A stretch of 64,000 nt of DNA, taken from NCBI RefSeq assembly GCF_020177375.1, contig NZ_JAIWHV010000001.1, positions 372,001-436,000 of the forward strand, in the 5' to 3' direction. Below, piece by piece: positions 1-64,000 of the stretch. Within the stretch, counting starts at the first letter, position 1, and each line of letters begins with the position of its first letter. The stretch is from Saliphagus infecundisoli. GTDB taxonomy: Archaea > Halobacteriota > Halobacteria > Halobacteriales > Natrialbaceae. Below the pieces are notes generated by a model. That model did no database searches. It was not told the DNA's origin and saw nothing but the letters and a program-made list of their open reading frames with translations. The position numbers and the translations under genes were made by a program.

Positions 1-458
1 TTCCCGAGCATCTCCTTCGAGACGTCGAGTAGCTCCCCGCCCTGGGTCTCACAGAACACCCACATGTCCTCGTAGTGGCCGTCCTCCAAGGCCCGGACGT
101 GGCGCTTGTCGGCCGTGGGATGGGAGAGCCCGTCGTCTTCCTCCTCGGCTTCCGCCTCGTCCTCATCCGCATCCTCCTCGTCTACGTCGGCGTCGATCGC
201 CTCGTCGCCCGCTTCGGCCTCCTCGCCGACGGTTTCCTCGGTGTCCTCGTACTCGCCTTCGGTCTCGGTGTCGCCCTCGAGGCCCTCGCTCTCGTCGCCA
301 TCCAAGACGTCGATCCGTTTTCGGATCGCCTCCTGGGCCGTTTTGCGATCCTTGCCGGCGCGTTCGGCCTCGAGGACCGCGTTCAACTCCTCGACGTCCT
401 CGACGGTGTCGAGTTCGTCCTCGAGTTCGCGTACGGTGTGTTCGTCGGGATCGACCAC
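1..458 (-). CDS. etfA: Electron transfer flavoprotein alpha subunit, N-terminal part (cut by window edge)
   Basis: EtfA pairs with EtfB to carry electrons from acyl-CoA dehydrogenases and similar flavoenzymes to the respiratory chain. Only about the first 152 codons are present; the C-terminal FAD domain lies beyond base 1. I chose the GTG at 458 because an in-frame TGA at 467-465 excludes a longer start. It begins two bases after the etfB stop, so the pair is probably translationally coupled. Residues about 45-105 form a Glu/Asp-rich stretch, after which the ETF fold begins (VFCETQGGELLDVS). This N-terminal extension is longer than in bacterial EtfA; I believe haloarchaeal EtfA proteins commonly have one. 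Confidence 0.88.
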   Translation of the reverse strand, partial: MVDPDEHTVRELEDELDTVEDVEELNAVLEAERAGKDRKTAQEAIRKRIDVLDGDESEGLEGDTETEGEYEDTEETVGEEAEAGDEAIDADVDEEDADEDEAEAEEEDDGLSHPTADKRHVRALEDGHYEDMWVFCETQGGELLDVSKEMLG

Positions 459-460
459 GG

Positions 461-1327
461 TCAGTCACCCCTCGCGGCCGCGAACTCGTTCATCTCCCCG
501 AACAGTTCCTCCATCCCTTCCCCGCCGGGTTCGATCACCGTCGCCTCCCGCTCGGATGGGGCCTTCGGGATCGGATCGACCGAGGAGACGATCGTCGGCG
601 AGCCGTCGAGGCCGATGTACTCGGGATCGAGGTTGAGGTCCTGCTGGTTCCAGGTCGTCATGTGCTCTTCGTACTCCTCGGCGCGTTCTCGTGTCTCGGC
701 CCGGAGCCGTTTGTGGGTGAGCCGGTGGGACGCCTTCCGGTAGGTCGGCGAGAACTCCGGGTCCGCGATGACGACACACGGCAGGGGTGCCTCGACGGTC
801 TCGATCTCGTCTCTGTCGCCCTCGACGAGCCGCTTGGCCCGCAGGCGCCGTTCGTCGGGGTCGATGTCGAGTGCGAGAACGTGGGTGACGATCGGCCACT
901 CGAGTCCCCAACAGGTCTGGGGTCCGGTCTGGCCGGTCTCGCCGTCGGCGGTCTTGAAGCCCGCGAAGACGAGGTCGACGCCGCCGATCTCGTCGGCGTA
1001 CTTCTCGATGCCCGTACAGAGCGTGATCGCCGTCGCCCACGTGTCCGAGGCCGCGAGTTCGCGGTCGGAGAGGAGATAGAGGTCGTCGGCGTACACCTCC
1101 TCCATCGCCTCGCCCAGCACCTCGCCGTAGCCCGGCGGGCCCATGCTCATCCCGCTGACGTGGCCGCCGTGGCGTACCTTCGTCTGGAGGGCGGCCTGGA
1201 GGGCCTTCTCGTCGTTGGGGTTCATCACCGTCGGGGTCTTTCCCCGCTCGAGGTGGCCGTCCTCGTCGAAGGAGACCGCCCCCTCGCTGAAGTCGGGGAC
1301 CCCCTTCGTGAGGACTATCGATCGCAT
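461..1327 (-). CDS. etfB: Electron transfer flavoprotein beta subunit
   Basis: A 288-residue EtfB, the AMP-binding partner of EtfA. Visible family signatures are the N-terminal strand MRSIVLTKGVPDF, the DEKALQAALQ helix, a VFAGFKTADGETGQTGP segment typical of the nucleotide-binding region, and the C-terminal recognition-loop region. The ATG at 1327 was preferred over an upstream in-frame start at 1384 because the protein then begins exactly at the family N-terminus. It is first in an etfB-etfA operon. The 99-base gap to the bactofilin-like gene upstream contains an AT-rich patch (TTCTTAAGA on the minus strand) that could be its promoter. Confidence 0.92.
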   Translation of the reverse strand: MRSIVLTKGVPDFSEGAVSFDEDGHLERGKTPTVMNPNDEKALQAALQTKVRHGGHVSGMSMGPPGYGEVLGEAMEEVYADDLYLLSDRELAASDTWATAITLCTGIEKYADEIGGVDLVFAGFKTADGETGQTGPQTCWGLEWPIVTHVLALDIDPDERRLRAKRLVEGDRDEIETVEAPLPCVVIADPEFSPTYRKASHRLTHKRLRAETRERAEEYEEHMTTWNQQDLNLDPEYIGLDGSPTIVSSVDPIPKAPSEREATVIEPGGEGMEELFGEMNEFAAARGD

Positions 1328-1426
1328 CGGTTCCCCCGTCGATCGCGGCGTGGTATGGTTGTCCGACCCATGGCTATCCCGCACATCGTAACACTGACTC
1401 TTAAGAATAGGGGTGGATAGTGGCGG

Positions 1427-2407
1427 CTACTCGTCGGGCCGATCGCCCGTCGCCATCGTGATCTCGCCGCCGGCTCGCATCGTGCCGTCGACCTCGGCGC
1501 CGGGGCCGAGTTCGAGGTCCGTACAGGAGACGTCGCCGAGGACGCGGCTCTCGGGACCGAGCGTCACTGACCCGTCCTTGGTCGTGAGGTCGCCGTGGAT
1601 CGTGGTTCCTTCGCCGACCGTCACGTCGCCGCGAGCCCGGAGGCTCCCGAAGACGTCGTTTCCCTCGCCGACCGCGATCGACTCCGCGCGGACGTTGCCG
1701 TGGAGCCGACAGTCGTCGCCGATCGTCGCCGGCGCCGAGACCCGCCAGGCCGTGTCGCTGATCGAGGCCCCACCCGGAACCACGAGCGGGTCGCTTCCGC
1801 CGTCGGCCTTCCCTCCGTCCTCTCCGTCGTTTCCCGCGTCGGTGTCGGCCGCGCTCTCGCCGCCCTCGTCCTCGCTTCCCTCGCCGTTCCCGTCATCCCC
1901 GTCATCGTCGTCGGGCCCGCTCTCGCCGCCTGCGAGCCGGGAGAGAAGCGTGTTCGCCGTGTCCTCCTCGCCGACGACGAACAGGTGTTTGAGGTAGGCA
2001 AAGAGAAAGACCATCGTCGGCATCGGGTTCCGGATGACGATCCAGCCGTTGGCCTCGAACCCCTCCTCGACGTCGACGTCGTCGCCGATGTCGAGGTCGC
2101 CCGCGACACGGAGTTCGCCCTCGATATGGGTTCGTTCGCCGACGTAGGCGTCGCCGCCGACGAGGACGTTTTCGGCGACCTCACACCACATGTCCAGCCG
2201 GCAGTCGCCCTCGGCCTCGAGGTCGCCGCCGAACTCGACTCCCTCGCCGGCGAGGACGTCTCCCGCTCGAAGCCCGAGATCGATCGTCGAGCGCGCGCCG
2301 ACGATGGCGTCGCCGTCGGTCGAAAGCGTTCGTTCCCGGGCACGGGTGCCGTCGGGAATCCGTAATTCTTCTAACTGCTCCCTGCTGAACGCCACACCCC
2401 CATCCAC
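1427..2407 (-). CDS. Bactofilin-like (polymer-forming cytoskeletal) protein
   Basis: A 326-residue protein made of short repeated beta-strand turns of the type xVGxxxxIxGDL, at residues about 32-122 and again at 212-322. This is what a right-handed beta-helix of the bactofilin/polymer-forming cytoskeletal family looks like. Between the two halves lie a hydrophobic segment (about 121-155, containing TMVFLFAYLKHLFVVG) and an Asp/Gly/Glu linker (about 165-205). Bactofilins polymerise at membranes in bacteria; an equivalent scaffold role here is inference. It is transcribed away from the DUF5800 gene. The ATG at 2407 gives a full-length frame and no competing start is better supported. Confidence 0.72.
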   Translation of the reverse strand: MDGGVAFSREQLEELRIPDGTRARERTLSTDGDAIVGARSTIDLGLRAGDVLAGEGVEFGGDLEAEGDCRLDMWCEVAENVLVGGDAYVGERTHIEGELRVAGDLDIGDDVDVEEGFEANGWIVIRNPMPTMVFLFAYLKHLFVVGEEDTANTLLSRLAGGESGPDDDDGDDGNGEGSEDEGGESAADTDAGNDGEDGGKADGGSDPLVVPGGASISDTAWRVSAPATIGDDCRLHGNVRAESIAVGEGNDVFGSLRARGDVTVGEGTTIHGDLTTKDGSVTLGPESRVLGDVSCTDLELGPGAEVDGTMRAGGEITMATGDRPDE

Positions 2408-2478
2408 CCAGTCCCGGCTAATAAATCCCGCGAGGCCGATCCCGCGGGCTTTTGGCTACCCACGGTCTACGAGGTGCC

Positions 2479-2676
2479 ATGACGACGCTCGCGTTCGATG
2501 ACGAGGGAGTCGACGTGGTCTACGAGGGCACCGAGTTCCGCCTCGAGAAGGTCCTGATCGAGGAGGCCGTAGAGAAGTCCTACTACGACGTCACTGACCA
2601 CGAGGTCCTCCAGATGGTCGCAGAACACCCCGACCTCGAGGGCGAACCCCGGCGGATCGGCGACATCCTCGATTAG
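2479..2676 (+). CDS. DUF5800 family small protein
   Basis: A 65-residue acidic protein matching what I know of haloarchaeal DUF5800 (FRLEKVLIEEA, VTDHEVLQMV, RRIGDIL near the C-terminus). The function is unknown. I chose the ATG at 2479 because the family begins MTTLAF; the in-frame ATG at 2452 adds nine atypical residues. Its TAG overlaps by three bases the stop of the convergent HNH-like gene. The gap to the divergent bactofilin gene holds a TAATAAAT patch suitable as a shared promoter region. Confidence 0.8.
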   Translation: MTTLAFDDEGVDVVYEGTEFRLEKVLIEEAVEKSYYDVTDHEVLQMVAEHPDLEGEPRRIGDILD

Positions 2677-3287
2677 TCGGAGTCGTAGCGTTCGGCGGCG
2701 GTCGAGAACTCCCCTTCGGCCATCTCCTTTCCCCGGCGCTCCTCCCGGGCGGCGACGGCCTCGGTCGGCGGCGAGGCGTCGTCGTCGATCCGGGCCCACG
2801 AGCCGTGGACCTTCGCGTGACACCATCGACAGAGCGAGACCGTGATCTCGTGGGAGGGGTCGTCGGTCCCGTCGTCGCCGTTTCCGTCCGTAGCGTCCGC
2901 GTTGGTTCCGCCGCTCCCGCTGCGGGCGTATGAGAGGTGGTGTTCTTCCAGCAGCGGCCGCTCCTCGGAGAGCCCGGCCGGCCGCTCCGCCAAGCCACAC
3001 CGAGCACACTCCCGGTCGTCGGCCCGAAAGCGGTAGTGAGGGCAGTCGGCCCACCGGGGCTCCTCGCCAGCGGCCTCCGCGTCGGCGGCGACCGGGCAGG
3101 CGTACCCCTCGCGTGCGCGCTCCCGGGCGAACTCGGGGTCGGCCTCGGCGTGCTCGATGGCGTACCGACACCGGCCCTCGCCCGTGAGGTGGTCACAGAC
3201 CCCGGCGTGGTCGTAGGGGTCGTCGACGCCGACGGCGGTCCCCCGGGGCGTCTTCTCCATCGGGTTTTCGAACGGGGTCCCGGACAT
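2673..3287 (-). CDS. HNH-nuclease-like zinc-binding protein
   Basis: A 204-residue protein with cysteine clusters at its N-terminus (GVCDHL...GRCRYA) and an HNH-like core in the middle: CARC, then LEEHHLSY, then SLCRWCHAKVHG. The paired CxxC motifs with HH and H-x3-H fit a zinc-stabilised beta-beta-alpha metal fold. Between the halves is a low-complexity Gly/Asn/Asp loop. Nuclease activity is inferred only; a structural or recognition role is also possible. The gene is divergent from the DUF192 gene, with a 53-base gap. Confidence 0.68.
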   Translation of the reverse strand: MSGTPFENPMEKTPRGTAVGVDDPYDHAGVCDHLTGEGRCRYAIEHAEADPEFARERAREGYACPVAADAEAAGEEPRWADCPHYRFRADDRECARCGLAERPAGLSEERPLLEEHHLSYARSGSGGTNADATDGNGDDGTDDPSHEITVSLCRWCHAKVHGSWARIDDDASPPTEAVAAREERRGKEMAEGEFSTAAERYDSD

Positions 3288-3340
3288 TGAATCCTCCGCC
3301 CCACCGAGAGCTTTTTGTCCCGACTCCGGGAGGTCCGCCC

Positions 3341-3745
3341 GTGGAACTCGTACGCGAACCCGAGAACGGGAACGAAGACCGGACGGTGGTCGCGAGCCGC
3401 GTCGAGTTCGCGGACTCCCCGCTCGAACGGGCGAGGGGGCTGATGTTCCGGTCGGTCCCCGCCGACTACGCGCTGGTCTTCGACTTCCCGGAGGTCCGCC
3501 GGCGCGGGATCCATACCCTCTTCGTCCCCGACACGATCGGCGTCTGCTGGCTCGTAGCGGGGAGCGTCGAGCGCATCGAGCGGATGCGCCCCTTCCGCGG
3601 GTTCGGGTTCGCCCGCGCGGACAGGGTGGTCGAACTCCCCGCTGGCGGCGCCGACGGGCTCTCGGTCGGGGATCGACTCGTCCTCGAGGATCGGGCGGAC
3701 GACGGTCCAGGGGCCGGCAGATGTTTCGACAACCGGCAGGGTTAA
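3341..3745 (+). CDS. DUF192 family protein
   Basis: A 134-residue DUF192 protein: SPLERARGLMFR, the central GIHTLFVPDTIGVCWL strand pair, and a closing VVELPAG...LSVGDRLVL. Family members are small beta-rich proteins, often secreted or membrane-linked, of unknown function. I see no signal peptide here. The start is the GTG at 3341, set by a strong Shine-Dalgarno sequence (GGGAGGTC at 3328-3335) at the right distance; no ATG lies nearby in frame. Confidence 0.85.
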   Translation: MELVREPENGNEDRTVVASRVEFADSPLERARGLMFRSVPADYALVFDFPEVRRRGIHTLFVPDTIGVCWLVAGSVERIERMRPFRGFGFARADRVVELPAGGADGLSVGDRLVLEDRADDGPGAGRCFDNRQG

Positions 3746-3774
3746 GCGAGGGCCGACCCAGGTTGAGGGTAGAC

Positions 3775-3846
3775 ATGGCACGAGAGCCCATGGAGGATAG
3801 AGGAAGTCGCCACACGGCGGCTGGCCGCGAAATTCGCGGGCAGTAG
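3775..3846 (+). other. Possible 23-codon leader ORF ahead of the citramalate synthase
   Basis: An ATG at 3775 opens a 23-residue frame ending in TAG at 3844-3846, 19 bases before the next gene. A GTTAAG box at 3741-3746 lies about 30 bases before this ATG, which would suit a leaderless transcript. The frame is poor in Leu, Ile and Val codons and uses AGA and AGT, unlike real genes here, so it may be an untranslated leader. A small perfect stem (3825-3830 with 3834-3839, three-base loop) sits near its end. Evidence for translation is weak. Confidence 0.25.
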
Positions 3847-3865
3847 GAGCAGGGACGATTCTTCA

Positions 3866-5386
3866 ATGTTCGGCGCACACGCGATCGACGACGACCGGCA
3901 GGTATCGCTTCTGGACACGACCCTTCGGGACGGCGAGCAGGCCCCCGGAATCTCGCTTTCGCCCGACGAAAAGGCCGAGATCGCGCGCGAACTCGACCGG
4001 GCGGGCGTCCCCGTCATCGAGGCCGGCAGTGCCTGTACCGGCCCCGGCGAGCGCCGGACGATCTCACGGGTCACGGACCTCGACCTCGACGCTCGAGTCA
4101 CCAGCTTCTGCCGGGGAATCCGGAACGACGTCGACCTCGCCGTCGACTGTGGCGTCGACGGGATCCACCTCGTCGTCCCCGCGAGCGACCGCCACGTCGA
4201 GGGGAAGGTCGGAAGCACCCGCGGGGACGTCCGGGAGACGACCGCCGATCTCGTCGCCTATGCGAAGGCGGAGGGCCTCTGGGTCGAGGTCATCGGCGAG
4301 GACGGCTCCCGGGCCGACCTCGACTATCTCGAGGAGCTGATGGCGACCGCGCTCGAGGCGGGCGCCGACCGGGTCTGTTTCGCCGACACCGTCGGCCACA
4401 CCGGTCCCGAACGCACCCACGAGGCCGTTTCCCGGCTGTCGGAGTTGGGGCCCGTGAGTGCCCACACCCACGACGACCTCGGGCTGGGGGTCACGAACGC
4501 GCTCGCGGCGATCGCGGCGGGGGCGGACCTCGTCCACTGCACCGTAAACGGGGTCGGCGAGCGCGCGGGCAACGTCGCCCTGGAGGAGGTCGCGATCGCG
4601 CTCTCGCACGTCTACGGGATCGAGACGGTCGAGCTCGAGCGGCTGTACGACCTCGCACAGCTGGTCTCCCGAACCACGGGGGTCCCGCTGCCCCCGAACA
4701 AGGCCGTCGTCGGCGAGAACGCCTTCACCCACGAGAGCGGGATCCACACCGACGGCACGCTGAAGGACGAGGCGATGTACGAGCCCTACCCGCCCGAAAC
4801 CGTCGGCCGGGAGCGCCGGCTCGCGCTCGGGAAACACGCCGGACGGGCCGGCGTTCGGGCGGCGCTAGACGAACACGACGTCGCCGCGAGCGACGGGGAG
4901 GTCGGCGAGATCGCCGATCGCGTGACGGAACTGGGCGACCGTGGCCGGCGGGTCACCGACGCGGACCTGCTGGCGGTCGCCGAGGACGTCACCGGCGGCG
5001 ACCGCGAGCGCACCGTCGAACTGCTCGACCTCTCGGCGACCAGCGGCGGCCCCGTCCCGACCGCGAGCGTCCGTCTGGACGTCGCCGGCGAGGAGCGAGT
5101 CGCAAGCGGCACCGGCTCGGGCCCCGTAGACGCCGCCGTCGCCGCCGTCAGGGAGGCGCTGGGTCCGGCGGGCGACGCCGAACTCGAGTCCTACCACGTC
5201 GACGCCGTCACCGGCGGTACCGACGCCGTCGTCACCGTCGAGGTCACCATGGGCCGGGACGACCGCTCGGTGAGCGTCGCCAGAAGCGAGGCCGATATCA
5301 CTCGCGCGAGCGTCGTCGCGATGGTTGACGCGCTGGACCGACTCCTCGAGACCGAAGGGGAGACTCCGGCGGTCGCCGACGACTGA
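3866..5386 (+). CDS. cimA: (R)-citramalate / 2-isopropylmalate synthase family enzyme
   Basis: A 506-residue DRE-TIM metallolyase. LLDTTLRDGEQ at residues 15-25 carries the catalytic Arg and metal-binding Asp; the HTHDD motif has metal ligands His200 and His202; GENAFTHESGIHTDG follows. Residues about 380-495 form the C-terminal regulatory LeuA dimer domain. Such enzymes condense acetyl-CoA with pyruvate (isoleucine route) or 2-oxoisovalerate (leucine route); motifs alone cannot separate them. The citramalate call is tentative and rests mainly on the absence of leuB/leuC/leuD or ilv genes nearby. The ATG at 3866 is closest to the conserved N-terminus. Confidence 0.85.
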   Translation: MFGAHAIDDDRQVSLLDTTLRDGEQAPGISLSPDEKAEIARELDRAGVPVIEAGSACTGPGERRTISRVTDLDLDARVTSFCRGIRNDVDLAVDCGVDGIHLVVPASDRHVEGKVGSTRGDVRETTADLVAYAKAEGLWVEVIGEDGSRADLDYLEELMATALEAGADRVCFADTVGHTGPERTHEAVSRLSELGPVSAHTHDDLGLGVTNALAAIAAGADLVHCTVNGVGERAGNVALEEVAIALSHVYGIETVELERLYDLAQLVSRTTGVPLPPNKAVVGENAFTHESGIHTDGTLKDEAMYEPYPPETVGRERRLALGKHAGRAGVRAALDEHDVAASDGEVGEIADRVTELGDRGRRVTDADLLAVAEDVTGGDRERTVELLDLSATSGGPVPTASVRLDVAGEERVASGTGSGPVDAAVAAVREALGPAGDAELESYHVDAVTGGTDAVVTVEVTMGRDDRSVSVARSEADITRASVVAMVDALDRLLETEGETPAVADD

Positions 5387-5467
5387 TAGGGTCGGAGACG
5401 AGTCATTGCACCGTCGGTCGGAGTACGTCGTCGCGACCGAACGGTAAATCGTCGTCTCCGACCCTAT
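5386..5467. terminator. Long inverted repeat between convergent genes
   Basis: Arms 5386-5401 and 5452-5467 are perfect 16-base inverted copies (ATAGGGTCGGAGACGA). Inside, 5410-5420 and 5435-5446 form a second, one-bulge pairing (ACCGTCGGTCG against CGACCGAACGGT). The element begins on the last base of the synthase stop codon and ends 21 bases before the stop of the convergent DUF2061 gene. It could therefore act on transcripts from both sides. Neither side has a strong T tract, so terminator is an inference; a small palindromic repeat element is the alternative. Confidence 0.6.
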
Positions 5468-5487
5468 GACACGGGGCCACTCCGCTC

Positions 5488-5727
5488 TCAGTCCGCGGCC
5501 ACTCCCCAGGCGATGTGGTCCCAGACGCGCTCGTAGCCGTAGTAGGTGAAGGTCTTGGCGACGTTCGTGACGAGGCCGATGCTGACCGCGTCGGCCGTGT
5601 TCCCGGTGACGAAGAGGGCGACGCCGATCGTGATGAGGACCATGAACAGCCGGTAGCAGAGGGTCTTGACGATCGCACGCCGGCGCCGCTGGAACGGCCG
5701 CCACGTGACGAGCTCTCGAAGCGACAT
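5488..5727 (-). CDS. DUF2061 family membrane protein
   Basis: A 79-residue membrane protein of the DUF2061 family: the VKTLCYRLFMVLITIGVALFVTG first helix, a second hydrophobic segment (AVSIGLVTNVAKTFTYYGYERVW), and a basic N-terminus (RPFQRRRR) that should stay cytoplasmic. Family function is unknown. It converges with the synthase across the long inverted repeat. The ATG at 5727 gives the standard length. Confidence 0.85.
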   Translation of the reverse strand: MSLRELVTWRPFQRRRRAIVKTLCYRLFMVLITIGVALFVTGNTADAVSIGLVTNVAKTFTYYGYERVWDHIAWGVAAD

Positions 5728-5787
5728 CGATACTGGCTACGCTCGGCGACGAACGTAAACGTATTCCTCGACCCCGTGGGGAGGAGT

Positions 5788-6636
5788 CTAGCCGGGCTCC
5801 CGGCGACGTCGGGCCGAGGGCCCGGACCGAGCGGCCAGCCCCCGCCAGGCGATCCAGACGAGCCAGGAGAGCGCGAAGCCCGCGAGCAGGCCGACGAAGT
5901 GGGGCTCGATCCCGACCACGCCCCGCCGTGGCGGGAAGAGGTCGCTCGCCGCGCCCAGGAAGGTCGCGAGGGCGGTCATCGAGAGGGCGACCTCGAGGAC
6001 GGGCCGACGTCGGTACGACCGGACGAGAACCCCTGTGCCGTAGGCGAGTGCGGCCGCTCCGAGGAGGGTGGCGACCGCGGCAGGTACCCGGGGAGCGTCG
6101 TACCGGATCGCGGGGACCGCGAGCGCGACCGAGAACAGCGCCGGGGCCGCCAGTTCCGGCGGGAGCGGTCCCGCCAGGCGGTCGGCCTGGTGGACGGCGA
6201 CCGCGACGGCGAGCAGGCCGACGAGCCCGGCGGTCACCAGGGAAAAGCCCGCGCCGCGATAGCTGCCGATCGCCGCCGAGGCGGTCCGGGCGAGCAGCGG
6301 TTCCATGACGACCGCCGCGATCGGCGGGACGACCAGAAAGAGGACGGCGACGGAGGCGTAGTAGAGCCGCCGGCGGGGCGCGAGCAGGCAGAGCGCGAGC
6401 AGCGAGACCAGGAGATAGCCGGCGACGTTGCCCGCGAGGTGGACGGCGTTGGCGTGGCCCAGCAGGGAGAGGTAGGCCTCCCGGGGCCCGCTCGTGGCGG
6501 GCCGGAACAGGAACTCGGTGTAGGGGATCGGCGCGAGGTAGACCCCGATCAGGACGGCGGCGACGGCGGCGTGGACCGCGAGGTCCCCCGGATGGAGGCG
6601 GGCCCGGAGGAACGGTCGGACGCGGGGATCGCTCAC
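5788..6636 (-). CDS. Rhomboid-like intramembrane protease
   Basis: A 282-residue protein with about seven hydrophobic segments. HANAVHLAGNVAGYLL resembles the rhomboid H-x-x-x-N helix. RGAGFSLVTAGLVG fits the GxSx serine motif in a diverged form, and EPHFVGLLAGFALSW supplies the His of the dyad. The enzyme would cleave transmembrane substrates within the membrane. The GTG at 6636 starts just before the first charged segment (SDPRVRPFL). A basic C-tail follows the last helix. The diverged serine motif leaves some doubt about catalysis. It lies 53 bases downstream of the UbiA gene and may share its transcript. Confidence 0.7.
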   Translation of the reverse strand: MSDPRVRPFLRARLHPGDLAVHAAVAAVLIGVYLAPIPYTEFLFRPATSGPREAYLSLLGHANAVHLAGNVAGYLLVSLLALCLLAPRRRLYYASVAVLFLVVPPIAAVVMEPLLARTASAAIGSYRGAGFSLVTAGLVGLLAVAVAVHQADRLAGPLPPELAAPALFSVALAVPAIRYDAPRVPAAVATLLGAAALAYGTGVLVRSYRRRPVLEVALSMTALATFLGAASDLFPPRRGVVGIEPHFVGLLAGFALSWLVWIAWRGLAARSGPSARRRREPG

Positions 6637-6689
6637 CGGATGTGGTCCGCAACCCCGACGTATTACCCTGTCGGCGCGAGCGCCGCCGG

Positions 6690-7550
6690 TCAGCCGAGCG
6701 TGGCGAGGGGCTCGAACCGGACCGCGGCGACGAGGACGGCGAGGAAGACGTACGATCCCCGCACTAACAGCATCGTCGCGATCTCGGGGTCGGCCCGGCG
6801 GGCGATCGCGGCGACGGCCCCGAAGGCGGCCGCGGCCAGCGCCGCCGTCGGCGGGAAGAGCTCGAGCGCGGCGCCCGCGACGACCGCGAGCAGCGCCGCG
6901 GCCATCAACCCGTAAGCGACCGCGTACGCCCGCGAGGGGCCGAGGGCGACCGCGACGGTTCGCTTTCGGATCGAGCGGTCGTAGTCGTAGTCCTGGGCGT
7001 CGTCGATCACCTTGATCCCCGAGAGGAGCACGAGGAAGACGACGGCGAACGCGAGGGCGAGCGGACTCACGGTTCCTGCCTGGACGGCAACGCCCCCCAG
7101 TATGGAGAGGGCGATCCCGAGGGGGTAGCCCGTCGTCGTCGTCAGCGGGTTGGTGTCGAGTTGGGGCGCGTGGAGGTAGCCGATCGCCCACGTCGGAAGC
7201 GTGAGCGCGACGGCGAGCGGGGTCGCGAGGGCCCACAGCGCGAGCACGCAGCCCGAAAAGAGCGCGGTCGAGCCCGCGAGACCGACCCGACAGCCCCGCG
7301 CCGTAAGGGGATGGCTCTCGTCCTCGCCGCGGCCGTAGAAATCGACGTAGCCGTCCTTCACGTGGGCGGTGTAGACCGCCGCAAAGATCGCGACGGCGTG
7401 GACGGCCGCCGCGAGGGGATCGATCCCGTCGGCGAGGACGGCGCCGAACAGGGAGGCGGCGATCGGCGGCGTCATGAAGACGGGGTGGACCTGCGAGGCG
7501 TACGCCCGCAGGGTTGCCCCCTTCCCGGACCCGCCGGTCGCGAGTGCCAT
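6690..7550 (-). CDS. UbiA superfamily prenyltransferase
   Basis: A 286-residue integral membrane protein with about eight helices and the two Asp-rich motifs of the UbiA superfamily. The first, KDGYVDFYGRGED, is a variant. The second, KVIDDAQDYDYD, is canonical for magnesium-diphosphate binding. Such enzymes attach isoprenoid chains to quinone precursors or to lipid intermediates; the acceptor cannot be told from sequence. The ATG at 7550 is supported by a TATA-like GTATAATA box 23-30 bases upstream, so translation is probably leaderless. Confidence 0.82.
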   Translation of the reverse strand: MALATGGSGKGATLRAYASQVHPVFMTPPIAASLFGAVLADGIDPLAAAVHAVAIFAAVYTAHVKDGYVDFYGRGEDESHPLTARGCRVGLAGSTALFSGCVLALWALATPLAVALTLPTWAIGYLHAPQLDTNPLTTTTGYPLGIALSILGGVAVQAGTVSPLALAFAVVFLVLLSGIKVIDDAQDYDYDRSIRKRTVAVALGPSRAYAVAYGLMAAALLAVVAGAALELFPPTAALAAAAFGAVAAIARRADPEIATMLLVRGSYVFLAVLVAAVRFEPLATLG

Positions 7551-7572
7551 ACCCCTCGTTCCACGGTCGGGC

Positions 7573-7580
7573 GTATAATA
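7573..7580 (-). promoter_or_regulatory. TATA-like box of the UbiA gene
   Basis: GTATAATA on the plus strand (TATTATAC on the minus strand) is centred 26-27 bases before the ATG at 7550, the spacing expected for leaderless haloarchaeal transcripts. Confidence 0.6.
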
Positions 7581-7641
7581 CCGCGGCCTACTTCGCACCT
7601 TCCGGCCCAACCGTAACGGGTCTTGACGCCGAACCCCGACC

Positions 7642-7938
7642 ATGGTCCCCGACCACGACGACGGTGGCGACTCCCTCGAACTCCGGCTCAACGGACTGTA
7701 CGCCGCCCTCGAGGCCACGAGCGAACTGCCGATCGACCGGGAGGCCAACCGCTGGCTCGGCGAGGCCGAGGCGGTCGCCCGCGACGCCGCGATGAACGAT
7801 CTGGAGACGACGGTCGCCCGCGAGCGGGTCCGGGAGGTCGATCGGCTGCTCTCCGAGGTCGGCGAGGTGGATTCCGAGCGGGCACGCGAACGCGTCGCGG
7901 AGGCGAAGCGGCTCTGTGGGGAGATCCTCGAGGGATGA
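7642..7938 (+). CDS. Conserved haloarchaeal helical protein, unknown function
   Basis: A 98-residue acidic, almost entirely helical protein: LRLNGLYAALEATSELP, then ANRWLGEAEAVARDA, then a charged heptad-like stretch (RERVREVDRLLSEVGEV...RERVAEAKRLCGEIL) suggesting a small helical bundle or dimeric coiled coil. I recognise the pattern from haloarchaeal genomes but know no function. It is divergent from the UbiA gene, with 91 bases between the two starts. GC-rich codon choice supports it as a real gene. Confidence 0.7.
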   Translation: MVPDHDDGGDSLELRLNGLYAALEATSELPIDREANRWLGEAEAVARDAAMNDLETTVARERVREVDRLLSEVGEVDSERARERVAEAKRLCGEILEG

Positions 7939-8078
7939 GGTTCGTGAGTCGCCGAGCGACTGCGCTGGATACGCCTGCAAAACACCCTCCGGTGGATCGT
8001 ATCGAGACGTCATCACCTCAGGGGTCGATAAATCCGTCCCGTAAACTTAACTTCCAGTAAATTGATGACTCGGCAACC

Positions 8079-8525
8079 GTGCCATCGTACCACGTCGGGC
8101 GGCGGGAGGCGCTCGGGGCGTTCGGCGGGTTGTTGGTGACCTCTTCGGGATGTCTGTCTACTGTGGGGTTTCGCTCCGAGAACGGCGGCGTGGTGGTGAC
8201 GAGGCTATCGATCGAGAACGACACCGAGAACTCGTACGACGTCCTGTTGGAACTGACCGCTGACGGCGATCGAATCCATTCCGACCGGTACGCGATCGGT
8301 CCACGGGACGACGGGGCTCTGGGCGGGCAAGTCGTCGACGCGGACCTCCCTGGCGAACCCGGTCCCGTCGTGATCCGTGCAGAGACGGACGGACGAAGTG
8401 CGGAGATCGACCTCACGGACCGGTACGACGACCGGTGTGTGGCCGTTCAGACGTGGATCGAGTCGGACGGTGAATTGACGTTCTGGACGGCCGATCAAGG
8501 GACCGGTTGTTACGGGGACGACTGA
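8079..8525 (+). CDS. Secreted lipoprotein with Tat-like signal, unknown function
   Basis: A 148-residue protein starting at GTG 8079. The N-terminus has a twin-arginine (GRREALGAFGG) followed by a short hydrophobic stretch and a lipobox-like SSGC, so it is probably exported and lipid-anchored. The rest is beta-rich (VVVTRLSIENDTENSYDVLLEL; DRYAIGPRDD; GPVVIRAETDG) and looks like one Ig-like sandwich. A similar plan occurs in the lipoprotein at 38787-39257. The AT-rich run at about 8028-8066 (ATAAATCC, TAAACTTAA) is the likely promoter. GC content is lower than in neighbouring genes. Confidence 0.68.
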   Translation: MPSYHVGRREALGAFGGLLVTSSGCLSTVGFRSENGGVVVTRLSIENDTENSYDVLLELTADGDRIHSDRYAIGPRDDGALGGQVVDADLPGEPGPVVIRAETDGRSAEIDLTDRYDDRCVAVQTWIESDGELTFWTADQGTGCYGDD

Positions 8526-8552
8526 ACCCGGCCGTCGGTCAGGCGCGTGTTT

Positions 8553-8813
8553 TCAGAGGATGAGTCCGAGGATATCCAGGAGAACGACGAACGCCACGTC
8601 GACCACGAAGACGCCCGCCGCGTACTTCGCGCCTCCGATCGTGTATCCGAGATAAACAGTCGTGACGAGACAGACGAGTATCATTCCGAGAAGCAACTGT
8701 CGCATGACCAGGACGTAGACCAGCAGTACCACGGATACCAGCGCGACGATCGAATCGGTCGCTCTCAGGCTGGGACCGTAAATTCCGTTCCGTTGAATAC
8801 AGTGATGTGACAC
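8553..8813 (-). CDS. Small membrane protein, unknown function
   Basis: An 86-residue protein with two or three hydrophobic segments (SIVALVSVVLLVYVLVM; LLLGMILVCLVTTVYLGYTIG; AAGVFVVDVAFVVLLDILGLIL). The GTG at 8813 is supported by a GTTATCA box at about 8831-8837, some 20-27 bases upstream, consistent with a leaderless transcript. Codon use is less GC-biased than the surroundings, so it may be recently acquired or poorly expressed. No family recognised. Confidence 0.55.
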   Translation of the reverse strand: MSHHCIQRNGIYGPSLRATDSIVALVSVVLLVYVLVMRQLLLGMILVCLVTTVYLGYTIGGAKYAAGVFVVDVAFVVLLDILGLIL

Positions 8814-8900
8814 GATTCGTGGTCCCGGAGTGATAACCGTTGTGCAACAGGGGGTCGCCGGACGGATCGGCGATCCCTGCCGACCACGAGCGACCGCGGC

Positions 8901-10022
8901 CTACCGGACCGCCCGCGTCGCGCCGTCGATGATCTCTATGGCCTCCTTCAGCTCCTCGGTCCCCGCCGCGTAGGAGAGGCGGGCGTACCCCTCGCCGGCC
9001 GCGCCGAACGCCTCGCCGGGGACGACGACGACGCCCCGGTCGATCACTTCCGAACACCACCCCTCGGGGACCCGGGGCATCGCGTAGAAGGCGCCCTGGG
9101 GCGTCGGCACCTCCAGACCGGCGTCGGTCAGGCCGTCGACGACGAGGTCCCGGCGGGTCTCGAAGGCGTCGACCATCTCCCCGACCCGCTTTTGGGGACC
9201 CGAAAGGGCGGCCTCGGCGGCGTACTGGGCCGGCGCCGACGCACACGCCTGGGCGTACTGGTGGACCCGAAGCATCCGCTCGATCCGTCGGGTCGAGGCG
9301 ATCACCCAGCCCAGCCGCCAGCCGGTCATCGAGTACGTCTTCGAGCAGGCGCTTACGACCACCACGTTGTCCGTCTCGGCGAACTCCATCGGCGACCGGT
9401 GGGCGCCCTCGTAGACGATGTGTTCGTACACCTCGTCGCTGATACAGAGGACGTCGTGTTCGTCCGCGATCCGGGCGAACTCGCGCATGTCCGCCTCGCT
9501 CTGGACCGCGCCCGTCGGGTTCGCGGGGCTGTTGACGACGAAGACCGCGGTGTCGTCGGTGATCGCCGCCTCAACGGCGGCGGGGTCCATCGTGAGGTCC
9601 TCGCGGAGTTCGACCGGGACCGGTTTCCCGCCTGCGATCTCGGTCAGGGCGTCGTAGGAGACGAAGCCCGGGTCCGGGAAGATCACGTCCTGACCGGGGT
9701 CGACGTGGGCCTGCAAGGCGAGATGTAAGGCCTCGCTTCCCCCCGAGGTCGCGATGGCGTCGCCGGGGTCCACTGAAAGGGAGTGGTCCCGGTCGTACTT
9801 CGCGGCGATGGCCTCCCGAAGCTTCCGGGTCCCCTTGTTTGAGGTGTAGCCGTCGACCGCGCCCGAGGCGATGGCGTCGGCGGCGGCCTCCCGGACGTGG
9901 TCGGGCGTCGGGAAGTCGGGCTGGCCCAGTCCGAGGTTGATCGCGTCGGCACCCGCGGCCTCGAAGACCTCCCGGATCCCGCTGATCGACACCGCCTCGA
10001 CTCGCCGGGCGAACTCGGTCAT
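8901..10022 (-). CDS. Class I/II PLP-dependent aminotransferase
   Basis: A 373-residue fold-type I aminotransferase. It shows the N-terminal INLGLGQPDFPTP, the VVNSPANPTGAV substrate/cofactor loop, a SDEVYEHIVY segment with the Asp and Tyr that contact PLP, the Schiff-base lysine in SACSKTYSMTGWRLGW, and the C-terminal carboxylate-binding Arg in YARLSYA. The likely role is aspartate or aromatic/branched-chain transamination; specificity is not readable. The ATG at 10022 has a TATA-like GGATAACT at about 10047-10054 in the correct position. Confidence 0.87.
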   Translation of the reverse strand: MTEFARRVEAVSISGIREVFEAAGADAINLGLGQPDFPTPDHVREAAADAIASGAVDGYTSNKGTRKLREAIAAKYDRDHSLSVDPGDAIATSGGSEALHLALQAHVDPGQDVIFPDPGFVSYDALTEIAGGKPVPVELREDLTMDPAAVEAAITDDTAVFVVNSPANPTGAVQSEADMREFARIADEHDVLCISDEVYEHIVYEGAHRSPMEFAETDNVVVVSACSKTYSMTGWRLGWVIASTRRIERMLRVHQYAQACASAPAQYAAEAALSGPQKRVGEMVDAFETRRDLVVDGLTDAGLEVPTPQGAFYAMPRVPEGWCSEVIDRGVVVVPGEAFGAAGEGYARLSYAAGTEELKEAIEIIDGATRAVR

Positions 10023-10059
10023 GAGGTATGGCGGGAAGCGGGCCGGGATAACTCTTGGG

Positions 10060-10824
10060 TCAGTCCCGGACGCGGGCCATCCCGTCCTCGAAGACCTTCC
10101 GGTTGGGGACGACGTACTCCTCGGCGTCGCTCTCGATCTTGGTGACGAAGAGGTCGACCTCCTGGACGATCCCCACCTGATCCCCGATTCTGATCTCGTC
10201 GCCGATGCCGTACGGTTGGTTGAGAAGGAGGTAGATCCCGACGGCACTAGAGACCAGAAAGTGTCTGAACGCGACGGTGCCGACGACGATGATCCCGGCG
10301 GCGTAGACGGCCAGCAGGATCAGGAGCGCGGTGACGTTGACCCCGACCTGGCCCAGAGCGATGACGACGGCGACGTAGAGGATCGAGTACTTGACGACCT
10401 GTGGGATCAGGGATACCTCGGGGAGCTTGACGCTCCGGAGGCGTTCGCCGACGACGAGTTCCGCCTTGTCGGCGACGATGAGCCCACCGATGAGGACGAT
10501 GACGGCGACGAACAGCCGGGGGACGAACTGGGTCAGACGGATCCAGAAGTCGTCGGTGTCGAGGATCTGTGCGATGTGGATCGCCGTCAGGACGGCGATG
10601 CCGTAGATGAACCACGAGCTCACCCTGGCGACGAGTTCGACCGTCGAGGTCCCCAGGCTCTGGGCCGATCGCTCGAAGGGAGTGCCCTCGACGGCCTCTC
10701 CCAGCCCCGCGGCGGTCAACAGCTCCTTGTTCAGCTTGCCGACGAGGTAGCCCACGGCGACTCCCAGGATCAACACCGCGGCTGCTACCACCACGGGTTC
10801 CTCGATGAGGACCTGCAACTCCAT
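10060..10824 (-). CDS. MscS-type mechanosensitive channel protein
   Basis: A 254-residue membrane protein. An N-terminal helix (VVVAAAVLILGVAVGYLVG) and three or four further helices precede a Gly-rich pore-lining helix (LLILLAVYAAGIIVVGTVAF) and an MscS beta-domain (YGIGDEIRIGDQVGIVQEVDLFVT; EYVVPNRKVFEDG). It would release solutes on hypo-osmotic shock. It starts two bases after the dacZ stop, so the two are in one operon. That pairing suggests the channel is linked to c-di-AMP signalling; this is inference. Confidence 0.82.
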   Translation of the reverse strand: MELQVLIEEPVVVAAAVLILGVAVGYLVGKLNKELLTAAGLGEAVEGTPFERSAQSLGTSTVELVARVSSWFIYGIAVLTAIHIAQILDTDDFWIRLTQFVPRLFVAVIVLIGGLIVADKAELVVGERLRSVKLPEVSLIPQVVKYSILYVAVVIALGQVGVNVTALLILLAVYAAGIIVVGTVAFRHFLVSSAVGIYLLLNQPYGIGDEIRIGDQVGIVQEVDLFVTKIESDAEEYVVPNRKVFEDGMARVRD

Positions 10825-10826
10825 CG

Positions 10827-11639
10827 TCAGTACGCCTCCGGGTCGACCTCCATGATGATCTCCCCTCCCTTGAACGCCCGCACCAGCCCGTCGCTCTCGG
10901 AGAGAACGATCGTGATCGCGTTCGTGTCCCGCGTGATCGCGCCACCGGCCATGTGGCGGGTGCCGAGCCCCTTCGGGATGTCCACCCCCTCAGCGGAGGG
11001 TTCGAGATATCGGTAGGCCGAGACGATCTTGCCCGCGTCGCTGATGACGAACGCGCCGTCGAGCCGCGAGAACTCCTTGAGCATCACGTTGACGATGGGG
11101 TCGCCGACGTGGACGTGGGACTTCTCGAAGGGGTTGTAGGAAAGCGGCCGGGACTTGTTCATCACCTTCCCGGCGTCGCCGACGACGAACAGCGCCCCCA
11201 CCGGTTTCCCCTTCTGGCCTTTCTTCCCGAGTTCGATCACGAGCTCGAGGACCGACTTGATCACCTCGGGCTCGGCGCGGGACTTCGCGAAGAGGTCGTA
11301 GATCCCCAGCCGGTCGTCCTCGTCGGCGCGCACCCGCGAGACGGTGTCGATGCTACCGTCGAAGACCTCCGTCGCACACGCGAGCACGTCGCCGTCGTCG
11401 ATCAGCTCTTGTTCTAGGGCGCCCTCGATGCCGAACTTGACCCGCTCTTCGACCTCGTCGAACTCGATGGGGAGTTCGACGAAGGCGTCGGCACCGACGT
11501 CGTTCTCGGTCGCGAACACGATCACGTCGACCTCCTCGTCGGCGCCGATCAGCCGCTCGTAGTAGGAGCCACTCGGGGAGAACAGCGCGACCGCGTCGAC
11601 GTTCGCGTAGATGTCGCCGAAAACGTCGTCCAGGGCCAT
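10827..11639 (-). CDS. dacZ: Diadenylate cyclase DacZ (c-di-AMP synthase)
   Basis: A 270-residue protein with an N-terminal PK-like domain (residues 1-120) and a C-terminal DisA_N cyclase domain. The catalytic motifs are intact: Asp194-Gly195-Ala196 (DGAFVI) and Arg228-His229-Met230-Ala231 (GTRHMAGGA). DacZ makes c-di-AMP from two ATP and is, as I recall, the essential euryarchaeal form, with a role in osmotic homeostasis in Haloferax. It is the first gene of a dacZ-mscS operon. The 111 bases before it carry no other gene. Confidence 0.92.
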   Translation of the reverse strand: MALDDVFGDIYANVDAVALFSPSGSYYERLIGADEEVDVIVFATENDVGADAFVELPIEFDEVEERVKFGIEGALEQELIDDGDVLACATEVFDGSIDTVSRVRADEDDRLGIYDLFAKSRAEPEVIKSVLELVIELGKKGQKGKPVGALFVVGDAGKVMNKSRPLSYNPFEKSHVHVGDPIVNVMLKEFSRLDGAFVISDAGKIVSAYRYLEPSAEGVDIPKGLGTRHMAGGAITRDTNAITIVLSESDGLVRAFKGGEIIMEVDPEAY

Positions 11640-11750
11640 TGGTAGTACAAGCCCGGCGCGCTCGAATAAGCGTTGTGGAGCGTCCGGCGGGCGTCGGCCG
11701 TCGCCGGCGGGTAGTTTTCGGGTCCTCTCGGAGCCCGCCCCGCGGGGGCG

Positions 11751-13586
11751 CTACTCGAGAACGACGAGCGTATCGCCCATGTCGACGCTCTCGTCTTCGC
11801 TCACGGCGATCTGTGTCACGGTTCCTCCGCGGGAGGCGACGACGTCGTTTTCCATCTTCATCGCCTCCAGGACGACCAGCACGTCGCCCGCTTCGACCTC
11901 GTCGCCCTCCTCGACCTCGACGGAGAGGATGGTCCCCTGCATCTCGGCTTCGACGCGTTCGCCGTCGCCCTCAATCGCGTCGTCGTCGCCGGTGTCGGCC
12001 CGTTCGGGCGGGTCGGCACGGCCGCCGCCACCGCCCGCGTCGGCTCCGCCGACCGCGATCGGTCCCGCGCCCCGCTCTTCTAGGTTCACTTCGAAGCGCT
12101 TGCCGTTGACCTCGACGGTGAACTCGCGTTCGACGACCTCCTCGTCGTCTCCCCCGTCGGCGGGCTCGGTCCCCCACTGTGCCTGGGCCTCCTCGATCCG
12201 GGCCGGGTCGAGTTCCTCGTCTAGATACCTCGTGGTGTGGGTCCCGTCGACGAACGCCTGATCGGTCAGCATCAGCCGGTGGAACGGAACGATCGTCTCG
12301 ACGCCCTCGATCCCGTACTCTCTGAGCGCCCGCAGCGACCGCGAGATACACTCCTCGCGGTCGCTTCCGTAGACGATCAGCTTCGCGATCATCGAGTCGT
12401 AGTCGGTGACGATCGAGTCGCCCTGGCGCAAGGCGTCGTCGAGGCGGACGCCGATCCCGCCCGGCGGGTCGTAGGTGACGAGTTTTCCGCCGGTCGCCGG
12501 CTGGAACTCCGCCGCCGCGTTCTCGGCGTTGATCCGGAACTCCATCGCGTGGCCGTCGATCCCCACCTCGTCCTGGGCGAAGCCGAGCTCCTCGCCGTCG
12601 GCGACCCGGAGCTGCCACTTCACGATGTCGATCCCCGTGATCTCCTCGGTGACGGTGTGTTCGACCTGGATCCTGGTGTTGACCTCGAGGAAGTAGAAGT
12701 TCGTGTCGGGACCGAGCAACTCCCCACCCTCCCGCTCGGGGTCCTCCTCGACCAGGAACTCGACGGTGCCGGCGTTGACGTAGTCCGATTCCCTGACCCC
12801 GCGACGGGCCGCCTCGCCGATCCGCTCGCGGAGGGCGTCATCGAGGGCGGGCGAGGGCCCCTCCTCGATGACCTTCTGATGGCGGCGCTGGAGCGAGCAG
12901 TCGCGCTCCCCGAGATGGCGGACGTTGCCGTGTTCGTCGGCGACGATCTGGACCTCGACGTGGCGGGGGTTCTCGAGGAAGCGCTCGAGGTAGACCGAGT
13001 CGTTGTCGAAGTACGCCTCGCCCTCGCGGCGGGCGCTCTCGAGGGACTCCTCGACCTCCTCCTCGCCCTCGACGACTTTCATCCCGCGGCCGCCGCCGCC
13101 GCCTTCGGCCTTGATCGCGACGGGGTAGCCGTGTTCGGCGCCGAACGCCCGGACCTCTTCGGGGTCGGTAACGGGTTCGGTCGTCCCCGGGACGATGGGG
13201 ACGTCCGCCGCGTCCATCACCCGTCGGGCGTTGGTCTTCTCGCCCAACTGCTCCATCGACTCCCCCGTGGGTCCGACCCAGGTGATCCCTTCCTCGGCCT
13301 CGACCTTTCGTGCGAACTCGGCGTTTTCCGCGAGGAAGCCGTAACCGGGGTGGATCGCGTCGGCGTCGGCCTTCCGGGCGGCCTCGATGACCGCCTCGTG
13401 GTCGAGATAGGAGTCCGCCGCCCGCGCGGGCCCGACGTTGTAGGCCTCGTCCGCGTACCTGACGTGGCCCGACTCCGAGTCGGCCTCCGAGTAGATCGCG
13501 ACCGTTCCGACGTTCAACTCCTCGCAGGCCCGCATCACTCGCACCGCGATCTCGCCACGGTTGGCTACCAGAACCTTCCGGAACAT
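11751..13586 (-). CDS. pccA: Acetyl/propionyl-CoA carboxylase, biotin carboxylase plus carrier subunit
   Basis: A 611-residue fusion. Residues 1-450 are biotin carboxylase: [15 protein letters not shown], the ATP-grasp glycine loop (GGGGGRGM), [16 protein letters not shown], and the [14 protein letters not shown] catalytic region. After an acidic/Gly-rich linker, residues 535-611 are a biotin carrier domain with EAMKMEND holding the biotinyl lysine. It carboxylates biotin for the carboxyltransferase PccB encoded downstream on the same strand. Haloarchaeal enzymes of this kind accept acetyl- and propionyl-CoA, so the symbol is nominal. The CTTACTTTTTC tract at about 13616-13626 may hold its TATA box. 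Confidence 0.9.
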
Positions 13587-13834
13587 TACTGTTCGTTCCG
13601 TTGCAAGGCGGCCACCTTACTTTTTCGCAACCCGTATCGTCATCCCGGAGAGCGTTCGGGTTGACGAACGTCGGAACCGTTCCGAATAGACACCGATAGA
13701 CATGAGTGTACGACATTTTTATCAGCAATTCCGACCGTCTTTCGTACGAACAACTTACCAGATTGGGTTTAATTCTCTAAATATGGTTAATCCATAAATA
13801 TTACCTGTCCTATCGTCGGAGTGGGTGTGGAGCA
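13587..13834. promoter_or_regulatory. AT-rich divergent promoter region with palindromes
   Basis: A 248-base gene-free region between pccA (minus) and the subtilase (plus), much richer in A+T than its surroundings. It holds CGGAACCGTTCCG (about 13672-13684), the perfect palindrome TTCGTACGAA (13741-13750), a near-palindrome around AATATGGTTAATCCATAAATATT, and an ATAAATATTA box at 13794-13803 that is the best promoter candidate for the subtilase. The palindromes could be operator sites. I see no ORF or RNA gene here. Confidence 0.5.
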
Positions 13835-15147
13835 ATGTCAGACCACACATCGACGCGTCGGCGAGTACTCCAGGGAATCGCGGCCTCCGGCCTCACGGTC
13901 GGCTTCGTCGGGACCGGGAGCGCGGGATCGGCGACCACCTACGTCGTCACCGGGGGCTCGCGCCGGAAACTCGAATCGGCGGGCTTCTCGGTCACCCGCG
14001 AACTCGCGGGCGGCTCGGTGACCATCGTCTCGGGACCCGAAGACGCCGAGGGCGAACTCGACTCCGTCGGCGGCGTCAGCGGCGTGACGGAGGACTTCGA
14101 GGTCGATTTCGCCGAACCGATCGCGGAGGACCACATCACGGACGACGCGGCGTTTACCGACCTCCAGTGGGACAAGGAGATCACCGACACGTTCGAGGCC
14201 CACCACCACGCGACCGGCGAGGGAACGCGGATCGTCGTCGCCGACACCGGCGTCGACGGCACCCATCAGGACCTCGCGGGCAACTTCAACGAGGAGCTGA
14301 GCGTCTCGTTCGTCAACGGCGGCGAGGAGGGACCACACATCGGCGACAGCGGCGACCACGGGACCCACGCGCGGGGACCGCGGCGGCGACCGGCGGCGTC
14401 GGCGTCACCGGCACCGCCCCCGACGCCGAACTCGTCTCCGTGCGGGTGCTCGGCCCGGACAGCAGTTCGTTCGCGGACGTCCTCGCGGGCGCGGAGTACG
14501 CCGCCGACATCGGTGCCGACGCCGCGAACTTCAGCCTCGGCGCGGGGCCCTACGAGCCACGAGCCAACAGCGACGGCCTGCGCGTCGCGACCCAGAAGGT
14601 GATGCAGGACGTCGCCCGCCGCGGGACGGTCCTGACGGTTTCCTCGGGCAACGCCGAGACCAACCTCCAGCAGGGCGGACGCTTCTACGTCCCGGGGACC
14701 GTCCAGGGCGTGATGACCGTCTCCGCGACGGGACCCAACGACGAAATGGCGTTCTACTCGAACTACGGCACCAACGAGATCGAGGTCGGCGCTCCCGGCG
14801 GCGGCTACGAGACCCAGGCGAAGACGGTCGATCCCGAGGCGGACGTCGAGTATCTGTATCCGACGAACCTCGTCTACTCAAGCGTGCCCGGCGATGGGTA
14901 CGGCTGGAAGGCCGGCACGTCGATGGCCGCCCCGCAGGTCGCCGGCCTCGTCGGCCTCGTCCGTGAACTCGAGCCCGATATGAACGTCAAGCGAGTCGAG
15001 AGCAACATCGCCCACGGAGCGGACCTCGTTCAGGGTCGTTCCAGTCCGGAACTCGGTGCCGGCCGCATCAACGTCCTCGATACGGTCGAACGCGTCGGCG
15101 GGAACGGCGGAAACGGGAACGGCCGCGGCAACGGAAACGGCCGCTAA
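13835..15147 (+). pseudogene. Secreted subtilisin-like serine protease, frameshifted
   Basis: A Tat signal (STRRRVLQGIAASGLTVGFVG) begins a subtilase of about 437 residues: propeptide, then the catalytic domain with Asp137 (VVADTGVDG), His175 (DHGTH) and the serine in GTSMAAPQVAG near base 14920. It ends in a Gly/Asn tail. The frame breaks at about 14369/14370: the sequence runs CAC GCG CGG GGA, where the family HGTHVAGT needs one extra base after 14369. Upstream codons read from 13835, downstream codons in the +1 frame to the TAA at 15145-15147. Both halves keep normal codon use, so this is either a very recent inactivation or a sequencing error. All three catalytic residues survive. Confidence 0.85.
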
Positions 15148-15245
15148 TCGCTCGCGACGGACCCGGCTTCTTTCTCGGAACGACTCGAGCCGACGAGCGT
15201 CGTCGATCGCCCCGAACACACCGACCCTCCTGGGGACGACCGCAA

Positions 15246-15554
15246 TCAGAACCGATCGGTCCGTCCCGCCGCTGCCCAGGGATCGGTCGGCGCCTCCCGG
15301 GGCACGCGGGCATGGCGGCGCTGCTGGGCGCGGATCCGCCCCGAAAAGGCCCACCGCTTCCCGTCCCACGTCTCCTCCGTGTCGGCGGCGGCCGCCGCTG
15401 CCGCGGCCTCCCGATCCCGGAGGTGGGCACCGACGGCGGCGGCGATGGCGGCAGCCTCGTCGTCGCCGGCGTCGTCGGGGATGACGAGATCGTATCTGGG
15501 GTCCTCTCCCTCGGTTTCGCCCTCGACTCCGGAGTCGGCGTCGTCCCCCGTCAC
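15246..15554 (-). CDS. pccX: PccX-like small carboxylase subunit
   Basis: A 102-residue acidic protein with the pattern of small epsilon-type subunits of acyl-CoA carboxylases: an [12 protein letters not shown] helix in the middle and a conserved C-terminal [15 protein letters not shown]. Haloferax mediterranei needs a comparable small subunit, PccX, for propionyl-CoA carboxylase activity. Its ATG overlaps the pccB stop by four bases, which strongly supports a joint complex. Identification rests on the C-terminal motif and context. Confidence 0.78.
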
Positions 15555-17101
15555 AGCGGGATGTTCCCGTGTTTCTTGTCGGGGCTCTCCTCGCGTTTCG
15601 TCTCGAGCATCTCGAGGTCGTCGATCAGCCGCGGGCGGGTCTCGGTGGGCTGGATGACGTCGTCGAGAAAGCCCTTGTCGGTCGCCGTGTAGGGGTTGGC
15701 GAACTCCTCGCGGTACTCCTCGATGAGTTCGTCCCGGAGTCGGTCGGGCTCGTCGGCTTCGGCGAGTTCTTCCCGGTAGAGGATGTTGACGGCGCCCTGG
15801 GGGCCCATGACGGCGATCTCCGCGGTGGGCCAGGCGTAGTTGATGTCCGCACCCAGGTTCTTCGAGGCCATCACGCAGTAGGCGCCGCCGTAGGCCTTCC
15901 GGGTGATCACGGTGAGGAGGGGCACCGTCGCCTCCGCGTACGCGTAGAGGAGTTTGGCACCGTGGCGGATGATTCCCCGGTGCTCCTGGTCGGTGCCGGG
16001 CATGTAGCCGGGGACGTCCACGAAGGTGACGATGGGGATGTTAAAAGAATCACAGAAGCGGACGAACCGCGAGCCCTTCATCGAGGCGTCGACGGTGAGC
16101 GTGCCGGCGTTGACCCGGGGCTGGTTGGCCACGAGGCCCACGGAACGGCCGTCGAGGCGGCCGAAGCCGACGACGATGTTCTTCGCGAAGTTCTCCGCGA
16201 CCTCGAAAAAGGAGCCCTCGTCCACGACCGAATCGATCACGTTCGTCATGTCGTAGGGTTTCTGGGGACTGCTCGGAACGATCGATTTCAGGGCGTCGTC
16301 CCGGCGGTCGGGGTCGTCCCAGGGCTCGACGCGCGGGGGGTCCTCGACGTTGTTCTGTGGGAGATAGGAGAGCAGCCGTCTGATGTCGTCGAGGGCCTCC
16401 TCCTCGTCCTCGCAGGCGAACTGGGCGACCCCGGTCCGATCGGCGTGGGTCATCGCGCCGCCGAGTTCCTCGTGGGTCACCTGCTCGCCGGTGACCGTCT
16501 CGGTGACCCCGGGGCCGGTGATGTACATGTGGCTCGTGTCCTTGACCATGAAGATGAAGTCGGTGATCGAGGGGGAGTAGACCGCCCCGCCCGCACACGG
16601 CCCCATGATTCCCGAGATCTGGGGGATTACGCCGCTTGCCTGCTGGTTGCGCTGGAAGATCTCCGTAAAGCCCGCCAGGCTCTTGACGCCCTCCTGGATG
16701 CGCGCGCCCGCGGAGTCGTTGAGCCCGACGATCGGCGCGCCGACCTCCATCGCCTGGTCCATCACCTTCGTGATCTTCTCGGCGAACACCTCGCCCAGCG
16801 ACCCTCCGAAGACGGTGAAGTCGTGGGCGAAGACGAAGACGGTGCGCCCGTCGACCTTCCCGTAGCCGGTGACGACGCCGTCGCCCAGGATCTTGCGTTC
16901 TTCCATCCCGAAGTTGCTCTCCTGGTGGGTCCGGAGCTGGTCGAACTCGGTGAAGGTGTCGTCGTCGAGGAAGTAGTCGATCCGCTCGCGGGCGGTCATC
17001 TTCCCCTTCTCGTGTTGGCGCTCGATCCTGGCCTCGCCGCCGCCGACGAGCGCCTCCTCGCGGAGCGCCTCGAGTTCCTCGATCCGGTCTTCCATCGTCA
17101 T
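15551..17101 (-). CDS. pccB: Propionyl/acetyl-CoA carboxylase, carboxyltransferase subunit
   Basis: A 516-residue carboxyltransferase with two crotonase-like halves. Signatures include [29 protein letters not shown], the oxyanion-region [30 protein letters not shown], and in the second half the [14 protein letters not shown] and [12 protein letters not shown] motifs. It transfers CO2 from biotin on PccA to acyl-CoA. The start at 17101 adds two residues over the alternative ATG at 17095. It is followed by pccX, while pccA lies beyond the subtilase. It is divergent from the ABC transporter binding protein. Confidence 0.93.
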
Positions 17102-17230
17102 GCGACTCGCCCCTCCCGGCTCGCGGTCATTGGCGGGCCAACGGCCACGGGCACAAAAAGCGTTCTGGGACTCCACGACGACGCCGGGACCGGTGCTTGC
17201 TTCGCACGAATTCGAACTCCCCACAACTGA

Positions 17231-17236
17231 TTTATG
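17231..17236 (+). promoter_or_regulatory. TATA-like box of the ABC binding-protein gene
   Basis: TTTATG at 17231-17236, within CTGATTTATGC, is 24-29 bases before the ATG at 17260, as expected for a leaderless transcript. Confidence 0.5.
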
Positions 17237-17259
17237 CTATCCCTCTCTCTGTACCGGGT

Positions 17260-18732
17260 ATGGCGCGGAAAATAGACAGACGTGACGTTCTCCGTGGGAT
17301 CGGTGCTGCGGGCGTGACCGGAACGATCGGGCTCGCCGGCTGCCTCGACGGCGGAGGCGGCAATGGAAATGGCAATGGCAACGGAAACGGCAACGGCGAG
17401 GACGAGGAGGCCGCCGACGCCGGCAACGGCGAGGACACCGGCAACGGTAACGACACGGAGGGGACCGAAACCGAAGCGGAAACCGAAAACGGGACTGAGG
17501 AGACCGACGGCAACGAAACGGAGGACAACGGGACCGACGACAACGAGTCGGAGGGCAACGAAACCGGCGGCAACGAGACCGCCGAGGACGTCGAGATCGA
17601 CATCGGCCGCGAGGTCATGGTCGGCGTCCTCCAGCCGACGACCGGCGATCTGGGCGACCTCGGCGGACCCATCCGGGACGGCGCGATCCTGCCGGGCGCC
17701 CAGCTCGAGGGCACTGGCCTGGAACTCGACATCCGCGAGGAGGACACCCAGACCGACACCGAGGCCGGCCTCAGCGCGGCCCAGGCGCTCGTCGACGCGG
17801 GCTACCCGGGGATCACGGGCGCTGCGGCGTCCTCGACGACGATCCCGGTCGCGACGGACGTCCTCGCGCCCAACCAGGTCGTCGGCATCTCCCCGGCGAG
17901 TACGGCCCCGGGGATCACGGACTTGGAGGACGACGACTTCCTGTTTCGGACCTGCCCGAGCGACGCGCTCCAGGGCGAGGTGATGGCCGAACTCGCCGAC
18001 GAGGAGGGGTTCGAGACCGCCGCCTCCTTCCACCTCAACAACGACTACGGCCAGCAGCTCTCCGAATCGTTCGTCTCGGCGTTCGAGGAACTCGGGGGGG
18101 AGGTCAGCCAGACCGTCGCCTTCGAGGCCGAACAGCCCTCCTACTCCTCAGTGCTGGAGACCGCGCTGGCCGACGATCCCGACCTGATGATCGTCATCGG
18201 CTACCCCGCGAGCGGCCAGCAGATCTTCCGGGACTACTACGCCGACTTCGACGACGGCGAGACGACGATCATGGTCACCGACGGGCTCCGGGACGACGGC
18301 CTTCCGGGCAACGTCGACAACGAGATGGCCAACGTGATCGGGACGGCACCGCTGGCCGCGGGTCCACAGGTCGAGGCGTTCACCGAGATGTACGAGGAGG
18401 AGTACGGCTCCTCGCCCGGCGTCTTCACCGCACAGGCCTACGACGCCACCGCGGTCCTGATCCTCGCGAACGTCGCGGCCGGCGAGAACGACGGCACCGC
18501 CGTCCGGGACAACATCCGGGCGGTCGCAAACCCCGAGGGCGAGGTCGTCGGCCCGGAGAACCTGGCCCAGGGGGTCTCGATGGTCGCCGACGGCGAGGAA
18601 GTCCAGTACGAGGGCGCCTCGAGCGGCGTCGACTTCGACGACAACGGCGACATGCAGGCGGTTACCTACGAGATCTTCGAGTTCAGCATGGACGGCGTCG
18701 AGACGGTCGACGAGATCGACTACGAAGCCTGA
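17260..18732 (+). CDS. Branched-chain amino-acid ABC transporter binding lipoprotein
   Basis: A 490-residue periplasmic-binding-protein type I (Leu/Ile/Val receptor family). The N-terminus has a Tat/lipoprotein signal (RRDVLRGIGAAGVTGTIGLAGC). Next is an unusual linker: a Gly-Asn repeat followed by a Thr/Glu/Asn-rich segment with seven N-x-S/T sequons between residues 64 and 105. The ligand domain follows (VGVLQPTTGDLGDLGGP; SPASTAPGITDL; HLNNDYGQQLSESF). It should deliver substrate to LivHM. Unusually, its gene is on the opposite strand and converges with the liv operon. Confidence 0.87.
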   Translation: MARKIDRRDVLRGIGAAGVTGTIGLAGCLDGGGGNGNGNGNGNGNGEDEEAADAGNGEDTGNGNDTEGTETEAETENGTEETDGNETEDNGTDDNESEGNETGGNETAEDVEIDIGREVMVGVLQPTTGDLGDLGGPIRDGAILPGAQLEGTGLELDIREEDTQTDTEAGLSAAQALVDAGYPGITGAAASSTTIPVATDVLAPNQVVGISPASTAPGITDLEDDDFLFRTCPSDALQGEVMAELADEEGFETAASFHLNNDYGQQLSESFVSAFEELGGEVSQTVAFEAEQPSYSSVLETALADDPDLMIVIGYPASGQQIFRDYYADFDDGETTIMVTDGLRDDGLPGNVDNEMANVIGTAPLAAGPQVEAFTEMYEEEYGSSPGVFTAQAYDATAVLILANVAAGENDGTAVRDNIRAVANPEGEVVGPENLAQGVSMVADGEEVQYEGASSGVDFDDNGDMQAVTYEIFEFSMDGVETVDEIDYEA

Positions 18733-18746
18733 CTCACGGATCCTCG

Positions 18747-18752
18747 TTTTTT
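18747..18752 (+). terminator. T-tract terminator between convergent liv genes
   Basis: TTTTTT at 18747-18752 lies 15 bases after the binding-protein stop and within the 27-base gap to the end of livF. Short T runs commonly end archaeal transcripts. Confidence 0.5.
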
Positions 18753-18759
18753 GATTCAG

Positions 18760-19464
18760 TCAGCCGCCCAGGAACTCCCGGCGGACCTGCTCGTCGGAGA
18801 GGAGGGCGTCGCCGCTGTCCTCGTAGCGGTTCTGGCCCTGGACGAGCACGTACCCCCGGTCACAGCGAGCGAGGGCCTCCTTGGCGTTCTGTTCGACCAG
18901 CAAGACGGCGGTCCCGTCCGCATTGATCCGGTCGATCCGGTCGAACATCTCCGAGACGAGGTCGGGGGCCAGCCCGGCGCTCGGCTCGTCGAGCATGAGG
19001 AGTTCGGGATCGAGCATCAGCGCCCGTCCCATCGCGAGCATCTGGCGTTGGCCCCCCGAGAGCGACCCCGCCTTCTGGCCGGCCCGCTCCTCGAGGATGG
19101 GAAACCGGCCGTACACCCGCTGGATCCGGTCTTCGGGGACGTCCTCGAGGATGTACGCGCCCATCTCCAGGTTCTCCCGGACCGAAAGCGACGGGAAGAC
19201 GTTGTCGTTCTGGGGGACGTAGCCGATCCCGGTCGTGATGATCTCCTCGGGGCGGCGGCCGGTGATTCCCTCGCCGTCGAACGTAATCCGCCCGCCCATC
19301 ACCGTCGTCAGCCCGAAGACCGACTTCATCACCGTCGACTTCCCCGCGCCGTTCGGGCCGACGATGCTGACGTACTCGCCGTCTTCGACCGTCATGTCGA
19401 CGCCCTCCAGGACCTGTAACTCGCCGTAGCCCGCGTCCAGATCGGCGACCTCGAGGGCGGCCAT
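18760..19464 (-). CDS. livF: Branched-chain amino-acid ABC transporter ATPase LivF
   Basis: A 234-residue ABC ATPase: Walker A GPNGAGKST, Q-loop GYVPQNDNVFPSLSVREN, signature SLSGGQRQM, Walker B LLMLDEPSAGLAP, and switch region LLVEQNAKEAL. The length and the QN after the switch Glu are typical of LivF. It is the last gene of livH-livM-livG-livF; its ATG overlaps the livG stop by one base. Confidence 0.9.
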   Translation of the reverse strand: MAALEVADLDAGYGELQVLEGVDMTVEDGEYVSIVGPNGAGKSTVMKSVFGLTTVMGGRITFDGEGITGRRPEEIITTGIGYVPQNDNVFPSLSVRENLEMGAYILEDVPEDRIQRVYGRFPILEERAGQKAGSLSGGQRQMLAMGRALMLDPELLMLDEPSAGLAPDLVSEMFDRIDRINADGTAVLLVEQNAKEALARCDRGYVLVQGQNRYEDSGDALLSDEQVRREFLGG

Positions 19465-20276
19465 CAGTTCTCACCCCCGAGGTAGGCCTCGATCACCCGT
19501 TCGTCCTCCTTGATCGCGGCGGGTTCGCCCTCGGCGAGGACCGAGCCCTGGTGCATGACGATCACTCGTTCGCAGTGGTTCATGATGACGTCCATGTCGT
19601 GTTCGACGATGAGGAAGGTGTATCCCCGCTCCTGGAGGTCGTGGACCCGCTCTAAGAGCTTCTTCTCCAGCGAGGGGTTGACGCCGGCCATCGGCTCGTC
19701 GAGTAGGAGCATCGAGGGCTCCGTCTGGAGGGCCCGCGCGAGCTCCAGGAGCTTTCGCTGGCCCCCCGAGAGCGTGCCGGCGTACTCGCGGGCGAGGTGA
19801 TCGATCTCGAAGAACTCGAGGGTCTCCCAGGCCTGTTCGACGAGTTCCTCCTCCTGTTCGACGACCTCCCGGCGAGCGATCGGGGCGACCGAGCGCCACA
19901 GCGACTCGCCGAGCTGGTCTTTGGGCGCGAGCAACACGTTCTCCAACACGGTCATCTCGGGGAACTCCCGGGCGATCTGGAACGTGCGGACGAGCCCGCG
20001 GTCGGCGATCGCGGGGGGTGACCGGCCGGTGATCTCCTCGCCGTCGAAGGTGACGGTGCCGGCGTCGGGCGTGTACACTCCCGTAATGCAGTCGAAGGTG
20101 GTCGACTTCCCCGCGCCGTTGGGTCCGATCAGCCCGGTGATCGTCCCCCGCTCGACCGAGAAGCTGGCGTCGTCGACGGCGACGATCCCGCCGAAGGTCT
20201 TCCGGAGGTTCTCGACCGCGAGCAGCGCCTCGCCGGCATCTCGCTGCTCGGCCGGGGCCTCGCTCGTCTCGCTCAT
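19464..20276 (-). CDS. livG: Branched-chain amino-acid ABC transporter ATPase LivG
   Basis: A 270-residue ABC ATPase: Walker A GPNGAGKSTTFD, GLVRTFQIAREFPEMTVLENV (the Q-loop with FQ typical of LivG), signature TLSGGQRKLLELARAL, Walker B MLLLDEPMAGVNP, and switch IVEHDMDVIM. The ATG at 20276 overlaps the end of livM by four bases. A short charged N-terminal tail precedes the ATPase fold. Confidence 0.9.
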   Translation of the reverse strand: MSETSEAPAEQRDAGEALLAVENLRKTFGGIVAVDDASFSVERGTITGLIGPNGAGKSTTFDCITGVYTPDAGTVTFDGEEITGRSPPAIADRGLVRTFQIAREFPEMTVLENVLLAPKDQLGESLWRSVAPIARREVVEQEEELVEQAWETLEFFEIDHLAREYAGTLSGGQRKLLELARALQTEPSMLLLDEPMAGVNPSLEKKLLERVHDLQERGYTFLIVEHDMDVIMNHCERVIVMHQGSVLAEGEPAAIKEDERVIEAYLGGEN

Positions 20277-21571
20277 GGGTCTCCCCCCTCCTCGACCCCT
20301 TCCCGTCCGGCCCGCCGGGAGGGCCGCGAGAGGTCGGTGGCGGCGGCGATCTCCTTGCGGTGGCCGAGCAGGCCGTCGGGACGCCACAGCATGAGGACGA
20401 CGAGGACGATCCCGACGATCATGAAGCGGATCTCGTCTAAACTCCCGACGAGGTAGCCCACGAGCGGGAGCACGTCCAGATCGGCGAGCGGAAGCAGGGC
20501 GTCGTAGATCGTCGTCGGGGTGCTCACGTCCATGTTCGCCCGGATGATCCGGCGGACGAACGGTGGCCCCTCCCAGAGCGCGGCGGCGAAGACCAGACCG
20601 CCGACGATGCTGCCGGCGTTCGAGCCCGAGCCGCCGACGATGAGCGCGACGAAGACGTAGAAGGTGACGATCGGCATGAACTGGCTCGGCGTCACCGTCC
20701 CGCGGCTTCCCTGCCAGAGCATCCCCGCCAGGCCCATCAGCGCACAGCCGAGCATGAAGACCTTGATCTTCGCCGTGTTCGTGTGTTTCCCCAGGGATCG
20801 GGCGGCGACCTCGTCCTCGCGGATCCCCTTTAGTACGCGGCCGAACGGGGAGGCCCCGATCCGCGAGAGGACCAGGTAGAAGGCGATCACGAAGACGACC
20901 AGCAGGGCGGTGTAGACACTCGAGCGCACGACCGAGGGCTGGATCCCGACGGTTTCGGCGAGCGGGAAGAGCAGGCTGCCGAGCAGGGCGGGGTCGCCCC
21001 CGCGCTCGGCGCCGGCGTAGAGGACGTAGTCGACCACGCCCTCGGTCGCGGGAAACCCGATCCCGCTGCCGCCGCCCGTTCCCAGGCTCTGCCCGCCGAT
21101 TTCGAACTCCCGGAGCGACGAGGAGAGCAGTGCCCGCCGTATGATTTCCGAGAGCCCGAGGGTGACGATCGCGAAGTAGTCCGCCCGGAGGCGCAGGGCG
21201 GGCAGGGCCGCGAGCAGTCCGACGAGGGCGGCCGCGATCATCCCCCCGACGACGCCGATCCACAGCGGGAGCCCGAACCCCTGTTCGGCCGAGGAGAGAA
21301 GTCCCATCGCGTAGACGCCGACGGCCATAAAGCCCGCGACGCCGATGTTGAACAGTCCCGTATACCCCCAGTGGAGGTTGAGCGCGAGCGCGAGCAGGGC
21401 GTAGACCGCCGCGAAGAAGGTGACCCGCTGGAGGGTGCTCACGATCCCGTTTACGTCGAGGCCGAGGACCAGCCCGAAGACGGTGAAGACGGCGTACGTC
21501 GCGAGCAGGGCGCCGCCGATCAGGAGCGCGTCGGTCACCCACTGGGGCCGCGAATCCCCGTGCTCGCTCAT
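20273..21571 (-). CDS. livM: Branched-chain amino-acid ABC transporter permease LivM
   Basis: A 432-residue permease with about ten membrane helices. Family signatures are ALALNLHWGYTGLFNIGVAGFMAVGVY, the AIVTLGLSEIIRR segment, the coupling-helix motif GRVLKGIREDEVAARSLGK, and IVGGSGSNAGSIVGG. It forms the translocation pore with LivH. Four-base overlaps with both neighbours show tight operon translation. The C-terminal tail is basic and cytoplasmic. Confidence 0.9.
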   Translation of the reverse strand: MSEHGDSRPQWVTDALLIGGALLATYAVFTVFGLVLGLDVNGIVSTLQRVTFFAAVYALLALALNLHWGYTGLFNIGVAGFMAVGVYAMGLLSSAEQGFGLPLWIGVVGGMIAAALVGLLAALPALRLRADYFAIVTLGLSEIIRRALLSSSLREFEIGGQSLGTGGGSGIGFPATEGVVDYVLYAGAERGGDPALLGSLLFPLAETVGIQPSVVRSSVYTALLVVFVIAFYLVLSRIGASPFGRVLKGIREDEVAARSLGKHTNTAKIKVFMLGCALMGLAGMLWQGSRGTVTPSQFMPIVTFYVFVALIVGGSGSNAGSIVGGLVFAAALWEGPPFVRRIIRANMDVSTPTTIYDALLPLADLDVLPLVGYLVGSLDEIRFMIVGIVLVVLMLWRPDGLLGHRKEIAAATDLSRPSRRAGREGVEEGGDP

Positions 21572-22674
21572 GCCGTCTCCACCCCCCCGAACAGCCCCTG
21601 GGGACGGACGAGCAAGACGAGGATCATCAGCCCGAACGCCGCGATCTCGTTCATGTCGCTCGGGATCCAGACCAGCGAGACGTTGATCGTGAGCCCGATG
21701 ATCAGGGCACCGACGATCGCGCCGTAGATCGAGCCGATCCCGCCGAGGATGACCGCGGCGAAGATGAGGAGGAGGAGAAACCAGCCGAGGTTGATCGTGA
21801 TTGTTCCCCGATCGAGGACGATCAGGTAGCCTGCGACGCCGGCGAGGCCGGCGCCGATCATCCAGGTCGCACGGACGACGCGCTCGGTCGGGATCCCGGT
21901 GATCAGCGCGAGGTCCCTGTTGTCGGCCATCGCCCGCATCGAGGTCCCCAGTTTCGTGTACTGGAGGAGGAGGTGGATCCCGACCATCAACACCGTCGCG
22001 GAGACGACCATCGTGAGTTCGTGGACGTTGACCCCCTCGGTCCAGAAGAAGACGGGCGAGCTCCACTCGGGCGAGGAGGCGGTGACCGCCCGGTTCTGGG
22101 AGGTGTAGACCAGCGCGATGAAGTATCGCAAGGCGAGGGCGACCCCGACGCTCGCGATCAGCAGCGGGATCCCGCCGGCGTCACGCAGTGGGCGGTAGAC
22201 CACCCGGTCGATCGCGAGGGCGATCAGGACCGTGAGGAGGGCGGCGACGACCAATCCGGCGAGGATCGCGATCGGCTCGCCGAGGATCTGGAGATCGAGT
22301 TGGCCCGGCGGTGCCCCCCCGTCGGCCCGAAGCAGGAGCCGGCTGCTCGTGTCGGCGATCCCCGCACCGGCGATCAGGTACGCGACCGTCCACCCCGAGA
22401 ACGCCCCCGTCGTCAGCAGGTCTCCGTGCGAGAAGTTCGCAAACCGGAGGATGCTGTAGGTCATCGAGAGCCCGATCCCCGCCAGCCCGAAGACGAGGCC
22501 GTCGACGATCCCGTTCCAGAGGTAGAACCCGAGCGTTCCGAGCGTCAGCGAGCCGGTGTAGATGCGACGGACGAGATCGAGCGCGAGGACGACGGCGGCG
22601 ACGACGACGAGCGCGCGAACCGTCCGCTCGGACGTCAGCCTCGAGATCCCCCCTCCGAGATCGACTGTACTCAT
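21568..22674 (-). CDS. livH: Branched-chain amino-acid ABC transporter permease LivH
   Basis: A 368-residue permease with eight or nine helices: GLVFGLAGIGLSMTYSILRFANFSHGD, the coupling-helix region LGTSMRAMADNRDLALITGIPTERV, and AAVILGGIGSIYGAIVGA. Compared with bacterial LivH (about 300 residues) it has an extra extracellular insert near residues 100-130. It is the first gene of the operon, with a probable TATA box (ATATAG) at 22703-22710. Confidence 0.9.
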   Translation of the reverse strand: MSTVDLGGGISRLTSERTVRALVVVAAVVLALDLVRRIYTGSLTLGTLGFYLWNGIVDGLVFGLAGIGLSMTYSILRFANFSHGDLLTTGAFSGWTVAYLIAGAGIADTSSRLLLRADGGAPPGQLDLQILGEPIAILAGLVVAALLTVLIALAIDRVVYRPLRDAGGIPLLIASVGVALALRYFIALVYTSQNRAVTASSPEWSSPVFFWTEGVNVHELTMVVSATVLMVGIHLLLQYTKLGTSMRAMADNRDLALITGIPTERVVRATWMIGAGLAGVAGYLIVLDRGTITINLGWFLLLLIFAAVILGGIGSIYGAIVGALIIGLTINVSLVWIPSDMNEIAAFGLMILVLLVRPQGLFGGVETA

Positions 22675-22702
22675 ACTCGTGCGGAGTGTGAGCCGGAGCC
22701 GC

Positions 22703-22710
22703 CATATAGT
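22703..22710 (-). promoter_or_regulatory. TATA-like box of the livHMGF operon
   Basis: CATATAGT on the plus strand (ACTATATG on the minus strand) is centred about 32 bases before the livH ATG, giving a very short untranslated leader. Confidence 0.5.
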
Positions 22711-22813
22711 TCACGCACTCCAGGGCCCGAAGACCGATCATACGTCTATCAGAACCCGCGAGAACGGGTATCGTCGGATGTCCGCTGGCGCGCGCCTTCG
22801 GCCCCCGGACCCC

Positions 22814-23002
22814 TCAGCCCGACAGCCGGCGGAGAACGGCCACGACGGCGATCCCGGCCACGACGACGCCGACGAGCGTCGGGACGAGCTGCCCGGAACC
22901 CCATTCCCAACCCAGAACCTGCGTGCCGACGATCGCGACGACGGCGACGGCGAGTCCGAACGCGGCGACCAGCGGCGATCGGTCGCGGTACCCGAGTGCC
23001 AT
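22814..23002 (-). CDS. Small two-helix membrane protein, unknown function
   Basis: A 62-residue protein with two hydrophobic helices (PLVAAFGLAVAVVAIVGTQVLG and LVPTLVGVVVAGIAVVAVL) and a basic end (RRLSG), so both termini are probably cytoplasmic. No family recognised. The ATG at 23002 was chosen over an upstream in-frame start because it places MALGYRDRS directly before the first helix. It lies between livH and an SDR gene on the same strand, with gaps too large to show co-transcription. Confidence 0.6.
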   Translation of the reverse strand: MALGYRDRSPLVAAFGLAVAVVAIVGTQVLGWEWGSGQLVPTLVGVVVAGIAVVAVLRRLSG

Positions 23003-23077
23003 ACCGTCGTGTTGGCGCGCCGTCGTGAAAAGCGTGTGTGACGATGTTCTCCGTCGGAAACCCGGTTCCAACCCCAC

Positions 23078-23794
23078 TCAGTAGGCGTCGCCGTACACCG
23101 GCACCGCCGCCCCGCTGGTCACGGCCGTCGCATCGCTACAGAGCGCGAGCATGGTCTCGCCGATCTCGCCCGGATCGACCCACTCGTCGTGGTCGGCGTC
23201 GGGCATCATCTCCCGGTTCGCCGGCGTGTCGATCACGCTCGGCATGACGCAGTTCGCACGCACGGAGCCGACGTTCTCGGCGGCGATCGTCTCCGTCAGC
23301 AGCCGGATTCCGGCCTTCGTCGCCCGGTAGAGTCCGTCACCCTCCCCGCCGGAGAGCGAGGACTTCGCGCTGACGCTCACGATCGACCCCTCTCGCTCCT
23401 GGAGGTGGGGGAGGGCGTGTTTCGAGGCGAGAAACGCCGTTTTGAGGTTGACGTCGACGAGGAGGTCGAACGTCTCGAGGGCGGTCTCCTCTACGGGGTC
23501 GCCGCCGCGCCAGGTGCCGGCGATGTTGAGCAGGTGGTCGATCCCGCCGTGGTCGTCTGCGATTTCCTCGACCACTCTCTCGACTTCCCCCTCGTCGGTG
23601 AGGTCCGCCTCCCGGAAGTCGATTCCCTCCGCGGACAGGAGGGCGTCCTCGTCGTCGGGGGCGACGACGTCGATCGCACACACCGTCGCGCCCGCCGCGT
23701 CGAAGCGCTCGGCGACCGCGCTCCCCAGCGCGCCGCTCGCGCCCGTCACGACTGCGACCGATCCCTCGAAGTCGAAGCTGGCTGTCGGGGCCAT
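23078..23794 (-). CDS. Short-chain dehydrogenase/reductase
   Basis: A 238-residue classical SDR: cofactor motif TGASGALG, an acidic residue after beta-2 (AIDVVAPDD) favouring NAD over NADP, the NIAG strand, catalytic Ser in VSVSAKSSLSGG, and the Y-R-A-T-K active-site pair. It would oxidise or reduce an alcohol/ketone; the substrate is not readable. The ATG at 23794 gives the normal N-terminus. The C-terminus (SGAAVPVYGDAY) is the usual SDR ending. Confidence 0.85.
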   Translation of the reverse strand: MAPTASFDFEGSVAVVTGASGALGSAVAERFDAAGATVCAIDVVAPDDEDALLSAEGIDFREADLTDEGEVERVVEEIADDHGGIDHLLNIAGTWRGGDPVEETALETFDLLVDVNLKTAFLASKHALPHLQEREGSIVSVSAKSSLSGGEGDGLYRATKAGIRLLTETIAAENVGSVRANCVMPSVIDTPANREMMPDADHDEWVDPGEIGETMLALCSDATAVTSGAAVPVYGDAY

Positions 23795-23840
23795 ACCGAC
23801 GCTTCGACTCGCGAGGGGATCAAACCGGGGGCTCCGGCAG

Positions 23841-25598
23841 TCACTCGAGGAACGCCCGAAGCTCCCGTTCCTCGAAGCAGTTGATGACGTCGCCGGGTTC
23901 AGCCCACCCGCGCCGGGCGGTGTGGACGCCCCAGCGCATGTACTCCTGGGTCGCCGGCCGGTGGGCGTCCGTGTCGATAGCGATTTTTGCCCCCGCCTCG
24001 ATCGCCGCCTGGACGGCGCTTCCCCAGAGGTCGAGCCGGCTCGGGTTGGCGTTTACCTCCAGTGCCGTCCCGTGGTCGGCTGCGGCCTCGCCCAACACCG
24101 AGGCGTCGAACGAAAGCCCCTCGCGCTGGTTCAGGAGTCGGCCGCTGGGATGGCCGATAATGTCGACCGCGGGGTTCTCGATCGCCGCGAGCAGCCGGTC
24201 GGTCGCCGCCCCCGAGTCCTGATCGAGGGCGCTGTGGGGGGAGGCAACGACGAGGTCCAGTTTCTTGACGATCTCTTCGGGAAGGTCGACCTCGCCCTCG
24301 GCGTCGACGTTCGCCTCGATCCCCGCGAACACCGTGATCTCCCGCTCTGCGTCCACCGCCCGGATCTCGGCGATCTGGTCGTCGATCTCCGCGGGCGAGA
24401 GGCCGACGTCGGCGACGACGCCCGGCCCCTCGGCGTGGTCGGCGATCGCGTAGTAGTCGTACCCCCGATCGGCGGCAGCCTCGACCATCTCCTCGATCGG
24501 GGTGGTCCCGTCCGACCAGTCGGTGTGGGTGTGGAGGTCACCCCGGACGTCCTCGCGAGTAAGGAGGTCGGGAAGCTGGCCTGCAGCGGCGGCGGCGATC
24601 TCTCCCCGATCCTCGCGGAGTTCGGGCGGGATCCACGGGAGGTCGAGGGCCTCGTACATGCCCTCTTCGGTCTCGCCGGCGACGCGCTCGCCGACTCGTT
24701 GTCCGGAATCGGGATCCTCGACCCCGTTGACGTCGAAGGTGCCGTACTCGTTTACCTTCAGCCCCCGGTCAATCGCGTAATTTCGGAGTCGGACGTTGTG
24801 GTCCTTGCTCCCCGTGAAGTACTGCAGCGCGGAGCCGAACTCCTCGGGGACCACCACCCGGAGATCGACACGGACCTCGCCCACCCGGACGGAGGCCTTC
24901 TCGGGACCGGATTCGATCTCGTCGTCCACGGAGTCCCAGCCGACGAACGCGCCGACGACCGCCTCGCCGTCCTCACTGGCGACAAGGACGTCGACGTCGC
25001 CGATCGTCTCGCGCCACCGGCGGATCGAGCCCGCGACGTCGAGCCGAGAGACGGCGTCGACGCCTTCGAGGAAGGCGAGCACGTCGTCGGCCAGTGGCCG
25101 TGCCTCCCCAAGCAACTGACGTTCCCCCACCGTCCGGGCGAACTCGATACCCTCCGCGATGTTTCGTTCGGTTTTCTCGCCGAACCCCTTCACCTCCCGG
25201 ATCTCGCCGGCCTCGGCCGCCGCTTCGAGGTCGTCTAAATTTCGTACGCCCAGTTCCTCGTAGAGCGTGCCGACGGTCTTCGGGCCGACGCCCTCGACGC
25301 GGGTCAGGGCGGCCATATCCACGGGCAACTCCTCGCGGAGGCCCTCGAGTTCCTCGATCTCCCCCGTCTCGACGTACTCCTCGATCTTCGCCGAGATGGC
25401 GTCGCCGACGCCCTCGATCCCCTCGACGGCCTCCTCGTTGCCCGACTCAATCAGGTCCGCGATCGGTGCGGGATGGGCCGCGACCGCCTCCGCCGCCCGG
25501 CGGTAGGCTCGGGGCTTGTACTCGACGTCCTGTGCCTCCAGCAGGTCGGCGAACTCCTCGAAGCGGGCGGCGAGTTCGGCGTTGGTGGCGCGGGCCAT
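23841..25598 (-). CDS. polX: Family X DNA polymerase with PHP domain
   Basis: A 585-residue PolX. Residues 1-90 form the helix-hairpin-helix 8-kDa-like domain, and the second HhH includes VEGVGPKTVGTLYEELG. The palm has GSIRRWRETIGDVDVL with the metal-binding DxD; the thumb region contains FTGSKDHNVRLRNYA. The C-terminal PHP phosphoesterase starts DLHTHTDWSDG and keeps later His/Asp ligands (ADHAEG, SPHSAL, HPSGR, DTDAH). It probably acts in base-excision repair, filling gaps and trimming 3' ends. The ATG at 25598 shares one base with the TGA of the upstream DUF5788 gene. Confidence 0.9.
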   Translation of the reverse strand: MARATNAELAARFEEFADLLEAQDVEYKPRAYRRAAEAVAAHPAPIADLIESGNEEAVEGIEGVGDAISAKIEEYVETGEIEELEGLREELPVDMAALTRVEGVGPKTVGTLYEELGVRNLDDLEAAAEAGEIREVKGFGEKTERNIAEGIEFARTVGERQLLGEARPLADDVLAFLEGVDAVSRLDVAGSIRRWRETIGDVDVLVASEDGEAVVGAFVGWDSVDDEIESGPEKASVRVGEVRVDLRVVVPEEFGSALQYFTGSKDHNVRLRNYAIDRGLKVNEYGTFDVNGVEDPDSGQRVGERVAGETEEGMYEALDLPWIPPELREDRGEIAAAAAGQLPDLLTREDVRGDLHTHTDWSDGTTPIEEMVEAAADRGYDYYAIADHAEGPGVVADVGLSPAEIDDQIAEIRAVDAEREITVFAGIEANVDAEGEVDLPEEIVKKLDLVVASPHSALDQDSGAATDRLLAAIENPAVDIIGHPSGRLLNQREGLSFDASVLGEAAADHGTALEVNANPSRLDLWGSAVQAAIEAGAKIAIDTDAHRPATQEYMRWGVHTARRGWAEPGDVINCFEERELRAFLE

Positions 25599-26041
25599 CA
25601 CCGCCCCCGCCGGCTCGGGCCGTCGTCTCTCCCCAGCGCCTTCTTCAGGAACGAGGTCCAGCGCTTCTTGTCGGCTGCCTCCTGGGCCTTCGACTCGGCC
25701 TCGAGGTCAGTCGGTCCCAGGCTCTCTAAGGCGTTCAGCGCCCGGTCGATGCCGATGATCGAGCCCGCGAGTTCCTCGCCCTCGGCGCGGTCGATGTCGC
25801 CCTCTTCGATGCGCTCGACCCGGCGCAGGCGCTCCCGGCGGAGGTTGCGCTTTGCGTGCTCGACGCGCTCGCGCTCGCGCTCGCCCTCCGGAACCGTCTC
25901 TCGGCGTTTGATCTCGAAGACGAACTCTTGGAGGTCTATCTCCTCGCCGGCGATCTCGATCCGGTCGGGGATCTCCGCGCCGACGGTCGCGCCCTCGCGC
26001 TCGACGCGCTCGAGGAGCTGTTTGCGTTCGTACGCTTGCAC
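25598..26041 (-). CDS. DUF5788 family protein
   Basis: A 147-residue highly charged protein matching haloarchaeal DUF5788: YERKQLLERVEREGATVGAEIP at the start, LQEFVFEIKR, a basic RNLRRERLRR stretch, then SIIGIDRALNALESLG and QEAADKKRW near the end. The function is unknown. I chose the GTG at 26041 because the family N-terminus starts there; an ATG at 26128 would add 29 residues unlike the family. It overlaps polX and may be linked to it. Confidence 0.8.
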   Translation of the reverse strand: MQAYERKQLLERVEREGATVGAEIPDRIEIAGEEIDLQEFVFEIKRRETVPEGERERERVEHAKRNLRRERLRRVERIEEGDIDRAEGEELAGSIIGIDRALNALESLGPTDLEAESKAQEAADKKRWTSFLKKALGRDDGPSRRGR

Positions 26042-26159
26042 ACCCCAACTGGGTGGCGGGGAGCCAAAAATGTACGTCCCCCCGGGGCCGACCGCGGCGC
26101 CGGCCCGCCGGGACGCGCCGAAAGACAACCGTTAAAAGCGAACGGACGAACGGAAGGGT

Positions 26160-26339
26160 ATGAGCACGACCGACGAGCAGGGCACGCGTTCGTGTGTCTC
26201 CTGTGGGATCAGCGTCGCCGGGACGAACGCCGCCCGGTTCAAGTGTCCCGACTGTGGCACCGTCATCTACCGCTGTGCGAAGTGCCGAAAGCAGAGCAAC
26301 CTCTATGAGTGTCCCGACTGCGGCTTCCTGGGTCCCTGA
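26160..26339 (+). CDS. Small two-site zinc-ribbon protein (HVO_2753-like)
   Basis: A 59-residue protein with four CxxC knuckles: SCVSCG, FKCPDCG, YRCAKCR, YECPDCG. Spacing and length match the small zinc-finger protein HVO_2753 of Haloferax volcanii, which I recall binds two zinc ions and affects swarming and biofilm. The same neighbour, EF-1beta, follows directly: the TGA ends at 26339 and the next ATG is at 26342. The ATG at 26160 is the only reasonable start. Confidence 0.88.
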
Positions 26340-26341
26340 CC

Positions 26342-26608
26342 ATGGCGAAGGTCGCAGCCAAACTCAAGGTGATGCCGACCAGCCCCGAGGTCGACCTGGA
26401 CGCCCTCCAGGAGCGACTCGAGACCTCCCTTCCCGAGGGCGCGAAGATCAACGGCGTCGAACGCGAGGAGGTCGCCTTCGGCCTCGTCTCGCTTCACCCC
26501 ACCGTGATCGTCCCCGACGACGCCGGCGGCACCGAAACCGTCGAGGAGGAGTTCGCGGGCCTGGAGGACGTCGAGAGCGTCGAAGTCGAGAACGTCGGCC
26601 GAATCTAA
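26342..26608 (+). CDS. aef1B: Translation elongation factor 1-beta
   Basis: An 88-residue protein with the archaeal EF-1beta guanine-exchange fold: [20 protein letters not shown], a central [22 protein letters not shown], and a C-terminal [13 protein letters not shown] strand. It recharges aEF1A with GTP. It is transcribed with the zinc-ribbon gene, two bases apart. Confidence 0.93.
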
Positions 26609-26727
26609 GCCGTTCTCGATCCGGACACCCATCAGTTTTGTAAACAATCGCGCTCTGTACCGTTGGGGAGGCTATCGGCTTCTGCGAACGAATCGAACAC
26701 CCTCGTTACGTAGAGGGGAGACGGCTA

Positions 26728-26877
26728 TCAGTACTCCTGCTGTGGGCGCTGCCGGTGTCGGTCTCCAAAAAACCGTTTCAATGCCAGCGTTGTTCCAGCG
26801 TATGACGCGACAACCACACCTACGAGTGACAACACCCCGAGGAAAATACTCGTACTGAGGAGCGCTTCTAATATCAT
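26728..26877 (-). CDS. 49-residue single-helix membrane protein
   Basis: A short frame from ATG 26877 to TGA 26730-26728. After MILEALLSTS it has one clear transmembrane helix (IFLGVLSLVGVVVASYAGTT) and then a basic, Gln-rich tail (LKRFFGDRHRQRPQQEY), so the N-terminus is probably outside. The surrounding 26609-26941 region is AT-rich. A TTAAATATGTTTAT stretch lies just upstream, though nearer the ATG than a leaderless TATA box usually is. No family recognised. It is much more protein-like than the overlapping 72-codon frame on the same strand. Confidence 0.5.
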   Translation of the reverse strand: MILEALLSTSIFLGVLSLVGVVVASYAGTTLALKRFFGDRHRQRPQQEY

Positions 26878-26941
26878 GGGAGATAAACATATTTAACCAA
26901 CAAAAGACTACTGGTCGTTTAGTTCACGGTTGGGACCGTCT

Positions 26942-28138
26942 CTACTCGAGCCCCGACTCGATCGCGCCCTCGAGGTCGGCGACCAGATCGTCGGCGTGTT
27001 CGATCCCGACCGAGACGCGGATGAGGGCGTCGCTGAGCCCGGCGGCAAGGCGCTCTTCGCGGGGGATCGCGGCGTGGGTCATCGGCGCGGGCTGTTCGAT
27101 GAGGCTCTCGACGCCGCCGAGACTCTCGGCGAGGGTGAACACCTCGGTCGCGGAGACGACCTCGCCCGCCTCTTCCAAGGTCGCGTCGAGTTCGAAGCTG
27201 AGCATCCCGCCGAAGTCGTCCATCTGCTCGGCGGCGAGGTCGTGGCCCGGGTGAGAGTCCAGGCCGGGGTAGTGGACCCGATCGACGTCGGGGTGAGAGT
27301 CGAGGAATTCGGCGACCCGGTGGGCGTTCTCGCAGTGGCGGTCCATCCGGACCGGGAGGGTCTTGGTGCCCCGGAGGACCAGGAAGGACTCGAAGGGACC
27401 CGGCGTCGCGCCCACGGAGTTCTGGTAGAAGCCGAACCGCTCGTCGAGGTCGGGGTCGTTCGTTACGAGCGCGCCGCCGACGACGTCGGAGTGGCCCCCG
27501 AGGTACTTCGTCAGCGAGTGCGAGACGATATCGGCCCCGAGATCGAGCGGCCGCTGCAGATAGGGGGTCGCGAACGTGTTGTCGATCGCACAGAGCGCGT
27601 CGTTCGCGTGGGCGATCTCCGCGGCGCCCTCGATGTCGGCGATCGACATGAGCGGGTTGGTGGGCGTCTCGAGCCAGAGCAGTTCGGTCTCCTCGCGGAA
27701 CGCGCCTTCGATCGCCTCCAGGTCGGTCATATCGACGAACGAGAACTCGAGGTCGTACTCCTCGTAGACCTGCGTAAAGAGGCGGTGGGTGCCGCCGTAG
27801 ACGTCGTTGCCGGTGACGACGTGATCGCCCGCCTCGAGGAGGTTACAGACGGTGTTGATCGAGGCCATCCCGCTGGCGAACGCGCGGCCGAAGTCGGCGT
27901 TCTCCAGGTCGGCGAGGTTCGCCTCCAGATCCGTCCGGGTCGGGTTCCCCGTTCGGGAGTATTCGTAGCCCCGATGGGCGCCGGGGGCGTCCTGTTCGTA
28001 CGTCGAGTTCGCGAAGATCGGCGTCATCAGCGCGCCGGTCTCGGGGTCGGGGGCCTGACCGGCGTGGACCGATCGGGTCTCGATCCGGAACCGCTCCGTG
28101 GGGCCGTCGCGTTCGGGGTCGGCGTCGTGGTCGTCCAT
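26942..28138 (-). CDS. Cystathionine gamma-synthase / gamma-lyase family enzyme
   Basis: A 398-residue Cys/Met-metabolism PLP enzyme: [11 protein letters not shown], the [15 protein letters not shown] signature, [10 protein letters not shown], the cofactor Asp in [15 protein letters not shown], the PLP lysine in [17 protein letters not shown], and C-terminal [18 protein letters not shown]. It catalyses gamma- or beta-replacement/elimination in methionine or cysteine synthesis; synthase and lyase cannot be separated by motif. A charged 20-residue N-terminal tail ([12 protein letters not shown]) precedes the fold. Confidence 0.88.
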
Positions 28139-28169
28139 ACCGGGCCGAGGCAGCGGAGGTAGGTTATCC

Positions 28170-28715
28170 TTACCCCTTCTCCCACTCCTCGCGGCCCAAC
28201 CCGTAGACCGCACAGTCGACGTGTGCGCCGTCGACGTACATGAACCCGCGGAGGACGCCCTCCTGGGTGAAGCCGAGCGACTCCAGCAGCCCGCGGGAGG
28301 CGTCGTTGGGCGCGTACGCCCGCGCGCTCACCACGGGGGTGTCGTACGTTCGGAAGGCGTACCCGACGGCCAGGGAGACGGCTTCTTTCCCGTAGCCCTC
28401 GCCGTGGACCTCCGGGACGAGCCAGTAGGTCAGTTCGGGGCGCTTCCAGCCGGCGTCCTCGACCGTGACCGCGCCGATCGGCCGGGTGTCCCCTTCAGGC
28501 TGGCCGGGACCGGCGTCGGAGTCGTCGAGACAGACCAGAAACCGGTCGGCCTCGTCCTCGAGCGACGCTTCGATCTCCTCGCGACTCCGGAGACGGGCGC
28601 CCATCGGGTACCTGATCTCGGGGTTTGCGGACCCGCGCTGGAGGAAGTCCCTGTCCTCGCGTTCGACCGTCCGGAGGGTGACCCGGTCGCCGACGGCGGC
28701 GCGTGCTCCCGGCAT
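28170..28715 (-). CDS. GNAT family N-acetyltransferase
   Basis: A 181-residue GNAT of the RimJ/RimL-like type: VTLRTVEREDRDFLQRG, RPIGAVTVEDAGWKRPELTYWLVPEVHGEGYGKEA (the R/Q-x-x-G-x-G/A acetyl-CoA loop as HGEGYG), and APNDASRGLLESLGFTQEGVLRG near the end. It may acetylate protein N-termini or small molecules. It is downstream of the L21e promoter region on the opposite strand and 31 bases before the next minus gene. Confidence 0.82.
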   Translation of the reverse strand: MPGARAAVGDRVTLRTVEREDRDFLQRGSANPEIRYPMGARLRSREEIEASLEDEADRFLVCLDDSDAGPGQPEGDTRPIGAVTVEDAGWKRPELTYWLVPEVHGEGYGKEAVSLAVGYAFRTYDTPVVSARAYAPNDASRGLLESLGFTQEGVLRGFMYVDGAHVDCAVYGLGREEWEKG

Positions 28716-28806
28716 GTCGACACCGACTCGAGGCCCGGGGATAAGCGTGGTCCCGGTCAGGGACGGACCCGCACGCCCATCGCCCGCGACGCCCGTGGAA
28801 CGTGTC

Positions 28807-28814
28807 TTTTATAG
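28807..28814 (+). promoter_or_regulatory. TATA box of the rpl21e-rpoF operon
   Basis: TTTTATAG at 28807-28814 is centred about 34 bases before the rpl21e ATG (28845) and is a strong haloarchaeal TATA match. Confidence 0.6.
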
Positions 28815-28844
28815 TCGTTACCGGATAAGAGGGGGCCAACGACC

Positions 28845-29171
28845 ATGCCCCACTCCGACGGACCCCGCCAAGGAACCAGGGAAACGCTCTCGAACGACCC
28901 CCGCGACCGGGGGACCTCGCCGCCACAGCGCGCGATCCAGGAGTACGAGGTCGGCCAGAAGGTCCACCTCAAGATCGATCCCAGCGTCCCCGACGGCCGC
29001 TACCACCCCCGCTTCGACGGCCAGACCGGCGAGGTCCTCGGCAAGCAAGGGAAGTCGTTCAAGGTCTCGATCACCGACGGCGGCAAGGAGAAGACCCTGA
29101 TCGTCTCGGCGGCCCACCTCCGGGGACAGGATCCCGACGCGGTGAGCCTCCAGAGCCAGGACCAGGAATGA
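28845..29171 (+). CDS. rpl21e: 50S ribosomal protein L21e
   Basis: A 108-residue L21e: the conserved [22 protein letters not shown]-terminus, [29 protein letters not shown], and a [17 protein letters not shown] strand pair. It belongs to the large subunit of archaeal and eukaryotic ribosomes. The stop overlaps the rpoF ATG by four bases, the usual archaeal pairing. Confidence 0.95.
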
Positions 29172-29524
29172 CGATCTTCAAGGAGATCAGAAGCGAGGAG
29201 TACCTCACCATCCCCGAGACCAAGGAACTGCTCGCCGACCTCGAGGCCGAACGCTCCGTAGACGAGGACCGCGAACTCCCCTACGAACTGGCCCGAGCCA
29301 TCGAACACGCCAACCGGTTTTCGGTCCTCTCGCCCGAGGAGTCCCGCGAACTCGTCTCCGAGCTTCGCGACATAGAGAAGGTCGACGAGCCGACGGCCTA
29401 CAAGATCGCGAACCTGCTTCCACGCGACCGCGACGAGCTCCGATCCGTCTACGCCCAGCAGCGCTACACCCTCTCGGGTGACGAACTGGACGAGATCCTG
29501 AACGTCGTCACCCGGTACGCGTAG
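29168..29524 (+). CDS. rpoF: DNA-directed RNA polymerase subunit F (Rpo4)
   Basis: A 118-residue Rpo4 protein: [40 protein letters not shown], and a C-terminal HRDC-like part ([29 protein letters not shown]) found in archaeal/eukaryotic Rpb4. With Rpo7 it forms the polymerase stalk. It is translationally coupled to rpl21e. Confidence 0.93.
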
Positions 29525-29540
29525 GCGGGCCGGCAGACTC

Positions 29541-29548
29541 TTTAAGTA
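29541..29548 (+). promoter_or_regulatory. TATA-like box of the DUF655 gene
   Basis: TTTAAGTA at 29541-29548 is centred 27 bases before the ATG at 29572, so the DUF655 gene can be transcribed separately as a leaderless mRNA. Confidence 0.6.
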
Positions 29549-29571
29549 GACGGTCGCCGTATCCGCGGGCA

Positions 29572-30153
29572 ATGACCGACGCCGAGAGCGACGAGCCGAC
29601 CGTACGTCACGCCGTCGTGTTGGACTACCTCCCCCACGGCCTCTCCGACGACGGCCGTCCCCAGTACCAGAAGTCGCCCGCGGGGTACGCCCTCGGCCTC
29701 GAGAACTTCCGGCTCTACGAGGTCGCCTTCGACGAGGACGAGCGGCTCACGATCGGGACCCGGGTCGTCGTCGAGCCGGCCGAGGAGCGGGACGTGGTCG
29801 TCGATTTCCGAGAGGTCACGTACGACGACCTGACCTCGGGAGCCGAGTCCGAACTCGAGTACGTCGTCGCCGACCTGGTCGAGGAGGAAGAAGAGCGGTT
29901 CGTCGGCTTCTACAACGACGCCCAGCCGATCACGCTCCGGCTCCACCAGCTCAACCTCCTCCCGGGGATCGGGAAGAAACTGCGCAACTCGATCCTCGAC
30001 GAACGAAAGCGCAAGCCCTTCGAGAGCTTCGAGGAGTTAGAGGAGCGGGTCTCGGGCCTCCACGACCCCGCCGAGGTGTTAGTCGAGCGGATCCTCGAGG
30101 AACTGCGCGACGAGGACCTGAAGTACAAGACGTTCGTCGGTCGGGAGGCATAG
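29572..30153 (+). CDS. DUF655 family nucleic-acid-binding-like protein
   Basis: A 193-residue DUF655 protein: N-terminal HAVVLDYLPHGLSDDGRP, a middle OB-like region (GTRVVVEPAEERDVVVDFREV), and a C-terminal helix-hairpin-helix (LHQLNLLPGIGKKLRNSILDERKRKPFESFEEL). DUF655 is an archaeal family near transcription and translation genes, thought to bind RNA or DNA. In other haloarchaea the 16S rRNA dimethyltransferase ksgA follows; here the next gene is rpl11 on the other strand. Confidence 0.88.
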   Translation: MTDAESDEPTVRHAVVLDYLPHGLSDDGRPQYQKSPAGYALGLENFRLYEVAFDEDERLTIGTRVVVEPAEERDVVVDFREVTYDDLTSGAESELEYVVADLVEEEEERFVGFYNDAQPITLRLHQLNLLPGIGKKLRNSILDERKRKPFESFEELEERVSGLHDPAEVLVERILEELRDEDLKYKTFVGREA

Positions 30154-30214
30154 GGGTCGCGGCGCCGTCGGTGAGGCTACTCTCGAGGCCGGGTCCGGGA
30201 AAAACGGGAGCCGA

Positions 30215-30691
30215 TCAGGCCGCGAGCCGGTCGTCGTACTCGCCCGCGTCCACTTTCGCTTTGAACTCGCGGGCGTCCTCGCCCTCGATGGTGACGCCCA
30301 GCGAGGCACAGGTGCCGACGACCTCCTTGGCGGCGTTTTTCGTGTCGTAGGCGAGCAGGTCGGGTCGTTTCTGCTCGGCGATCGTCTTCACCTGCTCGAT
30401 CGAGAGGTCGGCGACGAACTCCTTTTGGGGCTCGCCGCTGCCCGTCTCGAAGCCGGCTTCGTCCTTGATCAGCGCCGCCGTCGGCGGGACACCGACCTCG
30501 ATCTCGAAGGAGCCGTCGTCCTCGTAGGTGACGGTGACGGGCACCTCGGTGCCGTCGAACGCTTCGGTCTGGTCGTTGATCTCGCCGACGACCGCCTGGA
30601 CGTCGACGGGCGTCGGTCCGAGCTCGGGGCCGAGCGGCGGGCCAGGGTTGGCCTGGCCACCCGGGACGAGCACTTCGATGGTTCCAGCCAT
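30215..30691 (-). CDS. rpl11: 50S ribosomal protein L11
   Basis: A 158-residue L11: VLVPGGQANPGPPLGPELGPTPV, the Pro-rich hinge, and the rRNA-binding C-terminal domain (KEFVADLSIEQVKTIAEQKRPDLLAYDTKNAAKEVVGTCASLGVTIEG). It forms the GTPase-associated centre. The ATG at 30691 has a CCCTTAAC-type box about 28 bases upstream. It converges with the DUF655 gene, with a 61-base gap. Confidence 0.95.
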   Translation of the reverse strand: MAGTIEVLVPGGQANPGPPLGPELGPTPVDVQAVVGEINDQTEAFDGTEVPVTVTYEDDGSFEIEVGVPPTAALIKDEAGFETGSGEPQKEFVADLSIEQVKTIAEQKRPDLLAYDTKNAAKEVVGTCASLGVTIEGEDAREFKAKVDAGEYDDRLAA

Positions 30692-30909
30692 ATCCCAACG
30701 AACCGCCGCGCGCGTGTTAAGGGTTGCTTTTTCGGGCAGTTCGACGGCCTCGTGTGGCGGCGACTCCGACGGATCACCCGCCGGCCGCTGTCGCCGACGG
30801 GTTCCTCCTCACGCCGCGATCGCCGTGGAGACGTCCCCGCCGTCCTCTCGGATGCCGGACGAACCCGACCGAACACGGAGAGCCCCTACGGATCGGGTCG
30901 AACCCGCGG

Positions 30910-31095
30910 CTAGCTGTCCGAGATCGGGTTGAACGATCCGTTGATGTCCCACTCGTGGATGCAATGTGGGTTTCCCGCCCGCCGTTCCCCCTCGACTCGA
31001 CCGATCTGCCAGGCCCCGAGGTCGCCGTCCCAGCGCTCGAGGCGACCACAGAGTTCGCATTCCCGGGCGGTAGGCCGGTTTACGCGCACGCTCAT
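30910..31095 (-). CDS. HEWD family small protein
   Basis: A 61-residue protein with a CELC knuckle near the N-terminus, a WQIG segment, and NPHCIHEWDINGSFNP near the end. The HEWD motif names this small haloarchaeal family; the cysteines suggest one zinc site. Function unknown. A TTATGA box at about 31121-31126 lies 26-31 bases before the ATG at 31095, so it probably has its own leaderless promoter. Confidence 0.82.
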   Translation of the reverse strand: MSVRVNRPTARECELCGRLERWDGDLGAWQIGRVEGERRAGNPHCIHEWDINGSFNPISDS

Positions 31096-31119
31096 TGGTG
31101 GAGGTAGGCGGCCCCACCC

Positions 31120-31245
31120 TCATAACGGTGTCCGTGTGCGGCAATCTCTGCCACGATCGTTCACGATCGTTGTGGCGGGATCGCCGGAGACCCACTCGTC
31201 GTGTTGGATGCACAGGATGCACAATCCGAAGGGCGCCGGAGGCAC
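31120..31245 (-). CDS. Possible 41-residue zinc-knuckle mini-protein
   Basis: A GTG at 31245 opens a 41-residue frame whose core reads FGLCILCIQHDEWVSGDP, with a CxxC knuckle made by two tandem 9-base repeats (31206-31223). The first 24 codons have GC-rich third positions; the last third does not, and a second cysteine pair is absent. I see no clear promoter or ribosome-binding site. It may be a real micro-protein, a decayed one, or chance. Confidence 0.3.
   Translation of the reverse strand: MPPAPFGLCILCIQHDEWVSGDPATTIVNDRGRDCRTRTPL
31152..31171. repeat. Tandem palindromic decamer (CACGATCGTT x2)
   Basis: CACGATCGTT occurs at 31152-31161 and again at 31162-31171. Each copy holds the perfect palindrome ACGATCGT, and the two centres are ten bases apart, about one DNA turn. 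The whole is flanked by CCA and TGTGG. It lies 57 bases before the HEWD start, upstream of its TATA-like box, so it could be an operator. Confidence 0.55.
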
Positions 31246-31288
31246 GCATCCGCTAATAGCCGCCGTGTTCCCGATGATTCCGGCAGCG

Positions 31289-31933
31289 TTACCGGCTCCG
31301 ACGCCCCTTGGTCTGGCGGTAGTCGCCGGCCATCAGCGCCGAAAACTCCTCGACCCACTCCTGGGTCCGGTCGTCGCTTTGGTCGGCGGGGTCGACCATC
31401 GGAACCAGTTCGAACCCGCGCCCGCGGATCGCCCGCCCGTGATCCGCGACGATATCGAGGTCGGAGGCGGGCGTCGTCGTGTACTCCTCGCCGAGTTCCG
31501 CCAGGGCGCGTTCGCCGATCGGAACCAGGATCTCGGGGTTTATCATCCTGATCTCGGCGTTGAGGTAGGGTTCGCAGGTCGAAATCTCCTCGTCGGTCGG
31601 CGCCCGGTCGGGGTGGCGACACCGGGTCAGGTTCGTGACGAAGGCGTTTACGATCTCGGGGCGTTCGGGATCGGAGTCGGCGACCAGAAGCCCCAGCCGT
31701 CGGAGGATCGACTGGAGCTTCTCGCCCCGCTCGTCGCCGTCCTCGCCGCCCGGGAAGGGCACGCCGATCTCGTCGGCGCCGGGACCGGGGCGCTCGCCGA
31801 CGAACAGGAAGTCCGCGCCGACGTCGCCGTAGCCGTGGACGACCTGGCTCCGGCTCTCGACGAGCGCGGGGCAGTTCGGACACTCCTCGTCCATCCCGAA
31901 GGGGTTCTCCCGGGTCTCCTGGTTCGCGTCCAC
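31289..31933 (-). CDS. Uracil-DNA glycosylase, family 4 (Fe-S type)
   Basis: A 214-residue enzyme: the CPNC pair at the N-terminus plus NLTRCRHPDRAPTDEEISTC gives the four cysteines of the family 4 iron-sulfur cluster. VGERPGPGADEIGVPFPG is the active-site motif A, and VNAFVTNLTRCR plus PEILVPIGERAL continue the fold. It removes uracil from DNA in the first step of base-excision repair. The GTG at 31933 gives the natural N-terminus. The C-terminus is longer than in bacterial homologues. Confidence 0.87.
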   Translation of the reverse strand: MDANQETRENPFGMDEECPNCPALVESRSQVVHGYGDVGADFLFVGERPGPGADEIGVPFPGGEDGDERGEKLQSILRRLGLLVADSDPERPEIVNAFVTNLTRCRHPDRAPTDEEISTCEPYLNAEIRMINPEILVPIGERALAELGEEYTTTPASDLDIVADHGRAIRGRGFELVPMVDPADQSDDRTQEWVEEFSALMAGDYRQTKGRRSR

Positions 31934-31970
31934 GGGCGGGGTTCGGGCGAGAGCTACAAAAACGGCGCGC

Positions 31971-32459
31971 TCACGCCCGCCGGGCGAACAGCAAGGCGAG
32001 AACGCAGCCACAGAGTAAGAGGACGGCAAACGCCGGGAGGGCGACCGAAAGCGATCGAGAAAGGCCGTAGGCGATCCCGACGCTGAACGCGCCGACGGCC
32101 CCGCTCGCGGCCGCGTGGTGGAGTTCGAGCCGGAGCGCGTCGGCCTCCCGGCCGAGCTGGACCCCCAGCGTGATCGATCGCCGGCCGGCGTCCCACGCGA
32201 GGACCGCACAGAGGGACCCCAGGAGGACGGGCTCGGTCGGCGTGCCGGCGATCGCCCCGGCGGCGATCGCGACCACGAACGCCCCGAACCCGACGCCCGG
32301 GAGCGACCGCGAGCGCCGGTACAGCCCCGCGGCCACGCAGGCCGTTCCAAGGAGAGCCGCCAGAGACGCCACCGGGTGCCAGGTCGTCGCCAGAACCGTG
32401 AGGAGGGCGCTCGAGCCGAGCGCGATCGCCGCGCTCGCCCGCGTCGGCCGCCCGGTCAT
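31971..32459 (-). CDS. DUF7519-like haloarchaeal membrane protein
   Basis: A 162-residue membrane protein with five or six helices (AAIALGSSALLTVLATTWHPVAS; GAFVVAIAAGAIAGTP; VALPAFAVLLLCGCVLALLFARRA). Its ATG overlaps the end of the DUF58 gene by four bases. I assign it to the DUF7519-type family mainly because that family sits at this place in haloarchaeal DUF58 clusters. The function is unknown. Confidence 0.6.
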   Translation of the reverse strand: MTGRPTRASAAIALGSSALLTVLATTWHPVASLAALLGTACVAAGLYRRSRSLPGVGFGAFVVAIAAGAIAGTPTEPVLLGSLCAVLAWDAGRRSITLGVQLGREADALRLELHHAAASGAVGAFSVGIAYGLSRSLSVALPAFAVLLLCGCVLALLFARRA

Positions 32460-34363
32460 CTCGACCACCGGGTCGTGGCCCGCCGGAGGGCGGTCTCCAG
32501 GGGGTCGTCGGCTCCCCAATCGACGACCCGAACCCCCGCGCGCCGGAGGTCGTACAGCCGGACGCGGCGCTCCAGGTCGGCGACCCGTCCGCCGGGGGTC
32601 GAACTTCCTGTGGAATCCGGACTGAGCACCGTCACCGGGTAGCCGTAGGCGTCGAGCGACCGCGCGAGGCGGGCCGCCTCGGCGTCCCGGAGCGGCGAGA
32701 CGAACAGGACCTGGGCGGCGGGGGTCCGGGCTCGAAACGACTCGAGCCACTCGCGGGTGTCACAGTAGTCCTCGGGCGGGCGCTGGCCGAAGGCGGGATG
32801 GGTCGAAAGCGCCTCCTCGAGCCGTGGCCCGGTCTCGCCCGCGGCGCTCGGCGCGAGCCAGCAGGGCGTCGGCGAGAGCCCGGCCAGCCCGACGGCGTGG
32901 CCCTCGGCGAGCAGCGCCGGGAGGAGCCGGGCCGTCGCGGCCACGCCCCGATCGCACGCCGGCTCACCCCCCTTCGGCGCAGCGTACGCCGGAGTCCGGC
33001 AGTCGACGACGGCGACGACCGTGGTCGCGCGCTCCTCGCGGAAGGCGACCGTCGAGAGTTCTCGAGTCCGAGCGAGGCGCCGCCAGTCGATTCTGGCCAT
33101 CGGATCGCCCCGACGATACTCCCTGGTCGAGTGGAACTCGATGCCGTCGCCGCCCGCCTCCGTCGGGAGCGCCCCGACGAACCGCGTCACCGCCGGCTGG
33201 AGCGAGAGCTCGGCCGCCGCCGCGGACTCCGGCCGGCAGACGAGTTCGGTCTCGGCCGGCACGGTCAGGTCGTGTTCGACCGTCTCGGCCGCGTCGCGGG
33301 CGAGCACCCGGACCGGGCCGAACCCGTGGCGCCCGCGCCGGGCCCGCACCGTGTACGCGAGCGTCGTCTCGCCTCCGGCGGGCAGCGGGGTGCCCCGGCG
33401 GGGCGAGCCCGCGACGACCTCCAGAGTCTCGGGGACGCCGTCGATCAGCCGCACGTCGGGGAGGGGGGCCTCGCCCTCGTTTCGGACCGTGAGGGTGACC
33501 GTCAGCTCCTCGCCCGCAGCGGGCTCCTCGGGATCGACCGATCGCGTCGCCGAGAGCTGCGGGACGCCCCCAAGCTCGCTGCGGGCGTAGGCCGCGTAGC
33601 CGACACCCGCCGCGGCGACCAGGGCGAGCGCCGGCTCTCCGACGGCGACCCCGCCGCCGAGGCCGACGAGCGCGAGCGCGCTCACCCCGTGCCATCGGTC
33701 GGTCGCCCTGACCGTCGCTTCCGCCGGCTCGACGGTGTACCCCGCCGGCTCCGGCTCCCGCGGTCGGAGCCGGTCGAGCAGCCGGCGCCCGATCCCCGCC
33801 GCCGGCTCCCGCGAGGGTATCCGGCCGGTCGCCCGGACGAGTTCGTCGATCGTCCGTTCGACCGCCTCGCGGACATCGCTCGCGCCGTCGCGGATCGCCC
33901 TGGCGTCGGCCAGGTCGTCGGACGCGTGGCCGAGGAAGGCGGCCGCGACGGGGTCGTCGGTCCACGACCTGCTCTCGAGGCGCTCCGTGGCTTCGGCCGG
34001 CGTGAGCCGCCCGTGGGCGACGAGGGTCTCGACCGCGACCTCCCGCAGCCGTCCGTGGAGGCGCTTCAGCGCGTAGGAGGTCCGGCCGCGCTCGATGGCG
34101 GCGTCCGCGAGCAACGAGTCGACGCGCTCGCCCGGCGTCTCGACCGGGGCCCGGCGTTCGGGCGTCGGGAGCGACGGCCGCTCGGTCTCGCGGCCGATCC
34201 GCCGGACGAACAGGAGGGGGATCCCGACGCCGACCGCGAGGAACAGAAAGACCAGGGCGGTCCCCGCGGGGGGAGTCGGATCGACGTAGCGAGGCCCGAG
34301 GAGTCCGGCGAGGCCGAGCGCGGCGGCGATCCCCACCGCGACCGAAAACCGGCACCGGCTCAC
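32456..34363 (-). CDS. DUF58 domain protein with extended N-terminal membrane/helical region
   Basis: A 635-residue protein. Two helices open it (residues about 5-55), then a helical region of about 120 residues (VDSLLADAAIERGRTSYALKRL...VAAAFLGHASDDLADARAI) and a second membrane pair (about 215-255). Next comes a beta domain (LTVTLTVRNEGEAPLPDVRL). The C-terminal DUF58/vWA-like part has REYRRGDPMARIDWRRLAR and VVAVVDCR. DUF58 proteins usually work with MoxR ATPases as chaperone-like systems, but none is encoded here. The N-terminal part may be a fused DUF7269-like protein, normally a separate gene; that is a tentative reading. Confidence 0.8.
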   Translation of the reverse strand: MSRCRFSVAVGIAAALGLAGLLGPRYVDPTPPAGTALVFLFLAVGVGIPLLFVRRIGRETERPSLPTPERRAPVETPGERVDSLLADAAIERGRTSYALKRLHGRLREVAVETLVAHGRLTPAEATERLESRSWTDDPVAAAFLGHASDDLADARAIRDGASDVREAVERTIDELVRATGRIPSREPAAGIGRRLLDRLRPREPEPAGYTVEPAEATVRATDRWHGVSALALVGLGGGVAVGEPALALVAAAGVGYAAYARSELGGVPQLSATRSVDPEEPAAGEELTVTLTVRNEGEAPLPDVRLIDGVPETLEVVAGSPRRGTPLPAGGETTLAYTVRARRGRHGFGPVRVLARDAAETVEHDLTVPAETELVCRPESAAAAELSLQPAVTRFVGALPTEAGGDGIEFHSTREYRRGDPMARIDWRRLARTRELSTVAFREERATTVVAVVDCRTPAYAAPKGGEPACDRGVAATARLLPALLAEGHAVGLAGLSPTPCWLAPSAAGETGPRLEEALSTHPAFGQRPPEDYCDTREWLESFRARTPAAQVLFVSPLRDAEAARLARSLDAYGYPVTVLSPDSTGSSTPGGRVADLERRVRLYDLRRAGVRVVDWGADDPLETALRRATTRWSR

Positions 34364-35022
34364 GACCGATCACGCTCGTCGGCGCCCTCGATCCGGCGGA
34401 GCGCCTCGATCGCCCGGCGCTCGTCGTCCTCGGTCGGCTCCCGGCCGCCGTACCGGACGTCCTCGAAGAGTTCCGTGAGGACCTCCACGTCCCGCTCGTC
34501 GATCCCGGCCCGGACCGCCGCTCGGGCGAACTCCCCGGTGGTCCTCGCCCGCCGGTTCGACACCGAGAGCGCCCGCGTCATCTCCCGCCACGCGCGATGG
34601 ACGTCGTTCTCGACGGCGTCGCCTTCGAGACGGTCGGCGGCGGCTCCGGCGGCCTCCGCGACGGTCTCGAGCGGTTCCTCGTCGTCCGGATCGTCGGATT
34701 CCTCGGATCCGTCGAGGGGGTCGGGACTCCCTTCGACCGAGACGTCCTGATCGGCCGGCCGGCGGAGCATCCGGTAGACGGTCGCCAGGGCGAGGAGTCC
34801 GGCGAACAGGAACGCGATGGGGAGGAGGAGTTCCCAGGGTACGAGTCCGGTGGCCCCGACGGGTTCGCGGGAGTCGTCGTCCTCCGGGTGGACGTCCGAT
34901 CCGTCGGCGGTCACGTCGGGGCCGTCGGCCGGGACGTATGCCGGAAGGGACGACGCGACGACGGCGAGGACGACCAGCGAGACCAGCGCGATAACGGCTC
35001 CCGTCGCGTTATCGCGGCCCAT
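34360..35022 (-). CDS. DUF4129 domain membrane protein
   Basis: A 220-residue protein with an N-terminal helix (VIALVSLVVLAVVASSLPAYV), an acidic outside loop, a second helix (VPWELLLPIAFLFAGLLALATVY), and a cytoplasmic DUF4129 region (VHRAWREMTRALSVSNRRARTTGEFARAAVRAGIDERDVEVLTELFEDVRYGG). The pattern recalls transglutaminase-associated DUF4129 tails. It is first in the DUF4129-DUF58-DUF7519 cluster, with a four-base overlap to the next gene. Confidence 0.82.
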   Translation of the reverse strand: MGRDNATGAVIALVSLVVLAVVASSLPAYVPADGPDVTADGSDVHPEDDDSREPVGATGLVPWELLLPIAFLFAGLLALATVYRMLRRPADQDVSVEGSPDPLDGSEESDDPDDEEPLETVAEAAGAAADRLEGDAVENDVHRAWREMTRALSVSNRRARTTGEFARAAVRAGIDERDVEVLTELFEDVRYGGREPTEDDERRAIEALRRIEGADERDRS

Positions 35023-35105
35023 GGCGTGGTCGTGTCAGCGGACGGTATTAATAACCATCCATACGTATCTTGCCGGGAGAACGCGCTCGGGGTCTTCGAA
35101 CGATC

Positions 35106-36173
35106 TCACTCGGTCGGCGGGCTCCGCTCGGCGACCGCCGCCGACGCGGCCCGCCGGTGGACGATCCCGGTGTTGTTCGCGACGGTTTCCGTGAGTTCGC
35201 GGAGCGCGTCGCCGGTTTCCCCCTCCGCGAGGACGGAGGGCTCGCCCTCGTCGCCGCCCTTCCGGATCGCCGGGTCGAGCGGGATCGAACCGAGGAACGG
35301 GAGGTCGTGCTCGTCGGTGAACTCCCTTCCCCCGCCCTCGCCGAAGATGTCGTGTTCGCTCCCGCAGTCCGGACAGACGAACGTCGCCATGTTCTCGGCG
35401 ATCCCCAGCACGACGGTGTCGTGGCGTGCGAACATCTGGAGCCCCTTCCTGGCGTCGTCCAGGGCGACGTCCTGGGGCGTCGTGACGATCACGCTCCCGG
35501 TGACGGGCATCGTCTGGAGCATCGTCAGCTGGGTGTCACCGGTTCCGGGCGGGAGGTCCACGACGAGGTAGTCGAGGTGACCCCACTCGACGTCCTCCGT
35601 CAGTTGAGTGATCACCTTGTGGACCATCGGCCCCCGCCAGATGACGGGGTCGTCCTCGCCGACCAGAAAGGCCATGCTCATCAGCTTCACGCCGTGTTTC
35701 TCCGGGGGAACCAGGGTATCGGACTCGGTCGTCATCGGCGGCTCGTCGGCGTCGACCATCCGGGGGACGTTCGGGCCGTAGACGTCGGCGTCGAACAGGC
35801 CGACGCGAGCACCCAGATCCGAAAGCCCCGCCGCGATGTTGACCGCGATCGTCGACTTCCCGACGCCGCCTTTCCCGCTCGAGACGGCGATCACGTTCTT
35901 GACGTTCGGGAGGACCGCCTCCTCGCCGCCCGAATCGCGGTCGGGGACGCTCGCCGAGAGCTCGGGATCGATCCCCTCCTCGCCGAGGACCGCCCGGACC
36001 TCGCCGGCAATCGCCGTCTCGGTCGGGGAGTACGGCGCCCCGAGCGCGAGGTCGATCGCCACGTCGTCGCCGTCGACGGTGACCTCGTTTACGAGCCCCA
36101 GCGAGACGATGTCGTCGCCGAGATCGGGGTCCTCGACGGTCCGAAGCAGGTCGAAAACGGCGTCGTCGTCCAT
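35106..36173 (-). CDS. mrp: Mrp/NBP35 family P-loop ATPase (Fe-S carrier)
   Basis: A 355-residue protein. Residues 1-75 are a DUF59/MIP18 domain (LRTVEDPDLGDDIVSLGLV). The ATPase domain has the deviant Walker A SSGKGGVGKSTIAVN, VGLFDADVYGPNVPRM, and DLPPGTGDTQLT. A CPDC pair (FVCPDCGSEHDIFG) near residue 280 can bridge an iron-sulfur cluster between two subunits. It carries Fe-S clusters to apoproteins. The C-terminus is acidic with a short unique tail. Confidence 0.92.
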   Translation of the reverse strand: MDDDAVFDLLRTVEDPDLGDDIVSLGLVNEVTVDGDDVAIDLALGAPYSPTETAIAGEVRAVLGEEGIDPELSASVPDRDSGGEEAVLPNVKNVIAVSSGKGGVGKSTIAVNIAAGLSDLGARVGLFDADVYGPNVPRMVDADEPPMTTESDTLVPPEKHGVKLMSMAFLVGEDDPVIWRGPMVHKVITQLTEDVEWGHLDYLVVDLPPGTGDTQLTMLQTMPVTGSVIVTTPQDVALDDARKGLQMFARHDTVVLGIAENMATFVCPDCGSEHDIFGEGGGREFTDEHDLPFLGSIPLDPAIRKGGDEGEPSVLAEGETGDALRELTETVANNTGIVHRRAASAAVAERSPPTE

Positions 36174-36216
36174 GGCGGGGATGGGCGACGGCCGTCGAAA
36201 AGGGTTGTGCTGTGGG

Positions 36217-36519
36217 TCAGGGCCGGAAGTCAAAGCGCGGTCCGCCGAACTCGGCGGGATCGGGCTCGAGTTCGACCCCGCTCTCGAACCGAACGAAGTT
36301 GAGGTAAAACGGGCGGCCACATCCCTCCGTCCGTTCTCGCTCCCCGCACTCGAAGACGATCCCGTCGGCGGCCTCGCGCGCTTCGAGGGGGTCGTCGAGG
36401 GTCGCGTACTCCCACCCCGGCTGGGCCGTAAGCGTCACCGACCGGTCGGCGATCTCGGGCGGGCGCTCGACATCGATCACGGCCCCGCAGTGAGGACAGG
36501 TGTAGCTGACCGAAACCAT
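36217..36519 (-). CDS. Zinc-ribbon-like small protein, unknown function
   Basis: A 100-residue protein: YTCPHCGAVIDVERPPEI at the N-terminus and FECGERERTEGCGRPFYLNFV in the second half, so two cysteine pairs that probably bind one zinc. I recognise no family name. It is transcribed away from the eIF2B-like gene, with 74 bases between starts. Confidence 0.65.
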   Translation of the reverse strand: MVSVSYTCPHCGAVIDVERPPEIADRSVTLTAQPGWEYATLDDPLEAREAADGIVFECGERERTEGCGRPFYLNFVRFESGVELEPDPAEFGGPRFDFRP

Positions 36520-36593
36520 ACCCCTCCTACCCGTCGACGGACCCTAAGCCCTCGCACCAGAACACCTTTTGCTCGCCCCGCGGAGACCCTCGT

Positions 36594-37445
36594 ATGATCG
36601 ACGAAACGGTCGAGGAGCTCCGCGAGATGCAGACCCACAGCTCCTCGGTCGTCGCCGTAAAGGCGACGCGCTCGCTCGAGGAACTCCTAGAGCGGGAGTT
36701 CGCCACCGTCGAGGAGTACGTCAGGGACCTGGAGCGAAACGGCGCGGTGTTGCGCCGGTCGAACCCCTCGCATGCCTCCCTCCAGAACGCCGTCCGCGAG
36801 GTCGTCGAGACGGTCGCCGACGCCGACTGTGGCTCCGTCGAGGAGGCCAAGGAACTCACCCGGGAGCGGATCGACGCCGTCGTCACTCGCGTCGAGAACG
36901 GGAAGGAACGCGCCGCCGAAAACGCTGCCGACTTCCTTGCCGACGGCGCGACCCTGTTGACCCACGACTACTCCTCGACGGTCGAGGCCGCTCTCGCGGG
37001 CGCGACCGCGGACGGAAAGAGCTTCGAGGTCTACGTCACCGAGGCCCGCCCGCGCTACGTCGGCCGCAAGACCGCCCGCAAGCTTTCCGCGATCGACGGC
37101 ATCGACGTCACCCTCATCACCGACAGCGCGAGCGGCTACTTCCTCGAGGACTGTGACCGGGTCGTCGTCGGAATGGACTGCATCGTCGGCGAGACCCTCT
37201 ACAACCGGATCGGCACCTTCCCGATCACCGCCGCCGCGAACCAACTCGAGGTGCCGGTGACGGTGCTCGGCTCGGCCGCGAAGATCATCACCGACGGGTT
37301 CGCGTTCGAAAACGAGTTTCGCCCCCCGAGCGAGGTCATGTTAGAGCCCACGGAGGGGTTTTCGATCGAGAACCCCAACTACGACGCGACGCCGATCGAC
37401 CTGCTCTCGGGCGTGGTCACCGACGACGGTTACCTCTCGTTTTGA
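36594..37445 (+). CDS. eIF2B alpha/ribose-1,5-bisphosphate isomerase family protein
   Basis: A 283-residue eIF2B-alpha-like protein: an N-terminal helical half (VEELREMQTHSSSVVAVKATRSLEELL) and a Rossmann-like half with HDYSSTVEAAL, VTEARPRY, VTLITDSASGYFL, VVVGMDCIVG, NRIGTFPITAAANQ and VLGSAAKI. Members serve as translation-factor relatives or isomerise ribose-1,5-bisphosphate in the archaeal AMP pathway. I cannot decide which from this sequence. Confidence 0.85.
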   Translation: MIDETVEELREMQTHSSSVVAVKATRSLEELLEREFATVEEYVRDLERNGAVLRRSNPSHASLQNAVREVVETVADADCGSVEEAKELTRERIDAVVTRVENGKERAAENAADFLADGATLLTHDYSSTVEAALAGATADGKSFEVYVTEARPRYVGRKTARKLSAIDGIDVTLITDSASGYFLEDCDRVVVGMDCIVGETLYNRIGTFPITAAANQLEVPVTVLGSAAKIITDGFAFENEFRPPSEVMLEPTEGFSIENPNYDATPIDLLSGVVTDDGYLSF

Positions 37446-37498
37446 CCGTCGAAACCACTGGTTACTCGCGGGCCGAACGGATCGGTAACCGAACAGTC

Positions 37499-37521
37499 AC
37501 TGATCTTCACAGAAGATCAGT
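37499..37521. promoter_or_regulatory. Perfect 10-bp palindrome upstream of the oxidoreductase promoter
   Basis: ACTGATCTTC at 37499-37508 and its exact inverse GAAGATCAGT at 37512-37521 flank ACA. The site ends eight bases before a TATA-like CTTATT (37529-37534). This is where an archaeal activator or repressor dimer would bind. A stem-loop at the end of the eIF2B-like transcript is the alternative, but no T tract follows. Confidence 0.6.
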
Positions 37522-37528
37522 CACAACC

Positions 37529-37534
37529 CTTATT
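37529..37534 (+). promoter_or_regulatory. TATA-like box before the oxidoreductase leader ORF
   Basis: CTTATT at 37529-37534 is centred about 28 bases before the ATG at 37560, placing a leaderless transcript start at that ATG. Confidence 0.45.
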
Positions 37535-37559
37535 CCGGTCGGATCCTCCAGTTCTACCA

Positions 37560-37655
37560 ATGAAGCGTCGGCACAGTTCTCGAACGACAGTACAACTGAC
37601 GATTGGCTGCTCTCCGCTCTCCCGTCGACCGAATAAATCGGAGGTTTCGTCGTGA
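37560..37655 (+). CDS. Possible 31-residue leader peptide coupled to the oxidoreductase
   Basis: The ATG at 37560 opens a 31-residue frame (MKRRHSSRTTVQLTIGCSP at the start) ending in a TGA that overlaps the next gene's GTG by four bases. A TATA-like box at the leaderless position supports transcription starting at this ATG. The ribosome-binding GGAGGT of the oxidoreductase (37640-37645) is inside the frame. The peptide is basic and Ser/Arg-rich, unlike most haloarchaeal proteins, so it may matter for coupling rather than as a protein. Confidence 0.4.
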   Translation: MKRRHSSRTTVQLTIGCSPLSRRPNKSEVSS

Positions 37656-38773
37656 AATTCGACGACATCGGCGTCGGGGTCGTCGGCCTGGGGGGGATGG
37701 GGCAACTCCACGCCAACAGCATGCACGATCTCGGCGCGAGCGTCGTCGCGGGCGCCGACGTCTCCCCGCCCCAGCGCGAGCGCTTCGGACGCGAGTTCGG
37801 GGTCCCGACCTACGAGGACCACGACGACCTCGTCGCCGACGAACACGTCGACGCCGTCGTCGTGACGACCCCGAACCGGTTTCACGAGCCGATCGCCGTC
37901 GCGGCCCTGGAGGCCGGTCGCGACGTCCTGGTCGAGAAACCCCTCGCACACACCTTAGAAAGCGCCGAACGGATCGTAGCGGCCGCGAGAAAGGCCGACG
38001 CCGAGTGCATGGTCGGTTTCCACAACCGCCACACGGCCGGAACGACGATGCTCACCGAACAACACGCCCGCGGGCGCTTTGGCCCCCTCACCCACGTCGA
38101 GGCGAACTACGTCCGCCGCCGGGGAATCCCCGGTCCCGGCTCGTGGTTTACGAACGCCGACCTCGCGGGCGGGGGTGCACTGATCGACATCGGGGTCCAC
38201 GCGTTGGACCTCTCGCTGTACGTCCTCGGCTTCCCGGAGGTCGTCGAGGTCAGCGCCACGACCCGTTCGACGTTCGGCGGGGAGGAGAGCTATGCCGACC
38301 CGGACGGCTTCGGGGAGAACTGGTCGGCCGACTCCGGAACCTACGACGTCGACGACTCCGTCTCCGCGTTCATCCGGTGTGCGGACGGCCGGACGATCAG
38401 TCTCGAAGCCGCGTGGGCGACCAACCGCGAGCCCAGTTCCGAACTTCACGTCCGGGGAACGCAAGCGGGCGCACGCATGGAGATCGGCGGCACCGACCTC
38501 TCGATCCTCGAGACCGGCACCGTCGGCTGTGACCACTACGCCGACACCGACCTGACCGGGGACGCCTCGATCACGGGCTATAAGCAACAGGACCGCGAGT
38601 TCCTCGCCTGCGTCGCCTCCGGCCACGAGCCAGCGACGAACACGGTCGGGGAGGCTCTGACCGTCCAGCGCGTGATCGACGCCATCTACCGCTCGAGCGA
38701 AACCGGGCGGGCCGTCGAGGTCGAACGCCGCGAACACGAGGCCGCGCCGACGATCCGCCGGGAGTCCTCCTGA
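37652..38773 (+). CDS. Gfo/Idh/MocA family NAD(P)-dependent oxidoreductase
   Basis: A 373-residue sugar-dehydrogenase-type enzyme: dinucleotide motif VGVVGLGGMGQLHAN, VVTTPNRFHEPIAVAALEAGRDVLVEKPLA with the family EKP lysine, VGFHNRHT, the AGGGALIDIGVHALDLSLYVLG signature with the active-site Asp and His, and a beta-sheet C-terminal domain. The substrate is probably a sugar or inositol derivative. The GTG at 37652 is set by GGAGGT at 37640-37645. A palindrome and mini-ORF upstream suggest regulation. Confidence 0.87.
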   Translation: MKFDDIGVGVVGLGGMGQLHANSMHDLGASVVAGADVSPPQRERFGREFGVPTYEDHDDLVADEHVDAVVVTTPNRFHEPIAVAALEAGRDVLVEKPLAHTLESAERIVAAARKADAECMVGFHNRHTAGTTMLTEQHARGRFGPLTHVEANYVRRRGIPGPGSWFTNADLAGGGALIDIGVHALDLSLYVLGFPEVVEVSATTRSTFGGEESYADPDGFGENWSADSGTYDVDDSVSAFIRCADGRTISLEAAWATNREPSSELHVRGTQAGARMEIGGTDLSILETGTVGCDHYADTDLTGDASITGYKQQDREFLACVASGHEPATNTVGEALTVQRVIDAIYRSSETGRAVEVERREHEAAPTIRRESS

Positions 38774-38786
38774 TCGCCGTCGCCCA

Positions 38787-39257
38787 TCACATGTGGCCGG
38801 CTCTATTGCTGGACAACTCCCCTGACTCGGAGATTCCGATGATCCACCCCGGGCCACCCTCTCCCACGTACCGTTCTTGGAGCGTCCACGTTTCTACGAT
38901 CGTCTCCGAACCGGATAGCGTCGCCCGTATGGTATACTTCCCGGAGCGATCGAAGACGTCCTCCTCCACCGTCGTATCTCGTGGTGCAAGCGAGAGATCA
39001 TCCGCGTATACAGTCTCGGCGTCTTCGAACACGACCTCTATCGAGAGGTTCTGAGACTCACCCCCGTCGTTGATCAGCTCTAAATCGGCCGGGTGGGTAC
39101 TGACGTAACATTTCGGGACGTTCGGATCGACGCCGTCCGGGTACACGCAGTCCTCGTCTTCCGGAGGATCATCCGGATACCCGTATGGACTCCCGATACA
39201 TCCGGCTCCGACTACCAATAGCAGACAGAGACAGACCCGGATGGTACGTCTTGGCAC
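38787..39257 (-). CDS. Secreted lipoprotein, unknown function
   Basis: A 156-residue protein starting at GTG 39257: a basic start (PRRTIR), a hydrophobic core (VCLCLLLVVGAGC) ending in a lipobox Cys, then a Pro/Asp/Tyr-rich spacer with two cysteines (EDCVY, PKCYV). A beta-rich domain follows (LSIEVVFEDAETVYADDLSLAPRDTTVEEDVF; YTIRATLSG). The plan resembles the lipoprotein at 8079-8525, including the APRD/GPRD turn. GC content is lower than in neighbouring genes. Confidence 0.68.
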   Translation of the reverse strand: MPRRTIRVCLCLLLVVGAGCIGSPYGYPDDPPEDEDCVYPDGVDPNVPKCYVSTHPADLELINDGGESQNLSIEVVFEDAETVYADDLSLAPRDTTVEEDVFDRSGKYTIRATLSGSETIVETWTLQERYVGEGGPGWIIGISESGELSSNRAGHM

Positions 39258-39440
39258 GTATGATGGTCCCGGACGGTCCCCATCATTTTTGCGGTGGCTG
39301 AGGTACTCGCAGCGGCCTCGCCATGGTTCGGCGGTCGCCGTCGCCGTCTCCGAGGTCGTCACTACCGCTTTCCGGACCCATCGATGCCGTCCTCGAAAAC
39401 GAACCCATCCGAAATCCCGCGGGAACTGACGCCGGACCGT

Positions 39441-40190
39441 CTACAGGACGTCGTCGAAGTCGCTGTGGCCGTGGATGTCGACGCCATCCTCGGTGATTTC
39501 ACAGAGGAAGACGCCGTTGCCGCTGCCGGTGTCGCGCTCGACGGCCGACTTGATCCCGCGGGCGGCGATCTCCATCGCCTCCTCGTTCGAGAGTCCCTCC
39601 TCGTACTCCTGTTCGAGCAGGCCGTAGGCGAGTTGCATCCCGCTGCCGGTGACGGTGTAGTCGTCCTCCATCACGCCGCCCGCGGGGTCGATGCTGAAGA
39701 CGTGGCTGCCCTCCTCGTCGACGCCGCCCAGGATCGGGTGGATCGCGAAGAACGGGCCGCCGCGGGCGAAGTTGCCCGCGAGCGTCGCCAGCGCCTCGAT
39801 GCTCAGGTTCTCGCCGTTGCGGGCTTCATAGAGGTTGACCTCCGCGCGGAGGCTCTTGATGAACGACTGGGCGCCGCCGACGCTGCCGACAAGGGTGAGC
39901 GCCGCGGTCGGGTGGATCTGCTCGACCTTCTGGACGTTCTTGTTCGAGACGAACCGGCCGCCGAGGCTCGCGCGCATGTCCGTCGCGATGACGACGCCCT
40001 CCTCGGTCGTCAGCCCGATCGTCGTCGTCCCGGTCTTGTTGACGTTGTCGAGGTCCGCCCGGCTGAACTCGTTTTCGGGCAGCTCCCCCAGTTCGGGCTC
40101 GTAGGGGCTCGTCGCCCGCTGGCCGGAGGTGTCGCCGTCGAGTTGACCGATCCGGTCGGTCGGGTCGGAACCGTGGGTAGGCGTTCGCAT
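39441..40190 (-). CDS. psmB: Proteasome beta subunit
   Basis: A 249-residue beta subunit. A propeptide of about 50 residues ends at KTG, and cleavage exposes the catalytic threonine of TTTIGLTTEEGVVIATDMRAS. Further signatures are the catalytic lysine region SLGGRFVSNKNVQKVEQI, TLVGSVGGAQSFI, and YTVTGSGMQLAYG. It forms the inner rings of the 20S proteasome. A TATA box (ATATAAAT, 40214-40221) lies at leaderless distance from the ATG. Confidence 0.95.
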   Translation of the reverse strand: MRTPTHGSDPTDRIGQLDGDTSGQRATSPYEPELGELPENEFSRADLDNVNKTGTTTIGLTTEEGVVIATDMRASLGGRFVSNKNVQKVEQIHPTAALTLVGSVGGAQSFIKSLRAEVNLYEARNGENLSIEALATLAGNFARGGPFFAIHPILGGVDEEGSHVFSIDPAGGVMEDDYTVTGSGMQLAYGLLEQEYEEGLSNEEAMEIAARGIKSAVERDTGSGNGVFLCEITEDGVDIHGHSDFDDVL

Positions 40191-40213
40191 TGGCAGTCAT
40201 TACGCTCGGGCGC

Positions 40214-40221
40214 ATATAAAT
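40214..40221 (-). promoter_or_regulatory. TATA box of psmB
   Basis: ATATAAAT (minus strand ATTTATAT) is centred 27 bases before the psmB ATG at 40190. Confidence 0.65.
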
Positions 40222-40261
40222 CATCGGCGTTCCGTTCCGACGGGCCGGAACCCTGGCCCTT

Positions 40262-40687
40262 TTAAACCGGCTCGAACCGGTAGCCGTCCCACTCCTGGCT
40301 CTCGGGTTCCTTGATTCCCGCCCCGGGATCGCGAAGTTCCTCGGCGTAGACCGGCCGAACTTCCGTCCCGCTCTCGACCGGTTCGGTCAGTTGGCCGATT
40401 GCGCGGACCGGCTCGCCCTCTACAGTGAACTCGACGATCGCGACGTGGTTCGGTTCGCGGACGCCCGGCGGCGTCGCGTGGGAGGTCGTCCAGGTGACGA
40501 CCCGCGCGGTGTGCTCGCTCAGATCGACGGTGCCGACGGGCTCCTCGCCGTCGGGCCCCAGCGGGTGGGGCGGGTAGCCGAGCGAGCCATCGGCGTAGCG
40601 GGCGGCCGCCATCGGCGGCTCGCCGTTCTCGCTATCGTCCGTCCCGTCGGCACCCGCGGCCTCCCCGCTCTCGCCGGCGCCGCTCAT
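40262..40687 (-). CDS. DUF35-type OB-fold protein, thiolase partner
   Basis: A 141-residue protein: an acidic Ala/Gly-rich tail of 25 residues, RYADGSLGYPPHPLGPDGEEP, and an OB-fold (TARVVTWTTSHATPPGVREPNHVAIVEFTVEGEPVRAIGQL). DUF35 proteins partner thiolase-like acyltransferases and usually carry a four-cysteine zinc ribbon before the OB fold; here I see no cysteines at all. The start overlaps the thiolase stop by four bases, which supports one complex. Confidence 0.78.
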   Translation of the reverse strand: MSGAGESGEAAGADGTDDSENGEPPMAAARYADGSLGYPPHPLGPDGEEPVGTVDLSEHTARVVTWTTSHATPPGVREPNHVAIVEFTVEGEPVRAIGQLTEPVESGTEVRPVYAEELRDPGAGIKEPESQEWDGYRFEPV

Positions 40688-41841
40688 ACGCCCGCCTCCA
40701 TGATCGTCGTGATGACGCAGTTGCCGAAGCCGCCGACGTTACAACAGAGGCCGACGTCCGCCTCGACCTGGCGCGGGCCGGCCTCGCCGACCAGTTGCTC
40801 GTAGACCTCGACCGCCTGGGCGACGCCGCTCGCTCCGAGGGGATGGCCCTTCGATTTGAGCCCGCCGGAGGTGTTGATCGGGAACTCGCCGTCACGGTCG
40901 GTGTACCCCTCGTCGACGAGTTGCCAGGACTCGCCCTGCTCTGCGAAGCCCAGCCCCTCCATCTGGAGGAATTCGAGGATGGTGAACATGTCGTGGAGTT
41001 CGGCGACGTCGATCTCCTCGGGACCGTAGCCGCTCATTTCGTAGGCCTCCCGGCCGCTCTCGACGACCCCTCCCATCACCGTCGGGTCGGGCCGTTCGTG
41101 GACGACGTGGGTGTCGGTCGCGCCCGAAATGCCCGAGATCAGGGCGTAGTCGTCCGTGTACTCCCGGGCCACGGATTCCGGGCACAAGAGGAGGGCGGCC
41201 GAGCCGTCGGTGATCGGACAGAAGTCGTAGAGTCTGAGGGGATCGGCGACCATCGGGCTCTCGAGGACGGTCTCCAGATCCACTTCCTTCCGGAACTGGG
41301 CGTTGGGGTTGTCCACCCCGTTTCTGTGATTTTTCACTGCTACTTTCCCCAGGCTCTCGCGAGGTGCGTCGAACCGTTCGAGGTAGTGCCTGGCGGTCAT
41401 TCCCGCGAACGACGGGAGGGTGAGCCCGTGTTTGTACTCGCAGGGATGGGTGATCGAGGCGATGACGTCCGTGCTCTCGCCGGTCGTCCGATGGGTCATC
41501 TTCTCGCCGCCCACCAGCAGGGTCATCTCGCTCGCGCCGCTCGCGATCGACTGCCAGGCGGCGTGGATCCCCGCGCCGCCACTCGAACTCGTCTGATCGA
41601 TCCGGGCGGCATAGGCCGGCATCGCTCCCAGGTCGTGAGCGAGGGCGTTCATCGTCCCGCCCTGGCCCTCGAACTCGCCGCTGGCCATGTTCGAGACGTA
41701 GAGGTGCTCGAGTTCCCCGGGCTCGACGCCGGCGTCCTCGAGACAGGCGACCCCGGCCTCGGCGAGCAAGTCGAGGATCCACTCGCCCTCCCGATTCCCG
41801 AAGGGGGTCATCGAGGCACCGATCACTGCGACTGGTTCCAT
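40684..41841 (-). CDS. Thiolase family protein (acetyl-CoA acetyltransferase-like)
   Basis: A 385-residue SCP-x/archaeal-type thiolase: MEPVAVIGASMTPFGNREG, YVSNMASGEFEGQG, IDQTSSSGGAGIHAAWQSI, ELHDMFTILEF, INTSGGLKSKGHPLGASG with the catalytic HPLGA, and CCNVGGFG near the end. The Cys usual in the first motif (the SSxSG region) is absent; I see Ser there. Archaeal members can act with DUF35 in acetoacetyl-CoA formation for isoprenoids or in fatty-acyl degradation. The ATG at 41841 has a TATA box at leaderless distance. Confidence 0.85.
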   Translation of the reverse strand: MEPVAVIGASMTPFGNREGEWILDLLAEAGVACLEDAGVEPGELEHLYVSNMASGEFEGQGGTMNALAHDLGAMPAYAARIDQTSSSGGAGIHAAWQSIASGASEMTLLVGGEKMTHRTTGESTDVIASITHPCEYKHGLTLPSFAGMTARHYLERFDAPRESLGKVAVKNHRNGVDNPNAQFRKEVDLETVLESPMVADPLRLYDFCPITDGSAALLLCPESVAREYTDDYALISGISGATDTHVVHERPDPTVMGGVVESGREAYEMSGYGPEEIDVAELHDMFTILEFLQMEGLGFAEQGESWQLVDEGYTDRDGEFPINTSGGLKSKGHPLGASGVAQAVEVYEQLVGEAGPRQVEADVGLCCNVGGFGNCVITTIMEAGV

Positions 41842-41864
41842 ACTCGACGGCACTCGGGTCAGCG

Positions 41865-41872
41865 ATTTATAG
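41865..41872 (-). promoter_or_regulatory. TATA box of the thiolase-DUF35 operon
   Basis: ATTTATAG (minus strand CTATAAAT) is centred about 27 bases before the thiolase ATG at 41841. Confidence 0.65.
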
Positions 41873-41987
41873 GTGAGGGTCGGGCGGGCCGCCGCCGGTG
41901 AAAACCTGCTTATTCCTTCGGGGCCAACGCCGCCCCATGGAACGGAGAGCCGGGGATCCTGCCGCCGTCTCCCGGAGGGGATAGCCC

Positions 41988-44483
41988 GTGTCCGGACCCG
42001 ATCGGGACGCGGACGCCTCCGTGGACGCCACGTGTTATCTGTGTGGCCGCACGATCCCCTCCTCCGGGGTCGAGGACGGGGAGAGGACGTTCTGTTCGAC
42101 CGGCTGTCTGGACGTGGCGACGACGCTCGGGGCCCCTGCGACGACCGGGGAACCGAACACTGACGATAGCGGTGATCCCGACGGGGACGAGGGCACGCGG
42201 GAGGACCTCGCCCGCACCTTCCTCCGGATCGACGGCATGCACTCGGCGACCTGCGAGGCGTTCCTCGAGTCGGTCGCCGAGGGCTGCGAGGGCGTCGTCG
42301 ACGCCGAGGCGAGCTACGTGACGGAGACGATGCGGGTCACGCACGACCCCGACCGCGTCTCGGACGCTGAACTCCGGGACGCGGCGAGCACGCTCGGGTA
42401 CACGGCGTATCTCCGGTCGGAGGCGACCGAGGAGGGGGAGTCGGCCGGCGCGACGCGCCGGTCCCGGGAGATGACGGGCATGCGGAAACGCCGGGACGAC
42501 CGGTTGCTCGAGCTTCGGTACGCCGCCGGCCTCCTCTTCGGCGCATTCCTGTTGCTCCCCTACGTCGCCGTCCTCTATCCGGCCCATCTCGCCTCGGTTA
42601 CGGAGCTGGCCCTGCTCTCGGGGTTCGAGCGGTCCTTCCGGCTGAACGGCGCCGGCGGCCTCATGTTTCTGCGGCTCTCGCTCGTCCTGGCCGGGATCGT
42701 CCTCCTCTTTACCGGGTTGCCGGTGTTGCGCGGGGCCTACGTCGGCCTCCGAATGCGCCGGCCCAACACGGACCTGCTCGTCGCGACGACGGTGACGGCC
42801 GCCTTCGTCTACAGCACGGCCGCCGCGTTGCTGGGCCGAACCGACGTCTTCTACGACCTGGCGGTGGTGGTCGCCGCCGCGGTGACGGCCGCGACGTTCT
42901 ACGAGTCCTCGGTCAAGCAACGCGCCCTCGAGGAACTCACCGACCTCACCGTCTCGCAGGTCGAGGCCGCCCGCCTGTACGAACCCGACGGGACGACAGC
43001 GGAGATCCCGGTCGAGGAACTCGAGGCGGGCGATCGCGTGCTCGTCCGTGCCGGCGAGCGAGTTCCGGTCGACGGGGTCGTCGAGAGCGAGTGTACGGTC
43101 GACGAGGCGATCGTGACCGGCGAGTCCCTCCCGGTGGGCAAGGAGGAGGGCGACGACGCGGTCGGCGGCTCGGTCGTTACCGACGGTGCGGCGGTCGTCC
43201 GGGCCGGACCAGAGGCGACGAGCAGCATCGACCGGATCACGACCGCCCTCTGGAGCCTCCAGAGCGGGAATCACGGCGTCCAGCGCCGGGCCGATCGGCT
43301 GGCAGCCCGTGCCGTCGCGGTCGTCGCCAGCGCGGCCGTCCTCGCCGGGCTCGTGGCGGCCGCGAGCGGGTCGGGGGCCACGAACGCCGCCCTTCGTTCG
43401 CTGACCGTCCTGCTCGTGGGGTCCCCGTGGCTCATCGGGTTCGCGACGCCGCTGTCGGTCGCGACCGGCATCGAGGAGGCCCTCCGGCGGGGGATCGTCG
43501 TCTTCGACGAGACCGTCCTCGAGCGGCTCCGGGGCGTCGATACCGTCGTCTTCGACAAGACGGGAACGCTCACGACCGGGGAGATGGAGGTCGTCGAGGC
43601 CGACGCGCCCCCGGGCCTGCTGGACGCTGCCGCGGCGCTCGAGGCGCGGGCGTCCCATCCCGCCGCGGCGGCGATCGTGGCGGCGTTCGGCCGCAATTCT
43701 GACTTTCACGACGGAAGAGGAGGCGACGAGTGCGGCGACGACCCGACCGACCGGATGAGCGAATTCGACACCCATTTGAGCGGGGTCGAGGGGGTCGTCG
43801 ACGGGACGCCGGTCCTGGTCGGCGATCTCGACCTCTTCGCCGATCGGGGGTGGGCAATCGAGGAGGGTATCGAGTCGCGAGTCGCCGAGGCCCGCGGCTT
43901 CGGCCGCCTTCCGGTCGTCGTCGGCCGGGACGGCGCCGCCGAGGGCCTCGTCGTCGTCGGCGACGAGCCCCGCGAGGGGTGGGCGGGGACGATCGCCGGT
44001 CTCGGGGAGCGGGGGATCGAGGTCGTGGTCCTGACCGGCGACGACGAGGCGGCCACGGAGTTCTTCGCCCGCCACGAGGACGTCGCGCACGTGTTCGCGG
44101 GCGTCCCGCCCGAGGGAAAGACCGCGACGGTCGAGCGCCTCGCGGGCCGGGTTGCGATGGTCGGTGACGGCACCAACGACGCGCCGGCGCTGGCCGCGGC
44201 CGACCTCGGGCTCTCGCTGGGCGGCGGGACCGACCTGGCGGCCGACGCGGCCGACGTCGCGATCGCCGACGACGACATTGGGTCGGTCGAGACGGCGTTC
44301 GATCTGGCGAGCGCGGCCCGCCGGCGAGTCCGGCAGAACAACCGGCTCGCGCTGGGGTACAACGCGATCGCGATCCCCGCCGCCGTGGCCGGCGTCTTCA
44401 ACCCCCTGACGGCCATGTTCGCGGCAGTCGTGGGCGGGGCGCTCGTCGGGGCGAACTGTCTGCGGGATCTGGCCGACGAGTAG
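41988..44483 (+). CDS. P1B-type heavy-metal ATPase with altered metal-site residues
   Basis: An 831-residue P-type ATPase from GTG 41988. Residues 16-40 form a TRASH-like cysteine cluster (CYLCG...FCSTGC). The HMA domain follows at 78-145, then eight helices. Catalytic parts are intact: TGES actuator loop, DKTGT with Asp523, HP in ASHPAAAA, and GDGTNDAPAL. Two metal positions are changed: HMA GMxCxxC reads GMHSATC (Ser86, Cys89), and the transmembrane CPC/CPx motif reads SPW (479-481). Copper or silver export would be the usual guess, but the substrate is uncertain. It is divergent from the thiolase. Confidence 0.85.
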   Translation: MSGPDRDADASVDATCYLCGRTIPSSGVEDGERTFCSTGCLDVATTLGAPATTGEPNTDDSGDPDGDEGTREDLARTFLRIDGMHSATCEAFLESVAEGCEGVVDAEASYVTETMRVTHDPDRVSDAELRDAASTLGYTAYLRSEATEEGESAGATRRSREMTGMRKRRDDRLLELRYAAGLLFGAFLLLPYVAVLYPAHLASVTELALLSGFERSFRLNGAGGLMFLRLSLVLAGIVLLFTGLPVLRGAYVGLRMRRPNTDLLVATTVTAAFVYSTAAALLGRTDVFYDLAVVVAAAVTAATFYESSVKQRALEELTDLTVSQVEAARLYEPDGTTAEIPVEELEAGDRVLVRAGERVPVDGVVESECTVDEAIVTGESLPVGKEEGDDAVGGSVVTDGAAVVRAGPEATSSIDRITTALWSLQSGNHGVQRRADRLAARAVAVVASAAVLAGLVAAASGSGATNAALRSLTVLLVGSPWLIGFATPLSVATGIEEALRRGIVVFDETVLERLRGVDTVVFDKTGTLTTGEMEVVEADAPPGLLDAAAALEARASHPAAAAIVAAFGRNSDFHDGRGGDECGDDPTDRMSEFDTHLSGVEGVVDGTPVLVGDLDLFADRGWAIEEGIESRVAEARGFGRLPVVVGRDGAAEGLVVVGDEPREGWAGTIAGLGERGIEVVVLTGDDEAATEFFARHEDVAHVFAGVPPEGKTATVERLAGRVAMVGDGTNDAPALAAADLGLSLGGGTDLAADAADVAIADDDIGSVETAFDLASAARRRVRQNNRLALGYNAIAIPAAVAGVFNPLTAMFAAVVGGALVGANCLRDLADE

Positions 44484-44489
44484 GGCGGG

Positions 44490-45800
44490 TCAGGCGGATT
44501 CGGCGGCCGTCGGCAACTCGCCGGCCCGCGAACGGGCCTGCGAGATCACCGCGGGGCGGGCCGAAAACGAGACCTGTACGTCCTCGTCGCCGTAGGTGAC
44601 GTCCTCGACGCGGGCGTTGTCGTGGAGCCAGGAGACCAGGCTCATCGTCTCCTCGGCCATCGGGAGCACGAGTCGTTCGTCCTCCCAGTCGGGGAGTTCG
44701 GCGTCGATCCGCTCTCTCAAGGCCTCAAGCCCGGTCCCCTCGCGGGCGCTGACCGCGACCGGGTTCGGCGCGAGCGCCGACAGCGCCTCGCCTTTCTCCT
44801 CGAGTTCCGCCTCGCTCACCCGGTCGGTCTTGTTCAGAACGGTGACGATCGGTGCCTCGTTTCGCTCGTAGAGGGTGTCGTGGGAGGTGACGAGTTTCTC
44901 GTGGATCTCGTCGATGGGCTCGCTGACGTCCACCACCAGAAGCACGAGGTCGGCCCGGTAGACCGAGTCCAGCGTCGACTTGAACGACTCGACGAGCCAA
45001 TGGGGCAGATCGGAGATGAACCCCACCGTATCCGTGACGAGCACGTCCCGAGGCTCCATGTCGGCCCGCCGGGTCGTCGTCCCGAGGGTGGTAAACAGCC
45101 GGTCCTGGGACTCGGCGGTCGTCTCCAAGTCCTCGTGGCGCTCGTCGTTTTCGTCGACGGAGTGGTCGGCCGCGAGCCGCCGGAGCAGGGTCGATTTTCC
45201 GGCGTTGGTGTAGCCCGCGAGCGCGACGAGGTCGAACCCCGAATCGCGCCGGCGTTCCCGGCGGTCCTCTTCGGTGCGCTCGATCGTCTCGAGTTCGTCG
45301 GTGATCCGGCTGATCCGCGCTTTGATGTCGCGTTCGCGGCTCTCGTCGTACTCCCCCAGGCCCATGAACCCGGGGTGTTCGCCGCGCTTTGCGAGGCTCG
45401 TCTTCGCCTCCGCCCGCGGGAGTTCGTACCGCAGTTCGGCGAGTTCGACCTGGAGCTGGGCGGTCCTGGTTCGAGCGCGCTGGCCGAAGATCTCGAGGAT
45501 GAGGGTGAAGCGATCGAGGACCTCGACGTCCTCGGGAAGCTTCCCTCCGAGGTTGTACATCTGGTAGGGACCCAGCCGGTTGTCGAAGATCACCGCCGAC
45601 GCCTCGGCGGACTCGACCGTCCGGGCGAGTTCCCCGGCTTTCCCCTCGCCGATCTGGAGGGCGGGATCGGCCTCCCTGGTCTGGGTGAGTTCGCCGACGA
45701 CGTCGTAGCCGGCGGACTCCGCGAGGTGGATTATCTCGCCGGTGTCCGCAGTCCCGGAATCGACCCGTTTCGCGACGATCGCGCGCTGTGGTGGGCTCAT
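44490..45800 (-). CDS. hflX: GTPase HflX
   Basis: A 436-residue HflX. The N-terminal domain (AIVAKRVDSGTADTGEIIHLAESAG; IFDNRLGPYQMYNLG; RFTLILEIFGQRARTRTAQLQVELAEL) is followed by a coiled region and the G domain: G1 GYTNAGKSTL, switch TLGTTTRRAD, G3 DTVGFI, G4 NKTD. It associates with ribosomes, with a role in splitting or stress in bacteria. The ATG at 45800 matches the family N-terminus. It converges with the P-type ATPase, with a six-base gap. Confidence 0.9.
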   Translation of the reverse strand: MSPPQRAIVAKRVDSGTADTGEIIHLAESAGYDVVGELTQTREADPALQIGEGKAGELARTVESAEASAVIFDNRLGPYQMYNLGGKLPEDVEVLDRFTLILEIFGQRARTRTAQLQVELAELRYELPRAEAKTSLAKRGEHPGFMGLGEYDESRERDIKARISRITDELETIERTEEDRRERRRDSGFDLVALAGYTNAGKSTLLRRLAADHSVDENDERHEDLETTAESQDRLFTTLGTTTRRADMEPRDVLVTDTVGFISDLPHWLVESFKSTLDSVYRADLVLLVVDVSEPIDEIHEKLVTSHDTLYERNEAPIVTVLNKTDRVSEAELEEKGEALSALAPNPVAVSAREGTGLEALRERIDAELPDWEDERLVLPMAEETMSLVSWLHDNARVEDVTYGDEDVQVSFSARPAVISQARSRAGELPTAAESA

Positions 45801-45991
45801 GTGAGGTGGGTGGTGAGCGCCCGACCCGACGGCCCGCGACACCCGAACGCCGAGTCGCTACGGACGCCGGCCGGTCACCTCCGGCGCGAGTGGGACGCTC
45901 ATGGGCGCCGGTAGGTCCCCCAGTATCTTCAATCCAGTGGCGCTCGTGGGACGACCGGAAGGATCATACTCCCCCGCGAGAACGGGCCCAT

Positions 45992-46297
45992 ATGCTCGAT
46001 CTCGACCCGGCCACCATCGGCCTCGAGTTCGGTGGCGGGGCCACTGCCGGATTCATCGGGGGTTACGTGGCGAAGAAGGCCACGAAGCTCGTCGCCGTGC
46101 TCGTCGGCCTCCAGCTTGCGGGCCTGCGATACCTTGAGAGCGAGGGGATCCTCGCGGTCGACTGGGAGGCGTTGGGGTCGGAGATCGCCGCGCTCTCTGC
46201 GTACGCCGATCCGGCCTACCTCGAGGGCGCCGTTTCGACGCTCTCGATCGGCGCCGGCGTCACGGGCGGGTTCGTACTCGGCTTCCGCCGTGGATGA
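45992..46297 (+). CDS. FUN14 family membrane protein
   Basis: A 101-residue protein with the FUN14 pattern: GLEFGGGATAGFIGGYVAKKATKLVAVLVGLQLAGLRYLESEGILAVDW, then a second segment (LSIGAGVTGGFVLGFRRG). It has two or three helices with glycine-rich packing faces. Archaeal role unknown. The stop is directly followed by the gfcR stop on the other strand, so the two genes meet tail to tail. Confidence 0.82.
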   Translation: MLDLDPATIGLEFGGGATAGFIGGYVAKKATKLVAVLVGLQLAGLRYLESEGILAVDWEALGSEIAALSAYADPAYLEGAVSTLSIGAGVTGGFVLGFRRG

Positions 46298-46933
46298 TCA
46301 GTCGTCTTTCCTGACGCTGATGACCTGCAAAAGCGAGTAGACCGGGACGCCCTCAAGCTCGTCGATCCCCTGTTTGTCCGCGAGCACGATACAGGCGAGA
46401 GGGTCGCCGTCCTCCGCGCGAACGGCCTCGATCGTCTCGCGCATCGTCGTCCCGCTGGTGATCGTGTCGTCGACGATGTAACACTCCCGGTCGCGGATGC
46501 CCGCGAAGTTCCGGGAGAAGGTTCCCCCGAGGTCGGCGATGTCGCCTTCCTCCCACTGGTGTTTCGCGGGCGTGTAGCTCCCCAGGTCGGTCTCGAGTTC
46601 GCGGGCGATCAGCGTCGCGATCGGCGTCCCCGCCTTCTCGATCCCGATGGTGAGATCGACGCCCTCGCCGTGTTTGGCGAGCATGTCCGCCATCGCGGTC
46701 GCGATCGCGCTCATCCGTTTGCTGTCCCGGCCGACCGCGGACCAGTCGACGTGGATGTCCCCCGGACTGCTCGCCGGCTCCTCCCGGTTCGCCGTCGGCG
46801 CGCCGCCGCTTCGCTCGACGAGCCAGCTCGCCGTCTCCCGGGAGACGTTGAGTTCGTCCGCGATCTCGCCCTTGGAGAGGCCGCGATCGGCGAGATCGGC
46901 CGCGCTCTCGATCAGGTCGTCGACGTCCTTCAT
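46298..46933 (-). CDS. gfcR: Sugar-catabolism regulator GfcR (PRTase-like)
   Basis: A 211-residue protein with an N-terminal winged-helix part (LADRGLSKGEIADELNVSRETASWLVERSG) and an orotate-phosphoribosyltransferase-like domain (VDLTIGIEKAGTPIATLIA; YIVDDTITSGTTMRETIEAV, the PRPP-binding loop). In Haloferax volcanii, GfcR activates glucose and fructose breakdown genes. Which genes it controls here cannot be seen. Its own promoter has a clear TATA box. Confidence 0.9.
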   Translation of the reverse strand: MKDVDDLIESAADLADRGLSKGEIADELNVSRETASWLVERSGGAPTANREEPASSPGDIHVDWSAVGRDSKRMSAIATAMADMLAKHGEGVDLTIGIEKAGTPIATLIARELETDLGSYTPAKHQWEEGDIADLGGTFSRNFAGIRDRECYIVDDTITSGTTMRETIEAVRAEDGDPLACIVLADKQGIDELEGVPVYSLLQVISVRKDD

Positions 46934-46953
46934 GCCTTCGAGTTCGGAGGCCG

Positions 46954-46962
46954 TTTTTATAG
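46954..46962 (-). promoter_or_regulatory. TATA box of gfcR
   Basis: TTTTTATAG (minus strand CTATAAAAA) is centred about 25 bases before the gfcR ATG at 46933. Confidence 0.65.
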
Positions 46963-47210
46963 TCGTATCGTCACCGACCGCCGACCGTGTCGTCGCCGGG
47001 CGCTATCTCACCCTATATAAACCGCTGGAACAGTCAGGGCCACAAGGCAACCGAGCGGGTAGCGTATCGAAAGACAGGATCGATCCGGGTGGCCACGCGG
47101 TGTCGGCCCGGCAACCTATCCGTTCCAACCATGATCCACACTGATATAGTCGACAGTCGAGGTCCGTCGCTCGCGCATCGGTCATCCGGTCGAACGGAGG
47201 GTGAGACGGC

Positions 47211-47888
47211 GTGACGACCGTCACCGAACTCGCGCTTACCTCCGAGGACGTCGCGCTCGCCGAGACGTTCGAGGCCCTGCCCGACCTCGAGATCCGGATC
47301 AAAAGCGTCGTCGCCGAAGGCCCCCTCCAGACGATGCCGCTGGTCTGGATCGCCGGCGAGCCCCGGGCGGAGATCGAAGAGGCGCTCGAGGCGGACTCCT
47401 CGGTTTCGGAGTTCGACCGCCTCCTCGAGGACGACGGGGGCTCCGAGTGGCTCTACCGCATCGAGTACGCCGCGGGCGTCGGCAACATGTGTTCGGCGAT
47501 CTTCTCGAACGACGGGACGATCCTCGACGCGCAGTGTTCGGCCAGCAACTGGACGTTCCGCCTCCTGTTTCCCCAGCGGGACCTCCTCTCGGAAGCCGTG
47601 GGCGAACTCGAGGATCAGGGGATCACCGTCGACGTCAAACGGATGGTCGAGGCCGGCCGCAACGCCGACCTGGAGGCGACCGCGGCGCTCACCGAGCCCC
47701 AGGAGGAGGCGATCAGCGAGGCCTACGACCGCGGCTACTACGACGTCCCGCGCCGGATCTCGCTCGAGGATCTCGCGACCGAACTCGACATCTCCCACCA
47801 GGCGCTCTCCGAACGCCTCCGCCGGGCGAACAAGGTCCTGGCGAGCGAGCAGATCGGCGAACCCGGCCAGGACGGCATCGTTCACTGA
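47211..47888 (+). CDS. HTH-10 (Bat-like) transcriptional regulator
   Basis: A 225-residue regulator: a sensor-like N-terminal half (ALTSEDVALAETFEALPDLEIRIKSVV; WLYRIEYAAGVGNMCSAIFSNDGTILDA) and a C-terminal HTH-10 domain of the bacterio-opsin activator type (LTEPQEEAISEAYDRGYYDVPRRISLEDLATELDISHQALSERLRRANKVL). The signal is unknown. The GTG at 47211 has GGAGG at 47194-47198. A TATATAA at 47014-47020 may be the promoter, giving a leader of about 170 bases. A paralogue is at 58775-59464. Confidence 0.85.
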   Translation: MTTVTELALTSEDVALAETFEALPDLEIRIKSVVAEGPLQTMPLVWIAGEPRAEIEEALEADSSVSEFDRLLEDDGGSEWLYRIEYAAGVGNMCSAIFSNDGTILDAQCSASNWTFRLLFPQRDLLSEAVGELEDQGITVDVKRMVEAGRNADLEATAALTEPQEEAISEAYDRGYYDVPRRISLEDLATELDISHQALSERLRRANKVLASEQIGEPGQDGIVH

Positions 47889-47946
47889 TCTCTCCTCCCG
47901 CTGGCGCCGGACCCACCTTTTTGCCCTCCCCTCCCCCAGACGGGGT

Positions 47947-49071
47947 ATGGATTCCGACTTGACGGACGAGCAGGCCGCCGTGGGCGACGTCGTCCGCGAG
48001 TTCGCCCGCGAGGAGATCCGCCCGCTGGCCGCCGAGGCCGACCGCGAGGAGACGTTTCCCGAGACGGTCTGGGACGGGCTCGCCGACCTCGATCTCACGG
48101 GATTGACCGTACCGGAGGAGTACGGCGGCTACGACGCCGATCCGGTCACCTACGCCGTCGTCAACGAGGCGGTCGCCGGCGGGATGCTCGCCGTCGCGAC
48201 CGCCCTCTCGGTGCACTGTCTGGCGACCGCCTGCATCGCCGAGTTCGCGGGCGAGGGCGTCCGCGAGGAGTGGCTTCCGGAGATGGCCGAGGGCCGTCCC
48301 GTCGGCGCGTTCGCGCTCTCGGAGCCGGGGGCGGGCTCGAACCCGGCGGAAATGACCACCCAGGCCCGAAAAGAGGGCGACGCCTACGTTCTCGACGGCG
48401 AGAAACAGTGGATCACGAACGGCAATCGGGCAGGGGCGATCGTCTGTTTCGCGAAGGTCGACGGGGACGACGGGGTCACCCAGTTCTTGATTCCCGGCGA
48501 CGTCGACGGGCTCTCGGTCGGCGACCCCGAGGAGAAACTCGGGCTCCGCGCGAGCGACACGACCTCGCTCACCCTCGATGGCGTCCGGGTCCCCGCGGAG
48601 TACCGCCTGACGCCCGTCGGCGACGGGCTCTCGGCGGCGTTTCACGTCCTCACCGACGGCCGGATCGCCATCGCGGCCCAGGCCGTCGGCGTCGCGTCCC
48701 ACGCCCTGGAGGAAGCCCGCGGGTACGCCGGCGAGCGCGAGCAGTTCGGCGGCCCGATCGGCGACATCCAGAGCGTCCAGCACACGCTCGCCGAGATGGC
48801 GACGGAAACCGAGGCCGCCCGGCAGCTGACCCGCTACGCCGCCCGCCGGCGGGCGGACGGCGAGGGCGCGATGGCCGCGAGCATGGCGAAGTACTTCGCG
48901 AGCGAAACCGCGACCGAGGTCGCGGGCGAAGCCGTCCAGCTCCACGGCGGCTACGGCTACGTCACGGAGGGCGGGGTCGAACGCCTCTATCGCGACGCGA
49001 AGATCACCGAGATCTACGAGGGAACCACACAGATCCAGAAGACGATCATCGCCAGACACCTCCTCGAGTGA
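47947..49071 (+). CDS. Acyl-CoA dehydrogenase
   Basis: A 374-residue flavoprotein: LTVPEEYGGYDADPVTYAVV, the FAD signature FALSEPGAGSNPAEMTT, ITNGNRAGAIVCFAKV, RIAIAAQAVGVASHALEEARGYAGEREQFG, QLHGGYGYVTEGGVERLYRDAKI, with the catalytic Glu in the YEGTTQIQ region. It oxidises acyl-CoA at the alpha-beta bond and would pass electrons to EtfAB. The chain length is not readable. It is 58 bases downstream of the Bat-like regulator on the same strand. Confidence 0.9.
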   Translation: MDSDLTDEQAAVGDVVREFAREEIRPLAAEADREETFPETVWDGLADLDLTGLTVPEEYGGYDADPVTYAVVNEAVAGGMLAVATALSVHCLATACIAEFAGEGVREEWLPEMAEGRPVGAFALSEPGAGSNPAEMTTQARKEGDAYVLDGEKQWITNGNRAGAIVCFAKVDGDDGVTQFLIPGDVDGLSVGDPEEKLGLRASDTTSLTLDGVRVPAEYRLTPVGDGLSAAFHVLTDGRIAIAAQAVGVASHALEEARGYAGEREQFGGPIGDIQSVQHTLAEMATETEAARQLTRYAARRRADGEGAMAASMAKYFASETATEVAGEAVQLHGGYGYVTEGGVERLYRDAKITEIYEGTTQIQKTIIARHLLE

Positions 49072-49114
49072 GACGACCGAAGCGGCTATACCGCCGTCGT
49101 CCGACCAAAAACGC

Positions 49115-49645
49115 ATGTCCGGAGCCGACTACGACGCCGTCGTCTACGACCTCGACGGCACCCTTGTCGACCTCGACGTCGACTGGGAGGCGACCGCCGT
49201 CGATGTCCGCGAGGTGTACGCCGCCGCGGCGGTCGACGTGCCGGCCGGCGATCTCTGGGAGTTGCTCGCGGCTGCCGCCGACCACGACCTCGCGCCCGAG
49301 GTCGAGGCGGCGATCGCGGCCCGCGAACGCGAGGGTGCCCGGAGGGCCGCCCGGCTCCCCCTTGCCGAGGAACTCCTCGCGTGTTCGGTGCCCGCGGGGA
49401 TCTGTTCGCTGAACTGCGAGGAGGCCTGCCGGATCGCTCTCGACTCCCACGACCTCCTCGAGGCGGTCGACGCGGTCGTCGGCCGCGACACGGTTGGGAG
49501 CCGCAAGCCCGACCCCGAGCCGCTGCTGGAGGCGGTTTCCCGCATCGGCGCGACTCCCGGGCGGACGCTGTTCGTCGGCGACTCCGAGCGCGACGCACGC
49601 ACTGCCGAACGGGCGGGGACCGCGTTTGAGTACGTCGACGGTTAG
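49115..49645 (+). CDS. HAD-superfamily hydrolase
   Basis: A 176-residue HAD: motif I VVYDLDGTLVDLD with the nucleophile Asp, motif III in GSRKPDPEPLLEA, and motif IV FVGDSERDARTAERAG. It is likely a phosphoglycolate-type phosphatase with a small helical cap. The substrate is unknown. It lies 43 bases after the acyl-CoA dehydrogenase and overlaps the convergent DUF5822 gene by four bases. Confidence 0.82.
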   Translation: MSGADYDAVVYDLDGTLVDLDVDWEATAVDVREVYAAAAVDVPAGDLWELLAAAADHDLAPEVEAAIAAREREGARRAARLPLAEELLACSVPAGICSLNCEEACRIALDSHDLLEAVDAVVGRDTVGSRKPDPEPLLEAVSRIGATPGRTLFVGDSERDARTAERAGTAFEYVDG

Positions 49646-49875
49646 CGGTTTCGGCGATACGCGTAGACGTAGACCGAAAGCGCTGTCAGGATCCAGATCA
49701 CCGCGCCGACCCGGACCGCGAAGCCGACGCGGGCGTTCCAGGTCGGCAACGTTGCCGTCGTCGAGAGGACCGCGACCGTCGGCGCGCCAAGCAGGATCGT
49801 CGTCACGAACGTCACCTGCATCACCCAGCCGTAGTCGACTCCCTCGGGGTCGGTCCGCTCGACGCGTGTCGGCAC
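49642..49875 (-). CDS. DUF5822 family small membrane protein
   Basis: A 77-residue protein: RVERTDPEGVDYGWVMQVTFVTTILLGAPTVAVLS, a Thr-rich loop, and a second helix (RVGFAVRVGAVIWILTALSVYVYAYRRN). It matches what I know of haloarchaeal DUF5822. The start is the GTG at 49875, just before the family's TDPEGVDYGW. Function unknown. Confidence 0.8.
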   Translation of the reverse strand: MPTRVERTDPEGVDYGWVMQVTFVTTILLGAPTVAVLSTTATLPTWNARVGFAVRVGAVIWILTALSVYVYAYRRNR

Positions 49876-49928
49876 GGGCGTTTCTCTCGGCGCAGCGCCC
49901 TTAAGCCCGCCGTTGCCCGGTCGGGTCG

Positions 49929-50699
49929 TTACTCGACGTCGGCGAGAAAGGCCTCGACGCGGTCGGCGAACGCCCGCGGCCGCTCGACCATCGCCAGGTG
50001 GGCCGCCTCCGGAACCGCCGCGAGGCTCCCCTCGGGGACCTCCTCGGCGATGTACTCGTGGTACCACGGCGGCGTCAGCTGATCGCGTTCGCCGTAGACG
50101 GCGAGGACCGGCACGTCGATCTCCCCGAGGCGATCCCGGACGTCGAACCGGTGGCAGGTCAGAAAGTCCCGGCGGACGACCTTCTGCCCACAGGCTCGCA
50201 TCTTCGCTTTCGAGCGCTCGACGGCCCGCTCGTCGGGATCGTGAAAGAGCCGGTCGGGGCCGTGGAGGAACTCGAGCGCGCGCTCGAAGTCCTCCTCGAG
50301 CCAGTCGAGGAGATCCGAGAGCACGCCCATCCGCGCGCCGGTCCCCGCGAGGACGACCGCGTCGGGGGACCAGTCCGCGCGCTCGACCAGGAGGTGGAGG
50401 GCGACGGCGCCGCCCAGCGAACTCCCGACGAGGACGTCCGCGTCGGTCGCTTCCGCGACCGCGAGGGCGTCGTCGGCGTACGCAGAGAGAGTCGTGTAGC
50501 CGGGCTCGGCGTCGATATCTTCCGAGTCGCCGTGGCCCGAGAGGTCGAGGGCGGCCGTCGGCCGCTCGGCGAGGCGGCGCTGGGCCGACCAGAGCTCGTG
50601 GCTCCCGCCGCTGCCGTGGACGTAGAGCACCGTTTTTCCGTCCTCACTCTCGTCGTGAACGTAGGCGATCCGGCGGCTCCCGGTCGAGGCGGTGTTCAT
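49929..50699 (-). CDS. Alpha/beta hydrolase
   Basis: A 256-residue hydrolase: VLYVHGSGGSHELW (oxyanion loop), DLSGHGDS, the nucleophile elbow VGSSLGGAVALHLL, VPVLAVYGERDQLTPPWYHEYI with the catalytic Asp, and PEAAHLAMVERPRAFADRVEAFL with the catalytic His. The substrate is unknown. The start ATG is at 50699, 50 bases after the last gene of the acidic cluster on the same strand. Confidence 0.85.
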   Translation of the reverse strand: MNTASTGSRRIAYVHDESEDGKTVLYVHGSGGSHELWSAQRRLAERPTAALDLSGHGDSEDIDAEPGYTTLSAYADDALAVAEATDADVLVGSSLGGAVALHLLVERADWSPDAVVLAGTGARMGVLSDLLDWLEEDFERALEFLHGPDRLFHDPDERAVERSKAKMRACGQKVVRRDFLTCHRFDVRDRLGEIDVPVLAVYGERDQLTPPWYHEYIAEEVPEGSLAAVPEAAHLAMVERPRAFADRVEAFLADVE

Positions 50700-50749
50700 G
50701 CGGTCGTGCTAACACTGGACGGGAATCGCCATAAATGCCGGCGCCCGCG

Positions 50750-51571
50750 TCAGCGATCGGGCATCGTCGAGTGTCGCGTCGACGCCCCCATGTCCGCCCG
50801 CCTCGACGGCGAGGGCGCCATCGTCGAGTGCATCGTTCCCCGGGAACGGGGCCGTGAGTCCGAGCCGAGGGGGGTGTCCTCACCCTCCTTTTGCTCGCTC
50901 CCGTCGTCGGCCTCGCCTGCCTCTTCCTCGTCGGTGTCCTCCTCGTCCGTCTCGTCGCCCTCCCTGAGTTCGTCGAGGCGTTCCCGTGCCTCGTCGAGTT
51001 CGTCGCCGAACCCCTCGAGCTTCGAGCGCATCGCCGACTCGAGCTCCGCCTCGACGAACCCTTCTTCGTCGCCCTCTCCACCGCCGACGGCGTCCCCGAC
51101 CGCCTCGGCCGCCGACTCCGCGAGCGACTCCTCGGCTTCGTCTTCCCCGTCGGTCTCCTCGCTCTCGCCGTCCGTCTCGTCCTCCCCGAGGGCCCCGATC
51201 CGTTCCTCGACTGCCTCCTGGAGCTCCCCGACCTCCGTGGGGAGTTCCTCGTCGTCGGCCTCGGCGACCTTCGCGAGTTTCACCAGCACCCGGAGGTCGC
51301 CGATCTGCTCCTCGCGTCCCTGGGCGATCGCCTCGAGCAGGGAGTCGGGTTCGGTGCCGTCCTCGAGCTCGTCGAGCCCGAGCGCCTCGAGGAGGGCGTC
51401 GGCGTCCTCGGCTTCGATCAGCTCGTTTGCCTCCTCGGCGATCCCGCCGAGGCCGCTCGCGTCGAGTTCGCCGGGGAGGTCCTCGCTTCCCTCGGGCGCT
51501 CCGAGCCCGTCGATCGCGTCCTCGGTCTCCTCTAACAACCGGTTCGCTCGGTCGGCGATCGAGTCGCTCAT
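50750..51571 (-). CDS. Acidic helical protein of the scaffold-like cluster (gene D)
   Basis: A 273-residue, very acidic, helix-rich protein (SDSIADRANRLLEETEDAIDG; LRVLVKLAKVAEADDEELPTEVGELQEAVEERIG; AMRSKLEGFGDELDEARERLDELREG). No family recognised. From about residue 234 the composition flips: the last 40 residues are Ser/Arg/Met-rich and basic, with HSTM repeated, encoded by DNA with a 12-base repeat (CATCGTCGAGTG at 50762-50773 and 50819-50830). That may be a shifted or extended C-terminus. It is last of four same-strand genes. Confidence 0.6.
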   Translation of the reverse strand: MSDSIADRANRLLEETEDAIDGLGAPEGSEDLPGELDASGLGGIAEEANELIEAEDADALLEALGLDELEDGTEPDSLLEAIAQGREEQIGDLRVLVKLAKVAEADDEELPTEVGELQEAVEERIGALGEDETDGESEETDGEDEAEESLAESAAEAVGDAVGGGEGDEEGFVEAELESAMRSKLEGFGDELDEARERLDELREGDETDEEDTDEEEAGEADDGSEQKEGEDTPLGSDSRPRSRGTMHSTMAPSPSRRADMGASTRHSTMPDR

Positions 51572-51619
51572 TGGATCCGTTTGGGTGGGACGGGGTATCA
51601 GGTTGGCGCTCGTCCGGCG

Positions 51620-52429
51620 CTACTCCTCGCTTTCGCTTACCGTCTCGATGATCTCCTCGGTCATCTCCTCGCGGCTCAGGTTCGCCTTCACGTCGATATC
51701 CTTGGCGACCGACTGGAGGTCCCGGTAGGACATCACCTCGAGGAAGTCCTCCAGGGTCTCGCGTCTGAGTCCCTCGAGGTCTTCGGGCGCGGGCGTCCCG
51801 TCGCCCTCGGCGAGGAGGTCGGGCGTGGCCTCGTCGGCTTTCTCGGTGAGGCCCCCGCTCTCGTCGTCGCCCTCCTCGTCGCCGTCCTCGGCTTCCTCCG
51901 TCTCCTCGCCCTCTTCGTCTTCTCGGGCTTCCTCGTCACCGTCGCTCTCCTCGTTGGCGATATCCGGCGTCGCCTCCTCGACCTCGTCGGTCGCTTCCTC
52001 GATGGCGCCGTCGACGGCGTCTCCGGCACTCTCCTCGGGGATCGCCGCCCGGACCCCGTCGCCGAGCTCCTCGCTGCCGATCGCCTCGGCCGCGGAGGCG
52101 ATCGCCTCCCGGCTCGCCAGCCGGGAGACGACGCCGACGATCGCCTCGCGGATCGCGGTTTTGACCTCGCCTGCGATCTCTCCGAACTCCGCGCCCCGCT
52201 CTAACCCGGAGTCGATCGTCTCGTGGACCTCCCCGCCGATCGCCTCGCCGAACTCGCGGCCGGCTCGGGCGCCGAACTCGCGGCCGACGGAGGCGCCGAG
52301 CGCCCCGGCGTCGACCTGGTCCTTGATCGAGCCGCCGCCCAGCAGCTCGCTCGCGTCCAGTTGCTCGGTCACCTCGTCGGTGACGATCTCGGCGAGGTCG
52401 AAGCCGCCGTCGCCCTCGTCGTCGCTCAT
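51620..52429 (-). CDS. Acidic glycine-tetrad protein with SAP/Rho-N-like end (gene C)
   Basis: A 269-residue protein. Residues 45-65 have glycine at every fourth position (45, 49, 53, 57, 61, 65; GASVGREFGARAGREFGEAIG), a pattern for tightly packed or membrane-active helices. Helices with Ala/Ile follow, then an acidic linker (about 150-205). The C-terminus (LEDFLEVMSYRDLQSVAKDIDVKANLSREEMTEEIIETV) looks like a SAP or Rho-N helix-loop-helix, often nucleic-acid binding. The N-terminal part is paralogous to the next gene upstream. Function unknown. ATG 52429 is preferred over an in-frame start three codons earlier. Confidence 0.65.
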   Translation of the reverse strand: MSDDEGDGGFDLAEIVTDEVTEQLDASELLGGGSIKDQVDAGALGASVGREFGARAGREFGEAIGGEVHETIDSGLERGAEFGEIAGEVKTAIREAIVGVVSRLASREAIASAAEAIGSEELGDGVRAAIPEESAGDAVDGAIEEATDEVEEATPDIANEESDGDEEAREDEEGEETEEAEDGDEEGDDESGGLTEKADEATPDLLAEGDGTPAPEDLEGLRRETLEDFLEVMSYRDLQSVAKDIDVKANLSREEMTEEIIETVSESEE

Positions 52430-52459
52430 TGGTCCCACCTCGCGAGAGAGGCGGGAGGG

Positions 52460-52813
52460 CTACTCGTCGCCCCCCTCATCGCTTCCCTCCTCGTCGTCCT
52501 CGCTTTCCGATTCCTCGCCGTCCTCGCTTTCGCCGTCGCTGCCCTCGCTCTCCTCGCTCCCGTCGGACTCCGCCTCGTCACCGTCGTCGTCCGCGAGGAA
52601 CTCCTCGACCAGCCTGTCGCCGACGGTCCGCCCGACCGCCTCGCCGATCACGCGCCCGAGGGACTCGCCGATCAGGCGGCCGATCGCCGCGCCGGTGTTC
52701 TCGGCGTCGTCGAGTTCGCCCTCCCACTGGGTGCCCTCGAGAAGCTCCGCGACGTCGATCGACTCGGCGAGGCGCTCGTAGTCGATCCGGTCGGTGATCG
52801 ATTCCTCGCTCAT
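52460..52813 (-). CDS. Small glycine-tetrad acidic protein (gene B)
   Basis: A 117-residue protein. After IDVAELLEG it has seven glycines spaced exactly four apart (41, 45, 49, 53, 57, 61, 65: GAAIGRLIGESLGRVIGEAVG and on), forming one amphipathic helix with a continuous glycine stripe. The last 40 residues are nearly all Glu, Asp, Ser and Gly. Alignment of ELL-x-G and the tetrads with gene C indicates duplication. The ATG overlaps the stop of gene A by four bases. Function unknown. Confidence 0.65.
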   Translation of the reverse strand: MSEESITDRIDYERLAESIDVAELLEGTQWEGELDDAENTGAAIGRLIGESLGRVIGEAVGRTVGDRLVEEFLADDDGDEAESDGSEESEGSDGESEDGEESESEDDEEGSDEGGDE

Positions 52814-53673
52814 TCGCCGTCCTCCTCGTTTCCCTCGTCCTCTTCGCTTCCGTCGGATTCCTCGTTGCTCTCCTCACTTTCCTCGTCCTCGTCGTCACCG
52901 AGGGGGCCCGCGTCGGACAACCCGGAGCTCCCGTCGCCGAGCAACTGGTTGACGAGTTCGCGGGCGAGCTGGCCGACGAACTCCTCGATCGGGAGCTCGC
53001 TCAGGACGTTCGCCGCGCTCTCGCGGGCCGAGCTTGCCGCCCCCGAGAGGGGTCCCTCACCCTCTTCGCCCTCCTCGTCCTCGCCACCGCCCAGCAGGCC
53101 GCCGAGGCCGCCACCGAGCAGGTCGCCGAGACCGCCATCGAGGAGGTCACCGAGGCCGCCGTCGCCGAGCCCCGCGACCGCCGACAGCAGGTTGCCGAGC
53201 AGGTTGCCGTCGCCCGGACGCGCCGAGAGATCCAGGTTCACGTCGCCCAGATTGACCTCGAGGCCCAGCAGATCGAGGTAGAGCCCGTCCAGGTCGAGGT
53301 GAAGCACGCCGGTCGCGTCCTCGTCCTCGTAGACGTCCTCGGGGCTCTGGTCGTGGCCGCCCTCTCCTTCCTCGCTTCCCTCGCTCTCATCGTCTTCGCT
53401 CTCCTCTCCGTCCTCGTTTTCCTCGCTCTCATCGTCTTCGCTCTCCTCTCCGTCCTCGTTTTCCTCGCTCTCATCGTCTTCGCTCTCCTCCCCGTCCGCT
53501 TCTTCGCTCTCCTCTTCGTCCTCGTCGGCTTCGGGTTCTCCCTCACCCTCCTCGTCGGCCTCTTCTTCTTCGCCGCCGTCGGTCATCAGTCGCCGGGAGT
53601 CGTCGCCGGTCGCCTCGAGGACGTCCCGTGCTCTCTCCTCGTCGGTCTCGTCGGATCGCGTACGATCGGCCAT
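52810..53673 (-). CDS. Acidic repeat protein with GNLLGNLL-type domain (gene A)
   Basis: A 287-residue protein, first of the cluster. Residues 31-120 are almost pure Glu/Asp/Ser, including three copies of a 14-residue acidic repeat. Then comes LHLDLDGLYLDLLGLEVNLG, LDLSARPGDGNLLGNLLSAV and a GGLGDLL heptad series (about 123-196). I recall the PG-x-GNLLGNLL pattern from secreted bacterial proteins of unknown function and from other haloarchaea. A Leu-rich helix (IEEFVGQLARELVNQLLG) and another acidic tail end the protein. No signal peptide is seen. ATG 53673 is the first start giving this composition. Confidence 0.65.
   Translation of the reverse strand: MADRTRSDETDEERARDVLEATGDDSRRLMTDGGEEEEADEEGEGEPEADEDEEESEEADGEESEDDESEENEDGEESEDDESEENEDGEESEDDESEGSEEGEGGHDQSPEDVYEDEDATGVLHLDLDGLYLDLLGLEVNLGDVNLDLSARPGDGNLLGNLLSAVAGLGDGGLGDLLDGGLGDLLGGGLGGLLGGGEDEEGEEGEGPLSGAASSARESAANVLSELPIEEFVGQLARELVNQLLGDGSSGLSDAGPLGDDEDEESEESNEESDGSEEDEGNEEDGE
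53379..53504 (-). repeat. 42-bp tandem repeat inside gene A
   Basis: Three copies of a 42-base unit start at 53379, 53421 and 53463; the first two are identical or nearly so and the third diverges after about 53492. Each encodes an acidic 14-residue unit (EDDESEENEDGEES). The copy number could vary between strains by slippage. Confidence 0.75.
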
Positions 53674-53728
53674 AGACACTCGAACGACGGACGGACGAAG
53701 GGTGGTAGTTTGGCTTGCATGTGCGCCG

Positions 53729-54793
53729 CTACGGCCCCGAGCCGGCGATACCGTCCGGTTCGAACGGCTCGTGGCGGACCCGGTACCCCTCCGGGCTCTC
53801 CTCGATCCGGTCGACCTCATAGAACGCGATTCGCTGCTCCATCGCTGTCATCACCGGCACGTCGTAGCGTTCGGCTCGGTACTCGAGGTCCTCCCCGTCG
53901 GCCCGCCGCTCGGAAACGAACTCCCGGTGGTCCTCGAGGCGGCGCCGGGCGACCGACCGCGAGAGGTCGGCCACCTCGCCGACGTGCTCCTCGAAGGCGG
54001 AGACGAACCCCTCCTCGAGCTCGTAGCCGACCGAGTTCCGCCCGGCACAGATCGCCGCCAGCGTCGTCGTTCCGGTCCCCCAGAAGGGGTCGAGGACGGT
54101 GTCGCCGTAGGCGGAGTACATACACAGGAGCCGGTAGGGGATCTCGAGGGGGTAGGCCGCCGAGCGGTCCCGGAGCTCGTCTCCCGAAAGGGACTGCAGG
54201 CGCCCCCGGACGTCGCTCCAGAGGTCCGAGAACCACCGGTTTCGCTCCTCCCAGAAGTACGCGGCCTCGTATCGCCGCTCGGCTCCGGGTTCGAACGACC
54301 GCGACTCGCCACCGTTGCGAAAGACGAGAACGTGCTCGTGTTCCAGGGTGACGTAGGCGTTCGGGGGGACCATCCCACTGCCCATGAACTTCGCGGCGCT
54401 GTTCGTCGGCTTTCGCCAGAGGATATCGGGGAGAGGGTCGAACCCCCGGTCGGCGAACGCCTCGACGATCCGCGCGTGGTTCGGATAGACCCGGAACCGG
54501 TCGTCTACGGTGCGGGTCGCGTCGCCGACGTTGATACACGCGATGCCCCCATCGACGAGCACCCGGGAGAGCTCGTCCCAGACGCGGTCCAACTGGGCGT
54601 GCATCGCTTCGAACGCCCGCTCGGCCTCGCCCGCCTCGAGAGCCGCCCCAACCGCCGGATCGAGCTCCGAGAAGAGGTCGTCCCAAAGCTCGATCATCGG
54701 GTACGGCGGCGACGTGACGACGAGTTCGACCGAGTCGTCGGCGAGCGAGAGGTCGCGTGCGTCGCCGACGCGGACGCGGTGGGTCGTCTCCAT
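53729..54793 (-). CDS. Orphan beta-class DNA methyltransferase (probable CTAG type)
   Basis: A 354-residue amino-methyltransferase. The catalytic motif TSPPYP comes first (about residue 28), then a target-recognition region, then the SAM-binding end VLDPFWGTGTTTLAAICAGRNSVGYELEE. That order is the beta class. The TSPPY form suits N4-cytosine modification. Haloarchaea widely carry an orphan CTAG methyltransferase (Zim) of this plan, which I think this is. No restriction endonuclease gene is nearby, so a self/non-self role is unlikely. It lies upstream of the acidic cluster on the same strand, 55 bases away. Confidence 0.85.
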   Translation of the reverse strand: METTHRVRVGDARDLSLADDSVELVVTSPPYPMIELWDDLFSELDPAVGAALEAGEAERAFEAMHAQLDRVWDELSRVLVDGGIACINVGDATRTVDDRFRVYPNHARIVEAFADRGFDPLPDILWRKPTNSAAKFMGSGMVPPNAYVTLEHEHVLVFRNGGESRSFEPGAERRYEAAYFWEERNRWFSDLWSDVRGRLQSLSGDELRDRSAAYPLEIPYRLLCMYSAYGDTVLDPFWGTGTTTLAAICAGRNSVGYELEEGFVSAFEEHVGEVADLSRSVARRRLEDHREFVSERRADGEDLEYRAERYDVPVMTAMEQRIAFYEVDRIEESPEGYRVRHEPFEPDGIAGSGP

Positions 54794-54937
54794 TCGTCTC
54801 CTCGGTTCGCCGTCCGTCCCTTAGCTCCTTCGTCGCGGCTCGAATGTCCTCTCGGGACGGTCGGCGAAGAACACCGACGAGCCGCCGGCTCGCGGGTCGG
54901 CGGTCGCGAAAAAGACGAACTCCGCCCGAAGCGCCGG

Positions 54938-55519
54938 TTACTCGGCCTCTTCTTCCTCGACTTCGGCCTCTTCCTCGTCGTCGTCGGCCTCCTCCTCATC
55001 GTCCTCGTCGTCGTCGGTTCCGAAGTCGTCGTCGAAGTCGCCGCCGAACTCGTCGTCCTCGTCTGCGGTCTCGAACTCCTCGATGGGCTCCCACTCGTCG
55101 TCTCCCGACTGGAGCTTGCGCCGGATCAGGGCGACGGCCGCGACGAGGCCGAGGCCGACCAGGATCGGCCGGAGCCGGCTGCCGGAGGGCTCCTCGGCGT
55201 CCTCTTCTGCGTCCTCACTCCCCTCGTCCTCGCCGCTTACGACGTCGTCGATCACGTCGGGCTCCTCGAAGTCGTCGATCGGAACGTCCTCGGCGTCGAT
55301 GTCGACGTCGCGGGCCCCGAGCAGGTAGCCCGCGGCAGCGCCCAGCCCGAGGAGGGCGCCGGCCATCGGGACCGTCCGCGAGGGGTCTTTCTTCCCCTCG
55401 CCCGCCTCGTCGATGGCGTCGAGGATCGGCTCGCGCATCGGGGTCTCCAGGCCGACGGTCACGGCTTCTTTGACGACACGTTCCGCGAGGGGTTGTGCTT
55501 CGTCTTCGTCTGCGGGCAT
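54938..55519 (-). CDS. Acidic two-helix membrane protein, unknown function
   Basis: A 193-residue protein: an amphipathic start (PLAERVVKEAVTVGLETPMREPILDAIDEA), a glycine-rich helix (VPMAGALLGLGAAAGYLLG, about 49-68), a 45-residue acidic loop, a second helix (LRPILVGLGLVAAVALI) with a basic flank, and an acidic C-terminal tail of about 55 residues. The style matches the neighbouring acidic cluster. I recognise no family. Confidence 0.65.
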   Translation of the reverse strand: MPADEDEAQPLAERVVKEAVTVGLETPMREPILDAIDEAGEGKKDPSRTVPMAGALLGLGAAAGYLLGARDVDIDAEDVPIDDFEEPDVIDDVVSGEDEGSEDAEEDAEEPSGSRLRPILVGLGLVAAVALIRRKLQSGDDEWEPIEEFETADEDDEFGGDFDDDFGTDDDEDDEEEADDDEEEAEVEEEEAE

Positions 55520-55690
55520 GTCTCACCAGAGAACGTCCCCACTGATAGGTCTGTCCAATATTGATATCGTGTCTTTTCGAAGCGTAAAATTCCTTGGCGG
55601 CGCGCTGACGCCCTCTCGGCGGCGGTTCGATGTGGGTCGTCGTTCGTCGAGAGCGGGTTCGACGCCCTTCGCTGGCGCGGTGGTCCCGGC

Positions 55691-56290
55691 CTATAGAGCG
55701 ACCCCGATCCCGAGGTCGCCGGCCGCCGCGAACCCCCGGAAGCCGTAGCCAAAGAGGAGCGTCGCCGGGATCGCCCCCGCCAGCGCCGCCCGTATGCGGG
55801 AGGTGTCGTGGATGACGACGAGCCCGAGGACGAGAAGCGCCGCACCCCACGTCGTACAGAGGAGCCGAAGCGCGGGCACCGGGACCCCCGCGAGCGCACA
55901 GGGCGCGGCCGCGTAGCCGATCACCTGCACGGTCTGGCTGATCCCCGCCCGATCGGGGACGAGGACCATCAGACAGAGCGTCTGGATCGCCGCGATGGCG
56001 TGGAGAGCGAGGGGAGCGACCAGCAGGACCACCAGTCCGAGCCAGAACGCCGCGGCCAGCGCCGGGGCGACCCCGAGATCTGGATAGGCTCCCGGCTCCA
56101 GGGCGTAGCGGGTCGCCTCCGCACAGAAGACGACGACCACGAAGAAGACGAGTCCGGGCGCCTGATCGCCCGGGGCGACCCCGGCCTCGAAGAACCGCCG
56201 CGGGCGAACGAGCACCTCGAGCCAGGCGCGCGCGATCGCCCGTGGACCCCGCTCCCGGCCGCCCTCGGGCTCCTCGATCCAGGTCGTCAT
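55691..56290 (-). CDS. YIP1 family membrane protein
   Basis: A 199-residue protein of the haloarchaeal YIP1 family: an N-terminal cytoplasmic part with GPRAIARAWLEVLVRPRRFFEAGVAPGDQAPGL and five helices. The ATG at 56290 places MTTWIEEPEGGRERG at the family N-terminus. Eukaryotic YIP1 proteins act in membrane traffic; the archaeal role is unknown. Confidence 0.83.
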   Translation of the reverse strand: MTTWIEEPEGGRERGPRAIARAWLEVLVRPRRFFEAGVAPGDQAPGLVFFVVVVFCAEATRYALEPGAYPDLGVAPALAAAFWLGLVVLLVAPLALHAIAAIQTLCLMVLVPDRAGISQTVQVIGYAAAPCALAGVPVPALRLLCTTWGAALLVLGLVVIHDTSRIRAALAGAIPATLLFGYGFRGFAAAGDLGIGVAL

Positions 56291-56365
56291 TCGTGGCGAA
56301 CTCGGGATGGCGGCCTCAAGCGTCTGCCGATTCGGGTTCATACTACGGCGATACGTCTTTCAAGG

Positions 56366-56391
56366 TTCTCGGCGCCCCGTATTGCCGAGAA
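56366..56391. terminator. Small hairpin after the FMN reductase gene
   Basis: TTCTCGGC (56366-56373) and GCCGAGAA (56384-56391) form a perfect 8-bp stem with a ten-base loop, 26 bases beyond the end of the reductase gene and 75 bases before the YIP1 start. No T tract follows on the minus strand, so it could equally be a regulatory palindrome of the YIP1 promoter. Confidence 0.4.
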
Positions 56392-56417
56392 TCTTCACGT
56401 AGTTACAGCCAGCAGTA

Positions 56418-57056
56418 TCACCTCCCGCGGGCGCCGACGTTCTGCTCGCTCTCGAAGGAGTCCGGGTCGGGCTCGATCCGGGCGTACTGGACGGCGTGGC
56501 GGCCGAGCGTCGCGACGCGCTCTTCTAACTTCTCGTCTACGAACTCGCCGTCCTCGAAGGCGGTCCGGGCCGTCGGGATCGCGGCCTGATGGGGGATCAC
56601 CCAGGCGTTCAGCGACCGACAGACCGACCGCAGATGTTCGAGGGTCGTCACCGGAAACGAGCCGCCGGCGACCGCCAGCAGCCCCACGGTCTTGTCCTCG
56701 AACTCGTCGAACCCACAGTAGTCCAGTGCGGTCTTCAGCGGTGAGGAATAGGAGCCGTGGTACATCGGCGACCCGAGCAGGATCGCGTCCGCATCCCGAA
56801 GCCGGGCGGCGACCTCCCCGGCGTCCCCGGCCTCCGAGCGATCGACGTCGGCGTCGAACGTCGGCACCTCGAGCTCCCGGAGGTCAATGAAGTCGGTCTC
56901 GGCGCCGCCACGGCCGGCTTCCTCCAGGGCTCGCGAGAGCGCGAGGGCGGTGTAGCTCTCCTCCCGTAAACTGCCACAGAGGCCGGCGACCCGGATCGGC
57001 TCCTCGCCGCCGTCGGCTTCGACGCGGGTCCGTCCCTCCGACTGCGTCGGGTTCAT
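56418..57056 (-). CDS. NADPH-dependent FMN reductase family protein
   Basis: A 212-residue flavodoxin-fold reductase: VAGLCGSLREESYTALALSRALEEA (phosphate loop), FIDLRELEVPTFD, AILLGSPMYHGSYSSPLKTALDYC (the SPxYHG-x-xS flavin-site motif) and VAGGSFPVTTLEHLRSVC. It reduces flavins, quinones or azo compounds with NADPH. ATG 57056 is chosen over an in-frame start nine codons earlier; both have weak context. Confidence 0.85.
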   Translation of the reverse strand: MNPTQSEGRTRVEADGGEEPIRVAGLCGSLREESYTALALSRALEEAGRGGAETDFIDLRELEVPTFDADVDRSEAGDAGEVAARLRDADAILLGSPMYHGSYSSPLKTALDYCGFDEFEDKTVGLLAVAGGSFPVTTLEHLRSVCRSLNAWVIPHQAAIPTARTAFEDGEFVDEKLEERVATLGRHAVQYARIEPDPDSFESEQNVGARGR

Positions 57057-57178
57057 GCTCCCTTCGTTGGCGGGCCGGGCCAAAAGGATACTGTCGGCGC
57101 CCAGGCGCCCTCGTTTCTCGGCCGACGCGTGGCGTCCAAAAATCTATATTTTTGATACGTGGGCGCGATGGCCGTCTC

Positions 57179-57397
57179 ATGTCGGCCGCTCGCTCTGAGG
57201 AGGGGATCCCGCCCCGGTACGGGATCGGCACGTTCCTCGTCGTGCTCGTAGCCCTCGCGTGCGCGGTCCTGGTCGGCCAGTCGTTTCTCCGGCTCCGGAC
57301 CGTCCTCGCGGTCGCCGCCCTCGGTCTCCTCTCGGTCGTGGTCTCCCTGTTCTACAGGTTGGTGGTCGCAGTCGAGCGGATCGCGTACGAACCGTAA
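57179..57397 (+). CDS. Small two-helix membrane protein, unknown function
   Basis: A 72-residue protein: a polar start (SAARSEEGIPPRYG), two hydrophobic helices (IGTFLVVLVALACAVLVGQSF and VLAVAALGLLSVVVSLFYRLVVAV), and a charged end (ERIAYEP). No family recognised. The ATG at 57179 is preferred to an in-frame TTG at 57152. TATATTTTTGATAC, about 30-40 bases upstream, is a good promoter candidate. Confidence 0.6.
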   Translation: MSAARSEEGIPPRYGIGTFLVVLVALACAVLVGQSFLRLRTVLAVAALGLLSVVVSLFYRLVVAVERIAYEP

Positions 57398-57426
57398 TTC
57401 CCCCGCTCTCCCTTCGAGGGTCCGAT

Positions 57427-58365
57427 CTACCGCCGGAGGCGCGCGACCGTCCCACCCTCCCGGTTCTCGATCTCGACCAGTTCGTCCTCCGAGAGGTCCG
57501 CCAGGATCCCCTGCAGCCATTCCTTGCCGTATTCGCCCTCCGGCGCGTAGTCGATCCGGATCCGGTGGCCGAGGTCGTCGATCGGGAGATCGTCGTACTC
57601 TCGGAGCGTCGAGAGCACCCGTCCGCGGAACTGCCGGCGGCTCCCCTCGAACGCCGGCTGGGTGGGGACGTCCGGCGCCGTAAAGTCACCGGTCGCGTAG
57701 GCGTCACACCATCGGCGCCAGGGACAGCCCGACTCCTCGCAGCGGGGGGTCTGGGTGCAGGCCACGCCGCCGAGTTCCATGATCGCGTTGTTCCAGACCT
57801 GCGACTCGCCCTCGGGCATCAGTTCGGACGCGGCGTCCTCGAAGGCGGCGTCGTCGTCGGGCACCGAGAACGCCCGATAGAGCACCCGCTTGACGTTCGT
57901 ATCGACGACGGCGTCGCCGTTGTCGAACGCGAAACTCGCGACGGCGTTGCCGGTGTAGGGCCCGACGCCCATGAGTTCCTGCAGGCCGTCCGGACTCCTG
58001 GGAAACTCCCCTCCGAACTCCTCTTCTACCTGTCGGGCGGCCTCGTGGAGGTACTTCGCGCGGTTGTTGTACCCCAGGCTGTGATCGGTCCAGAACCCCA
58101 CGACGGCGGATCGGTCGGCGGCCGCCAACTCCGCCGTGGTGGGCCACCGCTCTATGAACTCCGCCCAGGCCTCCTCGACCCGGCCGATCTGGGTCTGCTG
58201 GCTCATCACCTCGCTGACGAGGATCGCGTAGGGGTCGTCCGTCTCCCGCCAGGGGAACTCGCGGTGGTCTGCCTCGTACCACTCGATCAGGGCAGTTCGG
58301 ACCGCCTCGCGATCGACGTCGGCGAACGGCTCGGGCTCCCCCGCCGCATCCGTACCCTCGCTCAT
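57427..58365 (-). CDS. mutY: A/G-specific adenine glycosylase MutY
   Basis: A 312-residue HhH-GPD glycosylase: WYEADHREFPWRETDDPYAILVSEVMSQQTQIGRV, the hairpin LMGVGPYTGNAVASFAFDNGDAVVDTNVKRVLYR with the catalytic Asp, and the Fe-S cluster loop C-x6-C-x2-C-x5-C (ACTQTPRCEESGCPWRRWC). It removes adenine opposite 8-oxoguanine. The C-terminal domain (about 215-312) is shorter and more acidic than in bacterial MutY and has little resemblance to the Nudix-like module. Confidence 0.9.
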   Translation of the reverse strand: MSEGTDAAGEPEPFADVDREAVRTALIEWYEADHREFPWRETDDPYAILVSEVMSQQTQIGRVEEAWAEFIERWPTTAELAAADRSAVVGFWTDHSLGYNNRAKYLHEAARQVEEEFGGEFPRSPDGLQELMGVGPYTGNAVASFAFDNGDAVVDTNVKRVLYRAFSVPDDDAAFEDAASELMPEGESQVWNNAIMELGGVACTQTPRCEESGCPWRRWCDAYATGDFTAPDVPTQPAFEGSRRQFRGRVLSTLREYDDLPIDDLGHRIRIDYAPEGEYGKEWLQGILADLSEDELVEIENREGGTVARLRR

Positions 58366-58454
58366 CGCTCGCCCTAACGAACCCCGCCGTTTACCGCTAC
58401 CGGTTCGGCCGGCGGCGACGAAAGGCCTATACTCCGGGCTCGTCACCCCTCCCT

Positions 58455-58778
58455 ATGAGCTTAGAGGAGTTGAACGACGACGTCTCTACCACCTACTCCG
58501 ATCTCGGCGACGAACTCTCGATATCGCTCGACCGCGAGACCAGAAACGAACTCGCCCTCCTCTCGTCGGCCCTGGGACCCGACGAGAGCGACGAACTCGT
58601 CCGGCGGGCGATCCACATGCTGTTCCAGTCGGCCGTCGAGACCGGGAACCTCGACTTTCACCTCCGGTCGGGCTACGACGTCACCTACGACGAGTACCTC
58701 TCGGGGATGACCTACGAGGAGATGACCGGCGGCGACCAGTATCCCGCGATGGACGACGAACGGCGCTACCAGTTCTAG
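58455..58778 (+). CDS. Ribbon-helix-helix-like haloarchaeal protein
   Basis: A 107-residue protein whose middle part (ELSISLDRETRNELALLSSALGP, DESDELVRRAIHMLFQSAVE) reads as a strand-helix-helix of the MetJ/Arc type. A C-terminal region follows (DFHLRSGYDVTYDEYLSGMTYEEMTG). DNA binding is inference. The stop overlaps by four bases the end of the convergent Bat-like regulator. Confidence 0.6.
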   Translation: MSLEELNDDVSTTYSDLGDELSISLDRETRNELALLSSALGPDESDELVRRAIHMLFQSAVETGNLDFHLRSGYDVTYDEYLSGMTYEEMTGGDQYPAMDDERRYQF

Positions 58779-59464
58779 GCTTCCCGCTTCTCGCGCTCGT
58801 TCTCGGTGCCGTCTTCGCGCCCGATGACGACGGTGTTCTCGACTAACGCCTCGTGGCCCCGCCGGAGGCGTTCGGACAGCGCCTGGTGGGAGACGTCCAT
58901 TTCCTCGGCGAGTTCGGTCATCGAGGTGTCCCTAGGGATCTCGTAATACCCTCTCTCGAAGGCCGAAAGCAGGGTGTCCTGCTGGCTGTCGGTCAGGCCG
59001 AAGCGGCCCTTTCGGCCGTCATCGACGTTGTAGATCGTGTAGATGTCCATCCGCAGGCCCTGGTCCTCGCAGTAGTCGTGGGTCCGCGAGAGGGCGTCCC
59101 GGGTCGGAAACAGGATGCGGAGCGTCCAGTCGTCGCCGTTGCCCTGTGCGGAAAGGATCGCCCCGTCCTCCTCGACCAGGATCTGCACCAGGGTGTCGAT
59201 CTGATCGACCCACTCCATCCGGTACAGTCGTTCTTCCTCCAGATCAGCGAGCCGGTCGAACTCCTCGACGCTGTCGTCGTCTTCCAGTACGGACTCGATC
59301 TCGCCGACGCTCGGCCCGTCGATCCAGACGTAGGGCATGACGTGATCCGTGTCGTGAGCGACGACCCGCTCGATCTCGTACTGGAGGTCCTCGAACCGCG
59401 CTGCGGTCTGGCTCAGTGCGAACTCCTCGGCTGCCAGTCCGATCTCGACGACCGTTCCTCCCAT
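58775..59464 (-). CDS. HTH-10 (Bat-like) transcriptional regulator
   Basis: A 229-residue regulator: a sensor-like N-terminal half (ALSQTAARFEDLQYEIERVVAHD; YRMEWVDQIDTLVQILVEEDGAILSA) and the C-terminal HTH-10 domain (LTDSQQDTLLSAFERGYYEIPRDTSMTELAEEMDVSHQALSERLRRGHEAL). It shares layout and the SHQALSERLRR helix with the regulator at 47211. The signal and targets are unknown. ATG 59464 puts MGGTVVEIGL at the start. Confidence 0.85.
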   Translation of the reverse strand: MGGTVVEIGLAAEEFALSQTAARFEDLQYEIERVVAHDTDHVMPYVWIDGPSVGEIESVLEDDDSVEEFDRLADLEEERLYRMEWVDQIDTLVQILVEEDGAILSAQGNGDDWTLRILFPTRDALSRTHDYCEDQGLRMDIYTIYNVDDGRKGRFGLTDSQQDTLLSAFERGYYEIPRDTSMTELAEEMDVSHQALSERLRRGHEALVENTVVIGREDGTENEREKREA

Positions 59465-59514
59465 GGCCGGGGCGTCGGCTTGCGTGCGTAAGTACCCTGC
59501 TCTTTCCGATCGTC

Positions 59515-60552
59515 TCACCGCGGCCGGACGCCCGTTCCCGGCCGCTCCGCCTCGAGGTCGATCCGTCCGCCCTCCATCGGGACCCCCTCGTATGGGTCGT
59601 CGGCGAGCAGCAGGGAGCCGTCGAGGTCGGCATAGTCCAGCAGGGGTGCGAGCTGACACGCCGCCGCGATCGAGGCGTTCGACTCGGTCATACAGCCGGC
59701 CATTACTTCGAGCCCGTGGGCGCGGGCGGCGTGAATCATCCGGAACGCCTCCCGGAGCCCGCCACACTTCATCAGCTTGATGTTCGCGACGTCGCATCGC
59801 CCCGCGACCCGCGGAACGTCGGCGAGGGTGACACAGGACTCGTCGGCGGCGATCGGTAGCGCCGACCGCTCGTAGACGAAGCGGAGGCCCTCGGGGTCTT
59901 CGGCCGGAACGGGCTGTTCGACGAACGCGACGTCTTCGTCCGCGAGCCGGTCGATCTTCCGGACGGCCTCCCGGGGAGTCCAGGCCTCGTTTGCGTCCAC
60001 GGTGAGGGTCGCGTCGGGAGCGACGTCCCGGACCGTCCGGACGATCTCCCCGTCGCGGTCGGTGCCGAGTTTGACTTTCAACCTGCCGTGGCCCCGCTCG
60101 ATGGCGGTCTCGGCTTTCTCGCGCATCCGCTCGGCGTCGTCGATCCCGATGGTGTAGGAGGTCTCGACGGTCTCCGTCGGGTCGAGTCCCCAGTAGCGAT
60201 GGAGCGGGAGGTCGAGGCGCTTTGCGACGAGGTCGTGGCAGGCGATGCTCACCGCACAGCGGGCCGCGGGATTCCCCGCAACGGTCTCGCGCATCCGGCG
60301 TTCGATCCGCGCGAGTTGGTGGGGATCGCCGACGTCCTCGACGGCCGCGAGCAGGTCGGGGAGCACCGCCGCGACGGTGGCGACGGTCTCGCCGTAGTGA
60401 GTCGAGGGGGCGCCGGCACCGATCCCTACCGTCCCGTCCCCGTCGGTGATCCGGACGACGACGGTCTCCGCGGTCGTCTGGGTCCCCCGGGCGATCGTAA
60501 AGGGGTACTCGAGCGGGAGGGCCACTCGCTCGAACTCCGTCTCGAGGCTCAC
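59515..60552 (-). CDS. dgcA: Enolase-superfamily epimerase (probable DgcA, N-acetyl-D-glutamate racemase)
   Basis: A 345-residue member of the dipeptide-epimerase group: TIARGTQTTAETVVVRI, VGIGAGAPSTHYGET, KVKLGTD with the catalytic lysine, TLTVDANEAWTP, FVEQPVPAEDPEGL, IAADESCVTLADV, and IKLMKCGGLREAF with the second lysine. The GTG at 60552 overlaps the upstream DUF1611 gene by four bases. That pairing is known for DgcN-DgcA, in which D-glutamate is acetylated and then racemised. The alternative annotation is L-Ala-D/L-Glu epimerase. Confidence 0.8.
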   Translation of the reverse strand: MSLETEFERVALPLEYPFTIARGTQTTAETVVVRITDGDGTVGIGAGAPSTHYGETVATVAAVLPDLLAAVEDVGDPHQLARIERRMRETVAGNPAARCAVSIACHDLVAKRLDLPLHRYWGLDPTETVETSYTIGIDDAERMREKAETAIERGHGRLKVKLGTDRDGEIVRTVRDVAPDATLTVDANEAWTPREAVRKIDRLADEDVAFVEQPVPAEDPEGLRFVYERSALPIAADESCVTLADVPRVAGRCDVANIKLMKCGGLREAFRMIHAARAHGLEVMAGCMTESNASIAAACQLAPLLDYADLDGSLLLADDPYEGVPMEGGRIDLEAERPGTGVRPR

Positions 60553-61562
60553 AGCACCGCCTCCAGCAGGTCGGCGGCGTCCCGGCGGATGGGGTCGGTC
60601 GCTGGGGCGTCGAGTTCGGCCTCGTAGGCCGCGATGGCCTCGCCGGCCGCGCCCTCCTCGAGGCCGGCGGTGTTCAGCGTGCCGGCGACGACGGGGGCCG
60701 GCGCGACGGGGGCGGCGAGCGATTCGTAGAGATCCACGTACTCCGATATCGGCGGAAGCTCGAATGATTCGTAGCCGTGGATCGCTTCCCGGCCGGCCTC
60801 GTGACAGAGCACCAGCAGATCGGGCGCGGCGCCGTGGAGGATGCCACAGGTGACCGCCGAATAGGCGGGGTGGACGATGCTGCCCTGGCCCTCGACGAAG
60901 AGGTAGTCGTACTCCCCGCCTCGCTCGACGACCATCTCTTCGACGGCGCCCGCGGTGAAGTCGCTGACGACGCGGTCGACCGGATTCCCCCAGCCCTCGA
61001 TCATGATCCCGGTCTGGCCGGTCGGGATCACGCAGGCGTCGTGGCCCGCCTCCCGGGCGGCGCGGGCGAGTTCCATCGTGGCCGTCATCTTCCCGACCGA
61101 GCAGTCGGTACCGACCGTCAGAACGACCTCGGCGTCGACCTCGCCCGCGATCCCCTCCGCGACCGAGAGGTCCTCGGGGGGTTTGCGGACGTCCCACAGG
61201 TCGGCGCCGTACTCCGCGGCGAGGGCCGCGAACTCCTCGTCGTCGGCGAGGAAGTAGTGGAGCCCGGAGATCACGTCACAGCCCCGCTCGAGGGCGGCGC
61301 GGACGTCCCCGCGCCAGCTCTCCTCGAACCCGCCGCCGATCGGCGAGATCCCGATCAGGAGGGCGTCGGCCGCGGGGACCTCGTCCATGCCCGCGACGAT
61401 CGGGGCGTCCCGTACGTCGCCCGCCAGGTGGTCTTTGACCCGCTCGCCCGCCCGGTCGCGGTCGATGACGGCGACGACGTTCCGGTCGCCGTAGCGGAGC
61501 ACTCCGGTGGCGGTCTTCGCCAGGTCGGGGAACTTCTCGTGTGCGAGGATCGCGACGTCCAT
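60549..61562 (-). CDS. dgcN: DUF1611 protein, probable DgcN (D-glutamate N-acetyltransferase)
   Basis: A 337-residue protein of the DUF1611 family: an N-terminal Rossmann-like part (RNVVAVIDRDRAGERVKDHLAGD), a P-loop-like VGTDCSVGKMTATMEL, IPTGQTGIMIEGWGNPVDRVVSDFTAGAVEEMV, and FVEGQGSIVHPAYSAVTCGILHG. DgcN acetylates D-glutamate for racemisation by DgcA. It leads a two-gene operon. The pathway call follows from family and pairing, not from visible residues alone. Confidence 0.78.
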   Translation of the reverse strand: MDVAILAHEKFPDLAKTATGVLRYGDRNVVAVIDRDRAGERVKDHLAGDVRDAPIVAGMDEVPAADALLIGISPIGGGFEESWRGDVRAALERGCDVISGLHYFLADDEEFAALAAEYGADLWDVRKPPEDLSVAEGIAGEVDAEVVLTVGTDCSVGKMTATMELARAAREAGHDACVIPTGQTGIMIEGWGNPVDRVVSDFTAGAVEEMVVERGGEYDYLFVEGQGSIVHPAYSAVTCGILHGAAPDLLVLCHEAGREAIHGYESFELPPISEYVDLYESLAAPVAPAPVVAGTLNTAGLEEGAAGEAIAAYEAELDAPATDPIRRDAADLLEAVL

Positions 61563-61604
61563 GGCGGGCTATCGTCGGTTCCCGGGGTAAACGTAGCGGT
61601 CGGA

Positions 61605-61943
61605 TCAGCCGGCGCCGTAGGCCACGAGCTGTCGGGCCCGCTCGCGCCGCGCGAGCAGGACCTCCCGGAGCTGTGGGGGATTTCTGATCCGCGAGTCCTC
61701 GAGGAGCGCCTCGGGGATCTCGAGGGTGTTCGCCGGGACGGCCTCGTCCCCGTGGACCCGGAAGTGGGTCGCGTCGAGTTTCATCACGACCGGGGTGTCG
61801 AGGGGCTCGACGCCCTCGCCGGTCGCGTACAGCTCCCGGTTGACGCGTTCGTGCTGGCCGTCGTCCATCAGGACGCGGTCGCCGTCGGTCGGCGTCACGT
61901 AGAGACGGCCGAGATAGTAGCCTCCCGAAAAGGCCTCGAACAT
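61605..61943 (-). CDS. DUF5802 family protein
   Basis: A 112-residue protein: FEAFSGGYYLGRLYVTP at the start, then VVMKLDATHFRVHGDEAVPANTLEIPEALLEDSRI and a basic helical end. This fits haloarchaeal DUF5802. I chose ATG 61943 because the family begins MFE and a TTATGTTA box at 61968-61975 lies at leaderless distance; ATG 61958 would add five residues. Function unknown. Confidence 0.78.
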   Translation of the reverse strand: MFEAFSGGYYLGRLYVTPTDGDRVLMDDGQHERVNRELYATGEGVEPLDTPVVMKLDATHFRVHGDEAVPANTLEIPEALLEDSRIRNPPQLREVLLARRERARQLVAYGAG

Positions 61944-62218
61944 GATATCAGTACCCATGGGTCGAAGTAACATAACAGTTGGCCGGACGAGTTAAGCCCG
62001 AGCGCTATCAGCGTCCTTTCGGCCGCCACCGCCGCCGGCCCCGGTTCGACGACTGCTACTCGCCGTCCCGCCTGCCGTCAGCCGCCGAACGCGTCTCAAA
62101 CGGTCGGGCGACACAACGGTCGTGAACGGTTCGAACGGAGCGAAAGGGGCGACTGAGACGGGTAAACGATCCGAACGGAACTCCGGGTTTTTTACATTGG
62201 GCGACATGATCGCGACCG

Positions 62219-62773
62219 ATGACCACGATCCGCTCCGCTCTTCTCGTCTTGGCCGTCCTGAGCGTGGTCGTCGCCAGTGCGGGTTCGATCGCCGTCGCCG
62301 ACGGTGACGACGGGACCGACGAGCCGGCCGGCGCCGAGCGCCCGATGGGAACCGAACTCTCGACGTTCCTGCAGTCGAGTACGGCCGACGCCGGCGCGGC
62401 GGTCACGACCGGCATGTTCCTCGCCGGCTACGAGAACGGCGACGCCGACCGCCGCGAGGCCGCCGTCGCCGAACGAACGGCCGAACTCGAGGCGAAGCTC
62501 TCGACGCTCCGGGACGAACACGACCGGCTCTCCGATCGCACCAACGCCTCCTCGATCGCCGACCGGCCCGAGGCCGCCTCGCTCGCCTACACCGCGCAGT
62601 TGACCCGCCTCGAGGCCGAAATCGAGACCCTCGAGCGAGCGATCGACGAGCTCGCGCCCCGGGCCGACGAGGTCGGCATCGAAAGCGAGAGCGTCGCGGA
62701 GCTTCGGACGGGGGCGGCGGAGTTGGCCGAGTCGAACCGTACGGACGCCGGGATCGCGACTGGAACGTCCTGA
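62219..62773 (+). CDS. Secreted helical protein, unknown function
   Basis: A 184-residue protein with a Sec signal peptide (IRSALLVLAVLSVVVASAGSIAVA), a short acidic spacer, and one long helical region (RREAAVAERTAELEAKLSTLRDEHDRL; LTRLEAEIETLERAIDEL) that should form a coiled coil. Two N-x-S/T sites (NASS, NRTD) could be glycosylated. A TTTTTTACATT stretch about 62187-62197 suits a leaderless promoter. I recognise no family. Confidence 0.65.
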   Translation: MTTIRSALLVLAVLSVVVASAGSIAVADGDDGTDEPAGAERPMGTELSTFLQSSTADAGAAVTTGMFLAGYENGDADRREAAVAERTAELEAKLSTLRDEHDRLSDRTNASSIADRPEAASLAYTAQLTRLEAEIETLERAIDELAPRADEVGIESESVAELRTGAAELAESNRTDAGIATGTS

Positions 62774-62834
62774 TTCCTGTCGGATCGCTGTCGGTCAGAC
62801 ACCCTTTTGAGCGCCCGGCTCCTACCGTCCACCG

Positions 62835-63521
62835 ATGGACTCTGCGGCGCTTCTGGACCTTCTGGGCAACGAGAACCGCCGCCGGATCCTCCGACTGCTA
62901 GCGCACAAACCCTGTTATGTCACCGAGATATCCGATTACCTCGGCGTGAGCCCGAAGGCGGTGATCGAACACCTCCGGAAGCTAGAGGAGGCAGGGTTAG
63001 TCGAGAGCCGCACCGACGACCAGCGCCGCAAATATTTCCACATCGCCCGCAACGTCCGCCTCGAGGTCAGCGTCTCGCCGTACGGCTTCGGCGCGAAAAG
63101 CGCCTACCCATCGAACAACAGCTTCGACATTACCACCTGTCGGCACCTCTCGCTGGACGTCTCCTACGACGATTCGAGCGAACTCGACGAACTCCTCCGG
63201 GCCCTGGAGGACCTAGAGGGGCTCGAAAACGAGCTTTCGCTGGCCCAGCGGTGGGTCCAGGGCCGGCTCTGTGACGTCCTCGATCGCATCTCCGAGCACG
63301 TCGGCACCGGACCCGAGAGCCGGATCTATGCCGACGTGCTCGCGAGCATCCGCGAGGAGCCAAAGGGAGTGGGAACGCTCAGCGACCAGGTCGACGCCCC
63401 GCGGGAGGTCATCGGCGAGCTCCTCGAGGAGATGGCCGACGAGGGGATCGTCCGGCGCTCGGAGCGGGGCTGGGAGCTGGCGACCGGCGAGGCGGAAGCC
63501 GAGACCCCCCCGACCGACTGA
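62835..63521 (+). CDS. ArsR-like transcriptional regulator with two winged helices
   Basis: A 228-residue protein. Residues 1-75 are an ArsR-type winged helix (LLGNENRRRILRLLAHKPCYVTEISDYLGVSPKAVIEHLRKLEEAGLVES). The middle (75-150) has LEVSVSPYGFGAKSAYPS and a coiled stretch. Residues about 160-215 hold a second winged helix (VGTLSDQVDAPREVIGELLEEMADEGIVRRSERGWEL). The target is unknown. It converges with thiE, ten bases between stops. Confidence 0.85.
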   Translation: MDSAALLDLLGNENRRRILRLLAHKPCYVTEISDYLGVSPKAVIEHLRKLEEAGLVESRTDDQRRKYFHIARNVRLEVSVSPYGFGAKSAYPSNNSFDITTCRHLSLDVSYDDSSELDELLRALEDLEGLENELSLAQRWVQGRLCDVLDRISEHVGTGPESRIYADVLASIREEPKGVGTLSDQVDAPREVIGELLEEMADEGIVRRSERGWELATGEAEAETPPTD

Positions 63522-63531
63522 TCGTCATCGG

Positions 63532-64000
63532 TCACTCGCTTTCGATTGCCGCCCGAAGCCCCCGTGTCGCGCCCTCGGGATCCGAGCTGGCGGCGATGGC
63601 GCCGACGACGGCGACGCCGGCGGCGCCGGCCTCGACGACGCTCCCGGCGTTGTCGGCCGTGATCCCGCCGATCCCGACGACGGGGATCGACGTCGCCTCC
63701 GCGATCGCCGCGATCCGTTCGGGGCCGATCCCGTCCTTGCGGTCGGCGACGTCCTTCGAGTCGGTGCCGTAGACCGCGCCGACGCCGAGGTAGTCCGCGC
63801 CCGCCTCCTCCGCGCGCCTCGCTTCCGGGGCCGTCGAGGCCGAACAACCGACGATCCGGTCGGGGCCGACCAGCTCGCGGGCGACGGGGACGGGGAGGTC
63901 CGACTGGCCGACGTGGACGCCGTCGGCGTCGATCGCCCGCGCGAGGTCAGCACGGTCGTTGACGATCAGGGGGACGTCCGCCTCGCGAGTGAGCTCCCGG
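63532..64000 (-). CDS. thiE: Thiamine-phosphate synthase, C-terminal part (cut by window edge)
   Basis: The last 155 codons of ThiE: LIVNDRADLARAIDADGVHVGQSDLP, VGCSASTAPEARRAEEAGADYLGVGAVYGTDSKD, and VGIGGITADNAGSVVEAGAAGVAVVGAI. The diphosphate-binding HVGQ and GIGGI loops are clear. It joins the thiazole and pyrimidine halves of thiamine. The N-terminus is beyond base 64000; the TGA is at 63534-63532. Confidence 0.93.
   Translation of the reverse strand, partial: RELTREADVPLIVNDRADLARAIDADGVHVGQSDLPVPVARELVGPDRIVGCSASTAPEARRAEEAGADYLGVGAVYGTDSKDVADRKDGIGPERIAAIAEATSIPVVGIGGITADNAGSVVEAGAAGVAVVGAIAASSDPEGATRGLRAAIESE

Follow-up and report, generated by a model that had tools for sequence, protein, structure and literature searches.

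The closest described system to the locus reported here is the gas-vesicle gene set of Halobacterium salinarum, gvpACNO/gvpDEFGHIJKLM. GvpC (PF05465) is an external protein that reinforces the shell of the vesicle and stands outside the core assembly set. In Hbt. salinarum GvpL and GvpI are among its strongest partners in split-GFP assays, the loss of gvpC gives long, weak and irregular vesicles, and the loss of gvpI gives very long ones (PMC4390858, PMC7688916, PMC9501494). The GvpI protein of Halobacterium is short and basic, and it binds GvpH, GvpF and GvpL (PMC7688916). Natrialba, Natrinema, Halopiger, Haladaptatus and their relatives carry gvp clusters without gvpC, and these clusters also lack gvpDE (PMC4390858, PMC3403918); one example is Natrialba magadii, which has neither gvpC nor gvpDE and possesses a long GvpI, as does Haloterrigena turkmenica (PMC3403918). 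Such species are Vac- in the laboratory, several of the genera are without observed gas vesicles, and the expression of their clusters is unknown (PMC4390858). A review table lists gvpC for Natrialba and its relatives (PMC9501494), which is contradicted by PMC4390858, PMC3403918 and the present data.

The window, that is, the whole stretch of DNA analysed, comprises 64,000 nucleotides from Saliphagus infecundisoli and contains four consecutive genes, A, B, C and D, which a preliminary description had presented as a candidate undescribed system whose proteins may form a scaffold, shell or condensate. A free-standing scaffold was not borne out, and the four genes (ABCD) very probably belong to the gas-vesicle system, as indicated by their co-occurrence and synteny with gvp genes and by the relationship of D to GvpI. 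This membership was previously unrecognised, and no publication tying the genes to gas vesicles was found in the literature. The features of the locus are as follows.

52810..53673, minus strand: gene A, acidic, with an N-terminal RxLxTDGG, a beta/helix core of about 60 residues, a Gly-Leu linker and a C-terminal helix (LPIEEFVGQLARELVNQLL)
53137..53328, minus strand: core domain of A, residues 116-179, LHLDLDGLYLDLLGLEVNLGDVNLDLSARPGDGNLLGNLLSAVAGLGDGGLGDLLD (alignment A1; low-confidence model)
52936..52989, minus strand: C-terminal helix of A, residues 229-246, conserved LPxEExxxQLVxxLVxQLL
52460..52813, minus strand: gene B, small, with a glycine zipper and an acidic tail
52619..52693, minus strand: glycine zipper of B, residues 41-65, seven glycines at a spacing of four, GAAIGRLIGESLGRVIGEAVGRTVG
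51620..52429, minus strand: gene C, with a glycine-zipper domain homologous to that of B, an acidic middle and a SAP/Rho-N-like end
52235..52297, minus strand: glycine zipper of C, residues 45-65, six glycines at a spacing of four, GASVGREFGARAGREFGEAIG, within helix 41-77
51629..51787, minus strand: SAP/Rho-N-like helical domain of C, residues 215-267, model pLDDT about 95
50750..51571, minus strand: gene D, a GvpI paralogue by hhalign
50753..50842, minus strand: C-terminal motif of D common to GvpI, STMxxPxxRxDMxxxxRxSTMP

The four open reading frames, the four-base overlap of A and B and the gaps of 30 and 48 bases that follow it were checked and confirmed, as were the exact four-residue spacing of the glycines in B and C and the presence in A of the LDLLGLEV..PGxGNLLGNLL core with its GGLGDLL repeats. 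The start of A is uncertain, since translation in several relatives might begin at a conserved TDGG motif close to residue 30. Glu/Asp tails had been attributed to all four proteins; all of them are indeed strongly acidic (D+E content 32-39%, pI about 4), but the acidic stretch is internal in C and D, which end without such a tail, C in its helical domain and D in a Ser/Thr/Arg-rich motif (GTMHSTMAPSPSRRADMGASTRHSTMPDR).

The glycine zippers of B and C exceed chance, since the run of seven in B was equalled in 8 of 200,000 shuffles and the run of six in C in 92 of 200,000, and G45, G49, G53 and G57 of B are invariant among 17 relatives. A profile comparison of the zipper domains (E=5.4e-21) shows that B and C have one glycine-zipper domain in common. 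Both share a GxxxGxxxG helix with the known glycine-zipper proteins (PF13488, PF13441); unlike these, they are soluble and acidic and have a conserved flank of their own, ELLEGTxWE, and they score under the cut-offs of the Pfam zipper models. No family in Pfam or NCBIfam matches any of the four proteins. The proposal that the glycine stripe forms a helix agrees with the AlphaFold model of C, in which the zipper-bearing helix 41-77 and the domain 215-267 are confident and the middle is disordered. The end of C is predicted to resemble Rho-N and SAP folds, as had been suggested, with partial Foldseek matches that include the Rho N-domain and the SAP of DEK (rmsd 0.8-1.4 A over 42-43 columns; E of 4-6, not significant), and its comparison with the Rho_N family profile fell under the cut-off (E=0.13). 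The preliminary description had also held that disordered proteins without interfaces would speak against co-assembly, and this is partly the case, as A is predicted to be mostly disordered, its poor model (mean pLDDT 51) consisting of four short strands followed by helices.

D and GvpI form one family, with E=2.1e-19 in an hhalign profile comparison against 0.16 for C and GvpI as a control. The two proteins have a C-terminal STMP...R.STMP motif in common, and the alignment of D with the long GvpI found in GvpC-less clusters covers almost all of D. The gene for D is located away from the interval between gvpH and gvpJ, which a separate GvpI gene occupies in the cluster of the window's genome, and D is therefore, by sequence, a paralogue and not the GvpI of the cluster; it is strongly acidic, in contrast to the short, basic GvpI of Halobacterium. 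Given the homology of B with C and of D with GvpI, ABCD may represent a duplicate of an A-B/C-I block, comparable to the A-B-I order found within the Halocatena-type operon described below.

A profile search found the A core in 130 of 391 Halobacteria genomes. Gene order was compared in 20 members of the window's family and 20 genomes from other families, with genes called by a codon model, and the order A-B-C-D is kept in 20/20 of the family members, including one (L036) in which D was missed by the gene caller and recovered by profile search; the four genes are thus kept together, contrary to the outcome that the preliminary description had named as evidence against a system. Most of the named relatives keep the order too; the named relatives as a whole include Natrinema, Natrialba, Natronorubrum, Natronococcus, Halopiger, Haloterrigena, Haladaptatus, Halocatena, Halococcus and Halalkalicoccus. 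The genes beyond ABCD vary, and include cobalamin genes, universal-stress proteins and a DNA methylase. The methylase was considered as a member of the system and rejected, being near-universal (332/391 genomes, including 10/10 gvp-less members of the window's family) and adjoining ABCD in only a few genera; it served instead as a control for the co-occurrence of ABCD and gvp.

All 130 genomes with the A core also have GvpA, which occurs in 162 of the 391; A was found in no genome lacking GvpA, 32 genomes have GvpA without A, and 229 have neither. An independent search with a profile of the C-terminal domain of C matched 129 genomes, 125 of them with GvpA, and the four matches in genomes lacking GvpA fall in ribosomal protein uS3 and in Hsp20 proteins, which bear only this domain, so that C proper is accompanied by GvpA in 125/125 genomes. 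In other families, A and B/C adjoin the genes for GvpA, F, G, H, I, J, K, L, M and O. Two loci of the Halocatena type (L058, L062) have the order gvpF-G-H-A-B-I-J-K-L-M, so that A and B are situated inside the gvp operon, between gvpH and gvpI. In another locus (L064) A-B-C-D abut gvpO-gvpA / gvpF-M, and A with B/C is found beside the gvp cluster in L052, L054, L057, L065, L067, L069 and L070; Halocatena, Halococcus and Halalkalicoccus are the named relatives with synteny of these kinds. The gvp cluster of the window's genome reads O-N-A / F-G-H-I-J-K-L-M, has no gvpC and no gvpDE in the interval from gvpA to gvpF, and lies 199 kb from ABCD on the same contig; the distance is 0.12-2.5 Mb in the 36 genomes of the window's family (f1) that have both on one contig, and the link in this family is thus not one of proximity. 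Compared with the Halobacterium set, ABCD is associated with the same organelle by co-occurrence and synteny and contains a member of the GvpI family, but that set contains nothing corresponding to A, B or C, ABCD and gvp are usually unlinked in the window's family, and gvpC is missing.

Losses and decay also join the two loci. A and C are absent in 10/10 members of the window's family that lack gvpA. On a methylase tree of 40 genomes of this family, the five gvp-less species sampled represent five separate changes, forced by the starred branches, and A is missing in each. Three gvp-less species stand beside close relatives with both loci (G046 beside G254, G308 beside G143, and G092 beside G004 and G034), while in G266 the loss of A may predate the species, because A is likewise missing from its sister G239, whose gvp cluster is of the GvpC type. 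In G193 both loci are decaying, with A truncated after the TDGG N-terminus, D frameshifted near its end and gvpN truncated; in G182 and G388 the gvpN match is poor although A is intact.

The distribution of ABCD is the inverse of that of GvpC. A multi-repeat GvpC was found in 14 of the 32 genomes with GvpA but no A and in none of 48 genomes with A, and inspection revealed a fifteenth, divergent GvpC between gvpA and gvpN in G239, which lacks A (0/48 versus 15/32; Fisher p = 9e-8, uncorrected for descent). A lone repeat-like match to PF05465 lies just over the cut-off in G157, without A, and in G236, with A. In 25 loci of the window's family with A, gvpN or gvpO follows gvpA directly, with no gene between. 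Seventeen genomes with GvpA are devoid of both GvpC and A, so that neither is strictly required; within this group, a B-like zipper gene follows gvpM in G157, G253 and G256, and a C-like gene lies beside gvpO in G326.

By this distribution, ABCD appears to stand in for the missing GvpC in most haloarchaea able to make vesicles. We consider ABCD to be probably an accessory gas-vesicle module for shape and strength in GvpC-less haloarchaea, a grading that is a compromise between the firmer claim of membership and the weaker one that ABCD functionally replaces GvpC in this role, for which the case is nearly balanced. The likeness to GvpC lies in the proposed role, in the position outside the core assembly set and in the mirror-image presence and absence; on the other hand, several proteins would do the work of one, and they are unrelated to it in sequence, no Pfam match to GvpC repeats having been found in A to D and no sequence similarity to GvpC in A to C. 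As for physical action, we infer that the zipper helices of B and C would pack into a B-C oligomer, to which A would be tied, its hydrophobic core and helices touching the GvpA shell or the nascent shell. D would link the oligomer to the assembly complex of GvpH, GvpL and GvpF, in the manner of the Halobacterium GvpI, and the acidic stretches would make the coat soluble in molar KCl. Vesicle shape, length and strength would be determined by the four proteins jointly, a task that falls to GvpC and GvpI in Hbt. salinarum. More tentatively, GvpC-less haloarchaea may use a different outer coat, a glycine-zipper lattice of A, B and C together with D, which is unrelated to GvpC and would be commoner than the Halobacterium type among gvp-bearing species.

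ABCD might instead act in assembly and not on the finished shell, by forming around GvpF-M a transient complex for nucleation or chaperoning, with D competing with GvpI or extending it. The GvpI paralogy of D, the location of A-B in L058 and L062, where gvpH and gvpI flank the pair, and the binding of GvpI to GvpH, GvpF and GvpL (PMC7688916) are consistent with such a role; it is nevertheless rather unlikely, as it does not predict exclusion with a surface protein such as GvpC, and the core gvpF-M is complete without ABCD, for example in the window's own genome.

Bacterial GvpU clusters gas vesicles and offers a model for another role, in which ABCD would cluster or position vesicles in the cell as a condensate or tether, its network formed by acidic stretches and zipper helices. 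The low-complexity acidic regions and the zippers would suit this function, as would the long distance that may separate the module from gvp in the window's family, yet the exclusion with GvpC is left unexplained and we hold this role to be improbable. Somewhat less probable still is a regulatory role, with ABCD replacing GvpD/GvpE and the SAP/Rho-N-like end of C binding DNA or RNA. The clusters concerned are also without gvpDE (PMC4390858, PMC3403918), and the end of C resembles nucleic-acid-binding folds and occurs fused to ribosomal protein uS3; however, in G048 and G239, both of which contain GvpC, gvpF adjoins gvpA without an intervening gvpDE, and yet A and C are missing, and ABCD therefore tracks the absence of GvpC and not that of GvpD/E. 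Features of regulators are moreover absent from A, B and D. That ABCD is an unrelated haloarchaeal scaffold, co-occurring with gvp through shared ancestry or niche, would fit its distance from gvp in family f1 and the A core common to exported proteins, but is very improbable, being contradicted by the 130/130 co-occurrence, the positions inside the operon, the GvpI paralogy, the repeated co-loss and the joint decay.

If ABCD is the missing part of the shape and strength machinery, there is probably some condition under which the gvpC-less clusters function, because the genes are kept and lost with gvp. The annotated gvp genes alone may then not yield normal vesicles from these species, and the four genes would provide new shell-modifying proteins for gas vesicles that serve as ultrasound reporters.

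The core of A was also considered as a GvpA-like hairpin, for its VGIE/LGLE likeness, and this was rejected (hhalign E=0.41 against GvpA; PF00741, GvpA/J/M). About 50 residues of the core recur in small Tat-exported haloarchaeal proteins unrelated to gas vesicles (L096-L103, GNLLGNLLCAVAGLLD domain), so the core by itself is not specific to gas vesicles; unlike A, these proteins have a signal peptide, no acidic tails and a helix Cys where A has Ser. The A core found no match among the PLSDB plasmids, and the Tat-exported relative matches plasmids of Haladaptatus and Halocatena in the same database.

The N4/N6 DNA methylase encoded upstream of A is present in 332 of the 391 Halobacteria genomes and adjoins the ABCD genes in a few genera only, and it is therefore regarded as an incidental neighbour of the module.

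Window 53729-54793, N4/N6 DNA methylase, upstream of A

Gas-vesicle clusters differ in the length of GvpI, which is short in GvpC-type clusters (loci L086, L087 and L175), where it scores 27-37 bits against the long-GvpI profile, while in GvpC-less clusters (L052-L072) it reaches about 265-330 aa, with a long and acidic N-terminal part. Outside the window's family, many clusters without GvpC (L052-L070) also have no gvpN between gvpA and gvpO, and in L182 and L185 (genomes G182 and G388) the gvpN profile gives only a fragmentary match, which may reflect a frameshift or an error of assembly, with the remaining gvp genes and ABCD present. Genome G239 encodes a divergent GvpC of 416 aa that is not detected by PF05465, and its cluster was probably acquired horizontally.

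L084:10684-11934, GvpC-like protein, between gvpA and gvpN

The core of A also stands at the C-terminus of haloarchaeal proteins that carry a Tat export signal and are about 190-240 aa long (L096-L103), and to which Pfam assigns no family. The common core reads LDLLGLxV...GNLLGNLLCAVAGLLDP, and the exported proteins carry Cys at the position where A carries Ser.

L100:2018-2587, minus strand, Tat-exported protein with an A-type core, as an example

Haladaptatus halobius has three copies of the A-B-C block (L118, L119 and L120), one chromosomal and two on plasmids. In small-genome lineages without gvp genes (f5 and f11), both ribosomal protein uS3 and Hsp20 proteins have the SAP/Rho-N-like domain of C fused to their end.

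uS3 or Hsp20 fusions with the C-type domain:
L196:5223-6170
L198:4736-5830
L199:5023-6141
L197:5455-6051
L201:3330-3959
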